Shown one piece after another: positions 1 to 64,000 of a DNA stretch of 64,000 bases (position 1 is the stretch's first letter; each line of letters opens with the position of its first letter). Made by a program: the position numbers and the translations under genes. Origin of the DNA: Oceanobacillus oncorhynchi (GTDB lineage Bacteria > Bacillota > Bacilli > Bacillales > Amphibacillaceae). The stretch spans positions 2,914,001 through 2,978,000 of the forward strand of contig NZ_CDGG01000001.1 of the NCBI RefSeq assembly GCF_000821065.1. The letters run 5' to 3'. The notes beneath the pieces are model-generated. The model saw nothing but the letters and a program-made list of their open reading frames with translations, searched no databases and had not been told where the DNA came from.

Positions 1-203
1 AGGGAGTAAAACGAATGATTGACCGAAATGTATATTGTGATGATATATTAAATCAAATGGCTGCCGTACAATCGGCATTACATGCTGTTTCTCGATTACT
101 ATTGGAAAGTCATATTCATACTTGTGTCATTGAAAAATTGGAAAAAAAAGATCCAGAAGTTATATCTGAATTCATGACGACGATTTCTAAAATAATGAAA
201 TAA
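1..203 (+). CDS. csoR: Copper-sensing repressor CsoR, C-terminal part (gene enters from left edge)
   Basis: Only the last 66 or so codons lie in the window; the reading frame is already open at base 3. The fragment has the CsoR helical core with the Cu(I) ligands: Cys in the Tyr-Cys-Asp-Asp motif, then His-x3-Cys in the His-Ile-His-Thr-Cys segment. It is close to the complete CsoR at 40083-40430, which also gives its likely full length of about 115 aa. CsoR is a cytosolic repressor that leaves its operator when it binds Cu(I). Directly downstream lie copZ and copA, its expected targets, with CsoR-type operators in front of each. Confidence 0.93.
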   Translation, partial: GVKRMIDRNVYCDDILNQMAAVQSALHAVSRLLLESHIHTCVIEKLEKKDPEVISEFMTTISKIMK

Positions 204-212
204 ATTTTTCAC

Positions 213-241
213 TTGACAATACCTAACTAGGGTATGGTAAT
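213..241 (+). promoter_or_regulatory. copZ promoter with CsoR operator
   Basis: A perfect -35 TTGACA (213-218) is followed by a 17-bp near-palindrome ATACCTAACTAGGGTAT (219-235) and a weak -10 GGTAAT. The palindrome fills the spacer, so a bound repressor would block polymerase. The same arrangement recurs at 40442-40469 in front of the second copZ, which supports its function. Confidence 0.8.
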
Positions 242-273
242 ATATAAATGTAATCAGAAAGGAGGGATGATTC

Positions 274-480
274 ATGACAAACAAAACACTTAACGTACAA
301 GGCATGTCTTGCGGGCATTGCGTCAGCTCCATTGAAGGCAGTGTTGGTGAATTAAACGGTGTTGAATCCGTCAAAGTTCATTTACAAGATGGAAAGGTCG
401 ATATCACTTTTGATGGAGATAAAGTGGACTTGAAAGACATCACAGAAGCGATTGAAGACCAAGGATATGATGTTGCATAA
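274..480 (+). CDS. copZ: Copper chaperone CopZ (first copy)
   Basis: Small cytosolic heavy-metal-associated domain protein of 68 aa, the normal CopZ size. The Cu(I)-binding Met-x-Cys-x2-Cys motif (MSCGHC) is near residue 12. It carries Cu(I) to the N-terminal metal domains of CopA and can deliver copper to CsoR. Start chosen at the ATG after an AAAGGAGG ribosome site. It sits between csoR and copA; a hairpin and a second operator follow it, so copZ can be transcribed apart from copA. A close paralogue is at 40505-40711. Confidence 0.95.
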   Translation: MTNKTLNVQGMSCGHCVSSIEGSVGELNGVESVKVHLQDGKVDITFDGDKVDLKDITEAIEDQGYDVA

Positions 481-521
481 GGAATGTGCAGCAAAACATG
501 CTTCATTTTTTTCGTTAAATA

Positions 522-559
522 AAAAGGATAATCGTGCAAAACCTGCACGATTTCCTTTT
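522..559 (+). terminator. Intrinsic terminator/attenuator between copZ and copA
   Basis: Stem AATCGTGCA / TGCACGATT (530-538 and 544-552), extended by AAAGG/CCTTT, ending in a pyrimidine-rich CCTTTTC tail. The equivalent hairpin stands between copZ and copA in the second copper operon (40719-40756) although the loop differs, so it is conserved. Confidence 0.7.
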
Positions 560-569
560 CAATTATATT

Positions 570-586
570 ATACCCTGTCCTGGTAT
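570..586 (+). promoter_or_regulatory. CsoR-type operator in front of copA
   Basis: ATACCCTGTCCTGGTAT is an imperfect inverted repeat of the same ATACC...GGTAT class as the copZ operator. It lies after the hairpin and 22 bp before the copA start, so copA probably has its own copper-regulated promoter, as in the second operon. Confidence 0.65.
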
Positions 587-608
587 GAGGAAGGAGGAAA
601 ATAAAAAA

Positions 609-3035
609 ATGGAAACACAAAAAGAAGTTAGTTTACAGATTCAAGGTATGACTTGTGCAGCATGCGCCACCAAGATTGAAAAAGGTTTAAATAAAATGGA
701 TGGTGTGGCAGAAGCCAATGTCAACTTTGCAATAGAGAAGACAAAAGTTACTTATAATCCATCTGTCACAAGTGTACAGGATTTTGAAGAGAAAATTGAA
801 AAATTGGGTTACCATGTAGCACATGATAAACAAACCTTTGATATTTCCGGTATGACTTGTGCGGCATGTGCTACTAAAATTGAAAAGCGATTAAATAAAA
901 TGGAAGGTGTAGCAAGTGCCTCCGTGAATTTTGCATTAGAAAACGTGGCAGTGGATTATGATCAAGGTCAAGTGACGGTAAACGATATGATTGAAACGGT
1001 CAAAAAGCTTGGTTATAGCTTAAAAACACAAACTTCTAAAGAAGATACTGCCAATAGTAAGGATGAAGAAATTCGTCATCAGACAGGGAAATTTATTTTC
1101 TCAGCCATTTTAACTTTACCGTTATTGTGGACGATGGTGACACATTTTGAATTTACGTCCTTTATTTATTCGCCAGATATGTTAATGAACCCATGGGTAC
1201 AGTTAGCTTTAGCAGCACCAGTACAATTTATTGTAGGGGCTCAGTTCTATAAATCTGCGTATAAAGCCTTGAAGAATGGCAGTGCCAACATGGACGTTCT
1301 TGTTGCATTAGGTACATCCGTTGCCTTCTTCTATAGTATTTTCTTGGGTTACGAGTGGCAAGTACAGGGGCAAGTCGGTATGCCAGAACTCTATTTTGAA
1401 GCTGCGGCAGTGATTATCACTTTGATCATTCTTGGAAAACTATTCGAAGTTCGCGCCAAAGGACGTACTGGTCAGGCTATTCAAAAATTACTTGGTATGC
1501 AGGCAAAAACAGCTAGGGTAATCAGAAATGGGGAGGAACAAGAGATTGCGATTGAAGAAGTTATCGTTGGTGATACCATCATGGTACGACCAGGTGAAAA
1601 GATTCCAGTTGATGGGCAAATTGTCAAAGGGGAATCCGCAGTCGATGAATCAATGATAACGGGTGAAAGTATTCCGGTTGATAAGAAAACAGGGGATGTA
1701 GCTATTGGGTCAACGATTAATAAAAATGGTCTGCTGACAATTGAAGCGACCAAAGTTGGTAAAGATACAGCTCTTTCTCAAATTGTTAAAGTGGTTGAAG
1801 AGGCACAAGGAAGTAAAGCTGATATTCAAAGGGTAGCTGACCGTGTATCGGGTATCTTTGTTCCCATTGTTGTGTTAATTGCTATTGCGGCGTCTCTAGT
1901 ATGGTATTTTATCGTTGCACCTGGTGATCTCCGTTCCGCATTAGTTCCTGCTATCACTATACTTGTGATTGCTTGCCCATGTGCACTTGGTTTGGCAACT
2001 CCAACCTCTGTGATGGCTGGATCAGGAAGAGCAGCAGAACTCGGTGTTCTATTTAAAGGTGGAGAGTATTTGGAAAATACCCGTTCCCTAACGACGATTG
2101 TGTTAGATAAAACAGGAACTGTCACCAAAGGAGAACCAGAATTGACTGATGTTCTTCCGAATCAACATTTCACGGAAGAAGAAGTTCTTTATTACGTTGC
2201 CTCGGCTGAAAACAATTCAGAACATCCACTTGCAGAGGCGATTGTTAAAGGTGCAAAAGCAATGGGGGTTCAAGTAAAAGAATCAGATTCCTTTGAAGCA
2301 ATCCCGGGATACGGTATTCAAGCTTCCATAAATGGAAAAATGATTTATGTTGGAACCAGAAAACTAATGAAACAGCAAAATATAACGGTTGATTCTGTGG
2401 AAAACCAAATGACAAAGTTAGAATCAGAAGGTAAGACAGCGATGTTAATTGGAATAGACAACCAATTAGCTGGTGTCATTGCGGTTGCTGATACAGTGAA
2501 AGAAACGTCTAAGGCTGCTATTCACCGTATGCATCAACTAGGTTTAGAGGTCATTATGCTTACAGGGGATAATGAACGGACTGCAGAAGCTATTGGAAAA
2601 CAAGTTGGTATTGATCATGTGATTGCGGAAGTAGTGCCGGAACAAAAGGCAGAGCAAATTAAAATGCTACAAGATATGGATAAAAAAGTAGCGATGGTCG
2701 GTGATGGTGTCAATGACGCACCTGCCTTAGCTGTAGCCGATATCGGGATGGCAATTGGTACGGGAACAGATGTAGCGATTGAAGCAGCAGATATAACATT
2801 AATGCGTGGAGATTTGAACAGCGTGGCAGACAGTGTGGAAATCAGTGCAAAGACCATGCGTAATATCAAGCAAAATTTATTCTTTGCCTTCTTCTATAAT
2901 TCGGCTTCCATTCCAGTTGCTGCAATTGGTCTATTAGCTCCTTGGGTTGCTGGAGCAGCAATGGCATTCAGTTCTGTATCTGTAGTGCTTAACGCTTTAC
3001 GATTACAGCGATTAAAGCTAAAAGGAGGCCAATAA
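609..3035 (+). CDS. copA: Cu(I)-exporting P1B-type ATPase CopA (first copy)
   Basis: ATP-driven Cu(I) efflux pump of the cytoplasmic membrane, 808 aa. Two N-terminal metal domains carry CxxC motifs (Cys16/19 and Cys84/87); then membrane helices, the TGES actuator motif, the CPC ion-binding motif near residue 456, the DKTGT phosphorylation site near 499, the SEHP motif of the nucleotide domain and GDGVNDAP near 697. I use ATG 609 (AAGGAGG just upstream) rather than the in-frame GTG at 534, which lies in the terminator stem. The gene is followed 2 bp later by the anchored His-rich protein. It is a close paralogue of 40798-43224. Confidence 0.97.
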
Positions 3036-3037
3036 TT

Positions 3038-3940
3038 ATGTCCGTAAAAAAGTGGGTATCTCTAGGGATTGTCTATGTAGTCATTGTTTTTGCAGGATAT
3101 AGTGTGATTACAGGAAACAATCCTTTGGCCAGTGGTGAAATGGAGCACGATGGACATAGTGACGAAGAGGCTGGGCATGAGGAGCATAATAATGATGAAG
3201 CTTCACAAGAAGATGGGACCGATCATGAAGACCATAATACAGAAAGTAATTCAGAGGAGGAAGAAGACATGGACCATAAACATGAGCACGAGCATGGACA
3301 TGAAACGGATTCAGAAGTAAAAACGGATGTGTCCTATGATAATGAAGAACTTGTCATCTCATTGGAAGATGATACAGGAGCAGCACCAGAACTCGCTATC
3401 GAGCATGAAAAAGAAATGCATTTTATTCTGATCTCTAACGATTTGGAAGAGTATTATCATCTCCATCCTGAAAAAGAAGAGGAAGGAAGATTTCGAGTTA
3501 ATCAAGCCTTAGAAGATGGAACGTATCAAGCATTTGTTGATATTGTGCCGGAAAACAAAGCTTATACACCTGCTCCAAACCTATTACAGGTTGGAACAGA
3601 AGAAACAGCCAAAGCACATTTACATGCGGATAATGAATGGACAAAAGAAGTAGATGGAAAAACAGTGACCTTAGAAGAAGTGGAAGCAATAGCTGGAGAA
3701 GAGGTTCCTTTGAATTTTGATATGCAAGGGGAACAACCGGAAACACACCTTGGTGCTTTAGGTCATGTGGTGATTGTAGATGAAGAGGTAGAAGAATATA
3801 TCCATGTTCACCCTGCGTCAGATGATTCCACGACGTTTAATGCTCATTTCACAAATCCAGGGATGTATAAAGTCTGGGCAGAATTCAAATTTGATGGGGA
3901 AATTCATGTATATCCATTTATTTTAGAAGTAAAAGAGTAA
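3038..3940 (+). CDS. Membrane-anchored His/Asp/Glu-rich protein; fusion of a YdhK-type anchor with the copper-operon His-rich domain
   Basis: 300 aa. Residues 1-25 form one N-terminal membrane segment; residues 35-95 are very rich in His, Asp and Glu, a likely extracytoplasmic metal sponge; residues 95-300 form a folded domain with paired His motifs (YYHLHPE, YIHVHP). The anchor matches the start of the YdhK-like protein at 43226, and residues 78-300 match the separate protein at 43919-44593. So this looks like a fusion of two genes that are still separate in the second operon. Residue 78 is a Met preceded by a strong ribosome site. Periplasmic-side copper buffering or delivery to CopA is inferred. 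Confidence 0.75.
   Translation: MSVKKWVSLGIVYVVIVFAGYSVITGNNPLASGEMEHDGHSDEEAGHEEHNNDEASQEDGTDHEDHNTESNSEEEEDMDHKHEHEHGHETDSEVKTDVSYDNEELVISLEDDTGAAPELAIEHEKEMHFILISNDLEEYYHLHPEKEEEGRFRVNQALEDGTYQAFVDIVPENKAYTPAPNLLQVGTEETAKAHLHADNEWTKEVDGKTVTLEEVEAIAGEEVPLNFDMQGEQPETHLGALGHVVIVDEEVEEYIHVHPASDDSTTFNAHFTNPGMYKVWAEFKFDGEIHVYPFILEVKE
3254..3271 (+). promoter_or_regulatory. Internal ribosome site and ATG inside the fusion gene
   Basis: GAGGAGG (3254-3260) is 8 nt before an in-frame ATG (3269). This aligns with the true start of the stand-alone His-rich gene at 43919, so it is probably the relic, perhaps still active, of that gene's start. Confidence 0.6.
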
Positions 3941-3978
3941 CTCATTTTAATATAAATCAAATGGAAGGAGTGAGATAA

Positions 3979-4257
3979 ATGGCTAATTATCAATTAGAAA
4001 TTTATACAAGACCAACTTGTTCTGATTGCCAAGACTTGAAAAAATTCTTGGAAAAACATCGGATACCACACAAACAATATGATTTAACCAAGCAGCCAGA
4101 AAAAGAAAAAGAGCTTAAAAGTCGAACAGGGGCTAGAGTGGTTCCCGGAATTGTCTTTTCTCAATCCTCCATTTTAGGTCTAAGAAAAACAAGAAAAAGT
4201 ATGACAGGGTTTGAAATGAATAAAGAGGAGATTAAACGGCTCTTAGAAGTTGGATAA
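3979..4257 (+). CDS. Glutaredoxin/NrdH-like thiol protein of the copper operon (first copy)
   Basis: 92-aa thioredoxin-fold protein with a Cys14-Ser-Asp-Cys17 active site and a VVPG loop that would hold the cis-proline. Redox-active, cytosolic (no signal peptide). It is the last gene common to both copper operons (copy two at 44630-44908, the same length), so it is probably tied to copper stress, for example reduction of copper-oxidised thiols or handing Cu(I) to thiol ligands (inference). Start: ATG after GGAAGGAGTG. Confidence 0.8.
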   Translation: MANYQLEIYTRPTCSDCQDLKKFLEKHRIPHKQYDLTKQPEKEKELKSRTGARVVPGIVFSQSSILGLRKTRKSMTGFEMNKEEIKRLLEVG

Positions 4258-4303
4258 GGAGTGGTTTATCATATGACACCTTATTTTTAAGGAGGTGATA
4301 TAA

Positions 4304-4399
4304 ATGGCTAAACCAACGTGCTCTTGCTGCTCACCAAAAGAATCAGCAAAGACTGAGAATGCAAAAACAGATCAGCCAAAAAGTTCATCGAAGAAATAA
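4304..4399 (+). CDS. 31-aa Cys-x-Cys-Cys peptide
   Basis: A very strong ribosome site (AAGGAGGTGAT) precedes an ATG opening a 31-codon frame. The peptide begins MAKPTCSCCSP and then becomes Lys/Ser/Thr-rich. The CxCC cluster close to the N-terminus in a copper operon suggests a small metal-thiolate peptide. I recognise no family. The second copper operon has no counterpart at the matching place. It lies 46 bp after the glutaredoxin-like gene and before a terminator. Confidence 0.6.
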   Translation: MAKPTCSCCSPKESAKTENAKTDQPKSSSKK

Positions 4400-4491
4400 C
4401 GTATAAGGCAATCCTAGTATTGTAAGTTTCTCTTTCTGATATTAAATCGTCAGCTGAAACGGTTTAGAGGAAAGTTTAGGTTGATAGCCTA

Positions 4492-4536
4492 ACATTCAGT
4501 GAAGGAAAATTTTACCCTTCACTGAATGTCCTTTTA
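4492..4536 (+). terminator. Intrinsic terminator closing the first copper operon
   Basis: Perfect 14-bp stem ACATTCAGTGAAGG / CCTTCACTGAATGT with a 10-nt loop and a following CCTTTT tract. Confidence 0.85.
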
Positions 4537-4572
4537 AAATATATAAGTATTTTTTTAATGAAGAGGTGGATT

Positions 4573-5502
4573 ATGTATAAAACAGTCATTTTAGGAACAG
4601 GTCCTGCTGGTTTAACATCTGCCATTTATTTAGCCAGAGCAAATATGGAACCATTAATCTTAGAAGGTCCAGAACCAGGTGGACAGTTAACATTGACAAC
4701 AGCGGTCGAAAATTACCCGGGCTTTTCTGATCCAGTGATGGGACCAGAATTGATAGATACCATGCGGGCACAAGCGAAACGATTTGGAGCACAATTTAAA
4801 ACGGCTTTAGTAAAAGAAGTAGATTTTTCAAGTCGTCCCTTTCGTTTAGAAGCAGATGGTCTCGGTGAAATTCAAGCGGAATCTGTGATTGTTTCTACTG
4901 GTGCCCGGGCGAAAATGTTGGAGATTCCAGGAGAGGCAGAAAACCTTGGTCGCGGAGTAAGTACCTGTGCAACATGCGATGGTTTCTTTTTCCGTGATAA
5001 AAAAGTGGTTGTTGTTGGCGGTGGAGATTCTGCTATGGAAGAAGCTTTATTTTTAACAAAGTTTGCGAAAGAAGTACAGGTTATTCATCGAAGGAACGAA
5101 TTGCGAGCTTCTAAGATTATGCAAGATCGAGCAATGAATAACGAGAAAATATCTTGGATTTTTAACAGTATACCGATGGAAATTCTTTCTCAAAATAATC
5201 AGCTCACAGGAATTCGTGTTAAGAATAAAGAAACCCAGGAAGAACAACTTATTGAAACAGATGGTGTCTTTCTAGCGATTGGTCATATACCTAACACCGA
5301 TTTTTTGAAAGAAGCCATCAATATTTACCCGAATGGATATGTTAAGGTTGAACCTGGTACGACAAATACGAATATACCAGGTGTGTTTGCAGCAGGTGAT
5401 GTGCAAGATCAAAGATACAAGCAGGCTGTCACAGCAGCTGGAACAGGTTGCATGGCTGCCATGGATGTAGAGACATTTATAGAGACGAATCCTTTAAAGT
5501 AA
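4573..5502 (+). CDS. trxB: Thioredoxin reductase (TrxB type, first copy)
   Basis: 309-aa FAD/NADPH flavoprotein that reduces thioredoxin. Visible: N-terminal FAD motif GTGPAGLTSA, redox-active CATC (Cys-x2-Cys) in the middle followed by DG, NADPH motif GGGDSAMEEA and the C-terminal FAD motif GVFAAGDV. I start at ATG 4573, since the AGAGGTGG ribosome site lies between it and the in-frame ATG 4558. Two thioredoxins follow immediately, forming a complete thiol-reduction unit next to the copper operon. Confidence 0.93.
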   Translation: MYKTVILGTGPAGLTSAIYLARANMEPLILEGPEPGGQLTLTTAVENYPGFSDPVMGPELIDTMRAQAKRFGAQFKTALVKEVDFSSRPFRLEADGLGEIQAESVIVSTGARAKMLEIPGEAENLGRGVSTCATCDGFFFRDKKVVVVGGGDSAMEEALFLTKFAKEVQVIHRRNELRASKIMQDRAMNNEKISWIFNSIPMEILSQNNQLTGIRVKNKETQEEQLIETDGVFLAIGHIPNTDFLKEAINIYPNGYVKVEPGTTNTNIPGVFAAGDVQDQRYKQAVTAAGTGCMAAMDVETFIETNPLK

Positions 5503-5539
5503 CTTTTTTAAACAAGGAAAAGGAAAGGAGGGATTTGTA

Positions 5540-5854
5540 ATGGTCAAAGAATTGAGAGCTAATGAGTTTGACACATTGGTAAAAGCAGAAGAAAAACCTG
5601 TTGTGTTGAAATTTACCGCAGACTGGTGCCCAGGCTGTAAGCAGCTAGCTCCTATCGTTGAATCAGTTGCAGAAGAGTTGGAAGAAGAGATTGCATTCTA
5701 TCATGTTGATGTAGATGAAGAGTTAGAGTTTGCCCAGCAATATCAGGTGATGAGTATTCCAACTTTAATTCTTTTCAAAAACGGGGAAGAGGCAGACAGA
5801 GTAACTGCACCGGAAGCAAGTGAGGAAGTCGTTCGAGACTTTTCATCACAATAA
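5540..5854 (+). CDS. Thioredoxin with WCPGC active site
   Basis: 104-aa thioredoxin-fold protein, standard length, with active site Trp-Cys-Pro-Gly-Cys near residue 30 and the cis-Pro motif SIPTLILF. It should be the substrate of the reductase 37 bp upstream. Strong ribosome site AAAGGAGGG. No signal peptide, so cytosolic. The next gene is a diverged tandem copy. Confidence 0.9.
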   Translation: MVKELRANEFDTLVKAEEKPVVLKFTADWCPGCKQLAPIVESVAEELEEEIAFYHVDVDEELEFAQQYQVMSIPTLILFKNGEEADRVTAPEASEEVVRDFSSQ

Positions 5855-5903
5855 TAGAGGTTAAAGTTAAGGTACTATCTTTCATGGTGAAGGAGATATC
5901 TCT

Positions 5904-6218
5904 ATGCTAAAGGAATTGAAAACAGATGACTTTTGTACTTTAGTCAAAATGGAAGAAAAACCTGTTGTACTCAACTTTACGGCAGGATGGTGTCAAGGTT
6001 GTCAGCAGGTGACTCCCATTATTGAATCGGCAGCAGAAGAAATAAAAAATGTCATGTTTTATGATGTTGACGTAGATAAAGACCTAGAATTTGCTGTTCA
6101 GAGGTATAACGTGATAGGTATTCCAACTTTAATTCTTTTTAAAAATGGAATAGAAGTCGATCGGCTAACTACCTTAAAATTAAATGAAAAAACAATCAGA
6201 GATTTTTCTACACAATAA
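5904..6218 (+). CDS. Thioredoxin-like protein with WCQGC active site (tandem duplicate)
   Basis: 104 aa, clearly a duplicate of the preceding gene (same opening, same ILFKNG segment), but the active-site Pro is Gln (Cys-Gln-Gly-Cys). In thioredoxins the residue between the cysteines tunes redox potential, so this copy should behave differently; the direction is not predictable from sequence. The cis-Pro motif GIPTLILF is kept. Ribosome site GAAGGAG before ATG 5904. Confidence 0.85.
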   Translation: MLKELKTDDFCTLVKMEEKPVVLNFTAGWCQGCQQVTPIIESAAEEIKNVMFYDVDVDKDLEFAVQRYNVIGIPTLILFKNGIEVDRLTTLKLNEKTIRDFSTQ

Positions 6219-6264
6219 TAGAAAATGAAATCAAATATCTTTCATAATGAAGGAGGAATTCCAA

Positions 6265-6336
6265 ATGTTGAAAGATTTAAAAAATAACAATTGGGTGAGT
6301 ATCATATCAAATATAGGAGGTGTGCAACATGGCTAA
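6265..6336 (+). pseudogene. Vestigial third thioredoxin start, now a 23-codon leader overlapping the exporter gene
   Basis: AGGAGG and an ATG open a frame beginning MLKDLKNNNW, like the thioredoxin start MLKELKTDDF, but it stops after 23 codons. Its stop codon (6334-6336) overlaps the exporter start (ATG 6329). It is either a deletion relic of a third tandem thioredoxin or a leader peptide that couples translation to the exporter. Confidence 0.55.
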
Positions 6337-7882
6337 TTCTAATAATCCTGAAGTACCTCGTGCAAATGCTCGACAATGGTGGGGGCTTGTCGTGTTAGTT
6401 TTACCTTCAACATTACTGTTCATGATGTTAACTATTTTGTTCTTAGCTGCCCCCAGTATGGCAGCTGACTTAGGGCCTTCCAGTACGCAATTGTTGTGGA
6501 TTCTTGATATATACGGTTTTGTGATGGCAGGATTCTTAGTCGCAATGGGAGTTCTTGGAGATAGAGTAGGGAAACGATTATTAATGGTAATAGGTGCTAT
6601 CTTGTTTGGAGTTGTTTCTATATTGGCAGCATTAACAAGTGATCCATCCATGATGATTGCTTGGCGTGCTGTTTTAGGTTTAGCAGCAGCAATGATGGTA
6701 CCTGCTACACTTGGACTGATTTTCGTTCTGTTTCAAAATGCTGAACAACGCGGGGTTGCGATTGGTATTTGGGCAGGTGGAATTTCAGCCGGTGTAGCCC
6801 TTGGACCATTATTAAGCGGTCTGCTTTTAGAAGTATTTGGCTGGCAAGCGACATTTTTAGTAGCAGTACCAGTTATGTTAGTTGTTGCACTAGGTGCACC
6901 TATTCTAGTACCTGAACACCGTGATCAAAATAGTGGAAAGCTTGATTTATTCAGTGCTCTATTATTAGTTGCTACATTGCTAGCGATAATTTACAGCATT
7001 AAACAATTTGCAGCACAAGCTGCTGTAGGTCCAACAATTACTTTGTTAGTTGCAGGTATACTAGTGGGAATTTGGTTTGTAGTTCGACAACTACGAGCAA
7101 AACAACCTTTATTAGATGTTCGGTTGTTTAAAAATCGTACGGTTAGTGGTGCGCTTAGTGTATTCTTACTTTCGGCAGCAGCACTTGGTGGAGTATATTC
7201 TCTTTTCACTCAATACTTGCAGCAGGTACAAGGACTTTCGCCGATGACGGCAGGATTTGCTATTCTTCCAGCTGCCGCAGTATTGATTGTAGTCTCTACG
7301 CTTTCACCGATGATGGCACGCCGTTTTCGTCCAGGTAATGTTATTGCAATAGGTCTAGCAATTCAAGTGATTGGTTATATACTCTTTACACAACTTGACG
7401 CTGGTACGGGGCTTGCACTTGTTATTGCAAGTTTTGTGGTCACCTATCCTGGTGTAGCTCCATCGATGGCCTTAACTACCGATTTAGTAGTTAGCTCTGT
7501 TCCGCCAGAAAAAGCAGGAGGAGCTTCTGGTCTTGCGACAACAGCTAATGATTTAGGTATTTCGCTTGGGGTCGCAGTAATTGGAAGTATTGGAGTAGCA
7601 GCTTATCGCAGTGAAATTGTCGATACACTACCTCAAGATTTGCCTCCAAATGTTGCAGCAGCAGCTTCAGACAGTATTGATGGTGCTATTGTCTCAGCTT
7701 CTAATGTTTCGGAAACGCTTGGGGAGTCTTTGATTATGGCGGCTCAAAATGCGTTCACCAGTGGATTAAATACTGCCGCTATCGTTTCAGCTATAATTGC
7801 AGGAGTAGCAGCAATTATTTCCGCAACACGATTACGTCATATTCCACCTTCTGGTAAAGCACAGCAGAATGGAGAGGAATAA
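6329..7882 (+). CDS. QacA/SmvA-like 14-TM major facilitator exporter (DHA2 family)
   Basis: 517-aa, very hydrophobic protein with the 14-helix DHA2 pattern. Near the N-terminus it has the LWILDIYGFVMAGF segment and the loop motif GDRVGKRLLM typical of QacA/SmvA proton-coupled exporters of quaternary ammonium and other lipophilic cations. Start ATG 6329 follows AGGAGG by 8 nt. It follows the thioredoxin cluster and is overlapped by the small leader frame. Substrate is not predictable from sequence. Confidence 0.88.
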   Translation: MANSNNPEVPRANARQWWGLVVLVLPSTLLFMMLTILFLAAPSMAADLGPSSTQLLWILDIYGFVMAGFLVAMGVLGDRVGKRLLMVIGAILFGVVSILAALTSDPSMMIAWRAVLGLAAAMMVPATLGLIFVLFQNAEQRGVAIGIWAGGISAGVALGPLLSGLLLEVFGWQATFLVAVPVMLVVALGAPILVPEHRDQNSGKLDLFSALLLVATLLAIIYSIKQFAAQAAVGPTITLLVAGILVGIWFVVRQLRAKQPLLDVRLFKNRTVSGALSVFLLSAAALGGVYSLFTQYLQQVQGLSPMTAGFAILPAAAVLIVVSTLSPMMARRFRPGNVIAIGLAIQVIGYILFTQLDAGTGLALVIASFVVTYPGVAPSMALTTDLVVSSVPPEKAGGASGLATTANDLGISLGVAVIGSIGVAAYRSEIVDTLPQDLPPNVAAAASDSIDGAIVSASNVSETLGESLIMAAQNAFTSGLNTAAIVSAIIAGVAAIISATRLRHIPPSGKAQQNGEE

Positions 7883-7971
7883 TAAGCGGGTATATAAGTA
7901 TCATTCATTCTTAAGAGTGATAAAAAAGCACAAAATGAAATAAGTTTTGTGTATATATTTTAATTAAATAA

Positions 7972-7988
7972 ATACCTAACCTAGGTAT
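7972..7988 (+). promoter_or_regulatory. CsoR-type operator without an adjacent gene
   Basis: ATACCTAACCTAGGTAT differs from the copZ operator at only two positions and overlaps a good -10 (TATAGT, 7986-7991), though no clear -35 is visible. No open reading frame of note follows before a 12-bp inverted repeat at 8032-8076. Confidence 0.5.
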
Positions 7989-8031
7989 AGTAGAAAAGAA
8001 GATTTAATTTAAATATCATTTGAAATAACAC

Positions 8032-8076
8032 AATAAAGCAACCTGTATCTTCGTTATAAGAGAGGGTTGCTTTATT
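8032..8076 (+). terminator. Long inverted repeat, possible terminator
   Basis: Perfect 12-bp stem AATAAAGCAACC / GGTTGCTTTATT with a 21-nt loop. The T-rich base is short (CTTTATT), so termination strength is uncertain. It lies about 85 bp after the -10 of the orphan CsoR-type site. Confidence 0.5.
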
Positions 8077-8151
8077 GCTCTCTACTAGATATTAGACGCT
8101 AATAACAAATTAATAATAGATATGGATTAAATAGTCAATACTTTATTACAG

Positions 8152-8182
8152 CCCGATAACTTATTTGTTATTCGGGTTTTTT
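8152..8182 (+). terminator. Intrinsic terminator before the mobile-element genes
   Basis: Stem CCCGATAAC / GTTATTCGGG (one bulge) followed by TTTTTT. It separates upstream transcription from the sigma-factor-like gene. Confidence 0.75.
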
Positions 8183-8208
8183 CTTGTCTTTATAAGGATC
8201 TTCTCTCA

Positions 8209-8253
8209 TTTTTGGCAAAATATGTACTACTATTTGTAGTAATGACAAAGGAA
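8209..8253 (+). repeat. Upstream motif, copy 1 (partner at 10048-10090)
   Basis: TTTTTGGCAAAAT, about 9 variable bases, then CTATTTGTAGTAAT and CAAAGGA. The same two blocks recur at 10048-10090, in both cases running into a ribosome-site-like purine tract. Here the sigma-factor-like gene follows; at the second copy no gene follows, so a duplicate gene there may have been lost. Confidence 0.6.
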
Positions 8254-8307
8254 GAGGAGGAATTAATGCTATCACTGCTTTTACGAAAATGGAAGGAGCT
8301 GAAAATT

Positions 8308-8754
8308 ATGAAGTTAACTTCCTATGAAGAGCATAAAAAGCATACTTTTGATAGTTATTGTAAGAAAACTTTAAAAAATGAAGTGATTAACATCCAAAGA
8401 CAATTACAACGCCAGCGTGAAGTAGAGGTATCTTTTACAACTTTATCAAATTTTGAACCTCAAGAACTTGCAGTTATTGATGATTATGTCCTGGAAGGGT
8501 ATTATTTTCAAGTTTTAGGATATGAAGTCATTTTAAAAAATGAAGAACTAATTCGTTCACTTTGTCACTTATCTGATAAAAAACGAGAAGTTATTCTTTT
8601 ATCCTACTTCTTGAATATGACAGATAAGGAAGTCGGAAAAATATTGGGTCGTGCTCGAAGCACAGTACAATATCAAAGAAAGAAGGCACTAGAAGAATTA
8701 AAACAGAGATTGGAGGGGAATGATGATGGATCAAAATCAATTGATTTCTCTTAA
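8308..8754 (+). CDS. Sigma-70-like regulator of an integrative element (Tn916 ORF7 type)
   Basis: 148 aa. The C-terminal half has the region-4 pattern LSDKKREVILLSYFLNMTD, then a helix-turn-helix with ILGRARSTVQYQRKKAL, as in the small sigma-like proteins of Tn916-family conjugative elements. I choose ATG 8308 because the following MKLTSYEEH start resembles that of Tn916 ORF7; in-frame ATG 8266, which also has AGAGGAGG in front, would add 14 residues. It overlaps the next gene. It would activate element genes such as excision functions, but no conjugation genes remain here. Confidence 0.75.
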   Translation: MKLTSYEEHKKHTFDSYCKKTLKNEVINIQRQLQRQREVEVSFTTLSNFEPQELAVIDDYVLEGYYFQVLGYEVILKNEELIRSLCHLSDKKREVILLSYFLNMTDKEVGKILGRARSTVQYQRKKALEELKQRLEGNDDGSKSIDFS

Positions 8755-8980
8755 TTCAGTAAATGAATTGTTACCTTTCTCTATTATTGCAGAAGCTTCA
8801 AAGGGTGAGGTAGAAGCTATAAACGCAGTGCTTAAACATTATGAACCTTATATAAATAAACTATCGTTACGGTTAGTACAAGATGATTTTGGTGCTTCTC
8901 AAATGGTAGTAGATGATTATACACGTAGACGCTTAGAAACAAAATTAATTACAGCTATATTAAGATTTGAATTGACTTAG
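8726..8980 (+). CDS. Helix-turn-helix protein of an integrative element (Tn916 ORF8 type)
   Basis: 84-aa protein with the segments LLPFSIIAEASKGEVEA and LKHYEPYI, ending in TRRRLETKLITAILRF, the layout of the small HTH proteins paired with the sigma-like gene in Tn916-type elements. Three ATGs occur in a row; 8726 gives the best distance from GGAGGGG. It overlaps the preceding gene by 29 bp, so translation is likely coupled. Confidence 0.75.
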   Translation: MDQNQLISLNSVNELLPFSIIAEASKGEVEAINAVLKHYEPYINKLSLRLVQDDFGASQMVVDDYTRRRLETKLITAILRFELT

Positions 8981-9141
8981 GGTTTTTATTCTTAAGCATT
9001 TTAATCCTCGTTCTTCCTAGTTGATATTTGATAAAGAAAGCTTTGAGAAAATTCAATGTTGTATTAGGAACAAATCAGAAATGTTTTAAATAAGAAAAGA
9101 GACAATTTGGAGGATTACAAGACAAATGATTATTATTAGCT

Positions 9142-9191
9142 AAAACTATCACCACTTTGTAAAGGTGATTAAAGGAAGTGGTGATAGTTTT
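9142..9191. terminator. Bidirectional terminator between convergent genes
   Basis: Perfect 16-bp stem AAAACTATCACCACTT / AAGTGGTGATAGTTTT with an 18-nt loop; A-rich on one side and T-rich on the other, so it can serve both the HTH gene (+) and the nuclease-like gene (-). Confidence 0.75.
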
Positions 9192-9228
9192 GCAGCCCAT
9201 GATGATTATAAGTTAATATTTAGCTTTT

Positions 9229-9879
9229 TCATTGTAACAAGTTTGCTAGGTTTATTGAGATCGTGGGCTCCTTTGCTGACTCTCTAAACATAAGTAAGAT
9301 TTCATTTTTAGAATTAATTTGTTCTTCTAAACTATTTAGAAGATGATCATTTGTCATTAGTTGATTATACCTTTCTTTATTCACATTTATTGCTAAAAAG
9401 ATTCCTTTTTTGTAGTTGTATCTATTAATGAATTGATCAATTTTCTTAATATCATTTAGCATATCTGTTGTAGAAAGTTTAGGATTAGCTTTGACTTCAA
9501 TAATTAAGTCTTGATTTTCATATGTACCCGGTTCATGTATTAAAAAGTCAGGGTAATATACTCCGTCTGTACTATTTACTCCAAATAATTGTGTGATTTC
9601 ATCACTTACTTGAGCCTTGCGAAGTTCAGCTTGTAAAATCACTTTTTCATTCAACCTATTTTCTTCCATAATTTTACGCAATTGATGATAAAGCTCATAA
9701 CAGAAAACTCGCTCATTATGCATACTCAAATATGGCATTAGCTTTTCACGCTTTTTATCCTGAGATTTAATATTATGAACATTTAACATAGAATCAATCC
9801 AATTTTGGTTTCCAAAATACACTTCTTCCACATTATTGATTGCTCTGCGAAGAAATTTAATGTATTCATGAATGTTCAA
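9229..9879 (-). CDS. Uncharacterised protein with possible PD-(D/E)XK nuclease core
   Basis: 216 aa on the minus strand, no signal or membrane segment. Residues near 130-155 read YPDFLIHEPG, then LIIEVKANP: Pro-Asp at the end of one strand and Glu-Val-Lys in the next, the arrangement of the PD-(D/E)XK nuclease fold. The rest is helical and Lys/Glu/Asn-rich. I cannot name a family. Being the only opposite-strand cargo gene between the element's HTH and recombinase genes, it could be a defence or restriction-related cargo gene. Start ATG 9879; ribosome site is AGGAATAAAACTT-like and modest. Confidence 0.5.
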   Translation of the reverse strand: MNIHEYIKFLRRAINNVEEVYFGNQNWIDSMLNVHNIKSQDKKREKLMPYLSMHNERVFCYELYHQLRKIMEENRLNEKVILQAELRKAQVSDEITQLFGVNSTDGVYYPDFLIHEPGTYENQDLIIEVKANPKLSTTDMLNDIKKIDQFINRYNYKKGIFLAINVNKERYNQLMTNDHLLNSLEEQINSKNEILLMFRESAKEPTISINLANLLQ

Positions 9880-10218
9880 GTTTTATTCCTCCAATCCTAC
9901 CTATTCTTTCCTTTAAATACATAATATCATAAACACGTTATAGCCAATTAGTATTAAATTCTTAATCGTAACAGCTTAACAAATGTAGAACATTTACCAA
10001 ACACATGCAAGTTCAATTTATGATTTCTTTTTTTGGTTTTTACTCGTTTTTGGCAAAATGGTTCTTTCTATTTGTAGTAATAGCAAAGGAAGGAGAGAAA
10101 GGAAAGTCAGCATTTCTTATTTAAAAAAATAGATGTGTGGCATATGGAACTTTCCTTTTTCTTTTAGCAGTCACTTAAAGTGGGAGAATGATTTTTAACG
10201 TTCTTTGATAAAGAAAGC
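9880..10218. other. Gene-free stretch of the element
   Basis: Contains the second copy of the TTTTTGGCAAAAT / CTATTTGTAGTAAT motif (10048-10090) followed by a purine-rich ribosome-site-like run but no usable frame, and a 15-base exact repeat TTTGATAAAGAAAGC (10204-10218, also at 9027-9041). It looks like the scar of deleted element genes. Confidence 0.5.
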
Positions 10219-10308
10219 ATGATTAATCTCATGCATTATAAATTGGAAAATCAGATACGTTCTGCTGATGAAGAGCTACTTGATTCTTGCGCCATGACTT
10301 TCTGCTGA
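10219..10308 (+). pseudogene. Short frame, probable remnant of an element HTH gene
   Basis: A 29-codon frame beginning MINLMHYKLEN and containing the charged stretch SADEELLDSCA, ended by TGA. It follows the exact repeat shared with 9027-9041. The composition is coding-like but no family can be named and no ribosome site is evident. Confidence 0.25.
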
Positions 10309-10384
10309 AACGAGCGATAAACAAAGAATCTAATGTAATCGTGGTGGATTACTGGCGATGACTCATTAGCAGTATAATGATACT

Positions 10385-10495
10385 CCCCTACCGTCATGGT
10401 TCGAGCGTTTGGAGCGTCGCAAGCTATGAGTAGGGCTGGAAGAAATACTTGCAGGGGTGAAATTCCCGTGGAGCTGTACCAACAGCCGTCTGATT
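10385..10495 (+). ncRNA. GC-richer, probably structured segment upstream of the recombinase genes
   Basis: Unlike its AT-rich surroundings, this stretch is about half G+C and can fold: CCCTAC (about 10387-10392) pairs with GTAGGG (about 10431-10436), with further pairing inside (GCG/CGC around GTTTGGAGC). It has no open frame and lies just before the SHOCT-like gene. It may be a structured RNA or a cis DNA site (oriT or recombination accessory site) of the element. Confidence 0.35.
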
Positions 10496-10530
10496 TTTTA
10501 TTTTGAAATTCTTTGAGGAGGTAGGTTTTT

Positions 10531-10677
10531 ATGAAAAAGAATTTGATTAAATACAGTATGCAAATTTCTATGTTAAAACAATTACTGACTTATAAGTTAA
10601 TTTCAGAGGAAGAATATAAAATGGCAAAAAGTAAATTAATGAAAGATTATCATATTATCTCTGATATTACAGGCTGA
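10531..10677 (+). CDS. 48-aa SHOCT-like protein
   Basis: Strong ribosome site GAGGAGG, ATG 10531. The peptide has the short C-terminal-helix pattern LKQLLTYKLISEEEY, then KMAKSKLMKDY, the usual SHOCT domain pattern (short, with L-x-x-L-I-S/T-E-E-E-Y/F). Small SHOCT genes of this kind often precede serine recombinase genes in Firmicute elements. Function unknown; 56 bp separate it from the recombinase start. Confidence 0.65.
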   Translation: MKKNLIKYSMQISMLKQLLTYKLISEEEYKMAKSKLMKDYHIISDITG

Positions 10678-10733
10678 CTTTTATTTTAAATCGCCGTAGA
10701 ATATTGGTAATAAAATCCAAGGAGGGATTTGTA

Positions 10734-12527
10734 ATGTCAGAGGTTGAAATTATAAAAGGAAACAATTCCCGTTTTAGCCATCGGCGAGGCAAAGCTATTG
10801 AACAGCGTCGAGTAGCTGCATATTGTCGGGTTAGTACAGATGATGAGGATCAATTAAGTAGTTATAAGTCACAAGTTACCTATTATAAGGATTTAATTAA
10901 TAACAATCCGGAATGGGTATTTGCTGGTATTTATGCTGATGAAGCGATTACAGGAACACAAACGGTTAAGCGGGAAGATTTTCAAAGAATGATAAATGAT
11001 TGTATGAATGGAGATATTGATATGGTTATTACCAAATCAATATCTCGTTTTGCAAGAAATACTTTAGACACGCTTAAATACGTTCGAATGTTTAAAGAAA
11101 AAGATATTGCAGTCTTCTTTGAAGATGAAAAAATTAATACGCTTACGATGGATGGAGAATTGTTACTTGTAGTATTGAGTTCGGTTGCTCAACAGGAAGT
11201 TGAAAATATCTCTGCTAATGTAAAAAAAGGCTTAAAAATGAAAATGAGCAGAGGGGAGCTGATAGGTTTTCAAGGTTGCATTGGTTATGATTATAACCCG
11301 GAAGATAAAACGCTTACTATAAATGAAAAAGAAGCAGAAATAGTACGATATATATTTGAAAGATATGTGCAGGGTGCAGGAGGAAAGATGATAGCAAAAG
11401 AGTTGGAAGCTTTAGGCCATAAAACAAAAAAAGGCAATACAAAATGGCAAGACGCAACTATACTTCGTATTATTAAGAATGAGAAATATAAAGGTGATCT
11501 TTTAATGGGGAAAACCTTTACAGTTGATCCTATTACAAAACGTAGATTAAGTAATTTTGGAGAAGAAGATCAATACTATATAAAAAATAACCATGAACCA
11601 ATTGTCAGTGCTGAAATTTTTGAAAAAGCAGAAGAGATTAGAACACGCAGGAATCGGAACAAACTTAGAGTAGACAGAAATGGTGGCAAGAGGGAAAAGT
11701 ATAGTCGTAAGTACGCTTTTAGCAGCTTGCTTGAATGTCCTTATTGTGGAAGCATATTGTCGAGACGAAGTTGGCATGGTGGCAGTTCATATCATAAAAT
11801 AATATGGCATTGTATGACTAGTACAAAAAAAGGAAAACAATATTGCCCAGAGAGTAAAGGGATACAGGAAGAAATAATTGAAAAAGCATTTTTAGAAAGT
11901 TATCGTCTTATGTGTAATAATAATCAAGATGTCTTAGAAGAATTTTTGGAAAGAATGGAAGAGAGTTTAAGTGTAAATACAGCATATGAGAAGGTTTCTA
12001 AAATTGAGATAGAAATTGAAGCTTTAGAGAAAAAGAAAAATAAGTTGATTGATATGCATATAGAGGGTAGGCTAGATAAAGAAACATATGAAGATAAATA
12101 TAATAAGACAATCAAAAAACTCGATGACAAGAAACGAAGAAAAGCCTATTTACAATCAAGTCTTGATGATGAAAAAGATATTAAAGAACGATTGTTAGAA
12201 TTTAGAAAATTACTAGAAAAAGAAAATGGTCTAAATACTTTTGATCGATATGTTTTTGAAAGTATAATAGAGAAAGTAATAGTTGGTGGTGTGGATAATG
12301 AAGGAAATGACAATCCATATAAGTTAACATTTATTTACAAAATTGGAACAGTCGATTCATTAGATGGAAATAGTTTTAAACCTCCGAGAAAAAATAAAAA
12401 AAAGGAATCTTTTAATGAATTGTATTCCAATACTGAAAACGAGGAAAACGAATTGCGTTCCAATAGCAATTACCACACATGTAGAGGCTGTGACGGTGTT
12501 GTCGAGGATGGAAGAGTAAAGGGATGA
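10734..12527 (+). CDS. Large serine recombinase (site-specific integrase/excisionase)
   Basis: 597 aa. N-terminal resolvase domain with the catalytic serine in AYCRVSTD near residue 40, then SRFARN and the long catalytic helix; middle recombinase DNA-binding domain (about 185-300); zinc ribbon with CPYC and later Cys pair (about 335-390); a Lys/Glu-rich coiled coil (about 420-500). This is the standard layout for large serine integrases that move Tn5397/Tn4451-like elements. Start ATG 10734 after AAGGAGGG; the in-frame 10704 start lies before that site. The unusual C-terminal tail (HTCRGCDGV) is typical of recombinases whose 3' end is at the attachment junction (inference). Confidence 0.92.
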   Translation: MSEVEIIKGNNSRFSHRRGKAIEQRRVAAYCRVSTDDEDQLSSYKSQVTYYKDLINNNPEWVFAGIYADEAITGTQTVKREDFQRMINDCMNGDIDMVITKSISRFARNTLDTLKYVRMFKEKDIAVFFEDEKINTLTMDGELLLVVLSSVAQQEVENISANVKKGLKMKMSRGELIGFQGCIGYDYNPEDKTLTINEKEAEIVRYIFERYVQGAGGKMIAKELEALGHKTKKGNTKWQDATILRIIKNEKYKGDLLMGKTFTVDPITKRRLSNFGEEDQYYIKNNHEPIVSAEIFEKAEEIRTRRNRNKLRVDRNGGKREKYSRKYAFSSLLECPYCGSILSRRSWHGGSSYHKIIWHCMTSTKKGKQYCPESKGIQEEIIEKAFLESYRLMCNNNQDVLEEFLERMEESLSVNTAYEKVSKIEIEIEALEKKKNKLIDMHIEGRLDKETYEDKYNKTIKKLDDKKRRKAYLQSSLDDEKDIKERLLEFRKLLEKENGLNTFDRYVFESIIEKVIVGGVDNEGNDNPYKLTFIYKIGTVDSLDGNSFKPPRKNKKKESFNELYSNTENEENELRSNSNYHTCRGCDGVVEDGRVKG

Positions 12528-12674
12528 AAAAGGCAGCGAATGGTATGCTGTCTCAAAATAGAATGATTGAGAAATAAAAACTGAACCACCATACATTGAT
12601 AACGGTTATTTTAATGGAAGTAAATGGAGAACTAGATGAAGACAGAACTATCAACAGAACACTGTAGGATAAGT

Positions 12675-12703
12675 AAAAGAACGGAACAAATAGTTCTTTT
12701 TTT
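12675..12703 (+). terminator. Intrinsic terminator after the recombinase
   Basis: AAAAGAAC / GTTCTTTT stem with a 10-nt loop, running into TTTTTTT. The remainder of 12528-12863 holds no convincing gene and may include the right end of the element. Confidence 0.65.
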
Positions 12704-12863
12704 ATCCATTTGTGCCATTCATATATTTTTCACCTAATCAATTTCTATTATTTGATGATTAGATTAATATAGCATTATAAGAACAATTTATTACAGAACA
12801 AACCTTTCATGCTGGATGATAAAATCCAGCTGAGGCAAGTTCCATCAGAGGAGAGTGTACTGC

Positions 12864-13477
12864 ATGTTTAAAAAGATTGCCAGTGATGCATTAGGATTGA
12901 GTGATATTGGTAAAATTATTCAACCGGATAACTTCGATAAAACGGAATCAGATGATTACGTATTGCATGAAGAAGGGGAACAAATTCATTTTCTGATTAA
13001 ATCGAAATCAGATGAATACTGCTTTACGAATCGTTCCTCATCCACTTAGATGGGGAAAAGGCAACAAGCAGTAAGCGGAATATTTATCGCTATGATTACT
13101 ACCGCTATCCTATTCAGAACGTCACAGTAGAAACGGCTGGTACGATTGATCTGGACCTTGAAATAAAATTTACGATTGGAGGACAAGCTATTTCCGTAGA
13201 TATTGAGAAAAAGGAAGGCGAGGCTATTGCTGATTTATATAAATCATTAGTTACCATTTCACATATTCAAGACAGTGATGCACGTGTGAAAGGTTATGCA
13301 AAAGATAGTCTTGATTTATCCAAAACCTTATTCACTGACAACCGTTTTCAGGAAGGAACCATAGCGAATGAATTTGAAAAAGCTGCGAAATTTGCTTTTG
13401 ATTGGCTAAATACGACATACAATGACAATACACTGAAAGATTTTGGTGATATTTTTAAAAAATATCACCAAAATTAA
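12864..13477 (+). pseudogene. YvbH-like PH-domain protein, broken by a one-base deletion
   Basis: The first 62 codons (MFKKIASDALGLSDIGKII...) and the later frame (from about 13037, beginning LIHLDGEKATSS) together match the B. subtilis YvbH pattern: bacterial PH domain plus a C-terminal oligomerisation region. Between FTN and LIH five bases stand where six are needed, so the frame shifts near 13031 and hits TAG at 13047-13049. Restoring one base gives 204 aa, the length of YvbH. The break is not in a homopolymer, which argues for a real mutation. The 3' end overlaps an inverted repeat (13440-13474) that may serve as terminator. Confidence 0.8.
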
Positions 13478-13697
13478 TAAGGAAACTTTATAATGAATAG
13501 TGGCTCCTGATACACCATGATTAGACCAGATTAAATCACGTTTTAAAATAATCATTATATCTGCTTAAAGCGTGAGCGCTGAAGAAATTTGGTTTTTCTG
13601 TGTGCTCCGGTGATTGCTGAAAAGGTACTGACAAAGTAGAATAAAAACAAGCGTATTGTAGAAGATAGGAATTAATTAAAAGTTAGGAGAATGCCAA

Positions 13698-14132
13698 ATG
13701 ATTAACGGAGTGGAATTTGATTTTGTTGTAAAAGACAGCAAAGCAGCTTTAGCGCAGTACAAGTCTATTTTTGATGTAGAAGTAGTAGAAGAAACAAATT
13801 TTAAAGCAGGAAATAATGAAGCGGTATTTACCATTTACGGGACGCGTTTTCACATGCTTGATGAGAATCCTGAATATCAATTATTTGCTCCGAAAGAAGG
13901 GGAAACACAATCTTTTTGGTTCAATATTGCAGTTCCGGACATTCAAGAAACATATGAAAAAGCGATGGCTGCGAATGCAACAGAAATACAGCCTGTTACA
14001 AGGATGGAAGAAATGGGCATCTCTAATGCAATGTTTGCTGACAGCTATGGGTATGTATGGATGTTACATGAGATTCACCGCGAAGTATCCTTTGAAGAAC
14101 GCGTGGATATTTTAAGTAAAGACTTTGAATAA
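13698..14132 (+). CDS. VOC-superfamily (glyoxalase-like, PhnB-type) protein
   Basis: 144 aa with the beta-alpha-beta-beta-beta repeat of the vicinal-oxygen-chelate fold: opening FVVKDSKAALAQYKSIFDVEVV, centre GTRFHMLDENP, and end ADSYGYVWMLHE. Proteins of this size are annotated PhnB-like or glyoxalase/bleomycin-resistance-like; the substrate is not known. Cytosolic. Start ATG 13698 with AGGAGAATGCCAA. It is flanked by non-coding DNA, so probably a single-gene unit. Confidence 0.8.
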   Translation: MINGVEFDFVVKDSKAALAQYKSIFDVEVVEETNFKAGNNEAVFTIYGTRFHMLDENPEYQLFAPKEGETQSFWFNIAVPDIQETYEKAMAANATEIQPVTRMEEMGISNAMFADSYGYVWMLHEIHREVSFEERVDILSKDFE

Positions 14133-14583
14133 ATATCTGTGCTATTTTGTAGAGATGCTTACTTAAAAAGTTTCATACATCTGAAATCTTTATGACAGTC
14201 AAATATAAATGAAACAAAACGTTTACTAAATTCATTAGGGAAAATAGGAACGTTTTTTCTATATATGAATAGCAGAGATTGCAAACCCGTTAATCTATAA
14301 ACAGGCCTTGTTCGAGGTATGGTGCTCTTTAATTTTCTTCACTATATACTTATGACCCTGAAATAAATAACAATCGTAGGAACGTTCCTTTTGTGAATGC
14401 TATAATGACATCATGTGATGAAGGATCTGGTTATTATTGGGAATTTATTAAAAACTCCTACAGGAATAATAATCTTTTTTATTATCATAATGATAGCGTA
14501 TTTTATCATGTGATGATAGAAAAGCGTTAATATTAGAGCTCTCTATATAATTTAATCTATTTAAAAGAAGGAGGAAAAATAAT
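14133..14583. other. Gene-free stretch, 451 bp
   Basis: AT-rich. Holds a GGAACGTTCC palindrome (about 14379-14388), a TATCATAATGATA palindrome (about 14484-14496) and two copies of ATCATGTGATGA (about 14411 and 14507). The last three are near the promoter side of the next gene and could be regulator sites; no coding frame is convincing. Confidence 0.4.
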
Positions 14584-15621
14584 ATGGACAAGTCAAATAA
14601 AAACTTTACCCCCGTACGTCTGCATCTGGAATTAACAGACGCTTATTTGTCGGATTATGAAAAAAGAATGCTGAATCGGTATGGGGAGACTTTAACTGGT
14701 GGATCAATATCCCGAGACATTCTGATTCCATCTGATATGCCGCTGCACAACCTTCATTATGCAATTCAAAAACTATTTGGATGGCAAAATGCGCATCTGC
14801 GCAAATTTCAACTTCCTGATCCTGTATTTCAGAAACTGACCGGAGGCATGGTAAAGGGCTGGTCTGATTTAGTAGGTACGCTATTTCAACCTCCTTCTGA
14901 AGCAGAAAGTGATCTTTTTTGGGACGAAGATTATAAAAGTGGAAGTATCCATACATGGTTGAGGAAGAAGTATACAGGGCCTTTCATATATAAGGGGACA
15001 CTGGAGCAGCCGGAAATAGCGAAGCAGGATATGAAGGAAATGTTAAATTATTTTACAATGATTGAAGTGAAAGAATCATTTACGGATTATCTGGAACGGA
15101 AAAAGCAAAATCCTGATACAGAAATGAGAACCATCCGGAAAGCGCCATTAGTTGAATTAACTCTTGCTGAAATGCGCTCAGCGTTTACTTTAGAGGGGGA
15201 TGTGGAAAACTTGCTGGAGCGTCTGGAAGTGGATAAGGTAATCGCTGCGAAAGCGGAAGAAATACAGGACAATAAATTGTTTCCCGTAACAGATGAACTC
15301 ATTTATCAGTATGATTTTGGAGATGATTGGACGGTAAAAATCACCAAATATGAGGATTGTGCGGATTTATTACATCGAAATTTGATAGATCAAGAGGAGT
15401 TGGCGGAAGCAGAAGCAATGGTTTTGGATAAGCATAAACCAGTTTGTATTCATAAACAAGGTATCTCCGTATGTGATGATGTTGGCGGCTTAAGCGGATT
15501 TGCCAATTTTTTAGGAACTATTTATGAAAGCGAAGATAGGCTGGAAAAGTCTGAGATGCGGGCTTGGGCAAAAAGCCTTGGCTGGAGTGCGCAAAAGGTT
15601 TCTGTAAAAACATTATTATAG
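14584..15621 (+). CDS. Plasmid pRiA4b ORF-3 family protein
   Basis: 345 aa, no membrane segment. Contains the family hallmarks: LHNLHYAIQKLFGWQNAHLRKF near residue 55 and the YQYDFGDDWTVKI motif near residue 242, followed by Asp/Glu/His-rich helices and a CDDVGG motif. The family is named after an Agrobacterium Ri-plasmid ORF and is found in plasmids and IS1096-like elements; its molecular role is unknown. Start ATG 14584 after AAGGAGG. No operon partner nearby. Confidence 0.8.
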   Translation: MDKSNKNFTPVRLHLELTDAYLSDYEKRMLNRYGETLTGGSISRDILIPSDMPLHNLHYAIQKLFGWQNAHLRKFQLPDPVFQKLTGGMVKGWSDLVGTLFQPPSEAESDLFWDEDYKSGSIHTWLRKKYTGPFIYKGTLEQPEIAKQDMKEMLNYFTMIEVKESFTDYLERKKQNPDTEMRTIRKAPLVELTLAEMRSAFTLEGDVENLLERLEVDKVIAAKAEEIQDNKLFPVTDELIYQYDFGDDWTVKITKYEDCADLLHRNLIDQEELAEAEAMVLDKHKPVCIHKQGISVCDDVGGLSGFANFLGTIYESEDRLEKSEMRAWAKSLGWSAQKVSVKTLL

Positions 15622-15782
15622 AAAGTTTAAGGGAAATAATTCCTTTCTTAAAGGGGTTACCATTTATTATTTTTCTCATACATAAGAAGCGAGTAGTATC
15701 CGTCTGATACGCTTTAGAAAGGTGCCACTTGAATAAGTGCATGTTTCATGCAGATAAAACACATATATAAGGAGCTAGTTAC

Positions 15783-16244
15783 ATGTACAAAATCTTCTCC
15801 TGGGCGGCAGTGATATTTTGGATGGCGCTTATTTTTTATTTATCCCATCAGCCTGCTGCCATTTCCAATGAACTCAGTTCAGGAATTACCGAAATAATTA
15901 TAAACACCTTGGAGAATCTTGCTTCTTCATTCCAGTTCCATATAGAAGAGCTGCATCATATCATTAGAAAAAATGCGCACTTTTTTGCTTATTTAATACT
16001 GGGCATTCTCGTTTTGAACGGATTAAGAAGAAGCGGTGTATTTGGCAAGCGAGGTATAGGTATTGCCTTGTTGATTTGTATTCTGTATGCCATCACAGAT
16101 GAGGTGCATCAGTTATTTATCCCCGGGAGATCCGGAGAGGTGAGAGATGTCTTGATTGATAGTGGTGGTGCGAGCACAGGAATTGTCATTTATTTACTAA
16201 TTTCCAAGCTGGTAAAGCGGCGCAACAAAAAGCGTATCCGCTGA
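15783..16244 (+). CDS. VanZ-family membrane protein
   Basis: 153 aa with about four membrane helices. Family motifs: KNAHFFAYLILGIL in the middle and the ITDEVHQLFIPGRSGEVRDV segment before the last helix. VanZ proteins contribute to teicoplanin tolerance in one transposon, but most chromosomal members have no known role. Start ATG 15783 after AAGGAGC. Followed by a clear terminator and then the insertion sequence. Confidence 0.85.
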   Translation: MYKIFSWAAVIFWMALIFYLSHQPAAISNELSSGITEIIINTLENLASSFQFHIEELHHIIRKNAHFFAYLILGILVLNGLRRSGVFGKRGIGIALLICILYAITDEVHQLFIPGRSGEVRDVLIDSGGASTGIVIYLLISKLVKRRNKKRIR

Positions 16245-16363
16245 CAAATGGTTTTGCTTTGCAGTTCATTGTTTTTTAATGATAGCTTCCCAATGGTTTT
16301 AATGCTTCTGCAGTTTGATATGTATAAAAAATTCTAGAAGCTTTAGAGAAATTCAAAGAAAGT

Positions 16364-16404
16364 CTTTATACTTCAACAACAAAAAGTATAAAGGCTGTTT
16401 TTAA
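16364..16404 (+). terminator. Intrinsic terminator after the VanZ gene
   Basis: CTTTATACTT / AAGTATAAAG stem (10 bp, 10-nt loop) followed by GCTGTTTTTAA. Confidence 0.75.
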
Positions 16405-16459
16405 TTTGAATCACTGGATAAAAAACAAAAATTACAACTATTTTTTCCATATATGCTAA

Positions 16460-17873
16460 CACTAGCGTTGCATTAATTATGTCTAATAATACGGAATAAT
16501 CCTAATTTTCGGTTTTTCCTGTTTTAAGCCATAAAAAAATCCTTTATAATGAATTGGTCAGGTGAATTTCTGTCCAAATCCAATATAAAGGAAACCACTT
16601 ATGGACAAGAATACACGAAAAAATGCATTTGGTAAATGGATTGCACCAATAAATTTCAAAAAACTTTGCGAACAAGTAACGATTCATCAACAAGATACCT
16701 ATACAAAAAAACTGACGACAGAAGCCTATTTGAAGTTGATGCTTTATGCGCAGGTTCATGAAACAGAAGGACTCCAAGCTCTAAGCGATGCACTTTTAGA
16801 TGCTGATTTTCAGAAAGCGAGCGGAATAGAAAGCATTAGTGCTTCCCAGCTTTCCCGTAAAAATAATGAAATCAATCCTTCTATCTTAGCGACCCTATTT
16901 TTAGATTTGGTTTACCAGATCAAAAGCTATGAAAACAAAGCCATGAAAGGACTCCCTTTAAAGATTATTGATTCCAGTACGCTGCCCCTTAACCTCACCC
17001 GTTATAAGTGGGCTAAGTTTCGAAAAACCAAAGCGGGGGTTAAGTTACATTTGCGATTGGTTTTTATGAACCAGGATACGGTTTATCCGGAAAAAGCTGC
17101 GATAACACCAGCGAAGGAACATGACCGCAATCAATTGGAAATACTGGTGGATGATAAGGAAGCCATGTATGTCTTTGATCGTGGCTATATGGATTACGAG
17201 CGCTTTGACCGAATGACAGACGATGGTTACTTTTTCGTATCCAGACTTAAGAAAAATTCTGTCACACGGAAGGTTTACGCTTTTTCTGTTCCTTCCAACT
17301 CCAACGTGTTATCCGATCAAATGGTTTATATCGGATCCACGCAAAAGCGTTGTGAAAATGTGTTTCGTCTCCTCGAAGTAACCGATACAAAAGGAAATCA
17401 ATTACGATTAATTACCAATCGATTTGATTTAGAATCCGAGGAAATAAGCAACATTTATCGTTCACGCTGGTCAATAGAGCTGTTTTTTAAATGGTTGAAA
17501 CAGCACGTGAAAATCAAACACTTTTTTGGAATGAGTGAAACAGCTTTACAAAATCAAATCTATTTGGCACTTATCACCTATTGTTTACATGTACTCATTC
17601 AATTAGAAACACAGAGTGAGAAGAAATTACTCCGTATTGTTCGCTGGTTAAAGGCAGCTATATGGAAACCGGCTTATCTTTGGCTGCGTCGTTTTGAAAA
17701 GAAAACGGTCCCTTGATAAAGAAATGAGAACAGGAAACCACCAGGAATATTGGCACAAATGTATATATTTACCAAATGGGCAGAAACACCTTTATTAGGT
17801 TGTTGATTTTTTGGCGAAAATTACTGAGAACTATTTAACAGAATATTCTTATTATATTTATGCAACGCTAGTG
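16460..17873 (+). mobile_element. IS4-family insertion sequence with intact ends and 9-bp target duplication
   Basis: 1,414 bp bounded by inverted repeats: left CACTAGCGTTGCAT (from 16460), right ATGCAACGCTAGTG (to 17873), 14 of 14 matching at the tips. The flanking 9 bp ATATGCTAA are duplicated exactly at 16451-16459 and 17874-17882. One intact transposase gene lies inside. The perfect target duplication indicates a simple, fairly recent insertion into intergenic DNA between the VanZ gene and the diguanylate cyclase remnant. Confidence 0.93.
16601..17716 (+). CDS. IS4-family DDE transposase
   Basis: 371 aa. DDE residues are visible: Asp in KIIDSSTLPL near 125, Asp in YVFDRGYMDY near 195, and the Glu of the Y(2)R(3)E(6)K-like motif in YRSRWSIELFFKWLK near 290, the IS4-family signature. 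It cuts and joins the element ends. The gene fills most of the 1.4-kb element and is open throughout, so the element could be active. Confidence 0.93.
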   Translation: MDKNTRKNAFGKWIAPINFKKLCEQVTIHQQDTYTKKLTTEAYLKLMLYAQVHETEGLQALSDALLDADFQKASGIESISASQLSRKNNEINPSILATLFLDLVYQIKSYENKAMKGLPLKIIDSSTLPLNLTRYKWAKFRKTKAGVKLHLRLVFMNQDTVYPEKAAITPAKEHDRNQLEILVDDKEAMYVFDRGYMDYERFDRMTDDGYFFVSRLKKNSVTRKVYAFSVPSNSNVLSDQMVYIGSTQKRCENVFRLLEVTDTKGNQLRLITNRFDLESEEISNIYRSRWSIELFFKWLKQHVKIKHFFGMSETALQNQIYLALITYCLHVLIQLETQSEKKLLRIVRWLKAAIWKPAYLWLRRFEKKTVP

Positions 17874-18048
17874 ATATGCTAATATGAAATAAGAACTAAT
17901 TTGATTAAAATAAACTAAATTATCATTATCTCTGCAGTTTTTAGACGTTAGTGAAAAGCGTGATAGCTTCTTAGTATCTAATGGAATTTTTCATATACGT
18001 TGGACCTGCTTCATGGCAGAAAAAGATAATTAAAGTGTGAGGGCAGCT

Positions 18049-18469
18049 ATGGGACAGAATACAATAACGTTAGATCCAGACGAAAAAAATGCCACCAGTA
18101 TTCCTGAAATTGAAAAGGAATATGCAAGGCTGGATAAGGACTGGCTCTGGTTTCATTATAAATTATCCATTTGGCTGGTGATTTTTACTTTTATTATAGA
18201 ATGCCTTCTCAGCCTTATTATTGTCCGGACGGATTTGCTTAGCACGTCTGTTCCAATCTATATTTGGAGGTTTATTGCCGTACCAAGCATTCTGAATGTG
18301 ATATTCCTCGCGATTGGTACGGCAGTGATGTATTCTAAACGCATTTCGCACCAGGGAAAGAATGGCGGTATATAAAGAGGGAGTAGATATCTCGCAGTGG
18401 TTTGCCAGGGCGGATTTGGCTCTGTATCAAGCAAAAGAAGCAAGAAATGCAATAAGAATTTATTCGTAA
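18049..18469 (+). pseudogene. Remnant of a membrane diguanylate cyclase (central part deleted)
   Basis: The frame from ATG 18049 (about 108 aa) encodes a charged N-terminus and about three hydrophobic helices, then ends at TAA 18373. Overlapping it in the next frame from 18363 is a short sequence, GVDISQWFARADLALYQAKE then ARNAIR, the typical last helix of a GGDEF domain. So the membrane part is joined out of frame to the very end of a c-di-GMP synthase, with most of the GGDEF domain missing, including the active-site motif. The IS element lies about 170 bp upstream but is not inside it. Confidence 0.7.
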
Positions 18470-18556
18470 TGTATAAGGAACTTGCAGGGGAAGTAATTAT
18501 ATTACAAAATTGTAGAATAGCATCGTTTGATATAAGTTCATATTGGGGGATTTATA

Positions 18557-19459
18557 ATGAAGCAGTATTTAGCATTTGATATAGGCGGTACGGAAATAAA
18601 ATATGGCATATTAAATGAACAGGGAGATATATTAGAAGTAGAATTATTCTCTTCAAAAAATACAAACGGTAACTTTGTACTGGACAAGATTGTAGAGATT
18701 GCCTCTTCTAAATACAACGAAATCAATGGGCTGGCAATCAGCGCTCCAGGCTTTATTGATGCGGAAAGCGGCTACATTGAAAATGGTGGAGCATATAGAG
18801 ATTTTGATCATTTCAATATGAAATCCTATCTGGATGAAAAGCTGTCTATTCCTGTTACGATTGAAAATGATGTTAATTGCGTGGCTTATGCAGAAAAATG
18901 GCTGGGGAATGCTCGGGAGGATACCGATTTTGTTTGTATGACCATTGGCACCGGCATCGGAGGAGCCTTATTTCTTAATAATCAGTTATATAGAGGTGTC
19001 TCGCACCGCGCAGGTGAATTTGGATATATGAAAACCAGCCCGGACAAAACACCGAACCTTTTCAGTAATTCCTTAAATCTTAAAGCTACGATGGCAGTTA
19101 TACGAAAACAATTTTCATCTGTAAAAGAAATTCCGCTAAGCCAAGTAACTGGAGAAGCGGTGTTTCAAGCCTTTGATGAGGGCGATGCAGACGCAATAGA
19201 AATTATATCCACGTTTTATGATCATATTGCGAATTTAATATATCATATTTTTTATATTATTAATCCAGCAAAAATATTAATAGGAGGAGGAATTTCTAAT
19301 CGTGATTCGTTTATTAGTGAATTAAAATCACAGTTAAAAGCATATGAATTAAATGAGGATTGGTTAGAAATCAACACCTGTTATTTTAAAAATCACTCAG
19401 GGATGGTAGGTGCTACATATCACCACCTGCTGAAAACAGGAAATTTGCTGAATGGGTGA
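18557..19459 (+). CDS. ROK-family sugar kinase
   Basis: 300 aa, actin-like ATPase fold. N-terminal phosphate loop FDIGGTEIKYGI, the catalytic END motif (VTIENDVNCVAYAE; Asp as base), GTGIGGAL, and C-terminal adenosine motif LIGGGIS. The Cys-rich zinc site common in ROK glucokinases and repressors (CxCGxxGC) is absent, as in the subgroup of beta-glucoside and N-acetylmannosamine kinases; no HTH is present, so it is an enzyme and not a repressor. Sugar substrate unknown. Start ATG 18557 after GGGGGAT. Confidence 0.88.
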   Translation: MKQYLAFDIGGTEIKYGILNEQGDILEVELFSSKNTNGNFVLDKIVEIASSKYNEINGLAISAPGFIDAESGYIENGGAYRDFDHFNMKSYLDEKLSIPVTIENDVNCVAYAEKWLGNAREDTDFVCMTIGTGIGGALFLNNQLYRGVSHRAGEFGYMKTSPDKTPNLFSNSLNLKATMAVIRKQFSSVKEIPLSQVTGEAVFQAFDEGDADAIEIISTFYDHIANLIYHIFYIINPAKILIGGGISNRDSFISELKSQLKAYELNEDWLEINTCYFKNHSGMVGATYHHLLKTGNLLNG

Positions 19460-19467
19460 TGGGAGCT

Positions 19468-19513
19468 GCCTTTTTGTATTTAATGCCTTCTAAAAAGAAG
19501 GATACAAAAAGGC
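19468..19513 (+). terminator. Inverted repeat after the ROK kinase gene
   Basis: Perfect 12-bp arms GCCTTTTTGTAT / ATACAAAAAGGC with an inner CCTTCT/AGAAGG stem. T-tract after it is poor (TTCTCATTG), so it may act in either direction or be weak. Confidence 0.55.
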
Positions 19514-19534
19514 TTCTCATTGAAAGTTAAATGG

Positions 19535-19558
19535 TTATATGTTAATATGTTCATATAA
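19535..19558 (+). promoter_or_regulatory. Candidate CzrA-type operator
   Basis: TTATATG-N10-CATATAA with an inner TGTTCATAT half, similar to the ArsR/SmtB-type 12-2-12 operators of zinc regulators. It lies 45 bp before the ArsR-family gene, consistent with autoregulation. Confidence 0.55.
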
Positions 19559-19603
19559 GCAAATTAATAAATAACAACAGTTAAAAGGGAGGCCAATAAA
19601 ACA

Positions 19604-19927
19604 ATGGAAGAGCTGGAGTTTGAAAATAGTCCTTCTAAGGAAATCGATGAAGAAACATTATTTATCGTTACACAGACCTTTAAAGCATTAGGAGACCCGA
19701 CAAGAGTCCGAATTCTTCATCTGCTTTTTCAAAAAGAATGTTCCGTTAATGAAATTGCAGATACGTTGGATATCAGGCAATCGACCGTATCTCATCAATT
19801 GCGATTTTTGAAGAATCTTCGGCTTGTGAAATATCGCCGGGCAGGAACCACGCTTTACTATTCTCATGATGATGAGCACGTTATGCTGATATTAAAACAA
19901 ATGATAGACCATGCTTGTCATAGTTAG
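19604..19927 (+). CDS. czrA: CzrA/SmtB-type metal-responsive repressor
   Basis: 107-aa ArsR-family dimeric repressor. Winged-helix segment [20 protein letters not shown] in the centre. The C-terminal helix keeps the alpha5 Zn(II)/Co(II) site: Asp90, His92 and, from the other subunit, His103 and His106, the spacing known for CzrA. No Cys site of the ArsR or CadC type. The next gene is the matching CDF zinc exporter, so it very probably derepresses zinc efflux. Ribosome site GGGAGG, start ATG 19604. Confidence 0.9.
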
Positions 19928-20112
19928 TATCAAAACCATTGATGTTATAAAAGTAATCGTTTTAATATTTGTATATGATTACATACTAACCTAATGATGA
20001 AAAGATATATCCAAAAAAATAGCGGTGCTTCTTAAATTAGAAGGCAGGCGGAAGATTTCTGCAAGCGAACTATATGCGTATATATGAATATAAACATAAA
20101 GGAGGTTTTAGC

Positions 20113-21072
20113 ATGGGACACGATCATCACAGCCATGATCATACACATGGTGCAAACAAAAAGACGCTGCTGATTAGTTTTCTTGTTATCACGGCGTTTA
20201 TGGTTATAGAAGTTATTGGAGGTTTGCTGACAAACAGCTTAGCTCTTTTAGCCGATGCGGGACATATGCTGAGTGATTCCATCTCTTTATTAATTGCATT
20301 AATTGCTTTTAAATTGGGAGAAAGAGCTGCCAATTACGGGAAGACATATGGATACAAGCGCTTTGAAATACTGGCAGCGGTCATCAATGGTGCCACATTA
20401 CTTATTGTATCCATCTATATTTTTTATGAAGGTTATCAGCGATTGTTTGATCCGCCGGAAGTAGCTTCCACGGGAATGTTAATCATTGCTGTTATTGGTT
20501 TGCTTGTCAATATTATTGTAGCATTTATCATGCTGCGCGGCGGAGATACAGAAAATAATTTGAATATGCGAGCTGCGTTCCTTCATGTTTTAGGTGATTT
20601 ATTAGGATCAGTAGGTGCGATTATTGCAGCACTTCTTATCATTTTCTTTCAATGGACTTGGGCAGATACGGTGGCAAGTGTGCTGGTAGCATTGCTTATT
20701 TTAGTAAGCGGCTGGCGGGTAACGAAAGCCTCTATCCATGTATTGATGGAAGGGACCCCTGCCAACGTGAATTTAGAAAATGTCGTTCAAAAGATGAGTG
20801 ATATAGATGGTGTCGAGGGAATTCATGACCTGCATGTATGGAGTGTAACCAGCGGACAGAATGTGCTTTCCTGCCATATTATTGTCGATGGCCAGATGAC
20901 TGTGGAAGAAAGTCAGCAGCTGCTCCGGAAAATTGAGCATGAATTGGAGCAAGAGAATATCGGTCATGTCACGATTCAAGTAGAAACAGGGGAGCATCCT
21001 CATGAAGATACAATTATGTGTCAGGCAGAGTATGTGATGGAAGAGCATCACCATCATGGGCATAGTCATTGA
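20113..21072 (+). CDS. czcD: Zn(II)/Co(II)/Cd(II) cation-diffusion-facilitator exporter CzcD
   Basis: 319 aa. His-rich N-terminus (GHDHHSHDHTHG) and C-terminus (EEHHHHGHSH), six membrane helices, with the transport-site motifs ALLADAGHMLSDS (TM2) and HVLGDLLGS (TM5), and a C-terminal cytoplasmic ferredoxin-like domain (about 210-300). It exchanges zinc for protons. I start at ATG 20113 after AAAGGAGG; the in-frame ATG 20074 has none. It is controlled by the repressor upstream and closed by a terminator. Confidence 0.94.
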   Translation: MGHDHHSHDHTHGANKKTLLISFLVITAFMVIEVIGGLLTNSLALLADAGHMLSDSISLLIALIAFKLGERAANYGKTYGYKRFEILAAVINGATLLIVSIYIFYEGYQRLFDPPEVASTGMLIIAVIGLLVNIIVAFIMLRGGDTENNLNMRAAFLHVLGDLLGSVGAIIAALLIIFFQWTWADTVASVLVALLILVSGWRVTKASIHVLMEGTPANVNLENVVQKMSDIDGVEGIHDLHVWSVTSGQNVLSCHIIVDGQMTVEESQQLLRKIEHELEQENIGHVTIQVETGEHPHEDTIMCQAEYVMEEHHHHGHSH

Positions 21073-21105
21073 TTCAGCAGGCCAGGGTGCAAATCTAAGA
21101 GTTTT

Positions 21106-21146
21106 AAAATAGAGACTTCACAGGAAGAATGGAAGTCTCTATTTTT
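21106..21146 (+). terminator. Intrinsic terminator after czcD
   Basis: AAAATAGAGACTTC / GAAGTCTCTATTTT stem (14 bp, 12-nt loop) with a T5 tail. Confidence 0.88.
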
Positions 21147-21308
21147 GTTTGCAGTAATGGATGGACTATGAAATTTTAGAGTATATGTTAAAACAACTTT
21201 AATTCATTCTCACTTTGTAAGAATACAACGAAAAACTTTTTTTATTTTCTTAGAAAAATTGTACTTATTAAAAAAACTCTTATTAACGCGGTAAAGCTGA
21301 GGTAACAC

Positions 21309-21355
21309 TTGACTAAAAATCTTTTTCACTATATAATTCAATTAAACGATTGAAT
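21309..21355 (+). promoter_or_regulatory. Promoter and operator of the ArsR-rhodanese gene
   Basis: -35 TTGACT (21309-21314), 17-bp spacer, -10 TATAAT (21332-21337). An inverted repeat ATTCAAT-N6-ATTGAAT (21336-21355) begins in the -10, so a bound repressor would block initiation. The ATTCAAT half recurs in the next promoter at 22291-22304. Confidence 0.75.
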
Positions 21356-21449
21356 AGTTGATATGGTGAAATTTACATTAATACTTGGCTGTATCATTCT
21401 ATTTTAATCTAATATCAATTTAAATACACTTCATGAAAAGGTGATGAGT

Positions 21450-22121
21450 ATGAGGGAATCTCTATTATCTGCAACAGAATATAAAGATCAATTATATAAA
21501 CAGTTATCAAGAATTGGGAAAAGCCTTTCTAGTGATAAACGTCTTGAATTATTAAGTTTATTAACACATGGACCAAAAACAGTGGAAAAACTGGCTGAAC
21601 TTTCCGGGATGGCCATTGCAAATGTGTCCCGTCATCTTCAAGTTCTAAATGATTCTAAATTAGTAAAGTTTACAAAAAAAGGGACTTATGCATACTACTC
21701 ACTTTCCGATGACTCCGTTGCTGATTTTTTAAATTCTTTATGGAAGATTAGTGAAAATCATCTTTCTGATATTAATCAAATAAAAAGGGATTTTTTAGAG
21801 AATATTGATGATGTTAACGTACTTACGTTGGAAGAGTTATATGAAAAATTAGAAAAAGATAATATTACACTTTTAGATTTAAGAACAGAAGAAGAATTTA
21901 ATTACAGGCATATTGAAGGGGCTATTTCTGTACCAGAGGATCGTTTAGATGTATATCTTCAAAAATTACCAAAGGATAATGAAATTATTGTATACTGCCG
22001 GGGGAAATTTTGTGCAGCTTCTGCTATGGCGGCACAAAAGCTAAAGGAAAATGGCTTTACAGCTTTCAGTATGGAAGACAGTGTTTATGAATGGGATAAA
22101 TATTTAAACGTAAGTCATTAG
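21450..22121 (+). CDS. ArsR-family regulator fused to a rhodanese domain
   Basis: 223 aa. Residues 15-95 form an ArsR winged helix (LAELSGMAIANVSRHLQVL); residues 120-220 form a rhodanese domain with LLDLRTEEEF and the active-site loop YCRGKFCAAS, which has two cysteines. The HTH part has no Cys or obvious metal site, so the rhodanese Cys pair is the likely sensor of persulfide, sulfur transfer or oxidation (inference). Start: ATG 21450, spaced 5 nt from AAGGTGA; upstream in-frame GTG 21441 and ATG 21444 fall inside that site. Its operator motif also precedes the thioredoxin-reductase-like gene. Confidence 0.85.
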   Translation: MRESLLSATEYKDQLYKQLSRIGKSLSSDKRLELLSLLTHGPKTVEKLAELSGMAIANVSRHLQVLNDSKLVKFTKKGTYAYYSLSDDSVADFLNSLWKISENHLSDINQIKRDFLENIDDVNVLTLEELYEKLEKDNITLLDLRTEEEFNYRHIEGAISVPEDRLDVYLQKLPKDNEIIVYCRGKFCAASAMAAQKLKENGFTAFSMEDSVYEWDKYLNVSH

Positions 22122-22151
22122 AAATAATTATTTTACGTTAATTAATAAGAT

Positions 22152-22176
22152 AGAAGCTGCCATCTTGGCAGCTTCT
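22152..22176 (+). terminator. Hairpin after the ArsR-rhodanese gene
   Basis: AGAAGCTGCCA / TGGCAGCTTCT with a 3-nt loop; followed by A-rich rather than T-rich sequence, so termination may be weak on the + strand. Confidence 0.55.
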
Positions 22177-22258
22177 AAAAAATAACATTAATTCAATTTA
22201 TTGCAGGATTAGTTTTAGTTGTCAGCACAGTGTTATTTTACTAAATAAAGCAATCATG

Positions 22259-22304
22259 TTGACAGTATATTTTTTTATTTTATATTTAATTATTCAATTG
22301 AATA
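22259..22304 (+). promoter_or_regulatory. Promoter and operator of the second trxB-like gene
   Basis: -35 TTGACA (22259-22264), 16-bp spacer, -10 TATATT (22281-22286), then the perfect palindrome TATTCAATTGAATA (22291-22304). The palindrome uses the same ATTCAAT/ATTGAAT halves as the ArsR-rhodanese operator, pointing to control by that protein. Confidence 0.7.
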
Positions 22305-22403
22305 TAAAATAAACGAGAGATTTTATTTAGGAAACATTCATAGGAGTGCCTCTCTAGAAAGAGGGGAGGAATGAACTTATTTTTTATTTAAGGAGGAAAT
22401 TAA

Positions 22404-23363
<960 letters not shown>

Positions 23364-23379
23364 ATCATTAAAAATAAAA

Positions 23380-23430
23380 AATAGGGGTGCTGCATAATCA
23401 GTTAATTGATTATGCAGCACCCCTATTTTG
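23380..23430. terminator. Strong hairpin terminator
   Basis: A 21-bp stem beginning AATAGGGGTGCTGC with a 6-nt loop and TTTT after it. One of the most stable hairpins in the window. Confidence 0.88.
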
Positions 23431-23747
23431 ATTATAAAAAGAATCACCCAAGATAAATACGTTGGAACGGTTCCCTCTGTAAATTTAGGTTTTGTTTTGA
23501 AAGTGGGTATGGATAAATTAACTAACCTAAATTAAAGAGGTATTTTTTATGTTTGAAACCTTTTCACAGAATATTTCACAGTAACTACACGCATTTGAGT
23601 TTACTTATTTTATTGCAGACATTTTGCTGAAACTAAAAAAATTAGACCCGTTTTATTATGAAAAGTTATTTTAAATCCTTTCATCAAATTTTCACATTAA
23701 ACAAGTACGATAGGAAAGGAGAGCGTTTGAAATGGAGGAGTATCTGA
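23431..23747. other. Gene-free stretch, 317 bp
   Basis: AT-rich; no frame with a ribosome site and no strong repeat. It must contain the promoter of the membrane protein/ccdA/redoxin/two-component run, but no convincing -35/-10 pair stands out. Confidence 0.4.
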
Positions 23748-24404
23748 ATGGTGATAGCAAGTAAATTAATTGCGGCAGGAATCATTGCTGCCAGCTTTTT
23801 GGTAGGGTGCCTTTCATTTTATATCATGAGTAACCTGCCTATAAAAATGAAGAAAAAGCATATAGCAGAAATCGTATCCCAACTAATTAATTTTGTTCTC
23901 TTTATGTGGGCAGGGAAAATCATACTAAATCTTTCCAGTTTCCTGTCTGATCCATTAACAATACTGGCTTATCCTGCTAATTCAATGGCTTTTTATTTTG
24001 CAGTGTTTGCAAGTATTATTATGCTGATTTATAAGGATAAACAAAAGAAATTGGATTTGTGTCCTTTTATGGAATCCTTTGTACATGTATTTTTAGTTGC
24101 TTCTTTTTTATACGAATTTCTTGAAATTATTTTAAAAGATAATGTATATGCATTCGGATACTTATTACTGCTCTCTGTTCTAATAATTTTATACTTTTTC
24201 CTCAGGGAACGGATTCAAATAAAATTATTGTTGCTTATTATCCTGGGCAGCTGGTCGCTCGGTATAATAACCTTATCTTTCATGCAGCCTTTCGTAACGG
24301 TTTTTGGTTATATGATGGACCCATGGTTTATTAGTATCTTTTTTATTATTGTTTTAGCATTATCCAATTTATTCTATAAAACAAAGCGAGGGTTTAAACA
24401 ATGA
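23748..24404 (+). CDS. Polytopic membrane protein of unknown family, partner of CcdA
   Basis: 218 aa with six or seven predicted hydrophobic helices and few charged loops. I do not recognise a family. Cys residues occur at about 21 (in helix 1) and about 105 (KLDLCPFMES), the second beside a loop, so a thiol role is possible. Its TGA overlaps the ccdA ATG by 4 bp (ATGA), which strongly implies joint translation and a shared job in extracytoplasmic thiol reduction. Start ATG 23748 with GGAGGAG. Confidence 0.6.
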   Translation: MVIASKLIAAGIIAASFLVGCLSFYIMSNLPIKMKKKHIAEIVSQLINFVLFMWAGKIILNLSSFLSDPLTILAYPANSMAFYFAVFASIIMLIYKDKQKKLDLCPFMESFVHVFLVASFLYEFLEIILKDNVYAFGYLLLLSVLIILYFFLRERIQIKLLLLIILGSWSLGIITLSFMQPFVTVFGYMMDPWFISIFFIIVLALSNLFYKTKRGFKQ

Positions 24405-25159
24405 GTATGATTGAAGCAGATACAATGCTGCTTACTGGTATGTTTTTAGCAATGGGGGCAGGCGTATTATCTTTTTTATCCCCCTGTGTATTACCGATTT
24501 TTCCAGCCTATATGTCATACATAACTGGAATTAGTGTAAAAGAGTTACAGGGAAACAAGAATGTTCAAATTCTTCGTCAACTATTTGCTCATTCTTTGCT
24601 TTTTTTATTAGGAGTTTCGCTGGTGTTCATTAGTTTGGGAGCAGGAGCTTCTCTTCTGGGACAATGGGTACAGAATTTGCTGTTTGGAGATTCGGGATTA
24701 TTTATACAAAGAATAGCAGGTATTTTTATTATCATTATGGGTTTATTTATAGCAGGATGGATAAATATACCTTTTTTAATGAGAGAGCATCGTTTTCATT
24801 CAAGAAAAAAACAAGCGGGATATGTCGGCACATTTTTTGTAGGGTTAGGTTTTGCTGCCGGTTGGACACCCTGTATTGGGCCGATTTTTGGGTCTATATT
24901 ATTTTTAGCTGCAAGCAATCCTGGTCAGGGAATATTCTACACTTTTTTATATGTTATCGGTTTTGCAATTCCATTTCTTGTTCTGACCTTGTTTATAGGA
25001 AAAACAAGGTGGATTGTCCGGCATAGTAATATCATTATGAAAATTGGAGCAATAATGATGATTATCATGGGTATTGTTTTGTTCTTTGGATGGATGCCTT
25101 TTATTTCAGGTTTTTTACTTGATTTGGTAGAGGATACTTGGTTGTCTAGGTTAGGCTAA
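24401..25159 (+). CDS. ccdA: CcdA-type transmembrane thiol-electron carrier
   Basis: 252 aa, six membrane helices. Both conserved cysteines are present: SFLSPCVLPIFPAY in helix 1 and AGWTPCIGPIFGS in helix 4. CcdA moves electrons from cytosolic thioredoxin to extracytoplasmic thioredoxin-like proteins, for cytochrome c maturation or spore functions. The following gene encodes such an extracytoplasmic redoxin, and a membrane protein overlaps upstream. Confidence 0.92.
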   Translation: MSMIEADTMLLTGMFLAMGAGVLSFLSPCVLPIFPAYMSYITGISVKELQGNKNVQILRQLFAHSLLFLLGVSLVFISLGAGASLLGQWVQNLLFGDSGLFIQRIAGIFIIIMGLFIAGWINIPFLMREHRFHSRKKQAGYVGTFFVGLGFAAGWTPCIGPIFGSILFLAASNPGQGIFYTFLYVIGFAIPFLVLTLFIGKTRWIVRHSNIIMKIGAIMMIIMGIVLFFGWMPFISGFLLDLVEDTWLSRLG

Positions 25160-25175
25160 GAGGAGGAGCGTTGTA

Positions 25176-25796
25176 ATGAAAAAATGGATTTTCACTATGA
25201 TTATTGTAGGAATGATTGGGTGGGCACTGTATGATTTTATAGATTCCAGCAGACAATCCACGGATGAATTTGTGCCTGTAGAAGAGAATAGCAGTGTAGA
25301 GGAAGACGTGAGAGAGCAATTAGAAGCAGCAGATAATGAAGAGGGGGACTCGGCGGCAGGAGAAAACACGGAAGTCGGTCTGGAGGTTGGAAATATGGCA
25401 CCAGATTTTGAACTCCAGACGCTGGCAGGTGAAACAGTGAAGTTATCTGATTACCGAGGGAAAAAAGTAATGATTAATTTCTGGGCGACGTGGTGTCCGC
25501 CATGCAGAGCGGAAATGCCGGATATGGAAGCCTTTTATCAGGACAAGGATATTGTTATTTTAGCAGTTAATTTAACAGAGACAGAAAATAATCTGCAGCA
25601 GGTGCAGGATTTTGTAAATGAATACGAATTAACGTTTCCAATTTTACTGGATGAGAAAATAGAAGTCGCCGAACAATATATGATTCAACCAATACCCACA
25701 TCATATATGATAAACTCAAATGGAGTAGTGGCATTTAAAGCCTTTGGTTCTTTGAACTATGATTTTATGGTTCAAGAGTTTGAGAAAATGAAGTAA
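25176..25796 (+). CDS. Membrane-anchored thioredoxin-like protein (ResA/TlpA family)
   Basis: 206 aa. N-terminal single anchor (MKKWIFTMIIVGMIGW), acidic linker rich in Glu/Asp/Ser (about 25-70), then a TlpA-like domain with WCPPC (FWATWCPPCRAEMP near 105) and cis-Pro in QPIPTSY. Cys-Pro-Pro-Cys differs from the CEPC of B. subtilis ResA. It should receive electrons from CcdA and reduce partners outside the membrane. The long acidic linker fits a salt-adapted organism. Start ATG 25176 after GAGGAGG. Confidence 0.87.
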   Translation: MKKWIFTMIIVGMIGWALYDFIDSSRQSTDEFVPVEENSSVEEDVREQLEAADNEEGDSAAGENTEVGLEVGNMAPDFELQTLAGETVKLSDYRGKKVMINFWATWCPPCRAEMPDMEAFYQDKDIVILAVNLTETENNLQQVQDFVNEYELTFPILLDEKIEVAEQYMIQPIPTSYMINSNGVVAFKAFGSLNYDFMVQEFEKMK

Positions 25797-25829
25797 TTTT
25801 TTATAAAAGATTAGAAAGAAGGAATGGGG

Positions 25830-26513
25830 ATGAAGCAGACAGTATTAGTTGTTGAGGATGACAAAATGATACGTGAACTTATCCGTATTTATCTACAAAA
25901 AGCGGATTATGAAGTTTTTACAGCTGCAGACGGAGAAGAGGCAAAAGCGGTTTTTTTAACGGAACATCCTTGTCTTATTATTCTAGATCTTATGCTTCCA
26001 AAGTTAAGCGGCGAAGAATTCTGTTTGTGGATTCGTGAACAAGAACGTAATGAGGTTTCTATTATTATGCTTTCAGCCAAATCACGTACAGAAGATAAGA
26101 TTAATGGGTTAAAGATGGGAGCAGACGATTATTTAGTAAAACCTTTTGACCCGGATGAGCTTCTTGCTCATATAGAAGCAGTTCTTCGCCGTACAGGACA
26201 GTTTTGCCAAAAAATTGCTTACAATGGGCTTTGTATTAAGCCTCGAAAAGGGGAAGTATTGTTATTTAATACGCAATTAGAGTTAACCAAGCATGAATTT
26301 CATCTTTTGTACTATTTTATGGAAAATCCTAATATAGTGATTTCCAGGGAAAGTTTAATGGAGCAATTATATCCTTATGCAGATAAATTAGTATCCGACC
26401 GAACCATTGATGCCCACATCAAAAAGTTGCGTAAAAAAATTGAAGAGAATCCTGCATCTCCAAAGCGTATTATGACAGTTCGAGGAATGGGGTATAAATT
26501 TGTTACAGAATAA
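25830..26513 (+). CDS. OmpR/PhoB-family response regulator
   Basis: 227 aa. Receiver domain with phospho-accepting Asp in LIILDLMLPKLSG (about 53) and Lys in VKPFDPDELLAH; C-terminal winged helix (about 130-225) ending MTVRGMGYKFV. ATG 25830 is 7 nt from AGAAGGA and preferred over ATG 25824. It overlaps the kinase gene by 14 bp. Being directly behind ccdA and the redoxin gene, it may control them or respond to envelope thiol stress (inference). Confidence 0.92.
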   Translation: MKQTVLVVEDDKMIRELIRIYLQKADYEVFTAADGEEAKAVFLTEHPCLIILDLMLPKLSGEEFCLWIREQERNEVSIIMLSAKSRTEDKINGLKMGADDYLVKPFDPDELLAHIEAVLRRTGQFCQKIAYNGLCIKPRKGEVLLFNTQLELTKHEFHLLYYFMENPNIVISRESLMEQLYPYADKLVSDRTIDAHIKKLRKKIEENPASPKRIMTVRGMGYKFVTE

Positions 26514-27585
26514 ATGGGGGAGGAGTTTTCTTCCAAGACGTTTTTTATTTCAATTGACATTTATCAATATCATCATAATTGTAGCTTTTGTAATGTTTAG
26601 CAGCTGGGCAATTTATAATACAGCTTGTACGCTGGCAGATGGACTAACCTCGATGACTGCTCAAAAGCAGAGTCAATTCCAAGCAACGCTTTTTCAATAC
26701 TTATGGTTGTTTAGTGTTTCTGCTGTTATTGTAGGCAGTTTGATTCATTTTTATTTAACAAAAAAAATGATCCAGCCTTTAAAAGAATTAATCCAATCTA
26801 CAAAAGAAATGAAAAAAGGGCAGTACCCAAGCTCCATTTATGTAAAGGGAGATGGAGAAGTAAGTGAATTAATCCGTCATTTTAATGATTTGGTTCAACA
26901 ATTAGAAACCAATGAACAGCATAGGACAAATCTTGTATCTGATTTATCTCATGAATTTCGTACACCGTTAACAAACTTAAATGGTTATTTACTTGCCCTA
27001 CAAAACGGAGTCATGGAAGGAGATAAGAAATTATACCAATCTCTTTATGCAGAATCGTCAAAGTTAACACAGTTAGTTGAACAAATGGAACAGTTAAAGG
27101 AATGGGACGATATGCAAGCATATTCTTTTTACGAAAAAGAACCAATAAATATGCAAGAATTCATTGAAAGATCAATTAAAATATTTCAGTGGTCCTTGAA
27201 AAAGAAGCATATTGATATAGAGATTGATGCCCATCAAGGTACAGCTGTTATAAATCGTACAAGTATTTCTCAGGTTATCAGCAATTTAATAGATAACGCC
27301 ATTCGTTATTATGAAGGCGCAGGGCCAATTACCATAAAAGGAGAAAAAAACGCTGATGAATATAAAATTTCTATAACAGGTCCTGGAAGAAAGATTCCAG
27401 AAAAAGATAAAGAACGGATTTTTGAAAGATTTTATCGTGTAGAAACTTCCAGGTCACGTGAATTTGGGGGATCCGGCTTAGGGCTTGCGATTTCAAAGGA
27501 AATTATTGAACGGCACCACGGGAAAATAGGAGTCCATACGGAAGGGCATATACATACTTTTTGGCTTATTATTCCTTTCTCCTGA
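26500..27585 (+). CDS. Membrane sensor histidine kinase with a changed G1 box
   Basis: 361 aa from a TTG start overlapping the regulator gene. Two membrane helices enclose a short sensor loop (about 40-65), then HAMP, dimerisation helix with SDLSHEFRTPLTN (phospho-His about 150), N box NLIDNAIRYY and G2 box GGSGLGLAIS. The G1 box, normally DxGxG or NTGPG, reads SITGPGRKIPE: the Asp/Asn that contacts adenine is not visible. F box RIFERFYR is present. ATP binding may be weakened, or the kinase may act mainly as a phosphatase. Confidence 0.88.
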   Translation: MLQNKWGRSFLPRRFLFQLTFINIIIIVAFVMFSSWAIYNTACTLADGLTSMTAQKQSQFQATLFQYLWLFSVSAVIVGSLIHFYLTKKMIQPLKELIQSTKEMKKGQYPSSIYVKGDGEVSELIRHFNDLVQQLETNEQHRTNLVSDLSHEFRTPLTNLNGYLLALQNGVMEGDKKLYQSLYAESSKLTQLVEQMEQLKEWDDMQAYSFYEKEPINMQEFIERSIKIFQWSLKKKHIDIEIDAHQGTAVINRTSISQVISNLIDNAIRYYEGAGPITIKGEKNADEYKISITGPGRKIPEKDKERIFERFYRVETSRSREFGGSGLGLAISKEIIERHHGKIGVHTEGHIHTFWLIIPFS

Positions 27586-27969
27586 AATATATAATAACCT
27601 TTAATAGAGAGAATGATAATTGATAAACTAATTGCATTGAATGTTAAAAAACATCCCCTTTATTTATGGTAACTGGAGAAAATCTGAAATAAACGATTGC
27701 AGGAAGACACGATAGTTCTTGTTTTAACTTCCTGTTAACCATTTCATATGGTTAGTAATGCTCCAAACCGTTTTGTAGCTTATGTTTATCCAGTAAGAAA
27801 ATAATAAAAATGGATAAAGAAATTTTATAGAAATTACATAGTGAGATAAATGAATAATTATGTTAAAGAGTATTAACACTAATTATACGCATAGACATAA
27901 AGAATTTTAGCAAATATGATTTTAAAATGTCTTTTTTTGAATCTCTCTATGAAAAAGGTGGTTATTACT
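27586..27969. other. Gene-free stretch, 384 bp
   Basis: Contains an inverted repeat TAACCAT-N5-ATGGTTA (27736-27754), a possible regulator site, and the promoter region of the LysR gene. No open frame with a ribosome site. Confidence 0.4.
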
Positions 27970-28866
27970 ATGAATATAGATAACTTGGAAATGTTTTGTA
28001 AGGTAATTGAACAGGGCAGTATTAGCCAAGTAGCTCGATCAAGCTATGTAACGCAGCCCGCAGTAACGAGTAAAATACGACAAATGGAAAATCATTATGG
28101 TGTTGCTTTGTTTGATCGGGATGGCAGTACAATACGTGTTACAAATGCAGGTTCTAAATTATATCCATACGCTAAGGAAATCGTTGAATACTATAAACGT
28201 TCTCAAGAAGTAATGGGCAATATATCTAATGATAAAGAGGAAACATTACATGTTGGAGCCAGCTTAACAATCGGAGAATATCTTCTGCCAAAAGTGTTAG
28301 GTAAGTTTCAAAAAAAATACAGAAATATTGAATTTAGTTTAGCTATCGGAAATACACCTACCATCATCTCTAAATTAGAAAGTTCGGAAATCGATATCGC
28401 TTTAGTAGAAGGGAAGGTTATGCATAAAGATTTTCACATTGAGAAATTTGCCAAAGATGAGCTGATACTGATAATTCCGAAAAACCACCGCTGGAAAAAT
28501 CAAGAGAGGATAAATATAGAAGATTTAACGGAGGAAAGGCTCCTTTTAAGGGAAAAGGATGCAGGTGCGCGAAAAATTATAGAATCGGTATTTGCAGAAA
28601 ATAATGTTTTGGAAGAAATACGACATTATTTAGAACTTGGGAGTACCCAGGCAATTATCAGCGGCGTTGAATCTGGTCTTGGTGTTGGAATAATCCCTAA
28701 ACTTTCTGTGGCGCATGAACTTGAATTAGGGGCTGTTACACATATGCCTATTTCGAATATAACTATTTCTAGAGATTTATGGATTGTAAAAAGAACAACA
28801 AGATTTCCCAAAAATAGCATCAATTTATTTACTCAATTTTTAAAAGATCGGAAATCTAACTTTTAA
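27970..28866 (+). CDS. LysR-family transcriptional regulator
   Basis: 298 aa. N-terminal HTH typical of LysR (MFCKVIEQGSISQVARSSYV then TQPAVTSKIRQME), followed by the periplasmic-binding-like effector domain (about 90-295). Start ATG 27970 after AAAGGTGG; the longer in-frame start at 27916 lies before that site. Its target is unclear: the region downstream is non-coding, and the sulfide island begins 0.8 kb later on the same strand. Sulfur regulation as in CysL-type members is a guess from location. Confidence 0.88.
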   Translation: MNIDNLEMFCKVIEQGSISQVARSSYVTQPAVTSKIRQMENHYGVALFDRDGSTIRVTNAGSKLYPYAKEIVEYYKRSQEVMGNISNDKEETLHVGASLTIGEYLLPKVLGKFQKKYRNIEFSLAIGNTPTIISKLESSEIDIALVEGKVMHKDFHIEKFAKDELILIIPKNHRWKNQERINIEDLTEERLLLREKDAGARKIIESVFAENNVLEEIRHYLELGSTQAIISGVESGLGVGIIPKLSVAHELELGAVTHMPISNITISRDLWIVKRTTRFPKNSINLFTQFLKDRKSNF

Positions 28867-29052
28867 TCTATTATTTTTTACATATAGAGAAGGTCTGAAG
28901 TTCCTAAAGTCTATTGTGGAGGACGGGCAGTATGTAAATGACTCCTGTTAATACGGGATGAGTTTAAAGTTTGTACAGTTATACTCAAAATAGTATTTTT
29001 AAGGGGAGAGACAAAAAATAAGTATTTTTCAAAATCAGGAAAATATCAGGGG

Positions 29053-29104
29053 AAATCTGTATCCAGCTATGAAGGAAAATAGCAATGGTACAGATTTTTT
29101 TTTA
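29053..29104 (+). terminator. Intrinsic terminator
   Basis: AAATCTGTA / TACAGATTT stem with a long loop and a run of T. About 190 bp after the LysR gene. Confidence 0.75.
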
Positions 29105-29148
29105 TGAAGTGAAATTAATGAACCCTTATAATTATCAGAATCTGAGCT

Positions 29149-29430
29149 TTAGTAAGAGATATGTAAGGATAAAGCAGCTACACCAGTAGTTGTGTCTGCA
29201 TAGATAAACTGATTATTTCCAATATAGATATCTACATGAGCATGTCCATTTAATACGTTTGAGAAAAGAATACGGAATCCTCTATTAATAAATCGTTAAT
29301 TGTATAAGGCTTGTCAAATTTTCTTTTCGCACTTTTCCGATGTCGAGATAAGTTTAACTCACAATATAATCTATACTGTCTGATGCCTTTTGAAAATACT
29401 GTTAGAGCTTGATTTAGAGCTGGCATTGAC
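29149..29430 (-). pseudogene. Decayed NlpC/P60 cell-wall peptidase remnant
   Basis: On the minus strand, one frame ends with NDLLIEDSVFFSQTY then stop, and the adjacent frame continues NGHAHVDIYIGNNQFIYAD to a stop at 29149. Together they match the C-terminal half of an NlpC/P60 domain (GDLVFF...HVGIYIGNNQFIHA), including the conserved His. The upstream part is too degraded to show the catalytic Cys. A frameshift at about 29262 separates the pieces. This explains the 90-codon frame at 29250-29522, which is not an intact gene. Confidence 0.6.
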
Positions 29431-29700
29431 AATGTAACCTGAAGAGCCAAATGTATTTTTAAACCGGGTTTTATTGTGAAAACGGTTTTTCCTTTAAAGA
29501 ATAATAAAATATTATGGCCCATAACATTCTTCTATAATTTATAAAGGTTTTTATATAGTAGGATAATAATAACAGCAAATTTATGATTAATCGATTTCTC
29601 AGATAAAGCTGATCAAAGTAATGTAACCTGAGAAGCTTTGATTAATTAAGTAGAATTTTTTCAACCTATCTTTAAAACGACTAATTAGGAGGGAGAAAAA

Positions 29701-30900
29701 TTGAGTGAAAGTAAATTTTCAAAAATTGTTATTGTTGGTGCGGGTTCAGCGGGGATTTCCATTGCATCTCGAATCATTCGAAATGCACCTTATTTAAAAG
29801 AAAATATAATGATTATTGATCCTTCAGAGGACCATTATTATCAGCCTTTATGGACGTTAGTTGGCGGCGGTCAATCTAAATTAGAAGATTCTCATCGAAA
29901 ACAGGAAACCCTTATGCCTGACGGCGTTCAATGGATTAAAGAAAATGTGACAGAATTTATCCCAGATACAAATTCAGTTATAACAGATGCACACTCACAG
30001 ATTAATTATGATTTTCTAGTTGTAGCAGCTGGTATTGAAATAAAGTGGGACAGAGTTAAAGGGCTGAAAGAAGCAATTGGAAAAAATGGTGTCTGCAGTA
30101 ATTACTCACCCGAGTTCGTGGAAAGCACTTGGGAAAATATTAGAAACTTTTCAGGTGGAAACGCCATATTTACTCAACCGAGCACCCCAATTAAGTGCGG
30201 GGGAGCTCCACAAAAAATTATGTACCTGGCAGATGATTATTTCAACAAATCTAGTGTCCGCGCAAAAACAAACATACAATTTATTTCTGGTACAGGTAAT
30301 ATTTTTGCAGTTCCGACCTATGCGAAAACATTAGAACAGGTTATTGATCGAAAAGGTATCGAAACCACTTATATGACAGATTTGATTGAAATAGATGGGG
30401 AGAATAAATTAGCGGTCTTTGAAAATATAGAAACAAATAAAAAAATGGAAGTTAATTATGACATGATCCATGTTACGCCGCCAATGGGGGCTCCCAGCTT
30501 TATTGCGGCCAGCCCGCTTGCAGATGCAGCTGGTTGGGTGGATGTTGATCCTTACACACTTCAACATAAAACGTTCCAAAATATATTTAGTGCTGGTGAT
30601 TCATCTGGTCTTCCAACGTCTAAAACAGGAGCAGCTATACGTAAACAAGCCCCTGTAGTTGCTGAAAATATTCTTTCTATTATGAATGGCAGACAGATGA
30701 AAGCAAAATATGATGGTTATACATCCTGTCCATTGGTGACAGGTGTCAACAAATTAGTGATGGCGGAATTTGATTATGATAAAAATCCACAAGAAACTTT
30801 TCCAATTGACCAATCAAAAGAAAGAAGCAGTATGTATATTGTGAAGAAAAATCTGCTGCCAATAATGTACTGGAATGGAATGTTGAAAGGAACGATGTAG
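29701..30900 (+). CDS. sqr: Sulfide:quinone oxidoreductase
   Basis: 399 aa from a TTG start after AGGAGGGAG. Membrane-associated FAD enzyme that oxidises sulfide to sulfane sulfur and passes electrons to quinone. Visible: FAD motif IVGAGSAGIS, and the two redox cysteines of the type II enzymes, in TPIKCGGAPQK (about 166) and YTSCPLVTG (about 343), plus GDSSGLPTSKT. The third Cys of type I enzymes is absent. It opens the sulfide island, followed by a DUF1641 gene often found with it. Confidence 0.93.
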   Translation: MSESKFSKIVIVGAGSAGISIASRIIRNAPYLKENIMIIDPSEDHYYQPLWTLVGGGQSKLEDSHRKQETLMPDGVQWIKENVTEFIPDTNSVITDAHSQINYDFLVVAAGIEIKWDRVKGLKEAIGKNGVCSNYSPEFVESTWENIRNFSGGNAIFTQPSTPIKCGGAPQKIMYLADDYFNKSSVRAKTNIQFISGTGNIFAVPTYAKTLEQVIDRKGIETTYMTDLIEIDGENKLAVFENIETNKKMEVNYDMIHVTPPMGAPSFIAASPLADAAGWVDVDPYTLQHKTFQNIFSAGDSSGLPTSKTGAAIRKQAPVVAENILSIMNGRQMKAKYDGYTSCPLVTGVNKLVMAEFDYDKNPQETFPIDQSKERSSMYIVKKNLLPIMYWNGMLKGTM

Positions 30901-30955
30901 TGAAATAATACAAGTTTATGAATATTAGTATATTCATGAAAAGGAGGTTTTAAAA

Positions 30956-31516
30956 TTGGACACTACTCAAAAGCAGTCCACGATGGATGATGTAATACAA
31001 GAACTGGAGAAAAAGGAACAGGTAGACGCTCTATATTATCTCGTCCAAAAACTCCCTGATTTTGTATCAAGAGTACAGAAGCTGGATGATAAATTGGATT
31101 TTATTGAGAATGTCATCGAAGACAAACAATCATTATCTACTATTAGTAATGAAATAGAAGAAAAAATAGAAAACCTGCATATTAACCAGGAACATTTAAC
31201 TTCCCTTCTGGAACTGATGCATTTATTGCCTAAATTAGTCCCGTTATTAAAGAAGGCTGATGAAGTTTCTCAGTTCGTTAATGACTTTTTAAACGATACA
31301 GCATCTGTTGAATATGCATTAAAAGGAATAAATGATATTATTCCACTGGATAAGGCAGTCAAGGTTATAAAGGAGACAAATGAACAGTACAAACAGAATG
31401 ATAATACTGTTAATTTTTCCTTATATGGAATGTACCGTTTATTGAAGGATCCAACCATTCAAAAAGGATTCCGATATTTAGAATCATTCCTTGAAGTTGC
31501 AGACAAAGAAAAATAA
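30956..31516 (+). CDS. DUF1641 protein associated with SQR
   Basis: 186 aa, helical, with alternating hydrophobic/Glu/Lys pattern and no membrane helix or Cys. The MHLLPKLVPLLKKADE and YGMYRLLKDPTIQKG segments are typical of DUF1641 proteins, which accompany SQR or formate dehydrogenase genes. A scaffold or membrane-docking role is only inferred. TTG start after AAGGAGG, 55 bp behind sqr, so the two probably form an operon. Confidence 0.8.
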   Translation: MDTTQKQSTMDDVIQELEKKEQVDALYYLVQKLPDFVSRVQKLDDKLDFIENVIEDKQSLSTISNEIEEKIENLHINQEHLTSLLELMHLLPKLVPLLKKADEVSQFVNDFLNDTASVEYALKGINDIIPLDKAVKVIKETNEQYKQNDNTVNFSLYGMYRLLKDPTIQKGFRYLESFLEVADKEK

Positions 31517-31619
31517 TAGATGATGAAGGAGAAGGCATATTTTTCGCTCCTTTTTTGATGAAAATTTAGCACAAAAAACCTTATTTAATTGGCTGTCAAC
31601 AAACTGGTGAATCGATAAT

Positions 31620-31844
31620 TTGGGAAGAAGGAAGAATAGCTGGTGCGACCATATTATGTTAGGCACACATGTTGATCAAATTGAAGAATTACCTAAAAAA
31701 ATTTATTTGATGCAATTGTCGTTCTGATGCCCGTTCAGCAGTTGCTGACAGCCTGACACAGGTAAATAATTTTAAAAATGTATTGAACGTAAAAGGCAGA
31801 TATGTAGCATGGACGAAAGAAAAATTTCCAATAACAAAGGGATG
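31620..31844 (+). pseudogene. Rhodanese remnant with several frameshifts
   Basis: Pieces in shifting frames read EGRIAGAT, then LGTHVDQIEELPKKIYL, then CRSDARSAVADSL and NVKGRYVAWTKEKFP to a TGA at 31842. Together they are the C-terminal half of a rhodanese with its active-site loop (CRSDAR). At least two frameshifts exclude function. It shows that the island has lost at least one sulfurtransferase. Confidence 0.65.
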
Positions 31845-31944
31845 ACACACTTTATCGTTTTAAGTAATCGCACAAACATTATGCTTTTACTAGAAGATTA
31901 TAAGAAATCAGCCTGCTAGTATTGGTAGGAAAACAGGTGATCAA

Positions 31945-32721
31945 ATGGAATTAGGTTTTATTATTGTATTATTTTTTATCGGGCTTATTGCATCGTTTGT
32001 ATCAGGGATGTTAGGTATTGGCGGTTCAATTATTAATTATCCACTTTTATTATATATTCCGGTACTGCTTGGAGTAGGCTCATTATCTTCATCAGAGGTT
32101 GCTGGTATTTTAGCTATTCAGGTTTTCTTTTCAACAATTGGCGGCATGTGGGCATATAGAAAGGATGGATATCTAAATAAATCCTTAATATTAACGATGG
32201 GAATTTCTGTTTTAGTTGGAAGCTTTATAGGCGGATTTGGTTCTGATTTATTATCAGATAGTAATATTAATTTGGTATATGCCATGCTGGCCACTATTGC
32301 CGCAGTAATGATGTTTGTACCGAAGCAGCATGTAGAGGATAAAGAGAATAGTCAAGTGGAATTTAATCATTTGATTGCAGTTATATCAGCATTTATTGTG
32401 GGGCTGGGAGCTGGGATTGTAGGTGCCGCTGGAGCATTTCTGCTTGTTCCGATTATGCTTGTAATATTAAAGATACCTACAAGGGTAACAATCGCTTCCT
32501 CATTAGCAATTACCTTTTTATCCTCTATCGGTTCAGCTATAGGAAAAATTATTACAGATCAGGTATTATACGGGCCGGCAGCTGTCATGATAATTGCCAG
32601 CTTAATTGCTGCTCCAATTGGTGCAAATACCGGGAAAAAAATGAACATCAAAATATTACAGGCAATATTAGCATTGTTAATCTTTGCCACTGCCTTAAAA
32701 ATCTGGACGGATATTATTTGA
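31945..32721 (+). CDS. TauE/SafE-type membrane exporter (sulfite/sulfur oxyanion)
   Basis: 258 aa, about eight helices in two inverted halves, each opening with the family pattern ([19 protein letters not shown] and [19 protein letters not shown]). In persulfide-detoxification islands such proteins export sulfite or thiosulfate, which is what the CstB pathway would produce; the substrate here is inferred from context. Ribosome site AGGTGATCAA, ATG 31945. Confidence 0.87.
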
Positions 32722-32773
32722 TTGTTCTTATCTTTTAAATATGCAGACAGCTAATAATTAAGGAGGAATAGGG

Positions 32774-33031
32774 ATGAGTCAAGTTATAACGATATATACA
32801 TCAACATTTTGTCCAGTATGCAGCATGGTAAAAAGTTTTTTGGATTCTTTTGAAGCTCCTTATAAAGAAGTGAATGTGGATATGAATCCTGTTGCAATGT
32901 ATCAATTAATTTCAAAAACAAAAAGGTTATCTGTACCACAGACTGTTATAAATGGAAAACGGATTTCTGGATTTAACCCAGAAAAAATAATGCAAGCCTT
33001 GTTTTATCAAAAAAAGACGTTATGCAAATAA
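32774..33031 (+). CDS. Glutaredoxin-like protein (CPVC)
   Basis: 85 aa, glutaredoxin fold with Cys13-Pro-Val-Cys16, the cis-Pro loop SVPQTVING and GFNPE near the C-terminus, as in NrdH/glutaredoxins. Ends KKTLCK, with an extra C-terminal Cys. In this neighbourhood it may reduce protein or low-molecular-weight persulfides (inference). Ribosome site AAGGAGGAAT. Confidence 0.85.
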   Translation: MSQVITIYTSTFCPVCSMVKSFLDSFEAPYKEVNVDMNPVAMYQLISKTKRLSVPQTVINGKRISGFNPEKIMQALFYQKKTLCK

Positions 33032-33189
33032 GGTGAAAAAATAAAGTAGTGAGGTTAAACCTTCTCGTTGAGGAGAGTAATCTCAGAATTTCCTGCACGC
33101 TGCTAATCCAGTTTGTCAATTTTTATTATATTTTTGTATGTCTCTCCCCTTGCTTATTTAATATTAGGAAATAATTATAGCTTATAAAA

Positions 33190-33248
33190 TACCCTATATG
33201 GTATTTGACATCTCTTTAATCATCAGTTATTATACCCCTATAGGTATA
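33190..33248 (+). promoter_or_regulatory. Two CstR-type operators before cstA
   Basis: ATACCCTATATGGTAT (33190-33205) and ATACCCCTATAGGTAT (33233-33248), 43 bp apart, both of the CsoR/CstR operator class. TTGACA (33207-33212) stands as -35 between them and the second copy overlaps the start region. This matches the tandem operators of the Staphylococcus cst operon. Confidence 0.75.
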
Positions 33249-33264
33249 CAAAGGGGAGATTATT

Positions 33265-34332
33265 ATGGCAAACTATCAAGCAAAACATATTAATGACTTT
33301 TCAAAAGAAGAGTTAGAGAGGTTAGGTGAGAATGGGCAATTATTAGATGTACGTGAAACCTCGGAGTATGAAGCAGGTCACATTCAATATGCGTACAATT
33401 TTCCATTATCGGAAATTGAACACAAATATCCTGAAAATGATAAAACATATTATATTCATTGCAAATCTGGCGCCAGGAGTCAAAAGGCAAGTGAATTTTT
33501 AGCAGGTAAAGGATTTGAGGTTGTCAATTTAGATGGTGGTTATTCAGCTTTTGCTGAGAAAAATAGTTCTCTTGCTGAGGAAAAGAGAGAATTAAAAATT
33601 CAAGATAATCGTAAGCTTGTTAATTATAGCGGCATGCAATGCCCGGGACCAATTGTCAGTTTAAATGCGGAAGTTCAAAAAATGGATGCAGGGAAGCAAA
33701 TAGAAGTTAAAGTTACTGATTTTGGTTTTCATAGTGATGTAAGAAGCTGGGCTGCTCAAACGGGTCATTCCATTGTGGAATTAGAGAAAAGCAATAAGCA
33801 TATTAGAGCAATTATCCAAAAAGAAGAACAAATTAATAAGGATATGGCAATAAAAGAAACTTCGAATGGCACAACAATTGTACTATTCAGTGGTGAATTG
33901 GATAAAGCACTTGCGGCATTTATCATTGCTAATGGAGCAAGAGCAGCTGGCAGAGAGGTAACGATTTTCTTCACCTTCTGGGGATTAAGTGCTCTAAAGC
34001 TTAATAATAAAGAAAAAGTGAAGAAACGGGGGATGGAAAAATTATTTGATTTATTTTTACCTCGTACTCCTGTCAACATGCCTATATCGAAAATGAACAT
34101 GCTTGGTTTAGGTAACCGGATGATGCGTTTTATTATGAAGCAGAAAAATGTAGATAGTTTGCCAGCATTAATAGACAAAGCAATTGAGCAGGATATTAAA
34201 CTGATTGCATGTACGATGAGTATGGATGTCATGGGAATCAAGAAAGAAGAATTACGCTCAGAAATTGAATTTGCCGGTGTAGGTACGTATATCGGTGAAA
34301 CAGAAAAAGCGAAACATAATCTATTTATTTAA
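33265..34332 (+). CDS. cstA: Multidomain sulfurtransferase CstA (rhodanese-TusA-DsrE)
   Basis: 355 aa, cytosolic. Domain order: rhodanese (about 8-100) with active loop CKSGAR, TusA (about 115-190) with CPGP, DsrE2-like domain (about 200-355) with Cys in LIACTMSMD. Each domain has its sulfur-carrying Cys, so persulfide can be passed along the chain. Same architecture as staphylococcal CstA, which works with CstB and SQR. Ribosome site AGGGGAG, ATG 33265, just after two CstR-type operators; 21 bp before cstB. Confidence 0.92.
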   Translation: MANYQAKHINDFSKEELERLGENGQLLDVRETSEYEAGHIQYAYNFPLSEIEHKYPENDKTYYIHCKSGARSQKASEFLAGKGFEVVNLDGGYSAFAEKNSSLAEEKRELKIQDNRKLVNYSGMQCPGPIVSLNAEVQKMDAGKQIEVKVTDFGFHSDVRSWAAQTGHSIVELEKSNKHIRAIIQKEEQINKDMAIKETSNGTTIVLFSGELDKALAAFIIANGARAAGREVTIFFTFWGLSALKLNNKEKVKKRGMEKLFDLFLPRTPVNMPISKMNMLGLGNRMMRFIMKQKNVDSLPALIDKAIEQDIKLIACTMSMDVMGIKKEELRSEIEFAGVGTYIGETEKAKHNLFI

Positions 34333-34353
34333 AAACCAAGGAGTGAAATTATT

Positions 34354-35685
34354 ATGTTTTTTAAACAGTTTTATGATCAGCATTTATCACAAAGTTCTTA
34401 TTTAGTTGGATGCCAGCGTACAGGGGAAGCGATTGTTATTGATCCAAAAAGAGACATTCGTGAATATATTGAAGTGGCAGAAGCTGAAGGCTTAATAATT
34501 ACGCATGCTGCAGAAACACATATTCATGCAGACTTTGCTTCAGGTATTCGTGATATTGCAGCAAAATTAAAGACAAGAATTTATGTATCTGGTGAAGGAG
34601 ATGACACTTTAGGCTATAAAAATATGCCGGATGGTACGATATTCGTTAAGGATAATGATGAAATTCATGTTGGCAACGTTTCTCTAAAGGTTATTCATAC
34701 ACCCGGACATACCCCGGAGAGTGTCAGCTTCTTGCTTATAGATAAAGGAGGCGGATCTTCTGTACCAATGGGATTATTCTCAGGAGACTTTTTATTTGTT
34801 GGGGATGTTGGACGCCCAGATTTGCTGGAAAAAGCGGTACAAGTCAGCGGCTCCACAGAAATCGGTGCAAAACAGATGTATCAATCCATTCAGGAGATAA
34901 CAGCTTTACCTGATTATATTCAAATCTGGCCAGGGCATGGTGCCGGAAGCCCTTGCGGAAAATCACTTGGTGCAGTTCCGATGTCGACATTAGGTTATGA
35001 AAAAATAAACAACTGGGCATTTCAAGCACTTGATGAAGCAACATTTATTACAGTATTAACAACAGACCAGCCGGAACCGCCGCATCATTTTGCTCAAATG
35101 AAAAAAATTAATCAGTATGGCAGTGACTATTTTAAACCATACATTGTATATCCTGCGGAGGACATAGCATTACAAACGTTTGATATTCGCACGCGAAGCG
35201 CCTATCACGGCGGACATCAACATGGTACTGTTAATATTCCGTTTGATAAAAACTTTATCAATCAAATCGGCTGGTATTTAGATTATGATCAGCCCATTAA
35301 CCTTGTAGGTGATAACCAAACAGTCCAAGATGCTGCGCATGTCTTACAATTAATTGGTTTTGACATTGTAAAGGGATATGTAAAACCAGGAGATGAAGTT
35401 ATTTCTCAGCATGTGCATAGTAAAGATATCACCGGTGAAGAGAAAAATGTGCTGGATGTCCGTAATGAGAGTGAATGGAATCAAGGTCATTTAAAACAAG
35501 CTGTGCATATACCACATGGTAAATTGTTAGAAAGGGAAGTACCTTTTGATACGAATGAACCAGTATTCGTTCATTGTCAGTCAGGGGTTAGAAGCTCCAT
35601 TGCAATTGGGCTGTTAGAGAAAAAAGGCTTTAGAAATATCATTAACGTAAAAGAAGGATATAAAGATATTAAGAAGGATTTATAG
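34354..35685 (+). CDS. cstB: Persulfide dioxygenase-rhodanese fusion CstB
   Basis: 443 aa. N-terminal metallo-beta-lactamase-fold dioxygenase (about 1-245) with HIHADFASG, HTPGHTPES and WPGHGAGSPCG; a middle rhodanese-like domain (about 260-345) without active Cys; and a C-terminal rhodanese (about 355-443) with HCQSGVRSS. Oxidises low-molecular-weight persulfides with O2 using non-haem iron, releasing sulfite/thiosulfate. Layout matches staphylococcal CstB. Operon with cstA; terminator follows. Confidence 0.93.
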   Translation: MFFKQFYDQHLSQSSYLVGCQRTGEAIVIDPKRDIREYIEVAEAEGLIITHAAETHIHADFASGIRDIAAKLKTRIYVSGEGDDTLGYKNMPDGTIFVKDNDEIHVGNVSLKVIHTPGHTPESVSFLLIDKGGGSSVPMGLFSGDFLFVGDVGRPDLLEKAVQVSGSTEIGAKQMYQSIQEITALPDYIQIWPGHGAGSPCGKSLGAVPMSTLGYEKINNWAFQALDEATFITVLTTDQPEPPHHFAQMKKINQYGSDYFKPYIVYPAEDIALQTFDIRTRSAYHGGHQHGTVNIPFDKNFINQIGWYLDYDQPINLVGDNQTVQDAAHVLQLIGFDIVKGYVKPGDEVISQHVHSKDITGEEKNVLDVRNESEWNQGHLKQAVHIPHGKLLEREVPFDTNEPVFVHCQSGVRSSIAIGLLEKKGFRNIINVKEGYKDIKKDL

Positions 35686-35764
35686 TAAGGAATAACAGAG
35701 AGATGTGTAATCTCCTTTTTAAAAAAACATTTTCATGGCAAAGAAAAACGTTAAAATTAAAAAA

Positions 35765-35801
35765 GGAAATACTCTCTAATATTCATCTGGGGAGTATTTC
35801 C
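35765..35801 (+). terminator. Intrinsic terminator after cstAB
   Basis: GGAAATACTC / GAGTATTTCC stem with a 17-nt loop; tail CTGCTTATG is T-poor. Confidence 0.65.
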
Positions 35802-35870
35802 TGCTTATGTTAAATAAAAAATAAATTCTTATTATAGCGTTTTAATACCCGATAAGTTAAAACATTTGGC

Positions 35871-35886
35871 GTACCTATAGGAGTAA
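35871..35886 (+). promoter_or_regulatory. CstR-type operator before the methyltransferase gene
   Basis: GTACCTATAGGAGTA is an inverted repeat (TACC-TATA-GG-GTA) with the same centre as the second cstA operator, placed 32 bp before the gene. Weaker match than the cstA sites. Confidence 0.5.
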
Positions 35887-35917
35887 TGGTATCTTTGATG
35901 AAGAAAGGAGTAATTAG

Positions 35918-36517
35918 ATGAATCATTGGGATGTGAAATTTAATACAAATGAATATGTGTACGGAAAAGAACCGAATGAATTCTTGAAAGAGATGCATAA
36001 AAATCATCCGTTTTCAGGCGAAGTTTTAGCAATTGCCGAGGGGGAAGGACGCAATGCAGTATTTTTAGCTGAAGAAGGCTTGGATGTCACTGCATGGGAC
36101 TCGTCTAAAGAAGGCATCAAAAAGTTGAAAAATCTCGCCGATGAACGAAATGTGCATGTTAATACTGAAATGGTTGATTTAAATCAAGCTGACTGGACTA
36201 AAAATAAATGGGATGAAATAGTTTGTATATATGGTCACTTTGATTCAGAGCTGCGTCATAAGGTATTAGAAAATGTGAAGGAGTCTATTAAACCAGGCGG
36301 CTATTATGTCTCTGAGGTTTTTTCTATTTACCAAATACCTTATGAGAGCGGCGGTCCGAAAATAGAGGATATGCTATATGACCCTCAAGAAGTGTTAGAA
36401 GTCTTTAAAGATTGGAAAATGATTCATTTCTTTATGGGAGAAGTGGAGCGCAGTGAAGGTAATTTTCATAGTGGAACAGCTCATGTTATTCAAATCATTG
36501 CTCAAAAGCCAGTTTAA
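35918..36517 (+). CDS. SAM-dependent methyltransferase, TehB-like
   Basis: 199 aa, class I fold. SAM motif AIAEGEGRNAVFLAEEG near 40, acidic WDSS after strand 2, and FDSE/KPGGYYVSE later. Similar small enzymes methylate thiols, sulfide or metalloids. Its place between cstB and cstR, with a CstR-type operator, suggests S-methylation of sulfide or a thiol as detoxification (inference). Start ATG 35918 after AAAGGAG. Confidence 0.8.
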   Translation: MNHWDVKFNTNEYVYGKEPNEFLKEMHKNHPFSGEVLAIAEGEGRNAVFLAEEGLDVTAWDSSKEGIKKLKNLADERNVHVNTEMVDLNQADWTKNKWDEIVCIYGHFDSELRHKVLENVKESIKPGGYYVSEVFSIYQIPYESGGPKIEDMLYDPQEVLEVFKDWKMIHFFMGEVERSEGNFHSGTAHVIQIIAQKPV

Positions 36518-36585
36518 AAAGTAATACCTGCGAAATCTTGGATAAATATGAGGGATTTATAAAATTAATTAGAAAGAGGCGATGT

Positions 36586-36849
36586 ATGGTGGAATATAAT
36601 AACCAGATGAAAAATCGGATTAAACGTATAGAAGGGCAGCTTAGAGGCGTTTTGAAAATGATGGAAGAGGGTCAGGACTGTCGTGATGTTGTTTCGCAGC
36701 TGTCTGCTTCACGTACTGCCATTGATCGTACAATGGGAGTTATAGTTAGTTCAAACCTTGTTGAGTGCGTTCAAAAGGCAGTAGAAGAAGGAGAAGATAC
36801 CACCGAGTTTGTTGACCAGGCAGTCAACTTATTAGTGAAGAGCCGCTAG
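36586..36849 (+). CDS. cstR: Persulfide-sensing repressor CstR
   Basis: 87-aa CsoR-family helical repressor. It keeps Cys32 and Cys61, but the His of the copper site is replaced: Asn57-x3-Cys61 instead of His-x3-Cys. This is the known mark that separates CstR (persulfide-sensing dithiol) from CsoR (copper). Start ATG 36586 after AGAGG; the longer in-frame start at 36538 has none. Placed in the island between cstAB and the rhodaneses; operators at 33190, 33233, 35871 and 36902 are likely targets. Confidence 0.9.
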   Translation: MVEYNNQMKNRIKRIEGQLRGVLKMMEEGQDCRDVVSQLSASRTAIDRTMGVIVSSNLVECVQKAVEEGEDTTEFVDQAVNLLVKSR

Positions 36850-36901
36850 GATAGACAAAGCAATTCAGTCTATCTTAGCAAAAATTTTTAAGTAATAATA
36901 A

Positions 36902-36917
36902 TACACGTACGGGTATG
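36902..36917 (+). promoter_or_regulatory. CsoR/CstR-type operator after cstR
   Basis: ATACACGTACGGGTAT has the ATAC...GGGTAT ends of the class and lies upstream of the anchored rhodanese gene. The left half is less well matched. Confidence 0.5.
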
Positions 36918-37043
36918 GGGTAAATAGATGTGGTGTAAACAAATAAATTACCTTTTACCAATTATGATAAAGCATTCGCAGCTAAGGTGAAGGACTGCGA
37001 AGCACCTGAACTACCCCAAATGTATTGGAGGAAGGATAAAAAA

Positions 37044-37406
37044 ATGATATATACAATCATAGCGATTTTTGTGCTGCTTGTTATAATACTCAATCAATTG
37101 AAACGAAAGGGAATTAAACAAATAACTACGGAGGAATTAAAGCAAAAGCTTAAAAAGAGTGATATACAGCTGATCGATGTTCGAACAAAGGGGGAATTTC
37201 AAGCAAATAAAATAAAAGAAGCGAAAAATATTCCTTTAAACGAACTAAACAGCAGGTGGAATGAGCTGGTTTCAGATAGAGAAGTATTTCTAATTTGTCA
37301 AAGCGGAATGCGCAGTAGCCGTGCTGCATCATTTCTTAAGCGGAAAGGCTTTCAAGCGGTTGTGAATGTACAAGGCGGAATGAGTTCATGGAAGCATTCA
37401 CAGTGA
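37044..37406 (+). CDS. Membrane-anchored single-domain rhodanese
   Basis: 120 aa. One N-terminal helix (MIYTIIAIFVLLVIIL) then a rhodanese domain with LIDVRTKGEF and active-site loop CQSGMRSSRAAS. The anchor may place it at the inner face of the membrane near SQR (topology not certain). I start at ATG 37044 with GGAGGAAGG just upstream; the longer frame from 36987 has no such site. Confidence 0.87.
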   Translation: MIYTIIAIFVLLVIILNQLKRKGIKQITTEELKQKLKKSDIQLIDVRTKGEFQANKIKEAKNIPLNELNSRWNELVSDREVFLICQSGMRSSRAASFLKRKGFQAVVNVQGGMSSWKHSQ

Positions 37407-37498
37407 TTGCGGATTCCGGTTATAAATTATTATCATTTCAAGAGTAAGTTTTTCACGGGTCTTTATCACTATATGTATACCCCGCGGAGGAAGCAGAA

Positions 37499-37810
37499 AT
37501 GGAGAAGGATGTTATGAAAAGTATACAAGTAAACGAATTAGCGAAAAAAATAAGACAGTGCCAACATATAAACATAATTGATGTTAGAGAAGAGATTGAG
37601 GTAGCGGCGGGGAAAATCCCTGAAGCGAAACACATTCCCTTAGGGGAGTTAGCAGATTCATTAGAAAAGTTGGACAAGAATGAACATTATTACTTGATTT
37701 GCCATTCCGGAGGCAGAAGTTCCACCGCATGTGATTTTTTAACTGAACAGGGTTACGATGTAATAAATATCACTGGCGGCATGATGGCTTGGCAGGGTGA
37801 AATAGAATAA
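37499..37810 (+). CDS. Single-domain rhodanese
   Basis: 103 aa cytosolic rhodanese with IIDVREEIEV, HIPLGEL and the active loop CHSGGRSSTACDF. GGAGG lies 8 nt before ATG 37499. A TATACCCC half-operator precedes it. The downstream CoA-disulfide-reductase gene starts 17 bp later, so the two are probably cotranscribed. Confidence 0.87.
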   Translation: MEKDVMKSIQVNELAKKIRQCQHINIIDVREEIEVAAGKIPEAKHIPLGELADSLEKLDKNEHYYLICHSGGRSSTACDFLTEQGYDVINITGGMMAWQGEIE

Positions 37811-37827
37811 CGGAAGGTGTGATAGCA

Positions 37828-39521
37828 ATGGGGAAGAAAATATTAATTGTTGGAGGAGTTGCTGGCGGAGCATCCGTTGCTGCCAGAGTAAGAAGATTAG
37901 ATGAACATGCCGAAATTATTATGCTTGAAAAAGGTCCGCATGTATCTTTCTCGAATTGCTCCTTACCCTATCATTTAAGTGGAATTGTAGAAGATAGTCA
38001 AGATCTTGTTTTAATGAATCCAGATATATTTAAAAACCGATATAATATTGAAGCAAGAGTAAATCAAGAGGTTATGAAAATTAATCGTGATAAAAAAACA
38101 ATTACTATTAAAGATCTGATTGCGGATAGAACTTACGAAGAACCGTATGATTCTTTAGTTCTTTCACCTGGAGCGAAACCAATTCGGCCAAATTTGGATG
38201 GCATCGATCATCCCAACGTGTTCACAGTTCGTAATGTGGTTGATATTGAAAATATGAATGACTTCATAAAACAAGAAGATATAAAAAATATTGCAGTGAT
38301 TGGAGGGGATTTATTGGTGTGGAGGTTGCTGAAAATCTAAAGCTGGCAGGCTATCATATATCTTTAGTAGAGTTTGCCAGTCAAGTAATGCCTCCATTTG
38401 ATTACGATATGGCCCAGATTCTCCATAAAGAAATGGTTGACCAAGGAGTCAATCTTATTTTAGATGACGGCTTAGCAAAAATAGATGCTGGTTTTGTAGA
38501 GACCAATTCTGGAAGAAGGATAAAAGCAGAGGCAGTTGTTTTAGCGATTGGTGTCAGACCAGAAACGCGCTTAGCGGAAGAAGCAGGTCTTCAAATCGGT
38601 GAAACAGGCGCCATCAAAGTGGATACGAATTACGTTACAAGTGATCCAAATATTTATGCAGTCGGAGATGCCATAGAAGTATACCATCGATTATTACACA
38701 AACCGGCCAGGTTAGCACTGGCGGGACCTGCCCAGAAGCAGGCCAGAGCAGCTGCAGATCATATGTATGGAATTCGAAGCAGGAATCAAGGGGTTATTGG
38801 CTCTTCCTCTATTCATCTTTTTGATTTAAATGCAGCTTCCACTGGTTTAAATGTCAGAACAGCGGAACAAGCCGGTATATCATCTGATTCTGTCTATGTG
38901 ATGCCTAGAGATAAAGTAGGTTTGATGCCAAATAGTAATCCAATGCATTTTAAATTAGTATATGAATACCCGACAGGGCGGATTTTAGGTGCACAAGCGA
39001 TTGGAAAAGGTAATGTCGATAAACGGATCGATGTCATTGCAACGATAATCACGATGAATGGGACTTTAGATGATTTAAAAGAACTTGAATTAACGTATTC
39101 TCCAATGCTGGGAACGGCAAAAGATGTTGTTAATCATGCAGCGCTTGTAGCATTAAATCAATTAGAAGGCCGATATAAAGAAGTAAGGGTTTCCTGTGTA
39201 CGTGAGTTAGTGGAGAATCATGCTTTTATCATTGATGCCCGTGAAAAAGGAGAGTACAATGCTGGTCATCTAAAACATGCAATAAATATTCCCTTAAGTG
39301 AATTTAGAGACAGATTAACAGAAATTCCGAAAGATGAACCTGTATATATACATTGCCGGTCAGGTCAACGAAGCTACAACATGGTAATGGCTCTAAATAA
39401 CTTAGGTTATGAGAAAGTATATAATATTTCTGGGTCCTATTTAGGCATTAATCTGTATGAATACTTTAATGATTTGTCTATGAATAGAGAGAAGATTGTA
39501 ACAGCGTATAATTTTAAGTAA
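37828..39521 (+). pseudogene. CoA-disulfide-reductase-rhodanese fusion, frameshifted by one base
   Basis: Two overlapping frames together encode a CoADR-Rhd protein: FAD motif VGGVAGGASVAARVRRLDE, active-site Cys in SNCSLPYHLSG (about 43), NAD motif interrupted, FAD motif NIYAVGDAIE, dimerisation domain, and C-terminal rhodanese with HCRSGQRSY. In the NAD motif GGGFIGVE the DNA reads GGAGGGGATTT where GGAGGGGGATTT is needed: one G lost from a G run near 38308. Restored length is 564 aa, normal for the family. Enzymes of this type reduce CoA persulfide and disulfide. The homopolymer position means a sequencing error is as likely as a real mutation. Confidence 0.85.
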
Positions 39522-39550
39522 AGATAGTTATATTATCATTAGGTATGGAA

Positions 39551-39590
39551 AGAAAACGCACTTTTTTCTGCTGAAAAAAGTGCGTTTTCC
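39551..39590. terminator. Strong bidirectional terminator
   Basis: Perfect 17-bp stem GAAAACGCACTTTTTTC with a 4-nt loop; closes the sulfide island. Confidence 0.9.
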
Positions 39591-40082
39591 TATTACTATA
39601 GATGATTTGGTTTTCATGTAATAACTTGTACAATAAAGCTAAATATATACCATTTTTATCAATTAGATTTTGAGAATAAAAAGAGAATGGATTTAATTTA
39701 TCACCTATTGAATCAAGAATATTCATAATAAGAATGTTTTCTCATTTTTAATAAAATATTACGTTTCAAAGTAAAATACATGTATTTTACTCAATGAATT
39801 AAATTTCCGATGCTAAAGATACTTTTCCTAAAAAGCAGGAAGTTAGATTTGTTATTCGCATAATAATAAGTAAGTAATGCGTTTTTTGGGAGTTGTCATA
39901 GCCGCTTTGAAATAATTCACTCTGGCTATTATTAATAAAAAGAATAGAAAATAATATTTTACATATACTACCTGTTGATTAAAATAGATGGACTTTTATT
40001 TGTTTGCATACTATATAAGGGTATTTAGAAGCGGATTAGGTTGAATAATCAATAATCCTTGAAACAAGAGAGGAGAATAGAT
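39591..40082. other. Gene-free stretch, 492 bp, with a 22-bp palindrome
   Basis: AT-rich. Perfect palindrome of 22 bp centred on TACATGTA at 39770-39791 (arm AGTAAAATACA). A half CsoR-type motif (ATAAGGGTATTT, about 40015) precedes the second csoR. The minus frame 39514-39726 overlaps the terminator and is not a gene. Confidence 0.5.
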
Positions 40083-40430
40083 ATGGGTAAGACAACTGAA
40101 CAAATGGCTCCGATCGAACAGAAGAAAATGTGTTGCGCTGAAGATGGAGAAGATTCCAGCACGCATATGACAGATGAGCTTCAGCGAAATTTAATGAATC
40201 GCATGAACCGGATTGAAGGGCAGGTCAAAGGTGTTAAACGAATGATTGACCGGAATGTATATTGTGATGATATTTTAACGCAAATGTCAGCGGTGCAATC
40301 TGCATTGCATTCTGTTTCAAGACTGCTTCTGGAAAGCCATATAAACACATGTGTAATGGATAGGTTAGAGAGTAAAGACCCAGAAATTGTTGCAGAGTTT
40401 ATGACAACTATCTCAAAAATAATGAAGTAA
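40083..40430 (+). CDS. csoR: Copper-sensing repressor CsoR (second, complete copy)
   Basis: 115 aa. Copper ligands Cys61, His86 and Cys90 are all present, in YCDD and SHINTC. The N-terminus has an extra Cys pair (KKMCCAED, Cys17-18) before the core, which could bind metal as well. Start ATG 40083 after AGAGGAGA; the track-length TTG at 40059 is less likely. Heads a complete csoR-copZ-copA operon; together with the first copy and CstR this makes three CsoR-family repressors in the window. Confidence 0.94.
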   Translation: MGKTTEQMAPIEQKKMCCAEDGEDSSTHMTDELQRNLMNRMNRIEGQVKGVKRMIDRNVYCDDILTQMSAVQSALHSVSRLLLESHINTCVMDRLESKDPEIVAEFMTTISKIMK

Positions 40431-40441
40431 AAATTTTTAAC

Positions 40442-40469
40442 TTGACAATACCTATCTAGGGTATGGTAA
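40442..40469 (+). promoter_or_regulatory. Second copZ promoter with CsoR operator
   Basis: -35 TTGACA (40442-40447), operator ATACCTATCTAGGGTAT (40448-40464), -10-like GGTAAT. One base differs from the operator at 219-235. Confidence 0.8.
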
Positions 40470-40504
40470 TATGAAGATGAATTAAAAATTAGGAGGTAAT
40501 TTAC

Positions 40505-40711
40505 ATGGAAAATAAAACGTTAAATGTTCAAGGAATGTCTTGTGGCCATTGCGTCAACTCAATTGAGGGCAACGTAGGAGAATTGGATGGAGTTGAATCT
40601 GTCAAAGTACATTTAGAAGATGGAAAAGTAGACGTAACCTACCATGCTGATAAAGTAAATTTAAAAGAAATTACAGAAGTAATTGAAGAACAAGGCTATG
40701 ATGTCGCTTAA
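40505..40711 (+). CDS. copZ: Copper chaperone CopZ (second copy)
   Basis: 68 aa, MSCGHC copper motif, same length as the first copy with a handful of substitutions. Delivers Cu(I) to CopA. Ribosome site TTAGGAGG, ATG 40505. A terminator hairpin follows before copA. Confidence 0.95.
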   Translation: MENKTLNVQGMSCGHCVNSIEGNVGELDGVESVKVHLEDGKVDVTYHADKVNLKEITEVIEEQGYDVA

Positions 40712-40718
40712 ATAAGAA

Positions 40719-40756
40719 GGGGATAATCGTGCTTTCAGCAGCACGATTTCCTTTTT
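40719..40756 (+). terminator. Terminator/attenuator between the second copZ and copA
   Basis: AATCGTGCT / AGCACGATT stem (40725-40748), then TTCCTTTTT. Counterpart of the hairpin at 522-559. Confidence 0.78.
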
Positions 40757-40784
40757 GAATTTTTAATACCCCAAAGGGTATAAT
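40755..40784 (+). promoter_or_regulatory. Own promoter of the second copA with CsoR-type operator
   Basis: -35 TTGAAT (40755-40760), 18-bp spacer, -10 TATAAT (40779-40784); operator ATACCCCAAAGGGTAT (40766-40781) lies in the spacer and runs into the -10. Confidence 0.78.
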
Positions 40785-40797
40785 AGAGGTGGAGAAA

Positions 40798-43224
40798 ATG
40801 GGAGCACAAAAGGAAGTAAACTTACAAATTCAAGGCATGACCTGTGCAGCATGTGCCAATAGAATTGAAAAAGGGCTCAACAAAATAGAAGGCGTGGAAA
40901 ATGCAAATGTCAACTTTGCAATTGAAAAAACAAAGGTTGTTTATGATCCTGATAAAACAAATGTGCAGGATTTTGAAGATAAAATTGAAAAATTAGGCTA
41001 TCATGTTGCGCATGATAAGCAAACATTTGATATATCGGGTATGACCTGTGCAGCGTGCGCCAATAAAATTGAAAAACGATTAAATAAAATGGAAGGTGTT
41101 TCTAACGCTTCTGTCAACTTTGCTTTAGAAAACGTAGCAGTAGATTATGACCAAGGCCAAGTTACTGCAGGCGATATGATGGAAGCTGTAAAAAAATTAG
41201 GCTACAGCTTAAAAGTGCAATCATCTAAAGAAGAAACAGCAAATAATAAAGGAGAAGAAATTCGACATCAGACAGGGAAATTTATTTTTTCAGCCATTTT
41301 AACCCTTCCTTTATTATGGACAATGGTAACACACTTTGAATTTACGTCGTTTATCTATTCACCGGATATGCTGATGAATCCGTGGGTACAGCTGGCATTA
41401 GCGGCGCCCGTCCAATTTATTGTTGGTGCACAATTTTATAAATCCGCATATAAAGCATTGAAAAATGGCAGTGCGAATATGGATGTCCTTGTTGCATTAG
41501 GAACAACGGTTGCTTTTGTTTATAGTATTTTCCTCGGCTACGAGTGGCAGGTACAAGGTCAGACTGGTATGCCAGAGCTTTATTTTGAAGCTGCGGCAGT
41601 TATTATCACATTAATCCTGCTTGGAAAACTATTTGAAGTTCGTGCCAAAGGAAGAACAGGTCAGGCAATTCAAAAATTGCTTGGCATGCAGGCAAAAACT
41701 GCCCGCGTCATCAGAAACGGAAAAGAACAAGAAATTGCAATTGAAGAAGTAATCGTTGGTGATGTGGTTATGGTACGTCCTGGTGAAAAAATCCCTGTGG
41801 ATGGTCAAATTGTAAAAGGGGAATCAGCAGTTGATGAATCGATGATTACTGGGGAAAGTATTCCTGTTGATAAGAAGACAGGAGATGTAGCTATTGGTTC
41901 GACTATTAATAAAAATGGCTTGCTGACGATGGAAGCTACCAAGGTTGGTAAGGATACAGCTCTGTCTCAAATTGTAAAGGTAGTTGAGGAAGCACAGGGA
42001 AGTAAAGCCGACATTCAGCGTGTTGCTGACAAAGTGTCTGGCGTATTTGTTCCCATCGTTGTAGGAATAGCACTTGTGACGGGACTTGTATGGTATTTCT
42101 TTGTTGCACCTGGCGATTTACGCTCTGCTTTAGTCCCTGCGATTACGGTATTGGTCATCGCCTGCCCATGTGCGCTTGGTCTGGCTACTCCGACATCTGT
42201 GATGGCCGGTTCAGGCAGAGCAGCAGAGCTGGGAGTTTTGTTTAAAGGCGGAGAGTATTTAGAAAATACACGTAACCTGAACACAATTGTTTTAGATAAA
42301 ACAGGAACAGTAACCAAAGGAGAACCTGAATTAACAGATGTTCTGCCTGAGCAAGGATTTACAGAAGAAGAAGTGCTCGCTTTCGTCGCTTCTGCTGAAA
42401 ATAATTCTGAACATCCATTGGCAGAAGCAATTGTAAAAGGTGCAAAAGCAAAAGGCGTTCAGATTCAAGAAACCGATTCTTTTGAAGCGATACCGGGATA
42501 CGGTATTCAAGCATCTGTAGATGGGAAAATGATTTTTGTCGGTACAAGAAAGCTAATGAAGCGAGAGAATATTGATGTCTCTTCTGTAGAAGATAATATG
42601 GCAGACCTTGAATCAGATGGGAAAACAGCGATGTTAATTGGTTTGGAAAATCAATTAGCGGGTGTTATTGCGGTGGCAGATACTGTGAAAGAGACTTCTA
42701 AGACAGCTATCCAAAGAATGCACGAGCAAGGATTAGAAGTCATTATGCTGACTGGAGATAATCAGCGGACAGCTGATGCAATTGGAAAACAGGTAGGAAT
42801 AGATCGTGTTATCGCAGAAGTCGTTCCCGAGCAAAAAGCAGATGAGGTTAGAAAACTTCAGCAGGAAGGCAAAAAAGTAGCCATGGTTGGTGACGGTGTC
42901 AATGACGCACCAGCGTTAGCTGTAGCAGATATCGGCATGGCGATTGGTACAGGAACAGATGTAGCGATTGAAGCAGCGGATATTACGCTGATGCGCGGCG
43001 ATTTAAATAGCGTAGCAGACAGTGTACAAATTAGTGCAAAAACAATGCGTAATATCAAACAGAACCTGTTTTTTGCTTTTTTCTATAACTCAGCTTCCAT
43101 TCCAGTCGCAGCAATTGGACTGCTCGCTCCATGGGTTGCCGGAGCAGCGATGGCATTCAGTTCAGTATCCGTTGTACTAAATGCTTTACGATTACAACGA
43201 TTGAAATTAAAAGGGGGCCAATAA
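40798..43224 (+). CDS. copA: Cu(I)-exporting P1B-type ATPase CopA (second copy)
   Basis: 808 aa, same length and motif set as the first copy: two CxxC metal domains, TGES, CPC ([11 protein letters not shown]), DKTGT, SEHP and GDGVNDAP. Protein similarity to the first copy is very high, but silent positions differ throughout, so the two are not a recent duplication. I start at ATG 40798 after GAGGTGG rather than GTG 40789. The YdhK-like gene follows after 1 bp. Confidence 0.97.
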
Positions 43225-43225
43225 T

Positions 43226-43819
43226 ATGTCCATTAAGAAATGGGTTTCCTTAGGGATTATCTATGTAGTGGCTGTTTTCGCAGCGTTTGCCATTATTACT
43301 GGGCAAAATCCACTGGCAAGCGGAGAAATGGGACACGATGAACACGCAGATGAGCATGAGCATAAAGGGATGGATCATTCAGCTGAAGAAATGTCCAGTT
43401 CTGGAGACATCCCTGCAGGTCTTCAAGAAGCAAAGGAACCGACATTTGAAATCGGCAGTGAGGCAATCATAAGTGCCGATCATATGCCAGGAATGGATGG
43501 TGCTGTTGCGGAAGTCTCCGGTGCATTTGATACAACGGTTTACACCGTATCTTATACGACAGAAGATGGAAAGAAGATCGAGAATCATAAGTGGGTCATC
43601 CATGAAGAGTTGGAAAATCCAGATGCTGCCCCATTAGATCCTGGTACGGAGGTTGTATTGAATGCCGATCATATGGAAGGAATGGACGGTGCTCATGCGG
43701 AAATCGATTCGGCAGATGAAATCACTGTCTATATGGTTGATTTTGAAACCACAGATACTGGAGAAGAAGTTCAATACCATAAATGGGTAACAGAGGAAGA
43801 GTTATCACCGGCAAATTAA
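43226..43819 (+). CDS. YdhK-like anchored protein with two DUF1541 repeats
   Basis: 197 aa. N-terminal membrane anchor (residues 1-25), a short His/Glu-rich stretch, then two repeats of the DUF1541 pattern (ADHMPGMDGA and ADHMEGMDGA, each followed by HKWV). Met/His-rich repeats outside the membrane could bind copper; function is not established. The anchor is the same as that of the fusion protein at 3038. Ribosome site GGGGGCC before ATG 43226, so tightly coupled to copA. Confidence 0.82.
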   Translation: MSIKKWVSLGIIYVVAVFAAFAIITGQNPLASGEMGHDEHADEHEHKGMDHSAEEMSSSGDIPAGLQEAKEPTFEIGSEAIISADHMPGMDGAVAEVSGAFDTTVYTVSYTTEDGKKIENHKWVIHEELENPDAAPLDPGTEVVLNADHMEGMDGAHAEIDSADEITVYMVDFETTDTGEEVQYHKWVTEEELSPAN

Positions 43820-43918
43820 GAGGTAACCTCTTTTTATAAAGTTCTCCTCATAAAATCTGTCGAGACCAATGAAAACACAGTATATCATCATATGAAAAAA
43901 TCAAAGGAGGAAGTAAAT

Positions 43919-44593
43919 ATGGATCATAGTCATCACCATCACCACCATAATCATTCAGGTGAATCAGAGGTAAAAGTAGATGTAACGTATAAGGACGGAA
44001 AAATATCTATCGCCTTAGAGGATAATGCCGGAAAAGCGCCGGAACTGGCTTTAGCACATGAAAAAGAAATGCATTTTATTATGGTATCGAATGATTTAGA
44101 GCAGTATTATCATTTGCATCCGGAAAAAGAGCAGGAAGGTCATTATACCATTAACCAGCCTTTAAAGGATGGTACGTACAAAGCCTTTGTTGATATTACA
44201 CCAAAGGAAAAAGCATATCAAGTAGCTCCAAGTCCTGTGCAAGTAGGAACGGAGGAAACAGGAAAAGCTGCCTTAAACCCTGATGATGATTGGACAAAAG
44301 AAGTAGATGGTAAAACCGTTACGTTAGATGACGTCAAAGCAGAGACCGGAAAAGCAGTACCCTTAGATTTTAATATGCATGGAGAAACTCCTGAACCGCA
44401 TTTAGGTGCTTTAGGGCATGTAGTCATTGTAGATGAAGCAGCAGAACAATATATCCATGTTCATCCAGATTCTGACGACACAACCACATTCCATGCTCAT
44501 TTTCCAAAGCAGGGAATGTATAAAATTTGGGCAGAATTTGAATTCGGTAATAAGGTACACACTTATTCATTCAATATTGAAGTAAGTAAATAA
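43919..44593 (+). CDS. Stand-alone His-rich copper-operon protein
   Basis: 224 aa, no signal peptide or membrane helix. Opens with a natural His tract (MDHSHHHHHHNHSG), then a folded domain with YYHLHPE, GALGHVV and YIHVHP, where the paired His could bind copper. Matches residues 78-300 of the anchored fusion at 3038-3940. With no export signal it should be cytosolic here while its homologue is on the outer face. Strong ribosome site AAAGGAGG, ATG 43919. Confidence 0.75.
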   Translation: MDHSHHHHHHNHSGESEVKVDVTYKDGKISIALEDNAGKAPELALAHEKEMHFIMVSNDLEQYYHLHPEKEQEGHYTINQPLKDGTYKAFVDITPKEKAYQVAPSPVQVGTEETGKAALNPDDDWTKEVDGKTVTLDDVKAETGKAVPLDFNMHGETPEPHLGALGHVVIVDEAAEQYIHVHPDSDDTTTFHAHFPKQGMYKIWAEFEFGNKVHTYSFNIEVSK

Positions 44594-44629
44594 TTAATGT
44601 CATCATATTTGGAGGAGGTAATTTTGCAA

Positions 44630-44908
44630 ATGACTGCATATCATTTGGAGATTTATACTAGACCAACTTGCTCAGATTGCCAGGATTTGAAAAACTTTTT
44701 GGAAGAACATCAAATCCCGCATAAACAATATGACTTAGCGAAACAGCCCGAAAAAGAGAAGGAATTAAAAAAGATAACAGGAAATAGAATCGTTCCCGGT
44801 ATTGTTTTTTCTCGATCGTCTATGCTGGGTTTAAGGAAAAAAGCGAAAAGCATGACCGGGTTTGAGCAAAATAAAGAAGAAATCAAAAAGCTGTTAGAAG
44901 TCAGCTAA
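44630..44908 (+). CDS. Glutaredoxin/NrdH-like thiol protein of the copper operon (second copy)
   Basis: 92 aa, Cys14-Ser-Asp-Cys17, RIVPG loop; same length and pattern as the first copy at 3979. Start ATG 44630 aligns with the first copy; GGAGGAGG is 11 nt away, and TTG 44624 is an alternative start. Closed by a terminator. Confidence 0.82.
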   Translation: MTAYHLEIYTRPTCSDCQDLKNFLEEHQIPHKQYDLAKQPEKEKELKKITGNRIVPGIVFSRSSMLGLRKKAKSMTGFEQNKEEIKKLLEVS

Positions 44909-44910
44909 GA

Positions 44911-44967
44911 GAAAGAAATGGATTCCGTAAAGAGATTTTATTTCTTTATGGAGTCCATTTCTTTTCT
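44911..44967 (+). terminator. Terminator closing the second copper operon
   Basis: GAAAGAAATGGA / TCCATTTCTTTTC arms with extra inner pairing (GTAAAGA/TCTTTAT). Ends in CTTTTCTG. Confidence 0.75.
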
Positions 44968-45036
44968 GTCATTAAAAATACCTTACCAATGTATTGTATA
45001 AAAATGATGAAAAAGTATAAAGAGGGGGGAGTTTAT

Positions 45037-45657
45037 ATGGAGAGTGATGGAAAAAAGATTAAAATCGCCGTCAATGGAGGTATCGGATTCGGATCAAAAT
45101 TAAATGCCAACCAGCTGCTGACCATCTCTAAATATATGGATGAAAATGAAGAGCTGGAATTAACCACTTTTCAACAGCTTTATATCGAAATACCGGAAAG
45201 TGATAAAGAAGAAATTATAAAGGAATTTGAAAGTGCCGGATTGGCTTGTTATCCAGTGGGAAATTACGTTAAGAGCTTGAGAACCTGCAATTTCTGTAAA
45301 GGGGAAGAAAGAGAAGGGATGCCTGTAGCAAAAGAACTTAATAAACGATTTGCCGGCAAACAGGTTCCTTTCACATTAAAAATGGCTTATACAGGCTGTC
45401 CGATTGGCTGTGGAGAACCAATGGTCAGCGATATAGGCGTTATGAAATTCAAGGATCAGTACAATTTATATGTAGGTGGAAAGGGCAAGGGCTTTGATGC
45501 AGAAGTGGGGATGCTTCTGAAAGAGGACCTGGAGCCGGAAGAGCTATACGAAATTGTAGAGAGAATTATTGAAAATTATTCACAGCTTGGCAAGAAAAGA
45601 GAGCCTTTCTTTAAATTCTGGAGAAGAATCGGGAAAGATCAATTGATAAATATATAA
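45037..45657 (+). CDS. Small nitrite/sulfite-reductase-like iron-sulfur protein
   Basis: 206 aa. An N-terminal ferredoxin-like half domain (about 10-70) is followed by CNFC and, further on, TGCPIGCGEP, the Cys pattern for a [4Fe-4S]/sirohaem centre of nitrite and sulfite reductases. At 206 aa it is less than half of a full enzyme, so it may be a single-domain relative or work with a partner. Substrate unknown; sulfite would fit the sulfur island 6 kb upstream. Start ATG 45037 after AGAGGGGGGAG. Confidence 0.75.
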   Translation: MESDGKKIKIAVNGGIGFGSKLNANQLLTISKYMDENEELELTTFQQLYIEIPESDKEEIIKEFESAGLACYPVGNYVKSLRTCNFCKGEEREGMPVAKELNKRFAGKQVPFTLKMAYTGCPIGCGEPMVSDIGVMKFKDQYNLYVGGKGKGFDAEVGMLLKEDLEPEELYEIVERIIENYSQLGKKREPFFKFWRRIGKDQLINI

Positions 45658-45708
45658 ATAGCATCTTTATGATGATTAGGTACATGCACTATTGGAGGTA
45701 ATACAACG

Positions 45709-47127
45709 ATGTCTACACATACAAATACCATCTCACAACTAGATCCTAAACGGTGGAAAGCACTGTTTCTCTTATGTTTTGCGAACTTCCTTGTAATCAT
45801 GGATGCGTCTATTATCCAAATTGCTTTACCGTCCATTCAGAAAACACTCGGTTATACGCAAGAAAGCTTACAATGGGTAATGAGTGCATTTCTGCTCATA
45901 TTTGGAGGCTTCCTGTTATTAGGAGGTAAATTAGCCGATCTATATGGCAATCGCCGTATTTTTAGCTTGGGTGTTCTAATTTTGGCAGTTTCATCTTTAT
46001 TTGCTGGTTTAGCCTGGAGCGAGCTAAGTCTAAATATATTCCGTGGAATTCAAGGCTTGGGTTCCGCTTTAATTGCCCCTTCAGCTCTATCTATGGTTAT
46101 GCGGCTGTTTAGTTTCAGCTCGGCTGAAAAAGCAAAAGCACTTGCTTTTTGGGGCTTATCGGGGGCAGCAGGCGGGGCATTCGGAATTGTATTTGGCGGA
46201 CTTTTAACTGGGACACTCGGCTGGCGCTGGACATTGTTCATCTATGTACCATTGAGCATTATCGTTTTGATTTTCAGTCCTAAACTATTACAAAAATCTG
46301 GTCAACGATTGAAAGGACGTATTGATTATGTCGGAGCTGTTCTAGTCACAGCATCTCTGATGTTGCTTGTTTATGGCATTGTATCAGCGGAACACAGCGG
46401 CTGGACATCAAGCAATGTTATGATTTCGCTTATTGCAGGTGTTGTTCTGTTTCTGATTTTCCTTCTTGTAGAATCCAAGATGAAAGAAGCGCTACTACCA
46501 CTTAATATATTTAAAACACCTGACTTAGGTATTGGTAATATCGGTGTCTTTTTAACACAGGCAGCATGGTTCCCGTTAATATATATGTTGATTCTTTATC
46601 TGCAGCAAGTGTTACAGTACTCTCCGACAGCCGGCGCAATGGCAGTATTGCCTGTGCCATTATTTATGGCATTCTTCATGATCGTCGTAGCTGAAAAGGT
46701 GTTGGCTAAGTTAGGTATAAAAATGACGATGGCTACAGGTTTTGTGATTCTCGGATTGGGTAATATTTTATTTTCACAATTTGCAACAGTGGATGGCACT
46801 TACTTTATAAGTGTATTAATCCCTTCATTTGTTGCAGTGCTTGGAAATGCACTTGCTTATTTAGCTTCTACAACAGCGTCTGTATCAGAAGTAGAGCCCA
46901 AAAAATCAGGGCTTGCTTCCGGTTTATACAATACGAACTTCCAAATCGGCTCTGCCATTGGTCTATCAATTATGGTTGCGATTGCCGGTGCAGCAACCAG
47001 AGCGAGTGACGTTGCTGATTCAGTCGTTGCTCTGAATGAAGGTTTCCAGCAAGGCTTCTTCTGGGCAGGTATGTTTGCTTTCGTTGGAGCTGTGTTGGCG
47101 TTGTTGTTTATTCAATCCAAAAAATAA
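45709..47127 (+). CDS. DHA2-family 14-TM major facilitator transporter
   Basis: 472 aa. N-terminal motif LVIMDASIIQIALPSI and the loop motif GGKLADLYGNRRIF are typical of the 14-helix drug:H+ antiporters. It is not close to the QacA-like exporter at 6329. Substrate unknown. Ribosome site TTGGAGGTAA, ATG 45709. Convergent with the next gene, with a terminator between. Confidence 0.87.
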   Translation: MSTHTNTISQLDPKRWKALFLLCFANFLVIMDASIIQIALPSIQKTLGYTQESLQWVMSAFLLIFGGFLLLGGKLADLYGNRRIFSLGVLILAVSSLFAGLAWSELSLNIFRGIQGLGSALIAPSALSMVMRLFSFSSAEKAKALAFWGLSGAAGGAFGIVFGGLLTGTLGWRWTLFIYVPLSIIVLIFSPKLLQKSGQRLKGRIDYVGAVLVTASLMLLVYGIVSAEHSGWTSSNVMISLIAGVVLFLIFLLVESKMKEALLPLNIFKTPDLGIGNIGVFLTQAAWFPLIYMLILYLQQVLQYSPTAGAMAVLPVPLFMAFFMIVVAEKVLAKLGIKMTMATGFVILGLGNILFSQFATVDGTYFISVLIPSFVAVLGNALAYLASTTASVSEVEPKKSGLASGLYNTNFQIGSAIGLSIMVAIAGAATRASDVADSVVALNEGFQQGFFWAGMFAFVGAVLALLFIQSKK

Positions 47128-47137
47128 TGGTGAACAC

Positions 47138-47183
47138 AAAAAGATTCCATCTATCATATTTTGATAGATGGAATCTTTTTTTT
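47138..47183. terminator. Bidirectional terminator between convergent transporters
   Basis: AAAAAGATTCCATCTATC stem (18 bp) with a 7-nt loop and T-rich tails on both strands. Confidence 0.9.
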
Positions 47184-47223
47184 ACAATGTTGATCCTAAA
47201 TGTTCTCTGTATAACTTGTACAC

Positions 47224-48786
47224 TTATTTAGCGCGGGATTTATAATTGTAATCACTATATCGAGCCACTTTATATTTTTTATTTGCGATTTTAGAGTGTC
47301 TAATTTTATCTTCATTTCTTAACTCTTTCAGCACTGCCCAGCAAATAAAAACAGTAATAATGGTAAATGGGGTGGCTATGACGATAGCTATTGTTCTGAC
47401 TGCTTCCAGTCCGCCGGCTAATAGGAAAACGACAGCAGACCCTGCAGTGATTAGTCCCCATGTTATTTTAAGATTTCTTGACGGATTTGGTTTACCATTG
47501 CTGCTCAGCATCCCTAATACAAATGTAGCGGAATCTGCTGAGGTGATAAAGAAAATAAAAATTAGCAAGAGAGCCAATATGCTTAAAAAGTTGCCCAGTG
47601 AGAATTCACTTAGAAAAGCAAACAAAGCTCCGTCTACATTTGCGTTTATCGTTTCCGCTAATTGGCTGTTGCCTAAATCATGAATTAAATGAATAGCACT
47701 GCCTCCGAGAACTGAAAACCAGATAAAGGATATCAAGGAGGGTACTAATAATACGCCCAAAACAAATTCCTTAATGGTTCTTCCCTTCGAAATTCTGGCC
47801 ACAAATGAGCCTACAAAAGGAGACCATGTGGTCCACCAGGCCCAGTAGAACACCGTCCATGTGCCTATCCAATTGCTTCCTTCACTATTAAAAGGTTCCA
47901 TCCGAAGACTCGTAGGCAGTATACTTCCTACATAACTTCCTGTAGTGGAGATCAGTATTTCAAAGATTTGTCTGGTAGGCCCTAGGATAAGTATGATAGA
48001 CACAACAAAAGCTAAAAGTACTATGTTGAAGTAAGATAAATATTTCAATCCCCGATTTAATCCTGACCACGAGGAAATAATAAATAACAAAGTAGCAAAT
48101 CCGATGATAAGCATTTGAATAGGGAATGTAATGGGCACTCCCCATTGAGCATTCATTCCATTGTTAATTTGTAAAGTACTTAATCCAAATGTACTAGCTA
48201 CACCAACTGCAGTGATAAATACAGAAACAATATCAATTATTTTGCCAGGAGTTTCATAAATCCGATTCCCCAACAACGGATAAAAAATAGAACTTATGGA
48301 AGGTGGAAGCCCTTTTCGAAAATGAAAATAAGCTAAACCTAAAGCTACAGTTCCGAATAATGCCCAAGGGTGCATCCCCCAATGAAAAAAGGTGGCTTTC
48401 ATTGCTTCGGTGGCAGCTTCTGCTGTTGCACCTTCTCCAGTTGGAGGTGTTATATAATGTGAAACTGGTTCAGCAACTGCCCAAAACACCAAACCAACCC
48501 CCATGCCTGCACTGAACAGCATGGAAATCCATGACAACGTACTATAAGCAGGCTTATCAGTGTCTTTTCCTAACCGTGTCTTTCCATATTTCGAAAACAT
48601 TAGAAAAAGACAAAACCCTACAAATATAGTGCCTACAAGTAAATAAAACCAGTTGAAATAAGTGACTGTAAAATTCAAAAATACAGATGCTTTCTGCCCT
48701 AGCCAATCATTAAAAGCAACCCCGATGATTACAAACAAAATACTTAATATTAAAGATATACTAAGAACGCTATTTTCCTTAAACAA
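47224..48786 (-). CDS. BCCT-family betaine transporter (copy 1, divergent)
   Basis: 520 aa, twelve helices, sodium-coupled uptake of betaine-type compounds. The GMGVGLVFWAVAEP motif in TM3 and the Trp-box YWAWWTTWSPFVG in TM8 are complete, so betaine binding by Trp cation-pi contacts is expected. I use TTG at 48786, which follows GGGAGGAG and aligns with the start of copy 3 (MFKNN). It is transcribed away from the catabolic genes from a shared control region; its promoter holds an AATCATGATT core and a cre-like box. Confidence 0.92.
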   Translation of the reverse strand: MFKENSVLSISLILSILFVIIGVAFNDWLGQKASVFLNFTVTYFNWFYLLVGTIFVGFCLFLMFSKYGKTRLGKDTDKPAYSTLSWISMLFSAGMGVGLVFWAVAEPVSHYITPPTGEGATAEAATEAMKATFFHWGMHPWALFGTVALGLAYFHFRKGLPPSISSIFYPLLGNRIYETPGKIIDIVSVFITAVGVASTFGLSTLQINNGMNAQWGVPITFPIQMLIIGFATLLFIISSWSGLNRGLKYLSYFNIVLLAFVVSIILILGPTRQIFEILISTTGSYVGSILPTSLRMEPFNSEGSNWIGTWTVFYWAWWTTWSPFVGSFVARISKGRTIKEFVLGVLLVPSLISFIWFSVLGGSAIHLIHDLGNSQLAETINANVDGALFAFLSEFSLGNFLSILALLLIFIFFITSADSATFVLGMLSSNGKPNPSRNLKITWGLITAGSAVVFLLAGGLEAVRTIAIVIATPFTIITVFICWAVLKELRNEDKIRHSKIANKKYKVARYSDYNYKSRAK

Positions 48787-48943
48787 AAAATCTCCTCCCA
48801 GTTTCAATACTCCCTAAAGTAATCCGACAAATTATCCCAGCTCGTCTTATGGTAATTTTAACAAATTTTAGTAGTAGTTATAAGTTTAAAATCACTTCCT
48901 TAAAAAACAAATACTAGACTTAAATGTAATTAATAGATATAAT

Positions 48944-48957
48944 TGGAATCGCTTACA
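48944..48957 (-). promoter_or_regulatory. cre-like box at the BCCT copy 1 promoter
   Basis: On the minus strand TGTAAGCGATTCCA fits the CcpA consensus TGTAANCGNWNNCA. It lies just downstream of the likely start point, where CcpA usually blocks transcription. Confidence 0.6.
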
Positions 48958-48965
48958 CAATCAAG

Positions 48966-48993
48966 ATTATATCATAATCATGATTGAATACAA
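48966..48993 (-). promoter_or_regulatory. BCCT copy 1 promoter with AATCATGATT core
   Basis: Minus strand -35 TTGTAT (48993-48988), 16-bp spacer, -10 TATAAT (48971-48966). AATCATGATT (48976-48985) fills the spacer, matching the centre of the large palindrome at 49040-49085. Confidence 0.65.
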
Positions 48994-49026
48994 ATAATTT
49001 TTTATAAATTTTTAATAAATAAAGTA

Positions 49027-49085
49027 TTGCATTTATTAATAATTACGGTTATATTATAATCATGATTATAATATAACCGTAATTA
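49027..49085 (+). promoter_or_regulatory. Promoter with perfect 46-bp palindrome for the catabolic operon
   Basis: -35 TTGCAT (49027-49032), 17-bp spacer, -10 TATATT (49050-49055). The -10 is inside a perfect palindrome 49040-49085, arm TAATTACGGTTATATTATAA, centre TCATGA. It contains the same AATCATGATT core as the divergent promoter, so one regulator probably controls both. Confidence 0.7.
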
Positions 49086-49214
49086 ACTTTTCGAACTTGA
49101 TTATCTGAAAGAAGGGATTTATGAGAAATAGCATAGAACATTAACCAAAAGAACGAAATATCTTTACTTAAATGAAAGTTAACTAAAAAATAAAAAAAAG
49201 GAAGTGTTTGTTTA

Positions 49215-50255
49215 ATGAGTAATTCTAAAGAAGTAGACGTTTTATGGTTGTCTCAAGAGGAATGTATTGAAAGCGGCGCAAAAGATATGGATATGATTCT
49301 GGAATATGTAGAAAAAGTAAATTTATGGTTGGCAGAAGATAAAGTGGTTGAACCAGAATTATTACACCTGTTATGGGAAGAAGGAAACTACTCAGGTAAA
49401 AGAATTGGTGTACACGCTGCTTTGATCCGTTCAGAAGAAATGCGTGTTGCTGCTGTTAAAGGTATCCCGAGTAATCCTTTGAACCCGGTAGAAAGACAGA
49501 CACCAAGATCAAATGGAATGATTATTCTTTATAATGAAGATACAGGATATCCATTTGCGGTTATGGATGATACTATTGTAAGCGCTTTACGTACAGGGGC
49601 TTCCAGTGCTCTAGGAGCGAAGTATTGTGCCCGTCCAGACTCGGAAGTACTTGGATTAGTAGGATGCGGTGTTATTCAAAATGCTCATATCGAGGCAACA
49701 AGCAAAGTAATGAAAAATATTAAAACCGTACGACTATATGACATGAATGAGGATCGCGCAAAACAATTCGCTGATAGATGGAAGCATTTAGGCTATAATT
49801 TTGAAATCTGTAAAGATGTAGAACAGGCGGTAGCGCAATCTGATATTGTATATACAGCAACAAACGTCAACTTAGGAAATGAATATATTCCGAAAGAATG
49901 GATTAAAAAAGGATCTTTCCACTCTGGAGTGTCGATGTGGGATCATAAAAACGAAGCTATTTTAGAAGGATTTAATAAATATTGCATGGATTATAAGCTC
50001 CGTTTAAAAGATGATAAATATCCTTTATCTGAACTTACAAAAGCTGGTAAATTAGCTCAGGACGATATTATTGAATTAGGTCAGGTAATTAAAGGAGATA
50101 AAGTTATTCGGGAAAATGACGATGACAGCATCTTCTTTGTAACACTGGGTATTTGCGCAACAGATACAGCAAACAGCTATCAGATTTATCAAAATGCGAA
50201 AGAGCGCGGATTAGGTACTCCAGTGAAATTATGGTCTGAGCCTGCAATGTATTAA
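49215..50255 (+). CDS. Ornithine cyclodeaminase/mu-crystallin family NAD(P)-dependent enzyme
   Basis: 346 aa, with the family's N-terminal segment, the DDTIVSALRTGASSALGAKY motif (substrate Arg region) and Rossmann motif GLVGCGVIQNAH near 150. Family members deaminate ornithine to proline or reduce cyclic imines such as pyrroline-2-carboxylate to proline. Together with the proline-racemase-family gene at 56175 and the P5C-dehydrogenase-like gene next to it, the pyrroline-2-carboxylate reductase role is attractive (inference). Some databases name related sequences as tyramine oxidase subunit B. First gene of the operon; ribosome site AAGGAAG, ATG 49215. Confidence 0.85.
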   Translation: MSNSKEVDVLWLSQEECIESGAKDMDMILEYVEKVNLWLAEDKVVEPELLHLLWEEGNYSGKRIGVHAALIRSEEMRVAAVKGIPSNPLNPVERQTPRSNGMIILYNEDTGYPFAVMDDTIVSALRTGASSALGAKYCARPDSEVLGLVGCGVIQNAHIEATSKVMKNIKTVRLYDMNEDRAKQFADRWKHLGYNFEICKDVEQAVAQSDIVYTATNVNLGNEYIPKEWIKKGSFHSGVSMWDHKNEAILEGFNKYCMDYKLRLKDDKYPLSELTKAGKLAQDDIIELGQVIKGDKVIRENDDDSIFFVTLGICATDTANSYQIYQNAKERGLGTPVKLWSEPAMY

Positions 50256-50274
50256 TCTTTAGGAGGTGTCTTTA

Positions 50275-51822
50275 TTGCCTATCACACCATTTAAAAACGA
50301 TATGCCGACAGATTGGGGAAAATCTGAAAATCGAGAAGCATTAAATAAAAATTTAGAATATGTAAGAACAGAATTTGGCAAGGAATATCCTCTGATTATT
50401 GGAGGAAAAGAAGTTTCAAAAGAAAACAAACTGGCTTCTTATAATCCGGCTTCCCATCATGAAGTGATCGGTTATGTTAGCCAAGCTGGTAAAGAAGATA
50501 TTGAAGAAGCAATAACTGCTGCCAAAAAAGCACATGAAGGCTGGGGCGCTATAACTTTCCTGGAAAGGGCCCGTTATTTATTCAAAGCAGCTAAAATTAT
50601 GGAGCGGCGCAAACCGGAATTGGTTGCCTGGCAAATATATGAAGCAGGTAAAAATTGGGCGGAAGCTGATGGAGAAATTAACGAGGCAATTGATTTTCTG
50701 GAAATGTATGCTCGTAAAGCCATCGAGCTTGAACAGGGAGAAAATCTGGTTACCATACCGGGGATTGAAAACCATCTTGAATATAAGCCGCTTGGGGTTG
50801 GAGCTGTCATTTCTCCTTGGAATTTCCCGTTGGCAATTGTTACGGGAATGACTGTGTCCGCCATCGTTACCGGCAATACTGTACTATTGAAGCCAGCTTC
50901 CTTGACTCCAATCGTAGCAGCTAAATTTATGGAAATCATGCATGAAGCAGGTGTTCCTGATGGAGTTATTAATTATATTCCAGGTTCCTCCAGAGAAATA
51001 GGGGACGATTTAGTAACACACAGAGATATCAATTTTATTTCGTTTACCGGTTCCATGGAAGCAGGTCTGCACATCGATGAATTGGCTCATAAAAGAATAC
51101 CAAATCAACGCTGGGTAAAGCGGGTTGTTGCTGAAATGGGCGGAAAGAACGGTATTGTTGTAGATGAATCAGCAGATTTAGACGCTGCTGCAGATGGAAT
51201 TGTAACATCGGCATTTGGTTACCAAGGACAAAAGTGTTCTGCGGGCTCCAGAGCTATCATTCATGAGAGCGTTTACAATGAAATGGTTGATAAAATTGTT
51301 GAACGTACGAAAAAACTTCATGTCGGCCCAGGTACTGAAAATAATCCAATTGGTCCTGTGATTGATGATAAAGCGTTTAAAAATATCAACGAATATATAG
51401 AAATTGGGAAAGAAGAAGGAAAACTGGCTTTTGGCGGCAACAGTGATAATACGGAAGGGTATTATATTACGCCAACCATTTTCAAAGATGTCGCTCCAGG
51501 ATCAAGGATAATGAAAGAGGAAATTTTTGGGCCGGTTCTGGCTATATGCAAAGCATCGAGTGTTGAAGAAGGAATCGATGTATATAATGATACTCAGTTT
51601 GGATTGACAGGAGCTTTATATACGAACAATCGTGAACAAATCTCCTATGCTCGAAGAAAAATGGAATGCGGAAATTTATTTTTAAACGGTAAATGTACAG
51701 GAGCATTAGTAGGAATCCAGCCATTTGGCGGTTATTATATGTCCGGTACTGGGGAGAAAACAGGAACTTTAGAGTATTTATTGCATTTTGTGCAAGCAAA
51801 AACAATTGCTGAAAATTTTTAA
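50275..51822 (+). CDS. Aldehyde dehydrogenase of the P5C dehydrogenase (RocA/PutC) type
   Basis: 515 aa. Closely resembles RocA: YPLIIGGKEV near the start, EADGEINEAIDFLEMYARKA, catalytic Asn in ISPWNFPLAI, Glu in EMGGKNGIVV, and catalytic Cys in GQKCSAGSR, near residue 316. This family oxidises glutamate semialdehyde (P5C) to glutamate, the last step of proline catabolism. In RocA the motif is EMGGKDTV; here Asn replaces Asp. I use TTG 50275, 8 nt after AGGAGG. Overall fit: it completes a betaine-to-proline-to-glutamate route. Confidence 0.88.
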   Translation: MPITPFKNDMPTDWGKSENREALNKNLEYVRTEFGKEYPLIIGGKEVSKENKLASYNPASHHEVIGYVSQAGKEDIEEAITAAKKAHEGWGAITFLERARYLFKAAKIMERRKPELVAWQIYEAGKNWAEADGEINEAIDFLEMYARKAIELEQGENLVTIPGIENHLEYKPLGVGAVISPWNFPLAIVTGMTVSAIVTGNTVLLKPASLTPIVAAKFMEIMHEAGVPDGVINYIPGSSREIGDDLVTHRDINFISFTGSMEAGLHIDELAHKRIPNQRWVKRVVAEMGGKNGIVVDESADLDAAADGIVTSAFGYQGQKCSAGSRAIIHESVYNEMVDKIVERTKKLHVGPGTENNPIGPVIDDKAFKNINEYIEIGKEEGKLAFGGNSDNTEGYYITPTIFKDVAPGSRIMKEEIFGPVLAICKASSVEEGIDVYNDTQFGLTGALYTNNREQISYARRKMECGNLFLNGKCTGALVGIQPFGGYYMSGTGEKTGTLEYLLHFVQAKTIAENF

Positions 51823-51856
51823 CTTATAAATCTATTTAAAATGGGAGGTTAATAGT

Positions 51857-53014
51857 ATGAAATCAATTGAAGGCGGTTTTCCAAGTTACGCAAAGTTTGA
51901 GCCTACGTCTCCAGGGAGTGATTATTATGATCCGAATCACTTTCATGAAGAGTTAGAGAAAATATGGTTTAAGACATGGCTGCTTGCAGGAAGAGAAGAA
52001 GAAATCCCGAACAGCGGCGATTATAAGACAGTTCAGATTGCACATGAGAATTTTATTGTTACCCGCGGTTCAGATGGCGAAATTAATACGTACTATAATG
52101 TCTGCCGCCATCGCGGTTCCCGCTTGTGTACGACAGAGGCAGGAAACTTCCCTAGAGGGAGAATCATCTGCCCTTATCATAGCTGGATGTATAGTGGGGA
52201 TACTGGTGAATTGACAAAAGCGCCAAATATTTCGGATGAAGATGAAGGCTTTGATAGAAGTGAGCATTCCCTGGTTAGCATAAGAACAGAAACATGGGAT
52301 GGATTTATTTGGATCAATGCGGATTCAGAAGCTCCTTCACTAAAAGAGAGTTTTAATTTGCCAGAATCCTGGTCTATTTATGAGCAATACCAAATGCACA
52401 GACTGAAAATTGGTAAAACAGGAACCTATAATGTAAAAGCAAATTGGAAATTGTTAATGGATAACGCAGAGGAATGCTATCATTGCGGCACGATTCATCC
52501 GGAATTAAGCAAAGCAACTCCGCCAATGCAGCCTAGACAATGGGTTGATGAAGAGGTGCCGGAAACAAAGGTTATCAAACACGTTGGATCTATGGGATTA
52601 AATCCTGGATTTGAGCGCGTGAATGTAGACGGGAAAGCTTACCGGCCTGTATTCCCTGGATTAAGTGAAGAGGATCAGCGTAAAATTGCTTATTTGCATA
52701 TTTTCCCGCATTCTTATATCTGCATGGCTTCTGACTATGTATTTATTGCGGCAATCTTCCCGATTAAAGCAGATGAATCTGTGGTGAAAGGATACTGGTT
52801 GTTTGACCCGGATGTTTTAGAAAAAGATGACGCATATATCGATGATGCAGTTGAATTCTGGGATGTAACCTGTCAAGAGGATTGGGAGGCTTGCGCACTT
52901 GCACAGCAAGGAAATGAATCCAGATCATATAAAGATGGCGGCACGCTGACGCCAATTGACTGGCGAGTTGCCAATTTTAAGAAGTACGTGCAGGACGAAA
53001 TGGAAAAGAACTAA
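51857..53014 (+). CDS. Rieske oxygenase, alpha subunit (quaternary-ammonium demethylase type)
   Basis: 385 aa. Rieske [2Fe-2S] ligands in NVCRHRGSRLC and CPYHSW (Cys-x-His ... Cys-x2-His, about 80-105); mononuclear iron ligands in NAEECYHCGTIHPEL (two His, about 208 and 213). The residue bridging the two centres is Glu (E-C-Y-H), where arene dioxygenases have Asp; Glu is known in the carnitine oxygenase CntA. So hydroxylation of an N-methyl group, releasing formaldehyde, is likely. Ferredoxin and reductase genes follow. Start ATG 51857 with GGGAGGT. Confidence 0.9.
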   Translation: MKSIEGGFPSYAKFEPTSPGSDYYDPNHFHEELEKIWFKTWLLAGREEEIPNSGDYKTVQIAHENFIVTRGSDGEINTYYNVCRHRGSRLCTTEAGNFPRGRIICPYHSWMYSGDTGELTKAPNISDEDEGFDRSEHSLVSIRTETWDGFIWINADSEAPSLKESFNLPESWSIYEQYQMHRLKIGKTGTYNVKANWKLLMDNAEECYHCGTIHPELSKATPPMQPRQWVDEEVPETKVIKHVGSMGLNPGFERVNVDGKAYRPVFPGLSEEDQRKIAYLHIFPHSYICMASDYVFIAAIFPIKADESVVKGYWLFDPDVLEKDDAYIDDAVEFWDVTCQEDWEACALAQQGNESRSYKDGGTLTPIDWRVANFKKYVQDEMEKN

Positions 53015-53122
53015 ACGATAGGTAGGGATATAGTGGTGGGAGACGATTTTAACATCATTATATCCCTTCTTCCAAAAACACTGTTTTCGTTTTGAGAAGC
53101 TATCGAGGAGGGAGATAAAAAA

Positions 53123-53482
53123 ATGACAAATCAGACAGAAAACCTTCCGTTAGAGGAAAATAAGTATACCTTTGCAGCAGCAAGTGATTCAGTTAAAGAA
53201 GGGGAAATGATTGATATATTTCTTGGAAAAGAAACCGTAGTTCTGGCAAGAGTAGACGGTTCCGTGTATGCGGTAGATGGCATTTGTTCGCATGCCTATT
53301 CAGAAATGGTGGATGGGGAACTAGAGGACCATTGTTTATATTGCCCGCTTCACTTTGCTTGTTTTGACATTCGCGACGGCTCTGTATTAGAGGGGCCAGC
53401 TGTTACGCCATTGTCTGTCTATGACGTAATGGAACAAGACGGCTCGATATGGATAAAAGCTTTGGATATATATGGAGAATGA
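53123..53482 (+). CDS. Rieske-type ferredoxin
   Basis: 119 aa, cytosolic. [2Fe-2S] ligands Cys-x-His in GICSHAYSEM and Cys-x2-His in YCPLHFACFD (about 54 and 73). It carries electrons from the reductase encoded next to the oxygenase upstream, giving a three-component system instead of the two-component one of CntAB. Ribosome site GAGGAGGGAG, ATG 53123. Confidence 0.92.
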   Translation: MTNQTENLPLEENKYTFAAASDSVKEGEMIDIFLGKETVVLARVDGSVYAVDGICSHAYSEMVDGELEDHCLYCPLHFACFDIRDGSVLEGPAVTPLSVYDVMEQDGSIWIKALDIYGE

Positions 53483-53557
53483 TGAAGCGAAATAATTTAA
53501 TATGATACAGAAATGTAAAATATATTCCGTTTTAAAGAAGATTGGAGAGGATGAAAG

Positions 53558-54793
53558 ATGACTAATTCTGCTGAAACGATTATGATTATCGGAGCTGGTA
53601 TAGCAGGAATACATGCAGCCGAAGCGCTGCGTAATGAGGAGTATGAAGGCCGAATTGTGTTAATTGACCGAGATACAGAGCTGCCGTATGACCGCCCGCC
53701 GCTTTCAAAGGAATTTATGCTGGGTGAATCCACAGAAACGGATATCGCTTTGCATACGCAAGAAAATCTTGAAGAGCTGCAAATCGATTTGAAGCTTGGT
53801 GTTGAAATCGTTTTGATTGATTCAGAGAAGCAAAGCGCCGTTTTATCAGATGGAGAAACAATAAACTGGGATAAGCTTTTATTAACGACAGGTTCCAGCT
53901 TAAGAAGGTTGCCGATACAAGGATCTGATCTGGAAGGTGTTCACTATTTGAAGACATTGTCTGATGCAAAAGCAATAAGAGGGAATTTGGATGATATTCA
54001 ACAGATTGCTATTGTTGGAGCAGGTTTTATTGGAGCAGAGCTTGCATCTTCATTCAAAAAGCTGGGTAAAGAAGTAACTTTGTTGGAGCGTGCACCACTC
54101 CCTTTAGCTCACATTCTAGGTGACGAAATGGGAGAATATTTCCTTCAAATGCATCAAGCTGAAGGCGTAGAAGCTATTATGGAAGATACCGTTGTACAAT
54201 TTAATGGAGAGACACAGGTTGAAGAAGTTCTGACAGAGAAAGGGAAAACCATTCCATGCCAGGCAGTCATTGTAGGTGTCGGAGTTATTCCAAATACAGC
54301 ATTGCTTGATAAAGAATTACAGATTGACCGTGGTTATATCGTTAATGAATTTGGTGAGACATCATTACCAAATGTATATGCTGCCGGGGATTGCGCGATG
54401 TGGCCATTTTTAGGAAATAACATTCACATAGAACATTGGGACCATGCAATCAATCATGGTAAATGTGTTGCGAAAAATATGCTGGGAGGAGAGCAAACCT
54501 CTTATTCTACCGTTCCATATTTTTGGTCCGATCAATACGATTACCGGTTACAATATTTTGGACATACGAAAAATTGGGAAACGACAGTGTTACGGGGAAA
54601 TGTAGAAGATAAGGAATTTAGCTATTTTTATCTAAATAAAAGTAATGTAATCGAGGCGGCTTTACTCGTAAATCAACCCAAAAATGCTTTGGCAGTGCGC
54701 AGATTAATTAACCAGCAGAAGCCTGTAGTTCCAGAGCTATTACCTAATACGGATATAAAATTGAAAGAGTGTATGTATGTAGAGGTGGATTAA
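53558..54793 (+). CDS. FAD-dependent ferredoxin reductase
   Basis: 411 aa. FAD motif IIGAGIAGIHAAEALR, NAD motif VGAGFIGAELASSFKKLG and FAD motif VYAAGDCAMWP, then a C-terminal reductase dimerisation domain. The class of BphA4/PdR-type NADH:ferredoxin reductases. Supplies electrons to the Rieske ferredoxin. Ribosome site TTGGAGAGG, ATG 53558. Confidence 0.92.
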   Translation: MTNSAETIMIIGAGIAGIHAAEALRNEEYEGRIVLIDRDTELPYDRPPLSKEFMLGESTETDIALHTQENLEELQIDLKLGVEIVLIDSEKQSAVLSDGETINWDKLLLTTGSSLRRLPIQGSDLEGVHYLKTLSDAKAIRGNLDDIQQIAIVGAGFIGAELASSFKKLGKEVTLLERAPLPLAHILGDEMGEYFLQMHQAEGVEAIMEDTVVQFNGETQVEEVLTEKGKTIPCQAVIVGVGVIPNTALLDKELQIDRGYIVNEFGETSLPNVYAAGDCAMWPFLGNNIHIEHWDHAINHGKCVAKNMLGGEQTSYSTVPYFWSDQYDYRLQYFGHTKNWETTVLRGNVEDKEFSYFYLNKSNVIEAALLVNQPKNALAVRRLINQQKPVVPELLPNTDIKLKECMYVEVD

Positions 54794-54831
54794 GGTTATC
54801 CTTCTTCATAAAGGTGAAATTAAAAAGCAGC

Positions 54832-54912
54832 TCTGAGGAATAATAAATTTCAAAAAACAACTTCCTAAAATGTAGAAAATATGGAGTAATATTATTTATA
54901 TTATTCCTCAGA
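54832..54912. repeat. 81-bp segment with 14-bp terminal inverted repeats
   Basis: TCTGAGGAATAATA (54832-54845) and TATTATTCCTCAGA (54899-54912) are perfect inverted repeats around a 53-nt AT-rich loop. Possible terminator or small repeat element between the reductase and MDR genes. Confidence 0.5.
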
Positions 54913-55022
54913 ATTGAAAAGAAATACGTTGGATGAAATTTTGTCATCCAAGTATTTAGAATGTTTTTTAATTTAGATTAATACTAGCTGGCATAGTGAA
55001 ATGTTTTAAAAGGAGAGAAACG

Positions 55023-56120
55023 ATGAATACAATACCAAAAAAAATGCGTGGAGTATATTTAACAGGAAATGGCGGGTTTGAAAAGTTAGAATACCGTACA
55101 GATATTGATGTACCAACTCCAAAAGCAGGAGAAGTACTGGTGAAAATTGGCGGAGCAGCTGTAAATAATACAGATGTGAACACGCGTATAGGGTGGTATT
55201 CAAAAAGTGTAAAATCAGAAACGAATGAAGGCGGAGCATCAGGATTCAAGGAAGAAGTAACAGATGATGGTTCATGGCTCGGGAAGGCGATGGAGTTCCC
55301 GAGGATTCAGGGAGCAGATGGCTGCGGCATTATAGTAGCTGTCGGAGAAGGTGTCAGTCAAGACAGACTTGGCGAAAGAATACTAATACGTTCCGTTCAA
55401 CAAAGAGAAACAAGTGAAAATGGTTTAGAATCAATTACATTTGGTTCAGAATGTGATGGTGCTTTTGCCGAATATGCAACTGTACTGGCAGAAGAAGCTT
55501 TTGTAATCAATTCCAGTTTATCTGATAAGGAACTTGCCACTTTTCCTTGTTCATATGGAACCGCTGAAAACCTTATTTCCAGAGTGGGAGTCGAAAAAGA
55601 TGATGTCGTTCTGGTAACTGGTGCTTCAGGGGGCGTTGGCGCTGCACTCGTACAGTTAGTGAAAGTAAGAGGTGCGAAGGTTATTGCTGTTTGCGGCAGT
55701 GATAAAGTAGAAAGAGTTAAAAGCTACGGCGCTGATGAAATAATCTATCGAGGGGACAGCTACGTTGAAAAAATTGGAAAAATGAAGGTGGATGTCGTTT
55801 TAGACGTAGCTGCCGGAAAGATGTGGCCGGAGCTTTTAGAAGTTTTGAAGAAAGGCGGAAAATACGGCGTTATTGGAGCAATTGGCGGGCCGCTTGTAGA
55901 GCTTGATGTTCGGGATCTTTATTTAAAAGATTTAAGTTTGTTTGGTAGTACCTATCAAACAAAAGAAGCCTTCCAGAATCTGATTCGTTATATTGAAGAA
56001 GGGAAAATCAAACCAGCCATAGCAAAAGAATTTCCATTAAAAGATATTGTAGAAGCTCAAAAAGCTTTCTTGTCTAAAACACTAGCTGGTAAATTTGTAA
56101 TCGATGTTACTGCGAAATAG
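55023..56120 (+). CDS. MDR-family zinc-type alcohol dehydrogenase/quinone-reductase-like enzyme
   Basis: 365 aa. GroES-like N-terminal half (GEVLVKIGGAAVNNTDVNTR), dinucleotide motif VLVTGASGGVGAALVQLVK near 195, AGKFVIDV at the C-terminus. Catalytic zinc ligands are not evident, as in the quinone-oxidoreductase branch. Role in the betaine operon unknown; a carbonyl or formaldehyde adduct product is a guess. Start ATG 55023 after AGGAGAG; the in-frame GTG 54996 is too early. Confidence 0.83.
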   Translation: MNTIPKKMRGVYLTGNGGFEKLEYRTDIDVPTPKAGEVLVKIGGAAVNNTDVNTRIGWYSKSVKSETNEGGASGFKEEVTDDGSWLGKAMEFPRIQGADGCGIIVAVGEGVSQDRLGERILIRSVQQRETSENGLESITFGSECDGAFAEYATVLAEEAFVINSSLSDKELATFPCSYGTAENLISRVGVEKDDVVLVTGASGGVGAALVQLVKVRGAKVIAVCGSDKVERVKSYGADEIIYRGDSYVEKIGKMKVDVVLDVAAGKMWPELLEVLKKGGKYGVIGAIGGPLVELDVRDLYLKDLSLFGSTYQTKEAFQNLIRYIEEGKIKPAIAKEFPLKDIVEAQKAFLSKTLAGKFVIDVTAK

Positions 56121-56174
56121 TTACACGCGATTAATAATTAAGAATGAAAAAGCTGTCTATAGGGGGGATTTCCT

Positions 56175-57227
56175 GTGAGAATTAAAAGATCGTTTGATGC
56201 GATAGAAGTGCATGCCGGATTACCTATGAGGGTTGTTACGTCAGGGATTCCGACAATTCCGGGAAAATCAGTATATGAGCAAGCGCTTTGGCTTGAAAAA
56301 AATGATGATCAGCTGAGAAAATTGATGCTTAGGGAGCCCAGAGGATACCCGCCTATTTGTTGTAACCTTATTGTGCCTGCCAAGCATCCTGATGCAGCTG
56401 CGGGATATATTATAATGGAACAGCTGGAATATCCTATGATGTCAGGCGGTAATACAATAAGTGTTGCGACAGCACTTTTGGAAACTGGTATGATACCAAT
56501 GCAGGAGCCTGTAACAAAGTTTGCTCTTGAAGCACCTGCAGGAGTCATTCCTATTACAGCAGATTGTAAAGATGGTAAAGTAACGCAGGTTTATTTTGAT
56601 AATGTGGCATCTTATGCGGTCCATATCGATGCAGAGATTGATGTTCCTACCCTTGGTAAAGTAAAAGTCGATGTGGCCTGGGGCGGAATGTATTATTGCA
56701 TTATAAATAGCAGACAATTTGATTGGCTTGAGCTTGTACCGGATCAAGGGAAAGAAATAACAAGAATTTCTGCTCTTTGTACACAAGCAGCAAAGGAACA
56801 GCTTGAAGTCCCTGAACATCCGGATTATCCAGGTATTGGGATTACGATTTCCATAATGCACGGGCCGACAGATAATCCAGATGCTGATTCTACAATTGTA
56901 AATACGATGTATACCGGTGAGATTGATTTTAATGACGAAAGTACATGGACTGGTGCTCTGGATAGATGTGCATGCGGGACTGGAACTTCTGCCCTAATAG
57001 CTGTTAAATACGCCAAGGGAGAATTAAAAGTAGGCGACAGATGGAGAAATGAAGGGCTGATTGGTATTATTTTTGAAGGAAATATTTCGGGAACCTCAAA
57101 AGTTGGGGAAAGGGATGCTATCCGCATAAAAGTAGGCGGGCAAGCATGGATTTATGGATTTACAAAGTATATTTTAGATGAAACGGATCCATTCACAGAA
57201 GGATATACCGTAGGAGATTTATGGTGA
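56175..57227 (+). CDS. Proline-racemase-family enzyme, Ser/Cys active-site type
   Basis: 350 aa. Two catalytic positions face the substrate in this family: here the first is Ser (MMSGGNTISV, about 92), the second Cys (CACGTGTSAL, about 262). Cys/Cys enzymes racemise proline or epimerise 4-hydroxyproline; Thr/Cys enzymes dehydrate trans-3-hydroxyproline; Ser/Cys members are a less defined group. So the likely substrate is a hydroxyproline or its N-methyl derivative. GTG start at 56175 after AGGGGGG. Confidence 0.85.
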   Translation: MRIKRSFDAIEVHAGLPMRVVTSGIPTIPGKSVYEQALWLEKNDDQLRKLMLREPRGYPPICCNLIVPAKHPDAAAGYIIMEQLEYPMMSGGNTISVATALLETGMIPMQEPVTKFALEAPAGVIPITADCKDGKVTQVYFDNVASYAVHIDAEIDVPTLGKVKVDVAWGGMYYCIINSRQFDWLELVPDQGKEITRISALCTQAAKEQLEVPEHPDYPGIGITISIMHGPTDNPDADSTIVNTMYTGEIDFNDESTWTGALDRCACGTGTSALIAVKYAKGELKVGDRWRNEGLIGIIFEGNISGTSKVGERDAIRIKVGGQAWIYGFTKYILDETDPFTEGYTVGDLW

Positions 57228-57408
57228 ATGTTCGGAATATTGGGAATGGTGTTTGGTTAATTAAATAATTACAGCCAGTTCATTTTGATCTGTTAGCTAA
57301 GAATAATAAATTCTGGTATTACTGGAGAGATAATAAGGGATGAATCAAAGGCCGGCATAAACAACCTCATATTTAAACTGAATTTAAAGAGAGGGCGGGG
57401 AGTATTAC

Positions 57409-57719
57409 ATGAAAGTTCTTGTAATAGGAGCAAATGGTCAAATTGGAAAACATTTTGTAACCCAGTTGCAAAACATTATGCGGACAGGTTCCTTCAAGCG
57501 AGTGGTTTGAATTACACGATTCTCCACCCGGGCGGTTTGTTAAATGAACCGGGTACAGGAAAAATTAAGGCAGCAGATTATGTAGTTAGAGATACAATTC
57601 CGCGAGAAGACGTAGCACAGACTGCTGTTGCAGCTTTAAATGAAGAAAAAACATATCACCGTGCATTTGACCTTGTTACAGGTGAGACAGAAATAAAAGA
57701 AGCGCTAAAAAATATCTAG
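57409..57719 (+). pseudogene. YhfK-like NAD(P)-binding protein, internally deleted
   Basis: ATG 57409 opens MKVLVIGANGQIGKHF, the Rossmann start of YhfK-like atypical SDR proteins, then, in another frame from about 57461, comes PVAKHYADRFLQASGLNYTI and the proper C-terminus (HPGGLLNEPGTG ... FDLVTGETEI). About 110 central residues are missing. AAAACATT occurs on both sides of the joint, consistent with deletion between short repeats. Confidence 0.8.
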
Positions 57720-57807
57720 ATGCAGGGGGTACAATTTTAACCCCTGCAAAATGAATCATTTAGTTAATCGATATGAGAAACTGAAAAAGGAGAGCAAAAG
57801 ACTGAAT

Positions 57808-58817
57808 ATGCCCAAATTATTCACACCAATAACATTTCGTGGCATGGAGATAAAGAATAGAATTGTTATGTCACCGATGTGTATGTACTCATGTAAAGAA
57901 GATGGAATCATCACACCCTTTCACTTGACACATTTAGCGAGTCGGGCAGTCGGTCAGGTTGGACTGATTATCACGGAAGCAACCGCAGTTCAGCCAGAAG
58001 GGCGTATTTCTGTGGAGGATTTAGGAATTTGGGATGATATTCATGTAGAAGGGTTAAAGGATTTGAATGAACAGATACATGCATATGGAGCAAAAGCAGG
58101 TATCCAGTTAGCCCATGCAGGCAGAAAGGCAGTAGTAGACTCTGACATTTTCGCTCCTTCTTCGTTTCGCTTTAACAGTAAAAGTAAGGTTCCTATTGGA
58201 ATGGACGCCGAAGATATCGAACGAACAGTTGAAGCATTCAGACAAGCAGCTCGGCGTGCAAAGGAAGCAGCTTTTGATGTCGTGGAAATACATGGAGCGC
58301 ATGGATATTTAATCAACCAATTTTTGTCCCCGTTAGCAAATAAATGAACAGATCAATATGGCGGGTCACAGGAGAATCGTTACCGTTTTCTTTCTGAAAT
58401 TATAGAAGCAGTAAAAAAAGAATGGAGCGGACCTGTATTCGTACGAATTTCTACTGATGAGTACCATAAGAGGGGAATACCTTGGAAAATATGATTTATT
58501 TCACAAATGAAATGAAAAAACAAGGTGTCGATCTTATTGATTGCAGTTCCGGCGGTGTTGTGCCAGCCGAAATCAACCCGTATCCCGGTTATCAAGTGCC
58601 GCGATGTGAAGCAATTAAACGAGAAACAATGATTGCTACTGGTGCTGTTGGACTGATCACAAATGGCATACAAGCGGAAGAAATATTACAAAATGAACGA
58701 GCAGATGTGGTAGTACTCGGGAGAGCCTTACTAAAGAATCCGTATTGGGCAAAAGCGGCAGCCGATGAATTAGGGTATGATATTGAGGCGCCGGTTCAAT
58801 ATCGCGGCTGGAAATAA
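57808..58817 (+). pseudogene. namA: NamA/YqjM-like old-yellow-enzyme gene with nonsense and frameshift
   Basis: Sequence follows B. subtilis Yqj[17 protein letters not shown] (active-site Cys), [27 protein letters not shown] and ATGAVGLIT. Codon 58345-58347 is TGA where Arg (CGA) is expected in LANK-R-TDQYGGS, and near 58479 one base is missing so the frame shifts. Repaired length is 336 aa, the family length. The FMN enzyme reduces activated alkenes; some clusters use related flavoproteins for demethylation, so its loss may have changed the pathway. Confidence 0.88.
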
Positions 58818-59125
58818 AAAAGATTAAGAGAGTGATATGATATATTTCAAGTTTTATAAAAGAGTAATAATTTGGTTGGATTCTTTAGTGAATTAAATAT
58901 TGTCATAAAACGAAATGCACGTGTAGATACATGCAGGATTTTTTCACAGATGGCTTGAGGGTAAAAATCTTTTAATATTCATTTTATTTCAGGAAAGCAG
59001 AATGAAATAAGAAAGACCATGACTTCAAGTAGATTACCTAGCTAAATATATTCATTTATCTAGCTGTACTATAAAAAAATAAGTCAGAAAGTTGGAACTT
59101 TTTAAATTGGTTTAGGAGGATTATT
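58818..59125. other. Gene-free stretch, 308 bp
   Basis: AT-rich with an interrupted inverted pair of CTAGCT near 59038 and 59058; otherwise no gene, terminator or clear promoter seen. Confidence 0.4.
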
Positions 59126-60649
59126 ATCAAACAACATATCGTTTTAAGAGTTTCAATAATCATTTCTTGCTGTTTAATTGTTCTGGGTCTCTTATTTAGA
59201 AATTGGTTAGAAAAAATGGCTCCAACGTTTTTAAGTTTTAACGTTAATTACTTTGGAGTTTTTTATTTGTTCGCAGGCTTTATCGTTGTCGGAATATGCG
59301 CATATTTAGCTTTTTCGAAATTTGGAAATATTAAATTAGGAAAAGATACCGAGAAGCCTGAGTTCAGCACTGTTTCATGGATCTCAATGTTATTTGCAGC
59401 CGGTATGGCGATAGGTTTAGTATTTTGGGCAACTGCTGAACCAATTACTCACTATTTATATCCGCCGCAAGGGGAAGGCTCTACTGCAGAATCTGCGGAT
59501 ACTGCGATAAAATATACTTTCTTCCATTGGGGGCTCCAGCCTTGGGGGTTATATGGGATTATTGGGCTGGGTATGGCTTACTTTCAATTTAGAAAAGGGC
59601 TGCCTGCTAGATTTAGTTCTATTTTTTATCCGCTTTTAAAAGAAAGAATATACGGTCCAATCGGAAACGCCATCGATATATTTGTAATCATTATCTCTGC
59701 TATCGGTTTAGCGAATTCGTTTGGATTAGGAGCCCTACAAATTTCTGAAGGGGCTAATATATTATGGGGATTATCTAATACAACAGCTGTTTCCATAGTA
59801 ATTATAATCATTGGTACCATATTATTTATGACGTCTGCAGTTACCGGACTGAAACGTGGTATCAAGTATCTTTCTAATTTTAATATGATACTAGCCATTC
59901 TGATTACATTATTTATATTTGGTTTCGGACCGGCTAAACATATAATTGATGTGTTTATTACTGGTACTGGCAGTTATTTAAATGATTTTTTATCCATGAG
60001 CACCAGACTGGCTCCGTTTAATAGTGAAGAACAAAATTGGATTTCAAATTGGACTGTGTTTTACCTTGCATGGTGGCTGTCATGTGCTCCGTTTGTTGGA
60101 GCATTTATCGCAAGAGTATCCAGAGGACGAACAATTAAAGAGTTTGTGCTGGCAGTACTCGTTGTGCCTTCACTGATGTGTTTTGTATGGTTTTCTGTAT
60201 TTGGAGGTACAGGTATTTACCTGATACATGAATTAGGGAATACAGTGTTAGGAGATATTGTTAGTTCAAATGTTACTTCTGCGTTATTTGCATTTCTTGA
60301 TTATTTTCCAATGAGTTCTTTCACAAGCATTCTAGTTATGCTGTTAAGCTTAGTCTTTTTTATCACACAAGCAGATTCTGGAGCTTTTGTGTTAGCAATG
60401 TTCAGTTCAGGGGGGAGCCTTAACCCGCCTAATAGAATAAAGCTGATCTGGGGAGGTGTTCTTTTTAGCTATGCAATTATTTTAGTTATAGCTGGAGGAT
60501 TAGAGACTGCAAAATCAGTACTTATAGTCTTCACTTCGCCGCTTGCTTTATTAATTTTAATCATGTGTTACGCAATTTTAAAAGGTTTAATGAAAGATGA
60601 GTCTGAAATAAAAAGTGAGTATGCAGAAGATGGAAAGGAAGTTAGCTGA
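59126..60649 (+). CDS. BCCT-family transporter (copy 2), non-standard start and altered binding site
   Basis: About 507 aa if translated from the ATC at 59126, which lies 6 nt after AGGAGG at the exact place where copy 3 has its ATG region; no ATG, GTG or TTG fits. The first ATG (59216) would remove most of TM1. TM3 motif is GMAIGLVFWATAEP (second Gly changed to Ala) and the TM8 Trp-box is YLAWWLSCAPFVG, where the last Trp is Cys. Both changes affect the betaine site known from BetP. Either a decaying gene or a carrier for another substrate. Confidence 0.75.
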   Translation: MKQHIVLRVSIIISCCLIVLGLLFRNWLEKMAPTFLSFNVNYFGVFYLFAGFIVVGICAYLAFSKFGNIKLGKDTEKPEFSTVSWISMLFAAGMAIGLVFWATAEPITHYLYPPQGEGSTAESADTAIKYTFFHWGLQPWGLYGIIGLGMAYFQFRKGLPARFSSIFYPLLKERIYGPIGNAIDIFVIIISAIGLANSFGLGALQISEGANILWGLSNTTAVSIVIIIIGTILFMTSAVTGLKRGIKYLSNFNMILAILITLFIFGFGPAKHIIDVFITGTGSYLNDFLSMSTRLAPFNSEEQNWISNWTVFYLAWWLSCAPFVGAFIARVSRGRTIKEFVLAVLVVPSLMCFVWFSVFGGTGIYLIHELGNTVLGDIVSSNVTSALFAFLDYFPMSSFTSILVMLLSLVFFITQADSGAFVLAMFSSGGSLNPPNRIKLIWGGVLFSYAIILVIAGGLETAKSVLIVFTSPLALLILIMCYAILKGLMKDESEIKSEYAEDGKEVS

Positions 60650-60679
60650 CTTAAAAAAGAAAAGAAGGAATGTTTAATT

Positions 60680-60693
60680 GTAAACGCTTACCT
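60680..60693 (+). promoter_or_regulatory. cre-like box before BCCT copy 3
   Basis: TGTAAACGCTTACC is almost the ideal CcpA site, 60 bp before the gene start. Confidence 0.65.
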
Positions 60694-60753
60694 AAGGCGG
60701 GGCTATGAAACCTATCTTTGTTTTCATTAAAAATGAATTAGAAAGGAATTTCT

Positions 60754-62283
60754 ATGTTTAAAAATAATTTGATTTTACGTGTCTCTTTAATTATTTCATT
60801 ATCCTTTATGGTCTTTGGTATTGTATTTAGAGAGTGGTTGGAAAAAGCTGCTCCTGCTTTCTTGAGTTTTAATGTGAATTATTTTGGCCCGATTTATCTT
60901 GTGGTTAGTTTATTAATTGTAATTACCAGTATCTATCTTATGTTTTCAAAATATGGTTCGATAAAATTAGGAAAGGATTCGGACCAGCCTGAATTTAGTA
61001 CGTTGTCTTGGATATCCATGTTATTTGCTGCAGGGATGGGGATTGGATTGGTTTTTTGGGCGACTGCCGAGCCCGTCATGCATTATACGTCCCCGCCTGT
61101 TGGTGAAGGATTAACTTCTGAGTCAGCCGAACTTTCAATAAAGTATACATTTTTTCATTGGGGATTACACCCATGGGCATTGTTTGGTTTAGTTGGATTA
61201 GGAATGGCTTACTTTCAATTTAGAAAAAATCTTCCTGCCAGAGTAAGCTCTATTTTTTACCCTGTTTTGGGTGATAGAATTTATGGGCCATGGGGCAAAA
61301 CAATTGATATTTATGCAATTTTCATTACAGTTATAGGTATTGCTCAGGCATTTGGATTAGGAGCAATTCAAATTTCTGAGGGAGCAAATTTTCTTTGGGG
61401 ATTTTCTAATACAATAGCTGTTTCAATGATTATTATCATTGTTGGCACGATATTATTTATGATATCTGCGCTTACAGGGGTCAATCGCGGGATAAAATAT
61501 CTTTCTAATTTTAATATGCTGTTAGCTCTTAGCTTGATGCTGTTTATTTTCCTTATAGGGCCTACAAAACAGATAATAGATATTTTTATCAGCGGGACAG
61601 GAAGTTATTTAAGTGATATATTGACAATGAGTTCACAGTTAGCTCCTTTTAATGGCGACCAGCAAAATTGGGTTTCCAATTGGACAATATTTTACCTTGC
61701 ATGGTGGTTAACCTGGGCATCGTTTGTTGGCGCATTTATATCCAGAATATCAAAAGGAAGGACAATCAGGGAGTTTGTCATTGCAGTTCTTTTCTTCCCC
61801 ACTATATTATGCTTTATTTGGTTTTCCATTTTTGGCGGAGCAGGTATACACCTCATCCATGACCTGGGGAATAGTATGCTGGGCGATGCTGTCAACACAG
61901 ATGTTACGCAGGCGTTATTTTCGTTCCTGGAATATTTTCCATTGAGCTCTCTAACCAGTGCTTTAATGATGCTTCTATGTTTAGTATTTTTCATCACTTC
62001 AGCCGACTCAGGCACGTTTGTGCTTGCAATGTTTAGCTCTGAAGGGAATATTAATCCTGATAACAAGATAAAGTTTATCTGGGGATTAGTTATTTTTTGT
62101 ATATCAGCCGTATTTATATTAGCTGGAGGCTTAGAAACGATAAAGACAGTAGTCATTGTAGTGTCCACTCCGTTTATTATATTTATGCTATTTATGACAT
62201 ATACGATATTAAAAGCATTGAAAAGTGAATTTAAATATTCGAAAGTAAAAAAGGAAGAAGAGGTTAAATCGAAAACCGGATAA
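60754..62283 (+). CDS. BCCT-family betaine transporter (copy 3)
   Basis: 509 aa, twelve helices. TM3 motif GMGIGLVFWATAEP and TM8 box YLAWWLTWASFVG (Trp present; Pro replaced by Ser) indicate sodium-coupled betaine uptake. Close relative of copy 2, with the same opening (LRVSLIISLS), so the pair arose by tandem duplication. Charged Lys/Glu C-terminal tail, as in osmoregulated members. Ribosome site AAAGGAA, ATG 60754. Confidence 0.92.
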   Translation: MFKNNLILRVSLIISLSFMVFGIVFREWLEKAAPAFLSFNVNYFGPIYLVVSLLIVITSIYLMFSKYGSIKLGKDSDQPEFSTLSWISMLFAAGMGIGLVFWATAEPVMHYTSPPVGEGLTSESAELSIKYTFFHWGLHPWALFGLVGLGMAYFQFRKNLPARVSSIFYPVLGDRIYGPWGKTIDIYAIFITVIGIAQAFGLGAIQISEGANFLWGFSNTIAVSMIIIIVGTILFMISALTGVNRGIKYLSNFNMLLALSLMLFIFLIGPTKQIIDIFISGTGSYLSDILTMSSQLAPFNGDQQNWVSNWTIFYLAWWLTWASFVGAFISRISKGRTIREFVIAVLFFPTILCFIWFSIFGGAGIHLIHDLGNSMLGDAVNTDVTQALFSFLEYFPLSSLTSALMMLLCLVFFITSADSGTFVLAMFSSEGNINPDNKIKFIWGLVIFCISAVFILAGGLETIKTVVIVVSTPFIIFMLFMTYTILKALKSEFKYSKVKKEEEVKSKTG

Positions 62284-62467
62284 GCAGGATTTCGATATCA
62301 TCTCAAGGATAAATAATTCAGTAAAACAGCCTTTCATATATATGGTCAATACGCTGATAAACAGGAGTTGATCAATTCCAGTTTGATATTTGATGTAAAG
62401 ATTCAATTAAAATTGTATTTATGTAAAATAAATCAAGGCAGCCTGATCAACTGACATTTCAATGTAT

Positions 62468-62510
62468 AAGCAGCATTCGCGGAAAAAAGAGCGCATGCTG
62501 CTTTGCTGTT
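62468..62510 (+). terminator. Intrinsic terminator after the betaine cluster
   Basis: AAGCAGCAT / ATGCTGCTT stem with inner GCG/CGC pairing and a TTTT tail. 62284-62645 otherwise shows no gene. Confidence 0.75.
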
Positions 62511-62645
62511 TTACGGATAGCTTTTATAGGCAATTTTGTGTCATTTGTTTGTTCTTTCCCGACTATTGTTGATTCCCAATTGAAAAACCTTTATAGTAGT
62601 AACGTAGTTCTGCATAATTAATAAAGAGTAAGGGAGGGATTCCAA

Positions 62646-63308
62646 ATGTCAAACAAAGAAATTCAAATGCAGCGCATGTGGCAATATTTCGTAGATGCTA
62701 CAGTTGAAATTATTGAGCAAAAGGGCATTGAAAATGTTACTATACGAGAGATTGCTACGAAAGCAGGATATAATAGTGCCACTATCTATAATTATTTTCA
62801 GGAAGTTTCTCACCTCATCTTTTTTGCAGCACTGAAATATTTAAATAAATATATTGAAGGTCTTCCTGAATATATGGAAAAGGAAGAAAATCCTTTGGAT
62901 AAATACTTATTGAGTTGGGAAAGCTTTTGTAAACATTCTTTTGAAGATCCGGAAATTTATTATGCTATCTTTTTAGCTGATCTGGGAGAAAATCCAGAAG
63001 AATTATTGAAATATTATTATAATGTCTACCAATCAGATTTATACGGAGAGGTTTCAGAAGATATAAAGACTATTATAACGGATTATAACCTTTCATCGAG
63101 AAGCCGAAATGAATTGTATAAGTCTGTTCAGGAAGGTATGCTATCTGAAGAAACAGCTGCTATTATTAACGAGAGAACCGTGCTGGTATGGCAGGGGATG
63201 TTAATCACTGTATTGAATAATCGGCGTCATTTGAATGCGGATGAAGCAGCAGAGAAGACGATGGAACATATAAAAGGAATTGTAAACATCTATACCTTAG
63301 CCAAGTAA
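62646..63308 (+). CDS. TetR-family transcriptional regulator
   Basis: 220 aa. N-terminal HTH in IEQKGIENVTIREIATKAGYNSATIYNYFQ; the C-terminal ligand domain is unrecognised, with many aromatic residues. It closes the betaine cluster and is the best local candidate for binding the palindromes at 48976 and 49040, since TetR proteins bind such symmetric sites. No matching palindrome lies in its own upstream region. Ribosome site GGGAGGGA, ATG 62646. Confidence 0.87.
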   Translation: MSNKEIQMQRMWQYFVDATVEIIEQKGIENVTIREIATKAGYNSATIYNYFQEVSHLIFFAALKYLNKYIEGLPEYMEKEENPLDKYLLSWESFCKHSFEDPEIYYAIFLADLGENPEELLKYYYNVYQSDLYGEVSEDIKTIITDYNLSSRSRNELYKSVQEGMLSEETAAIINERTVLVWQGMLITVLNNRRHLNADEAAEKTMEHIKGIVNIYTLAK

Positions 63309-63318
63309 TGGATTCGTT

Positions 63319-63370
63319 CATTATTTAGATACCTTGCATTAATAGGGTTTAAATAATGAGCGATTTTTTT
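63319..63370 (+). terminator. Terminator after the TetR gene
   Basis: CATTATTTA / TAAATAATG stem (9 bp, 22-nt loop), then GAGCGATTTTTTT. Confidence 0.7.
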
Positions 63371-63605
63371 GATTTCAAATCCAGAGGACTGGTAAATGAA
63401 TCCATCTTTATTTGCAACACAAACCTCACTTCCTTATAATTATATTACATAAGTCAGCTACAGACGCTTCATAATCATCCAGCTACCAATAAGTATTATC
63501 CGTTTTAATGTTATTTTTTGTATTTTCCTATGCAGTCATTTCTCTATTATGAAAATGGGAAATAACTAGATTAGAAGGATTAATAATTTACCTGGAGGGA
63601 CGTTT

Positions 63606-64000
63606 ATGTCTTTTAACATCATTCAAGGTGATATTACAAAAGTCAATGCAGCTGCTATTGTAAATCCTGCTAACTCTACTTTGCTTGGAGGAGGCGGGGC
63701 TGATGGAGCAATTCACCGGGCGGCAGGACCTGAACTGTATGAGGAATGCCGGAACCTTGGCGGCTGTGAAACAGGTCAAGCGAAAATAACAAAAGGCTAT
63801 CAGCTGCCGGCTGAATATGTTATCCATACTGTCGGACCAGTTTGGCACGGTGGGCAAAGAAATGAAGAAAAGCTATTGGCCGACTGCTACAAGCATTCGC
63901 TTGCTTTAGCGAAGGAGTATCAAATGGAAAGTATTGCTTTTCCGCTTATTTCTTCCGGCGTTTATGGATATCCAAAGGAACAAGCGTTTAACATTGCTGT
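63606..64000 (+). CDS. Macro-domain ADP-ribose deacetylase (runs off right edge)
   Basis: First 131 codons of a macro-domain protein of YmdB/MacroD type: [22 protein letters not shown] (ADP-ribose loop), and [13 protein letters not shown] (second loop) near the window end. It removes ADP-ribose from proteins or hydrolyses O-acetyl-ADP-ribose. Ribosome site CTGGAGGG before ATG 63606. Unrelated to the betaine cluster, being beyond two terminators. Confidence 0.92.

Follow-up and report, generated by a model that had tools for sequence, protein, structure and literature searches.

A candidate TetR operator core between divergent betaine uptake and catabolic genes of Oceanobacillus oncorhynchi, and a long palindrome probably formed there by template switching

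BetI-type TetR repressors (TIGR03384) control choline and betaine genes. The regulator considered here is likewise a TetR-family protein, with probable local control of quaternary-amine genes, and BetI is its best NCBIfam match; however, it matches the N-terminal domain only (42 against 201 bits) and sits beside a Rieske catabolic cluster. GbsR and OpcR are also repressors of betaine/choline uptake genes in Bacillales, but they are MarR-type, whereas the present regulator is a TetR protein. Their control of choline/betaine uptake in Bacillus subtilis is the subject of two papers (PMC7396694, PMC6207618). A further comparison concerns the origin of a long palindrome at this locus. In quasipalindrome-associated template-switch mutation in Escherichia coli, the nascent strand serves as template and an imperfect repeat is perfected (PMC7202029); the insertion reported below carries the same signature, but it is a natural regulatory insertion of 17 nt, recognized by comparison alone. 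Template-switch insertions of a reverse-complement copy can reportedly create a perfect stem in one event (PMC8794818), in work that concerns RNA genes rather than operator-promoter DNA as here. Among the matches listed, titles and abstract beginnings of open-licence PMC articles gave no account of this operator or of a TetR regulator for these transporters in Bacillales, which is not proof of absence, and a literature search for the exact core returned none relevant by title among the matches listed.

The window, by which we mean the whole stretch of 64,000 nucleotides that was analysed, belongs to a genome of 4.6 Mb in one contig. The genes of the cluster are as follows.

47224-48807, minus strand: BCCT transporter gene (betaine/carnitine/choline family; PF02028, 3.5e-179; best NCBIfam match NF047988 with 604 bits, below the 650 cut-off)
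49215-50255, plus strand: ornithine cyclodeaminase/mu-crystallin family enzyme (OCD; PF02423), first gene of the catabolic operon
50266-51822, plus strand: aldehyde dehydrogenase of the L-glutamate gamma-semialdehyde dehydrogenase type (NF002852, 747 bits, above the 648 cut-off)
51857-53014, plus strand: Rieske oxygenase alpha subunit, GbcA-like, far below the equivalog cut-off
53123-54793, plus strand: Rieske ferredoxin and ferredoxin reductase (domain match)
59216-62283, plus strand: two more BCCT transporter genes (59216-60649 and 60754-62283; PF02028 in both)
62646-63308, plus strand: TetR-family regulator gene, recognition helix NSATIYNYF, BetI-like N-terminal domain; proposed ligand-responsive repressor

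A zinc-type dehydrogenase and a proline-racemase-family enzyme are also encoded in the operon or the genes after it. Judging from the gene families, the cluster would serve the uptake and demethylation of some proline-type betaine. An old-yellow-enzyme (NamA-like) gene in the same stretch is split (57751-58347 and 58482-58817): its first 198 amino acids span profile positions 1-181 of 339 and a second open reading frame follows. At this position a relative of the same genus (G002) has a single frame of 359 amino acids, and the gene of the window genome looks like a broken one.

The 407 nt between the BCCT gene on the minus strand and the OCD-first operon on the plus strand are the intergenic control region shared by both. 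It contains the following features.

48943-48957, no strand: cre-like site, candidate for CcpA catabolite control, 15/15 to WTGNAANCGNWNNCW, which we take to be the cre consensus for CcpA
48959-48968, no strand: partner core AATCAAGATT, 17 bp from the BCCT-side core, overlapping the BCCT -10
48966-48993, minus strand: putative BCCT promoter, -35 TTGTAT (48993-48988) and -10 TATAAT (48971-48966), N16
48976-48985, no strand: candidate operator core AATCATGATT, BCCT side, in the spacer of the minus-strand TTGTAT-N16-TATAAT
49027-49032, plus strand: -35-like TTGCAT of the putative catabolic promoter, 3/6 to TTGACA (TTGC in six of seven relatives, TTGA in G548)
49040-49085, no strand: perfect 46-bp palindrome, arms 49040-49063 and 49062-49085, centre 49062/49063; in none of seven relatives
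49041-49057, no strand: left-arm insertion of 17 nt, lineage-specific, exact reverse complement of 49068-49084; contains the mirrored partner core AATTACGGTT (49041-49050)
49050-49055, plus strand: putative -10-like TATATT, spacer 17 from TTGCAT, apparently created by the insertion; ends in the left arm
49058-49067, no strand: candidate operator core AATCATGATT, catabolic (OCD) side; a core with up to 2 mismatches followed by TATAAT or TAGAAT is present in 8/8 TetR-type clusters
49067-49072, plus strand: TATAAT, the -10 position of the relatives, spacer now 34 from the -35
49068-49085, no strand: right arm, judged ancestral; contains partner core AACCGTAATT (49075-49084), 17 bp from the core

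The initial annotation had reported the perfect 46-bp palindrome and a 10-bp core common to both sides of the region, and the sequence agrees exactly on both. It had also called such a length unusual, and the palindrome is indeed far beyond chance at the region's composition: the longest one in 2000 first-order Markov replicas of the intergenic region was 24 bp, and about 2e-5 palindromes of this kind are expected per 4.6 Mb at that composition. The second-longest perfect palindrome of the window is 22 bp (39770-39791, AGTAAAATACATGTATTTTACT). The core itself occurs at 25 places in the genome and the pattern read backwards at 1, and dinucleotide shuffles of the window give 0.33 cores per 64 kb, extrapolated to about 24 per genome; the rarity of the core alone thus depends on the control chosen. 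A reading of the core as a global regulon motif was rejected, as 25 copies are close to the shuffle expectation, though the reversed pattern is found only once. No core with up to one mismatch precedes the BCCT genes at 59216-60649 and 60754-62283.

Searches with the OCD protein covered 98, 159, 397 and 29 genomes plus named contigs, and a search with the TetR protein covered 398 genomes. Seven relatives have the OCD/Rieske cluster with a divergent BCCT gene and a tetR gene: G002 (same genus as the window), G193 (same family), Scopulibacillus, Salibacterium, Alteribacillus, G548 and G709. They are not uniform. In G548 the divergent BCCT protein is closer to another BCCT protein of the window and tetR lies beyond the divergent BCCT gene; G709 has a different aldehyde dehydrogenase (33% identical), adjoining tetR; and in the window and G002 the reductase and tetR are separated by other genes. 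An OrfB_IS605/TnpB-like transposase gene is located about 1 kb 3' of tetR in G002 (L054:487-1926). It was found that each of the eight BCCT/catabolic intergenic regions of the TetR type (the window and the seven relatives) has 2-4 cores with up to one mismatch, when 0.04-0.14 are expected, and all eight genomes whose intergenic region has the core have tetR in the cluster.

Three further OCD copies showed no match to the window TetR in the stretch read, which for Pseudalkalibacillus stops at the contig end. Upstream of OCD there is an RpiR-family gene (HTH_6 and SIS) in O. jeddahense and G540, and a SIS-only reading frame in Pseudalkalibacillus. In these loci (L050, L051/L007 and L064) OCD, with a Rieske gene in two, lies downstream of the RpiR/SIS-type gene and there is no core. 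Cores with up to one mismatch were absent in 3/3 OCD copies with an RpiR/SIS-type gene upstream (500, 181 and 500 nt read), an absence expected by chance anyway as only 0.01-0.09 cores are expected. Regulator type and motif go together in the eleven regions compared, and the RpiR/SIS-type copies would represent a regulator swap on the same pathway.

The regulator encoded at 62646 has a TetR_N helix-turn-helix domain (PF00440, 42.5 bits against a cut-off of 24), and with 42.3 against 201.3 bits it is not assigned to the BetI equivalog. Its AlphaFold model is helical, but the mean pLDDT is 58 with 4 sequences; all 20 PDB sequence matches begin in the N-terminal DNA-binding part and none exceeds 27 bits. 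We compiled 86 TetR loci, consisting of 35 rows (398 genomes, E to 1e-40) and 50 rows (159 genomes, E to 1e-20), 3 of them shared, plus 4 cluster loci, with duplicates counted once (L056 = L048; L058/L063 = L049), and searched 350 bp upstream from the gene start as placed by the tblastn match. The exact core was present at 17 of the 35 loci with the NSAT helix and at none of the 51 with other helices (Fisher p 1.1e-8, descriptive only because related sequences are counted, the core-bearing rows being mostly one clade). With up to one mismatch the counts are 24/35 and 2/51, and after proteins about 90% alike were collapsed the exact core remained in 11/27 against 0/38. There are 18 NSAT loci without the exact core and 11 without it even at one mismatch, including the window's own tetR, before which the best match has 3 mismatches. 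For the tetR genes of the eight clusters, AATCATGATT is upstream in Alteribacillus, AATCTTGATT in four, and neither in the window, G002 and G709. A different motif, ATGAACnnGTTCAT with up to 2 mismatches, was found at 21/29 TSSTA loci, 1/9 TSSTV and 1/30 NSATI. In the tree, 16 of the core-bearing rows form a single clade and the remaining one is Alteribacillus; the TetRs of the clusters likewise make up one clade, with 100/99 support. The NSAT and TSST helices are clades, and therefore the tests overstate independence and few origins may underlie them.

The core-bearing loci are often beside transporter genes: a BCCT match was obtained at 10 of the 17 and an OpuC-type ATPase at 6, and 1 has neither. 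The one OpuC-type ATPase that was scanned scored above the cut-off of the proV subfamily. Since the TSST loci also hold OpuC-type genes (13/46) and BCCT genes (9/46), besides a CocE/NonD-type hydrolase in 25/46, the transporter link is a property of the wider TetR family. The layout was examined at 15 chosen loci out of the 35 NSAT loci. At eleven of them, none belonging to this cluster, tetR and a BCCT gene diverge and the core lies between the two, exact in 9 and with one mismatch in 2. Of the other four, three carry it between tetR and the gene for a CocE/NonD-type hydrolase, and one is the Alteribacillus cluster. The initial annotation had proposed that one repressor acts on both promoters and had named the TetR protein as candidate. 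This proposal is supported by the tetR genes in all core-bearing clusters, by the core at NSAT-type genes and by its position beside BCCT genes elsewhere. Among the sister tetR genes with a TSST helix, ATGAACnnGTTCAT palindromes lie upstream in L095, L103, L131 and L148, on both sides of tetR in L100, L101 and L102, and on the 3' side in L070, L079 and L081; in L100, L102 and L148 they are extended to perfect palindromes of 28 bp.

The cores are also arranged in pairs. In an offset test, 40 offsets (11-30 nt on either side of a core) were scored for a second core-like 10-mer, and +17 was the best of the 40 in both sets examined. In the eight cluster regions, anchored on AATCRYGATT, the mean at +17 was 5.53 against 3.30 (sd 0.60; 17 sites, window included). 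In the non-cluster tetR upstream set, anchored on exact cores, it was 6.0 of 10 matches against an all-offset mean of 3.16 (sd 0.75), the 17 sites including some from near-identical genomes. The layout in the window is AATCAAGATT-7 nt-AATCATGATT on the BCCT side and AATTACGGTT-7 nt-AATCATGATT-7 nt-AACCGTAATT on the catabolic side. A two-core module of this type (17 bp start to start, 0-2 mismatches) is rare, occurring genome-wide only in this region and once at 2631529, and its reversed control has no match genome-wide. Two paired-core sites, at 2631529 (near an aldo/keto reductase gene) and at 1642171 (near PadR and dihydrouridine-synthase genes), were set aside, as no betaine link was seen at either.

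A TTG-type -35 with TATAAT and a spacer of 16-17 nt is present in five of the eight BCCT regions (window, Scopulibacillus, Salibacterium, G193 and G548). A consensus promoter scan returned 3 promoter-like sites against 3.2 in shuffles, with neither the catabolic nor the BCCT candidate promoter among them. The promoters of the initial annotation, with the core in the BCCT spacer and the -10 TATATT in the left arm, are plausible but weak. A -10 match of at least 5/6 has a chance of 0.024 at the spacing of 17 and of 0.067 at any of three spacings, so that TATATT at this position hints at selection for a working promoter without proving it. The cre-like match of 15/15 recurs in six of the eight TetR-type regions (Alteribacillus and G709 reach 13) and in none of the three of RpiR type; Markov replicas gave it in 0/300 for the window region and 2/300 for G002. 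Such a site suggests that CcpA exerts catabolite repression immediately downstream of the BCCT promoter.

We now consider the long palindrome. The initial annotation had named its absence in relatives with the same cluster as evidence against it. The search of relatives gave a divided answer: the short core is kept in the TetR-type clusters, but the palindrome is found in none of the seven relatives, where the longest perfect palindromes at the region are 8-16 bp. Because of this absence the long form fails by the annotation's own measure as a conserved functional element and only the short core passes; the control unit would be the short core, not the long palindrome. The distance from the start of the -35 to the core is 14-15 nt in 7/7 relatives and 31 in the window, and the spacer from the -35 to TATAAT (TAGAAT in G548) is 17-18 nt in all seven and 34 in the window. 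The extra stretch at 49041-49057 amounts to 17 nt against the relatives with 14 nt and to 16 against those with 15. It is absent in 7/7 relatives, with one genome per species compared, and it is the exact reverse complement of the adjacent 49068-49084, as expected of a quasipalindrome template switch. Perfect palindromes of 14-16 bp around the same core in G002, Scopulibacillus and Alteribacillus offer a pre-existing inverted repeat as pivot. Of 18 positions, the right arm has 12-15 in common with six relatives and 7 with G548, and the left arm 6-10 in common with each of the seven; because the right arm matches the relatives better, the left arm is taken as the derived one. When the 17 nt were removed in silico, one template switch onto the complementary strand restored the window sequence, with at most 4 nt of microhomology at the entry junction and a return point that is free around the self-complementary core. 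As the starting sequence is the window minus the insert, the model shows sufficiency, not history. With the insertion, the old -10 is out of range and the -10-like TATATT is supplied at spacer 17. The palindrome is therefore more readily accounted for by an inverted 17-nt insertion in the window's lineage than by a conserved functional role, as far as sequence comparison can indicate.

Other readings of the palindrome were weighed. Its single-strand DNA fold is strong (-17.2 kcal/mol, z -7.7), which would fit a structure selected for itself as a cruciform or RNA hairpin, and the cruciform raised in the initial annotation is energetically possible, but nothing here indicates a role. The seven relatives keep the control region without the palindrome, and if TATATT is the -10, transcription would start near the palindrome centre, so that the transcript would carry one arm and a hairpin of both arms would not form; we consider functional structure very unlikely. 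A terminator or attenuator was rejected, since the scan shows no terminator-like site. It is similarly improbable that the left arm was built by stepwise substitutions under selection for a symmetric operator. Symmetry could strengthen binding, and elsewhere some tetR genes of this family are likewise accompanied by perfect palindromes, 16-28 bp long, but the change is a length difference of 16-17 nt against all seven relatives, and the insert is an exact inverted copy even at positions where the right arm departs from them. Palindromes are prone to sequencing and assembly artefacts, and a single genome of the species was compared; nevertheless, the assembly is one contig of 4.6 Mb, the inserted stretch is short and exact, and a plausible promoter remains, which makes an artefact the least probable of these readings.

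The core could also be bound by another regulator, of Fur/PerR type or a global protein, with the TetR association arising by hitch-hiking. TTATAAT...ATTATAA does resemble the PerR box as commonly given, and a stretch at 2647381, which lies ahead of an E1-E2 ATPase gene and near a sequence that by eye is Fur-box-like, matches the palindrome in part. PerR and Fur boxes have the half-site spacing 7-1-7, but here the half-sites are 4 bp apart (TTATAAT-CATG-ATTATAA), not 1, and the match at 2647381 is an AT-rich stretch beside the Fur-box-like sequence; a Fur/PerR box was rejected. Moreover, NSAT-type TetR genes have the core beside them in loci that lack this cluster, and the three RpiR/SIS-type copies do not carry it, which leaves little probability for binding by another regulator.

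We consider it probable that a TetR-family repressor co-controls uptake and catabolism and that a template switch remodelled one of the two operator-promoters. AATCATGATT would be the operator core of the repressor encoded at 62646, and each of the divergent promoters would have paired core-like sites, 17 bp apart, on either side of its -10 region or overlapping it. Because of this arrangement, a single repressor could shut the BCCT uptake gene and the Rieske/aldehyde-dehydrogenase operon together. A quaternary-amine ligand would release it, and the cre-like site would add catabolite control. The ancestral state was presumably that of the relatives, in which a TTGC-type -35 precedes the short core and a TATAAT-type -10 follows it. 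One intra-strand template switch in replication, pivoting on the self-complementary core, would have copied the right flank backwards; the copied 17 nt, inserted left of the core, would have produced the perfect 46-bp palindrome, brought in the partner core in mirrored form and moved the old -10 away while providing another. Overall, what appears well supported is an ordinary type of repressor operator to which a mutation in this one lineage has given an unusual form. A bolder version is possible but rather doubtful, namely that a single switch of one 17-nt operator period turned a two-core site into a symmetric three-core array and moved transcription to a new -10, as a snapshot of saltatory regulatory evolution.

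For a TetR subfamily that is often beside betaine transporters, these results provide a testable operator, paired AATCATGATT with a 17-bp period, and the difference between the NSAT and TSSTA recognition helices predicts the site (AATCATGATT or ATGAACnnGTTCAT, respectively). The locus also offers a natural example of what looks like the reconstruction of an operator together with a promoter in a single step, through a replication template switch of the kind documented in reporter assays.
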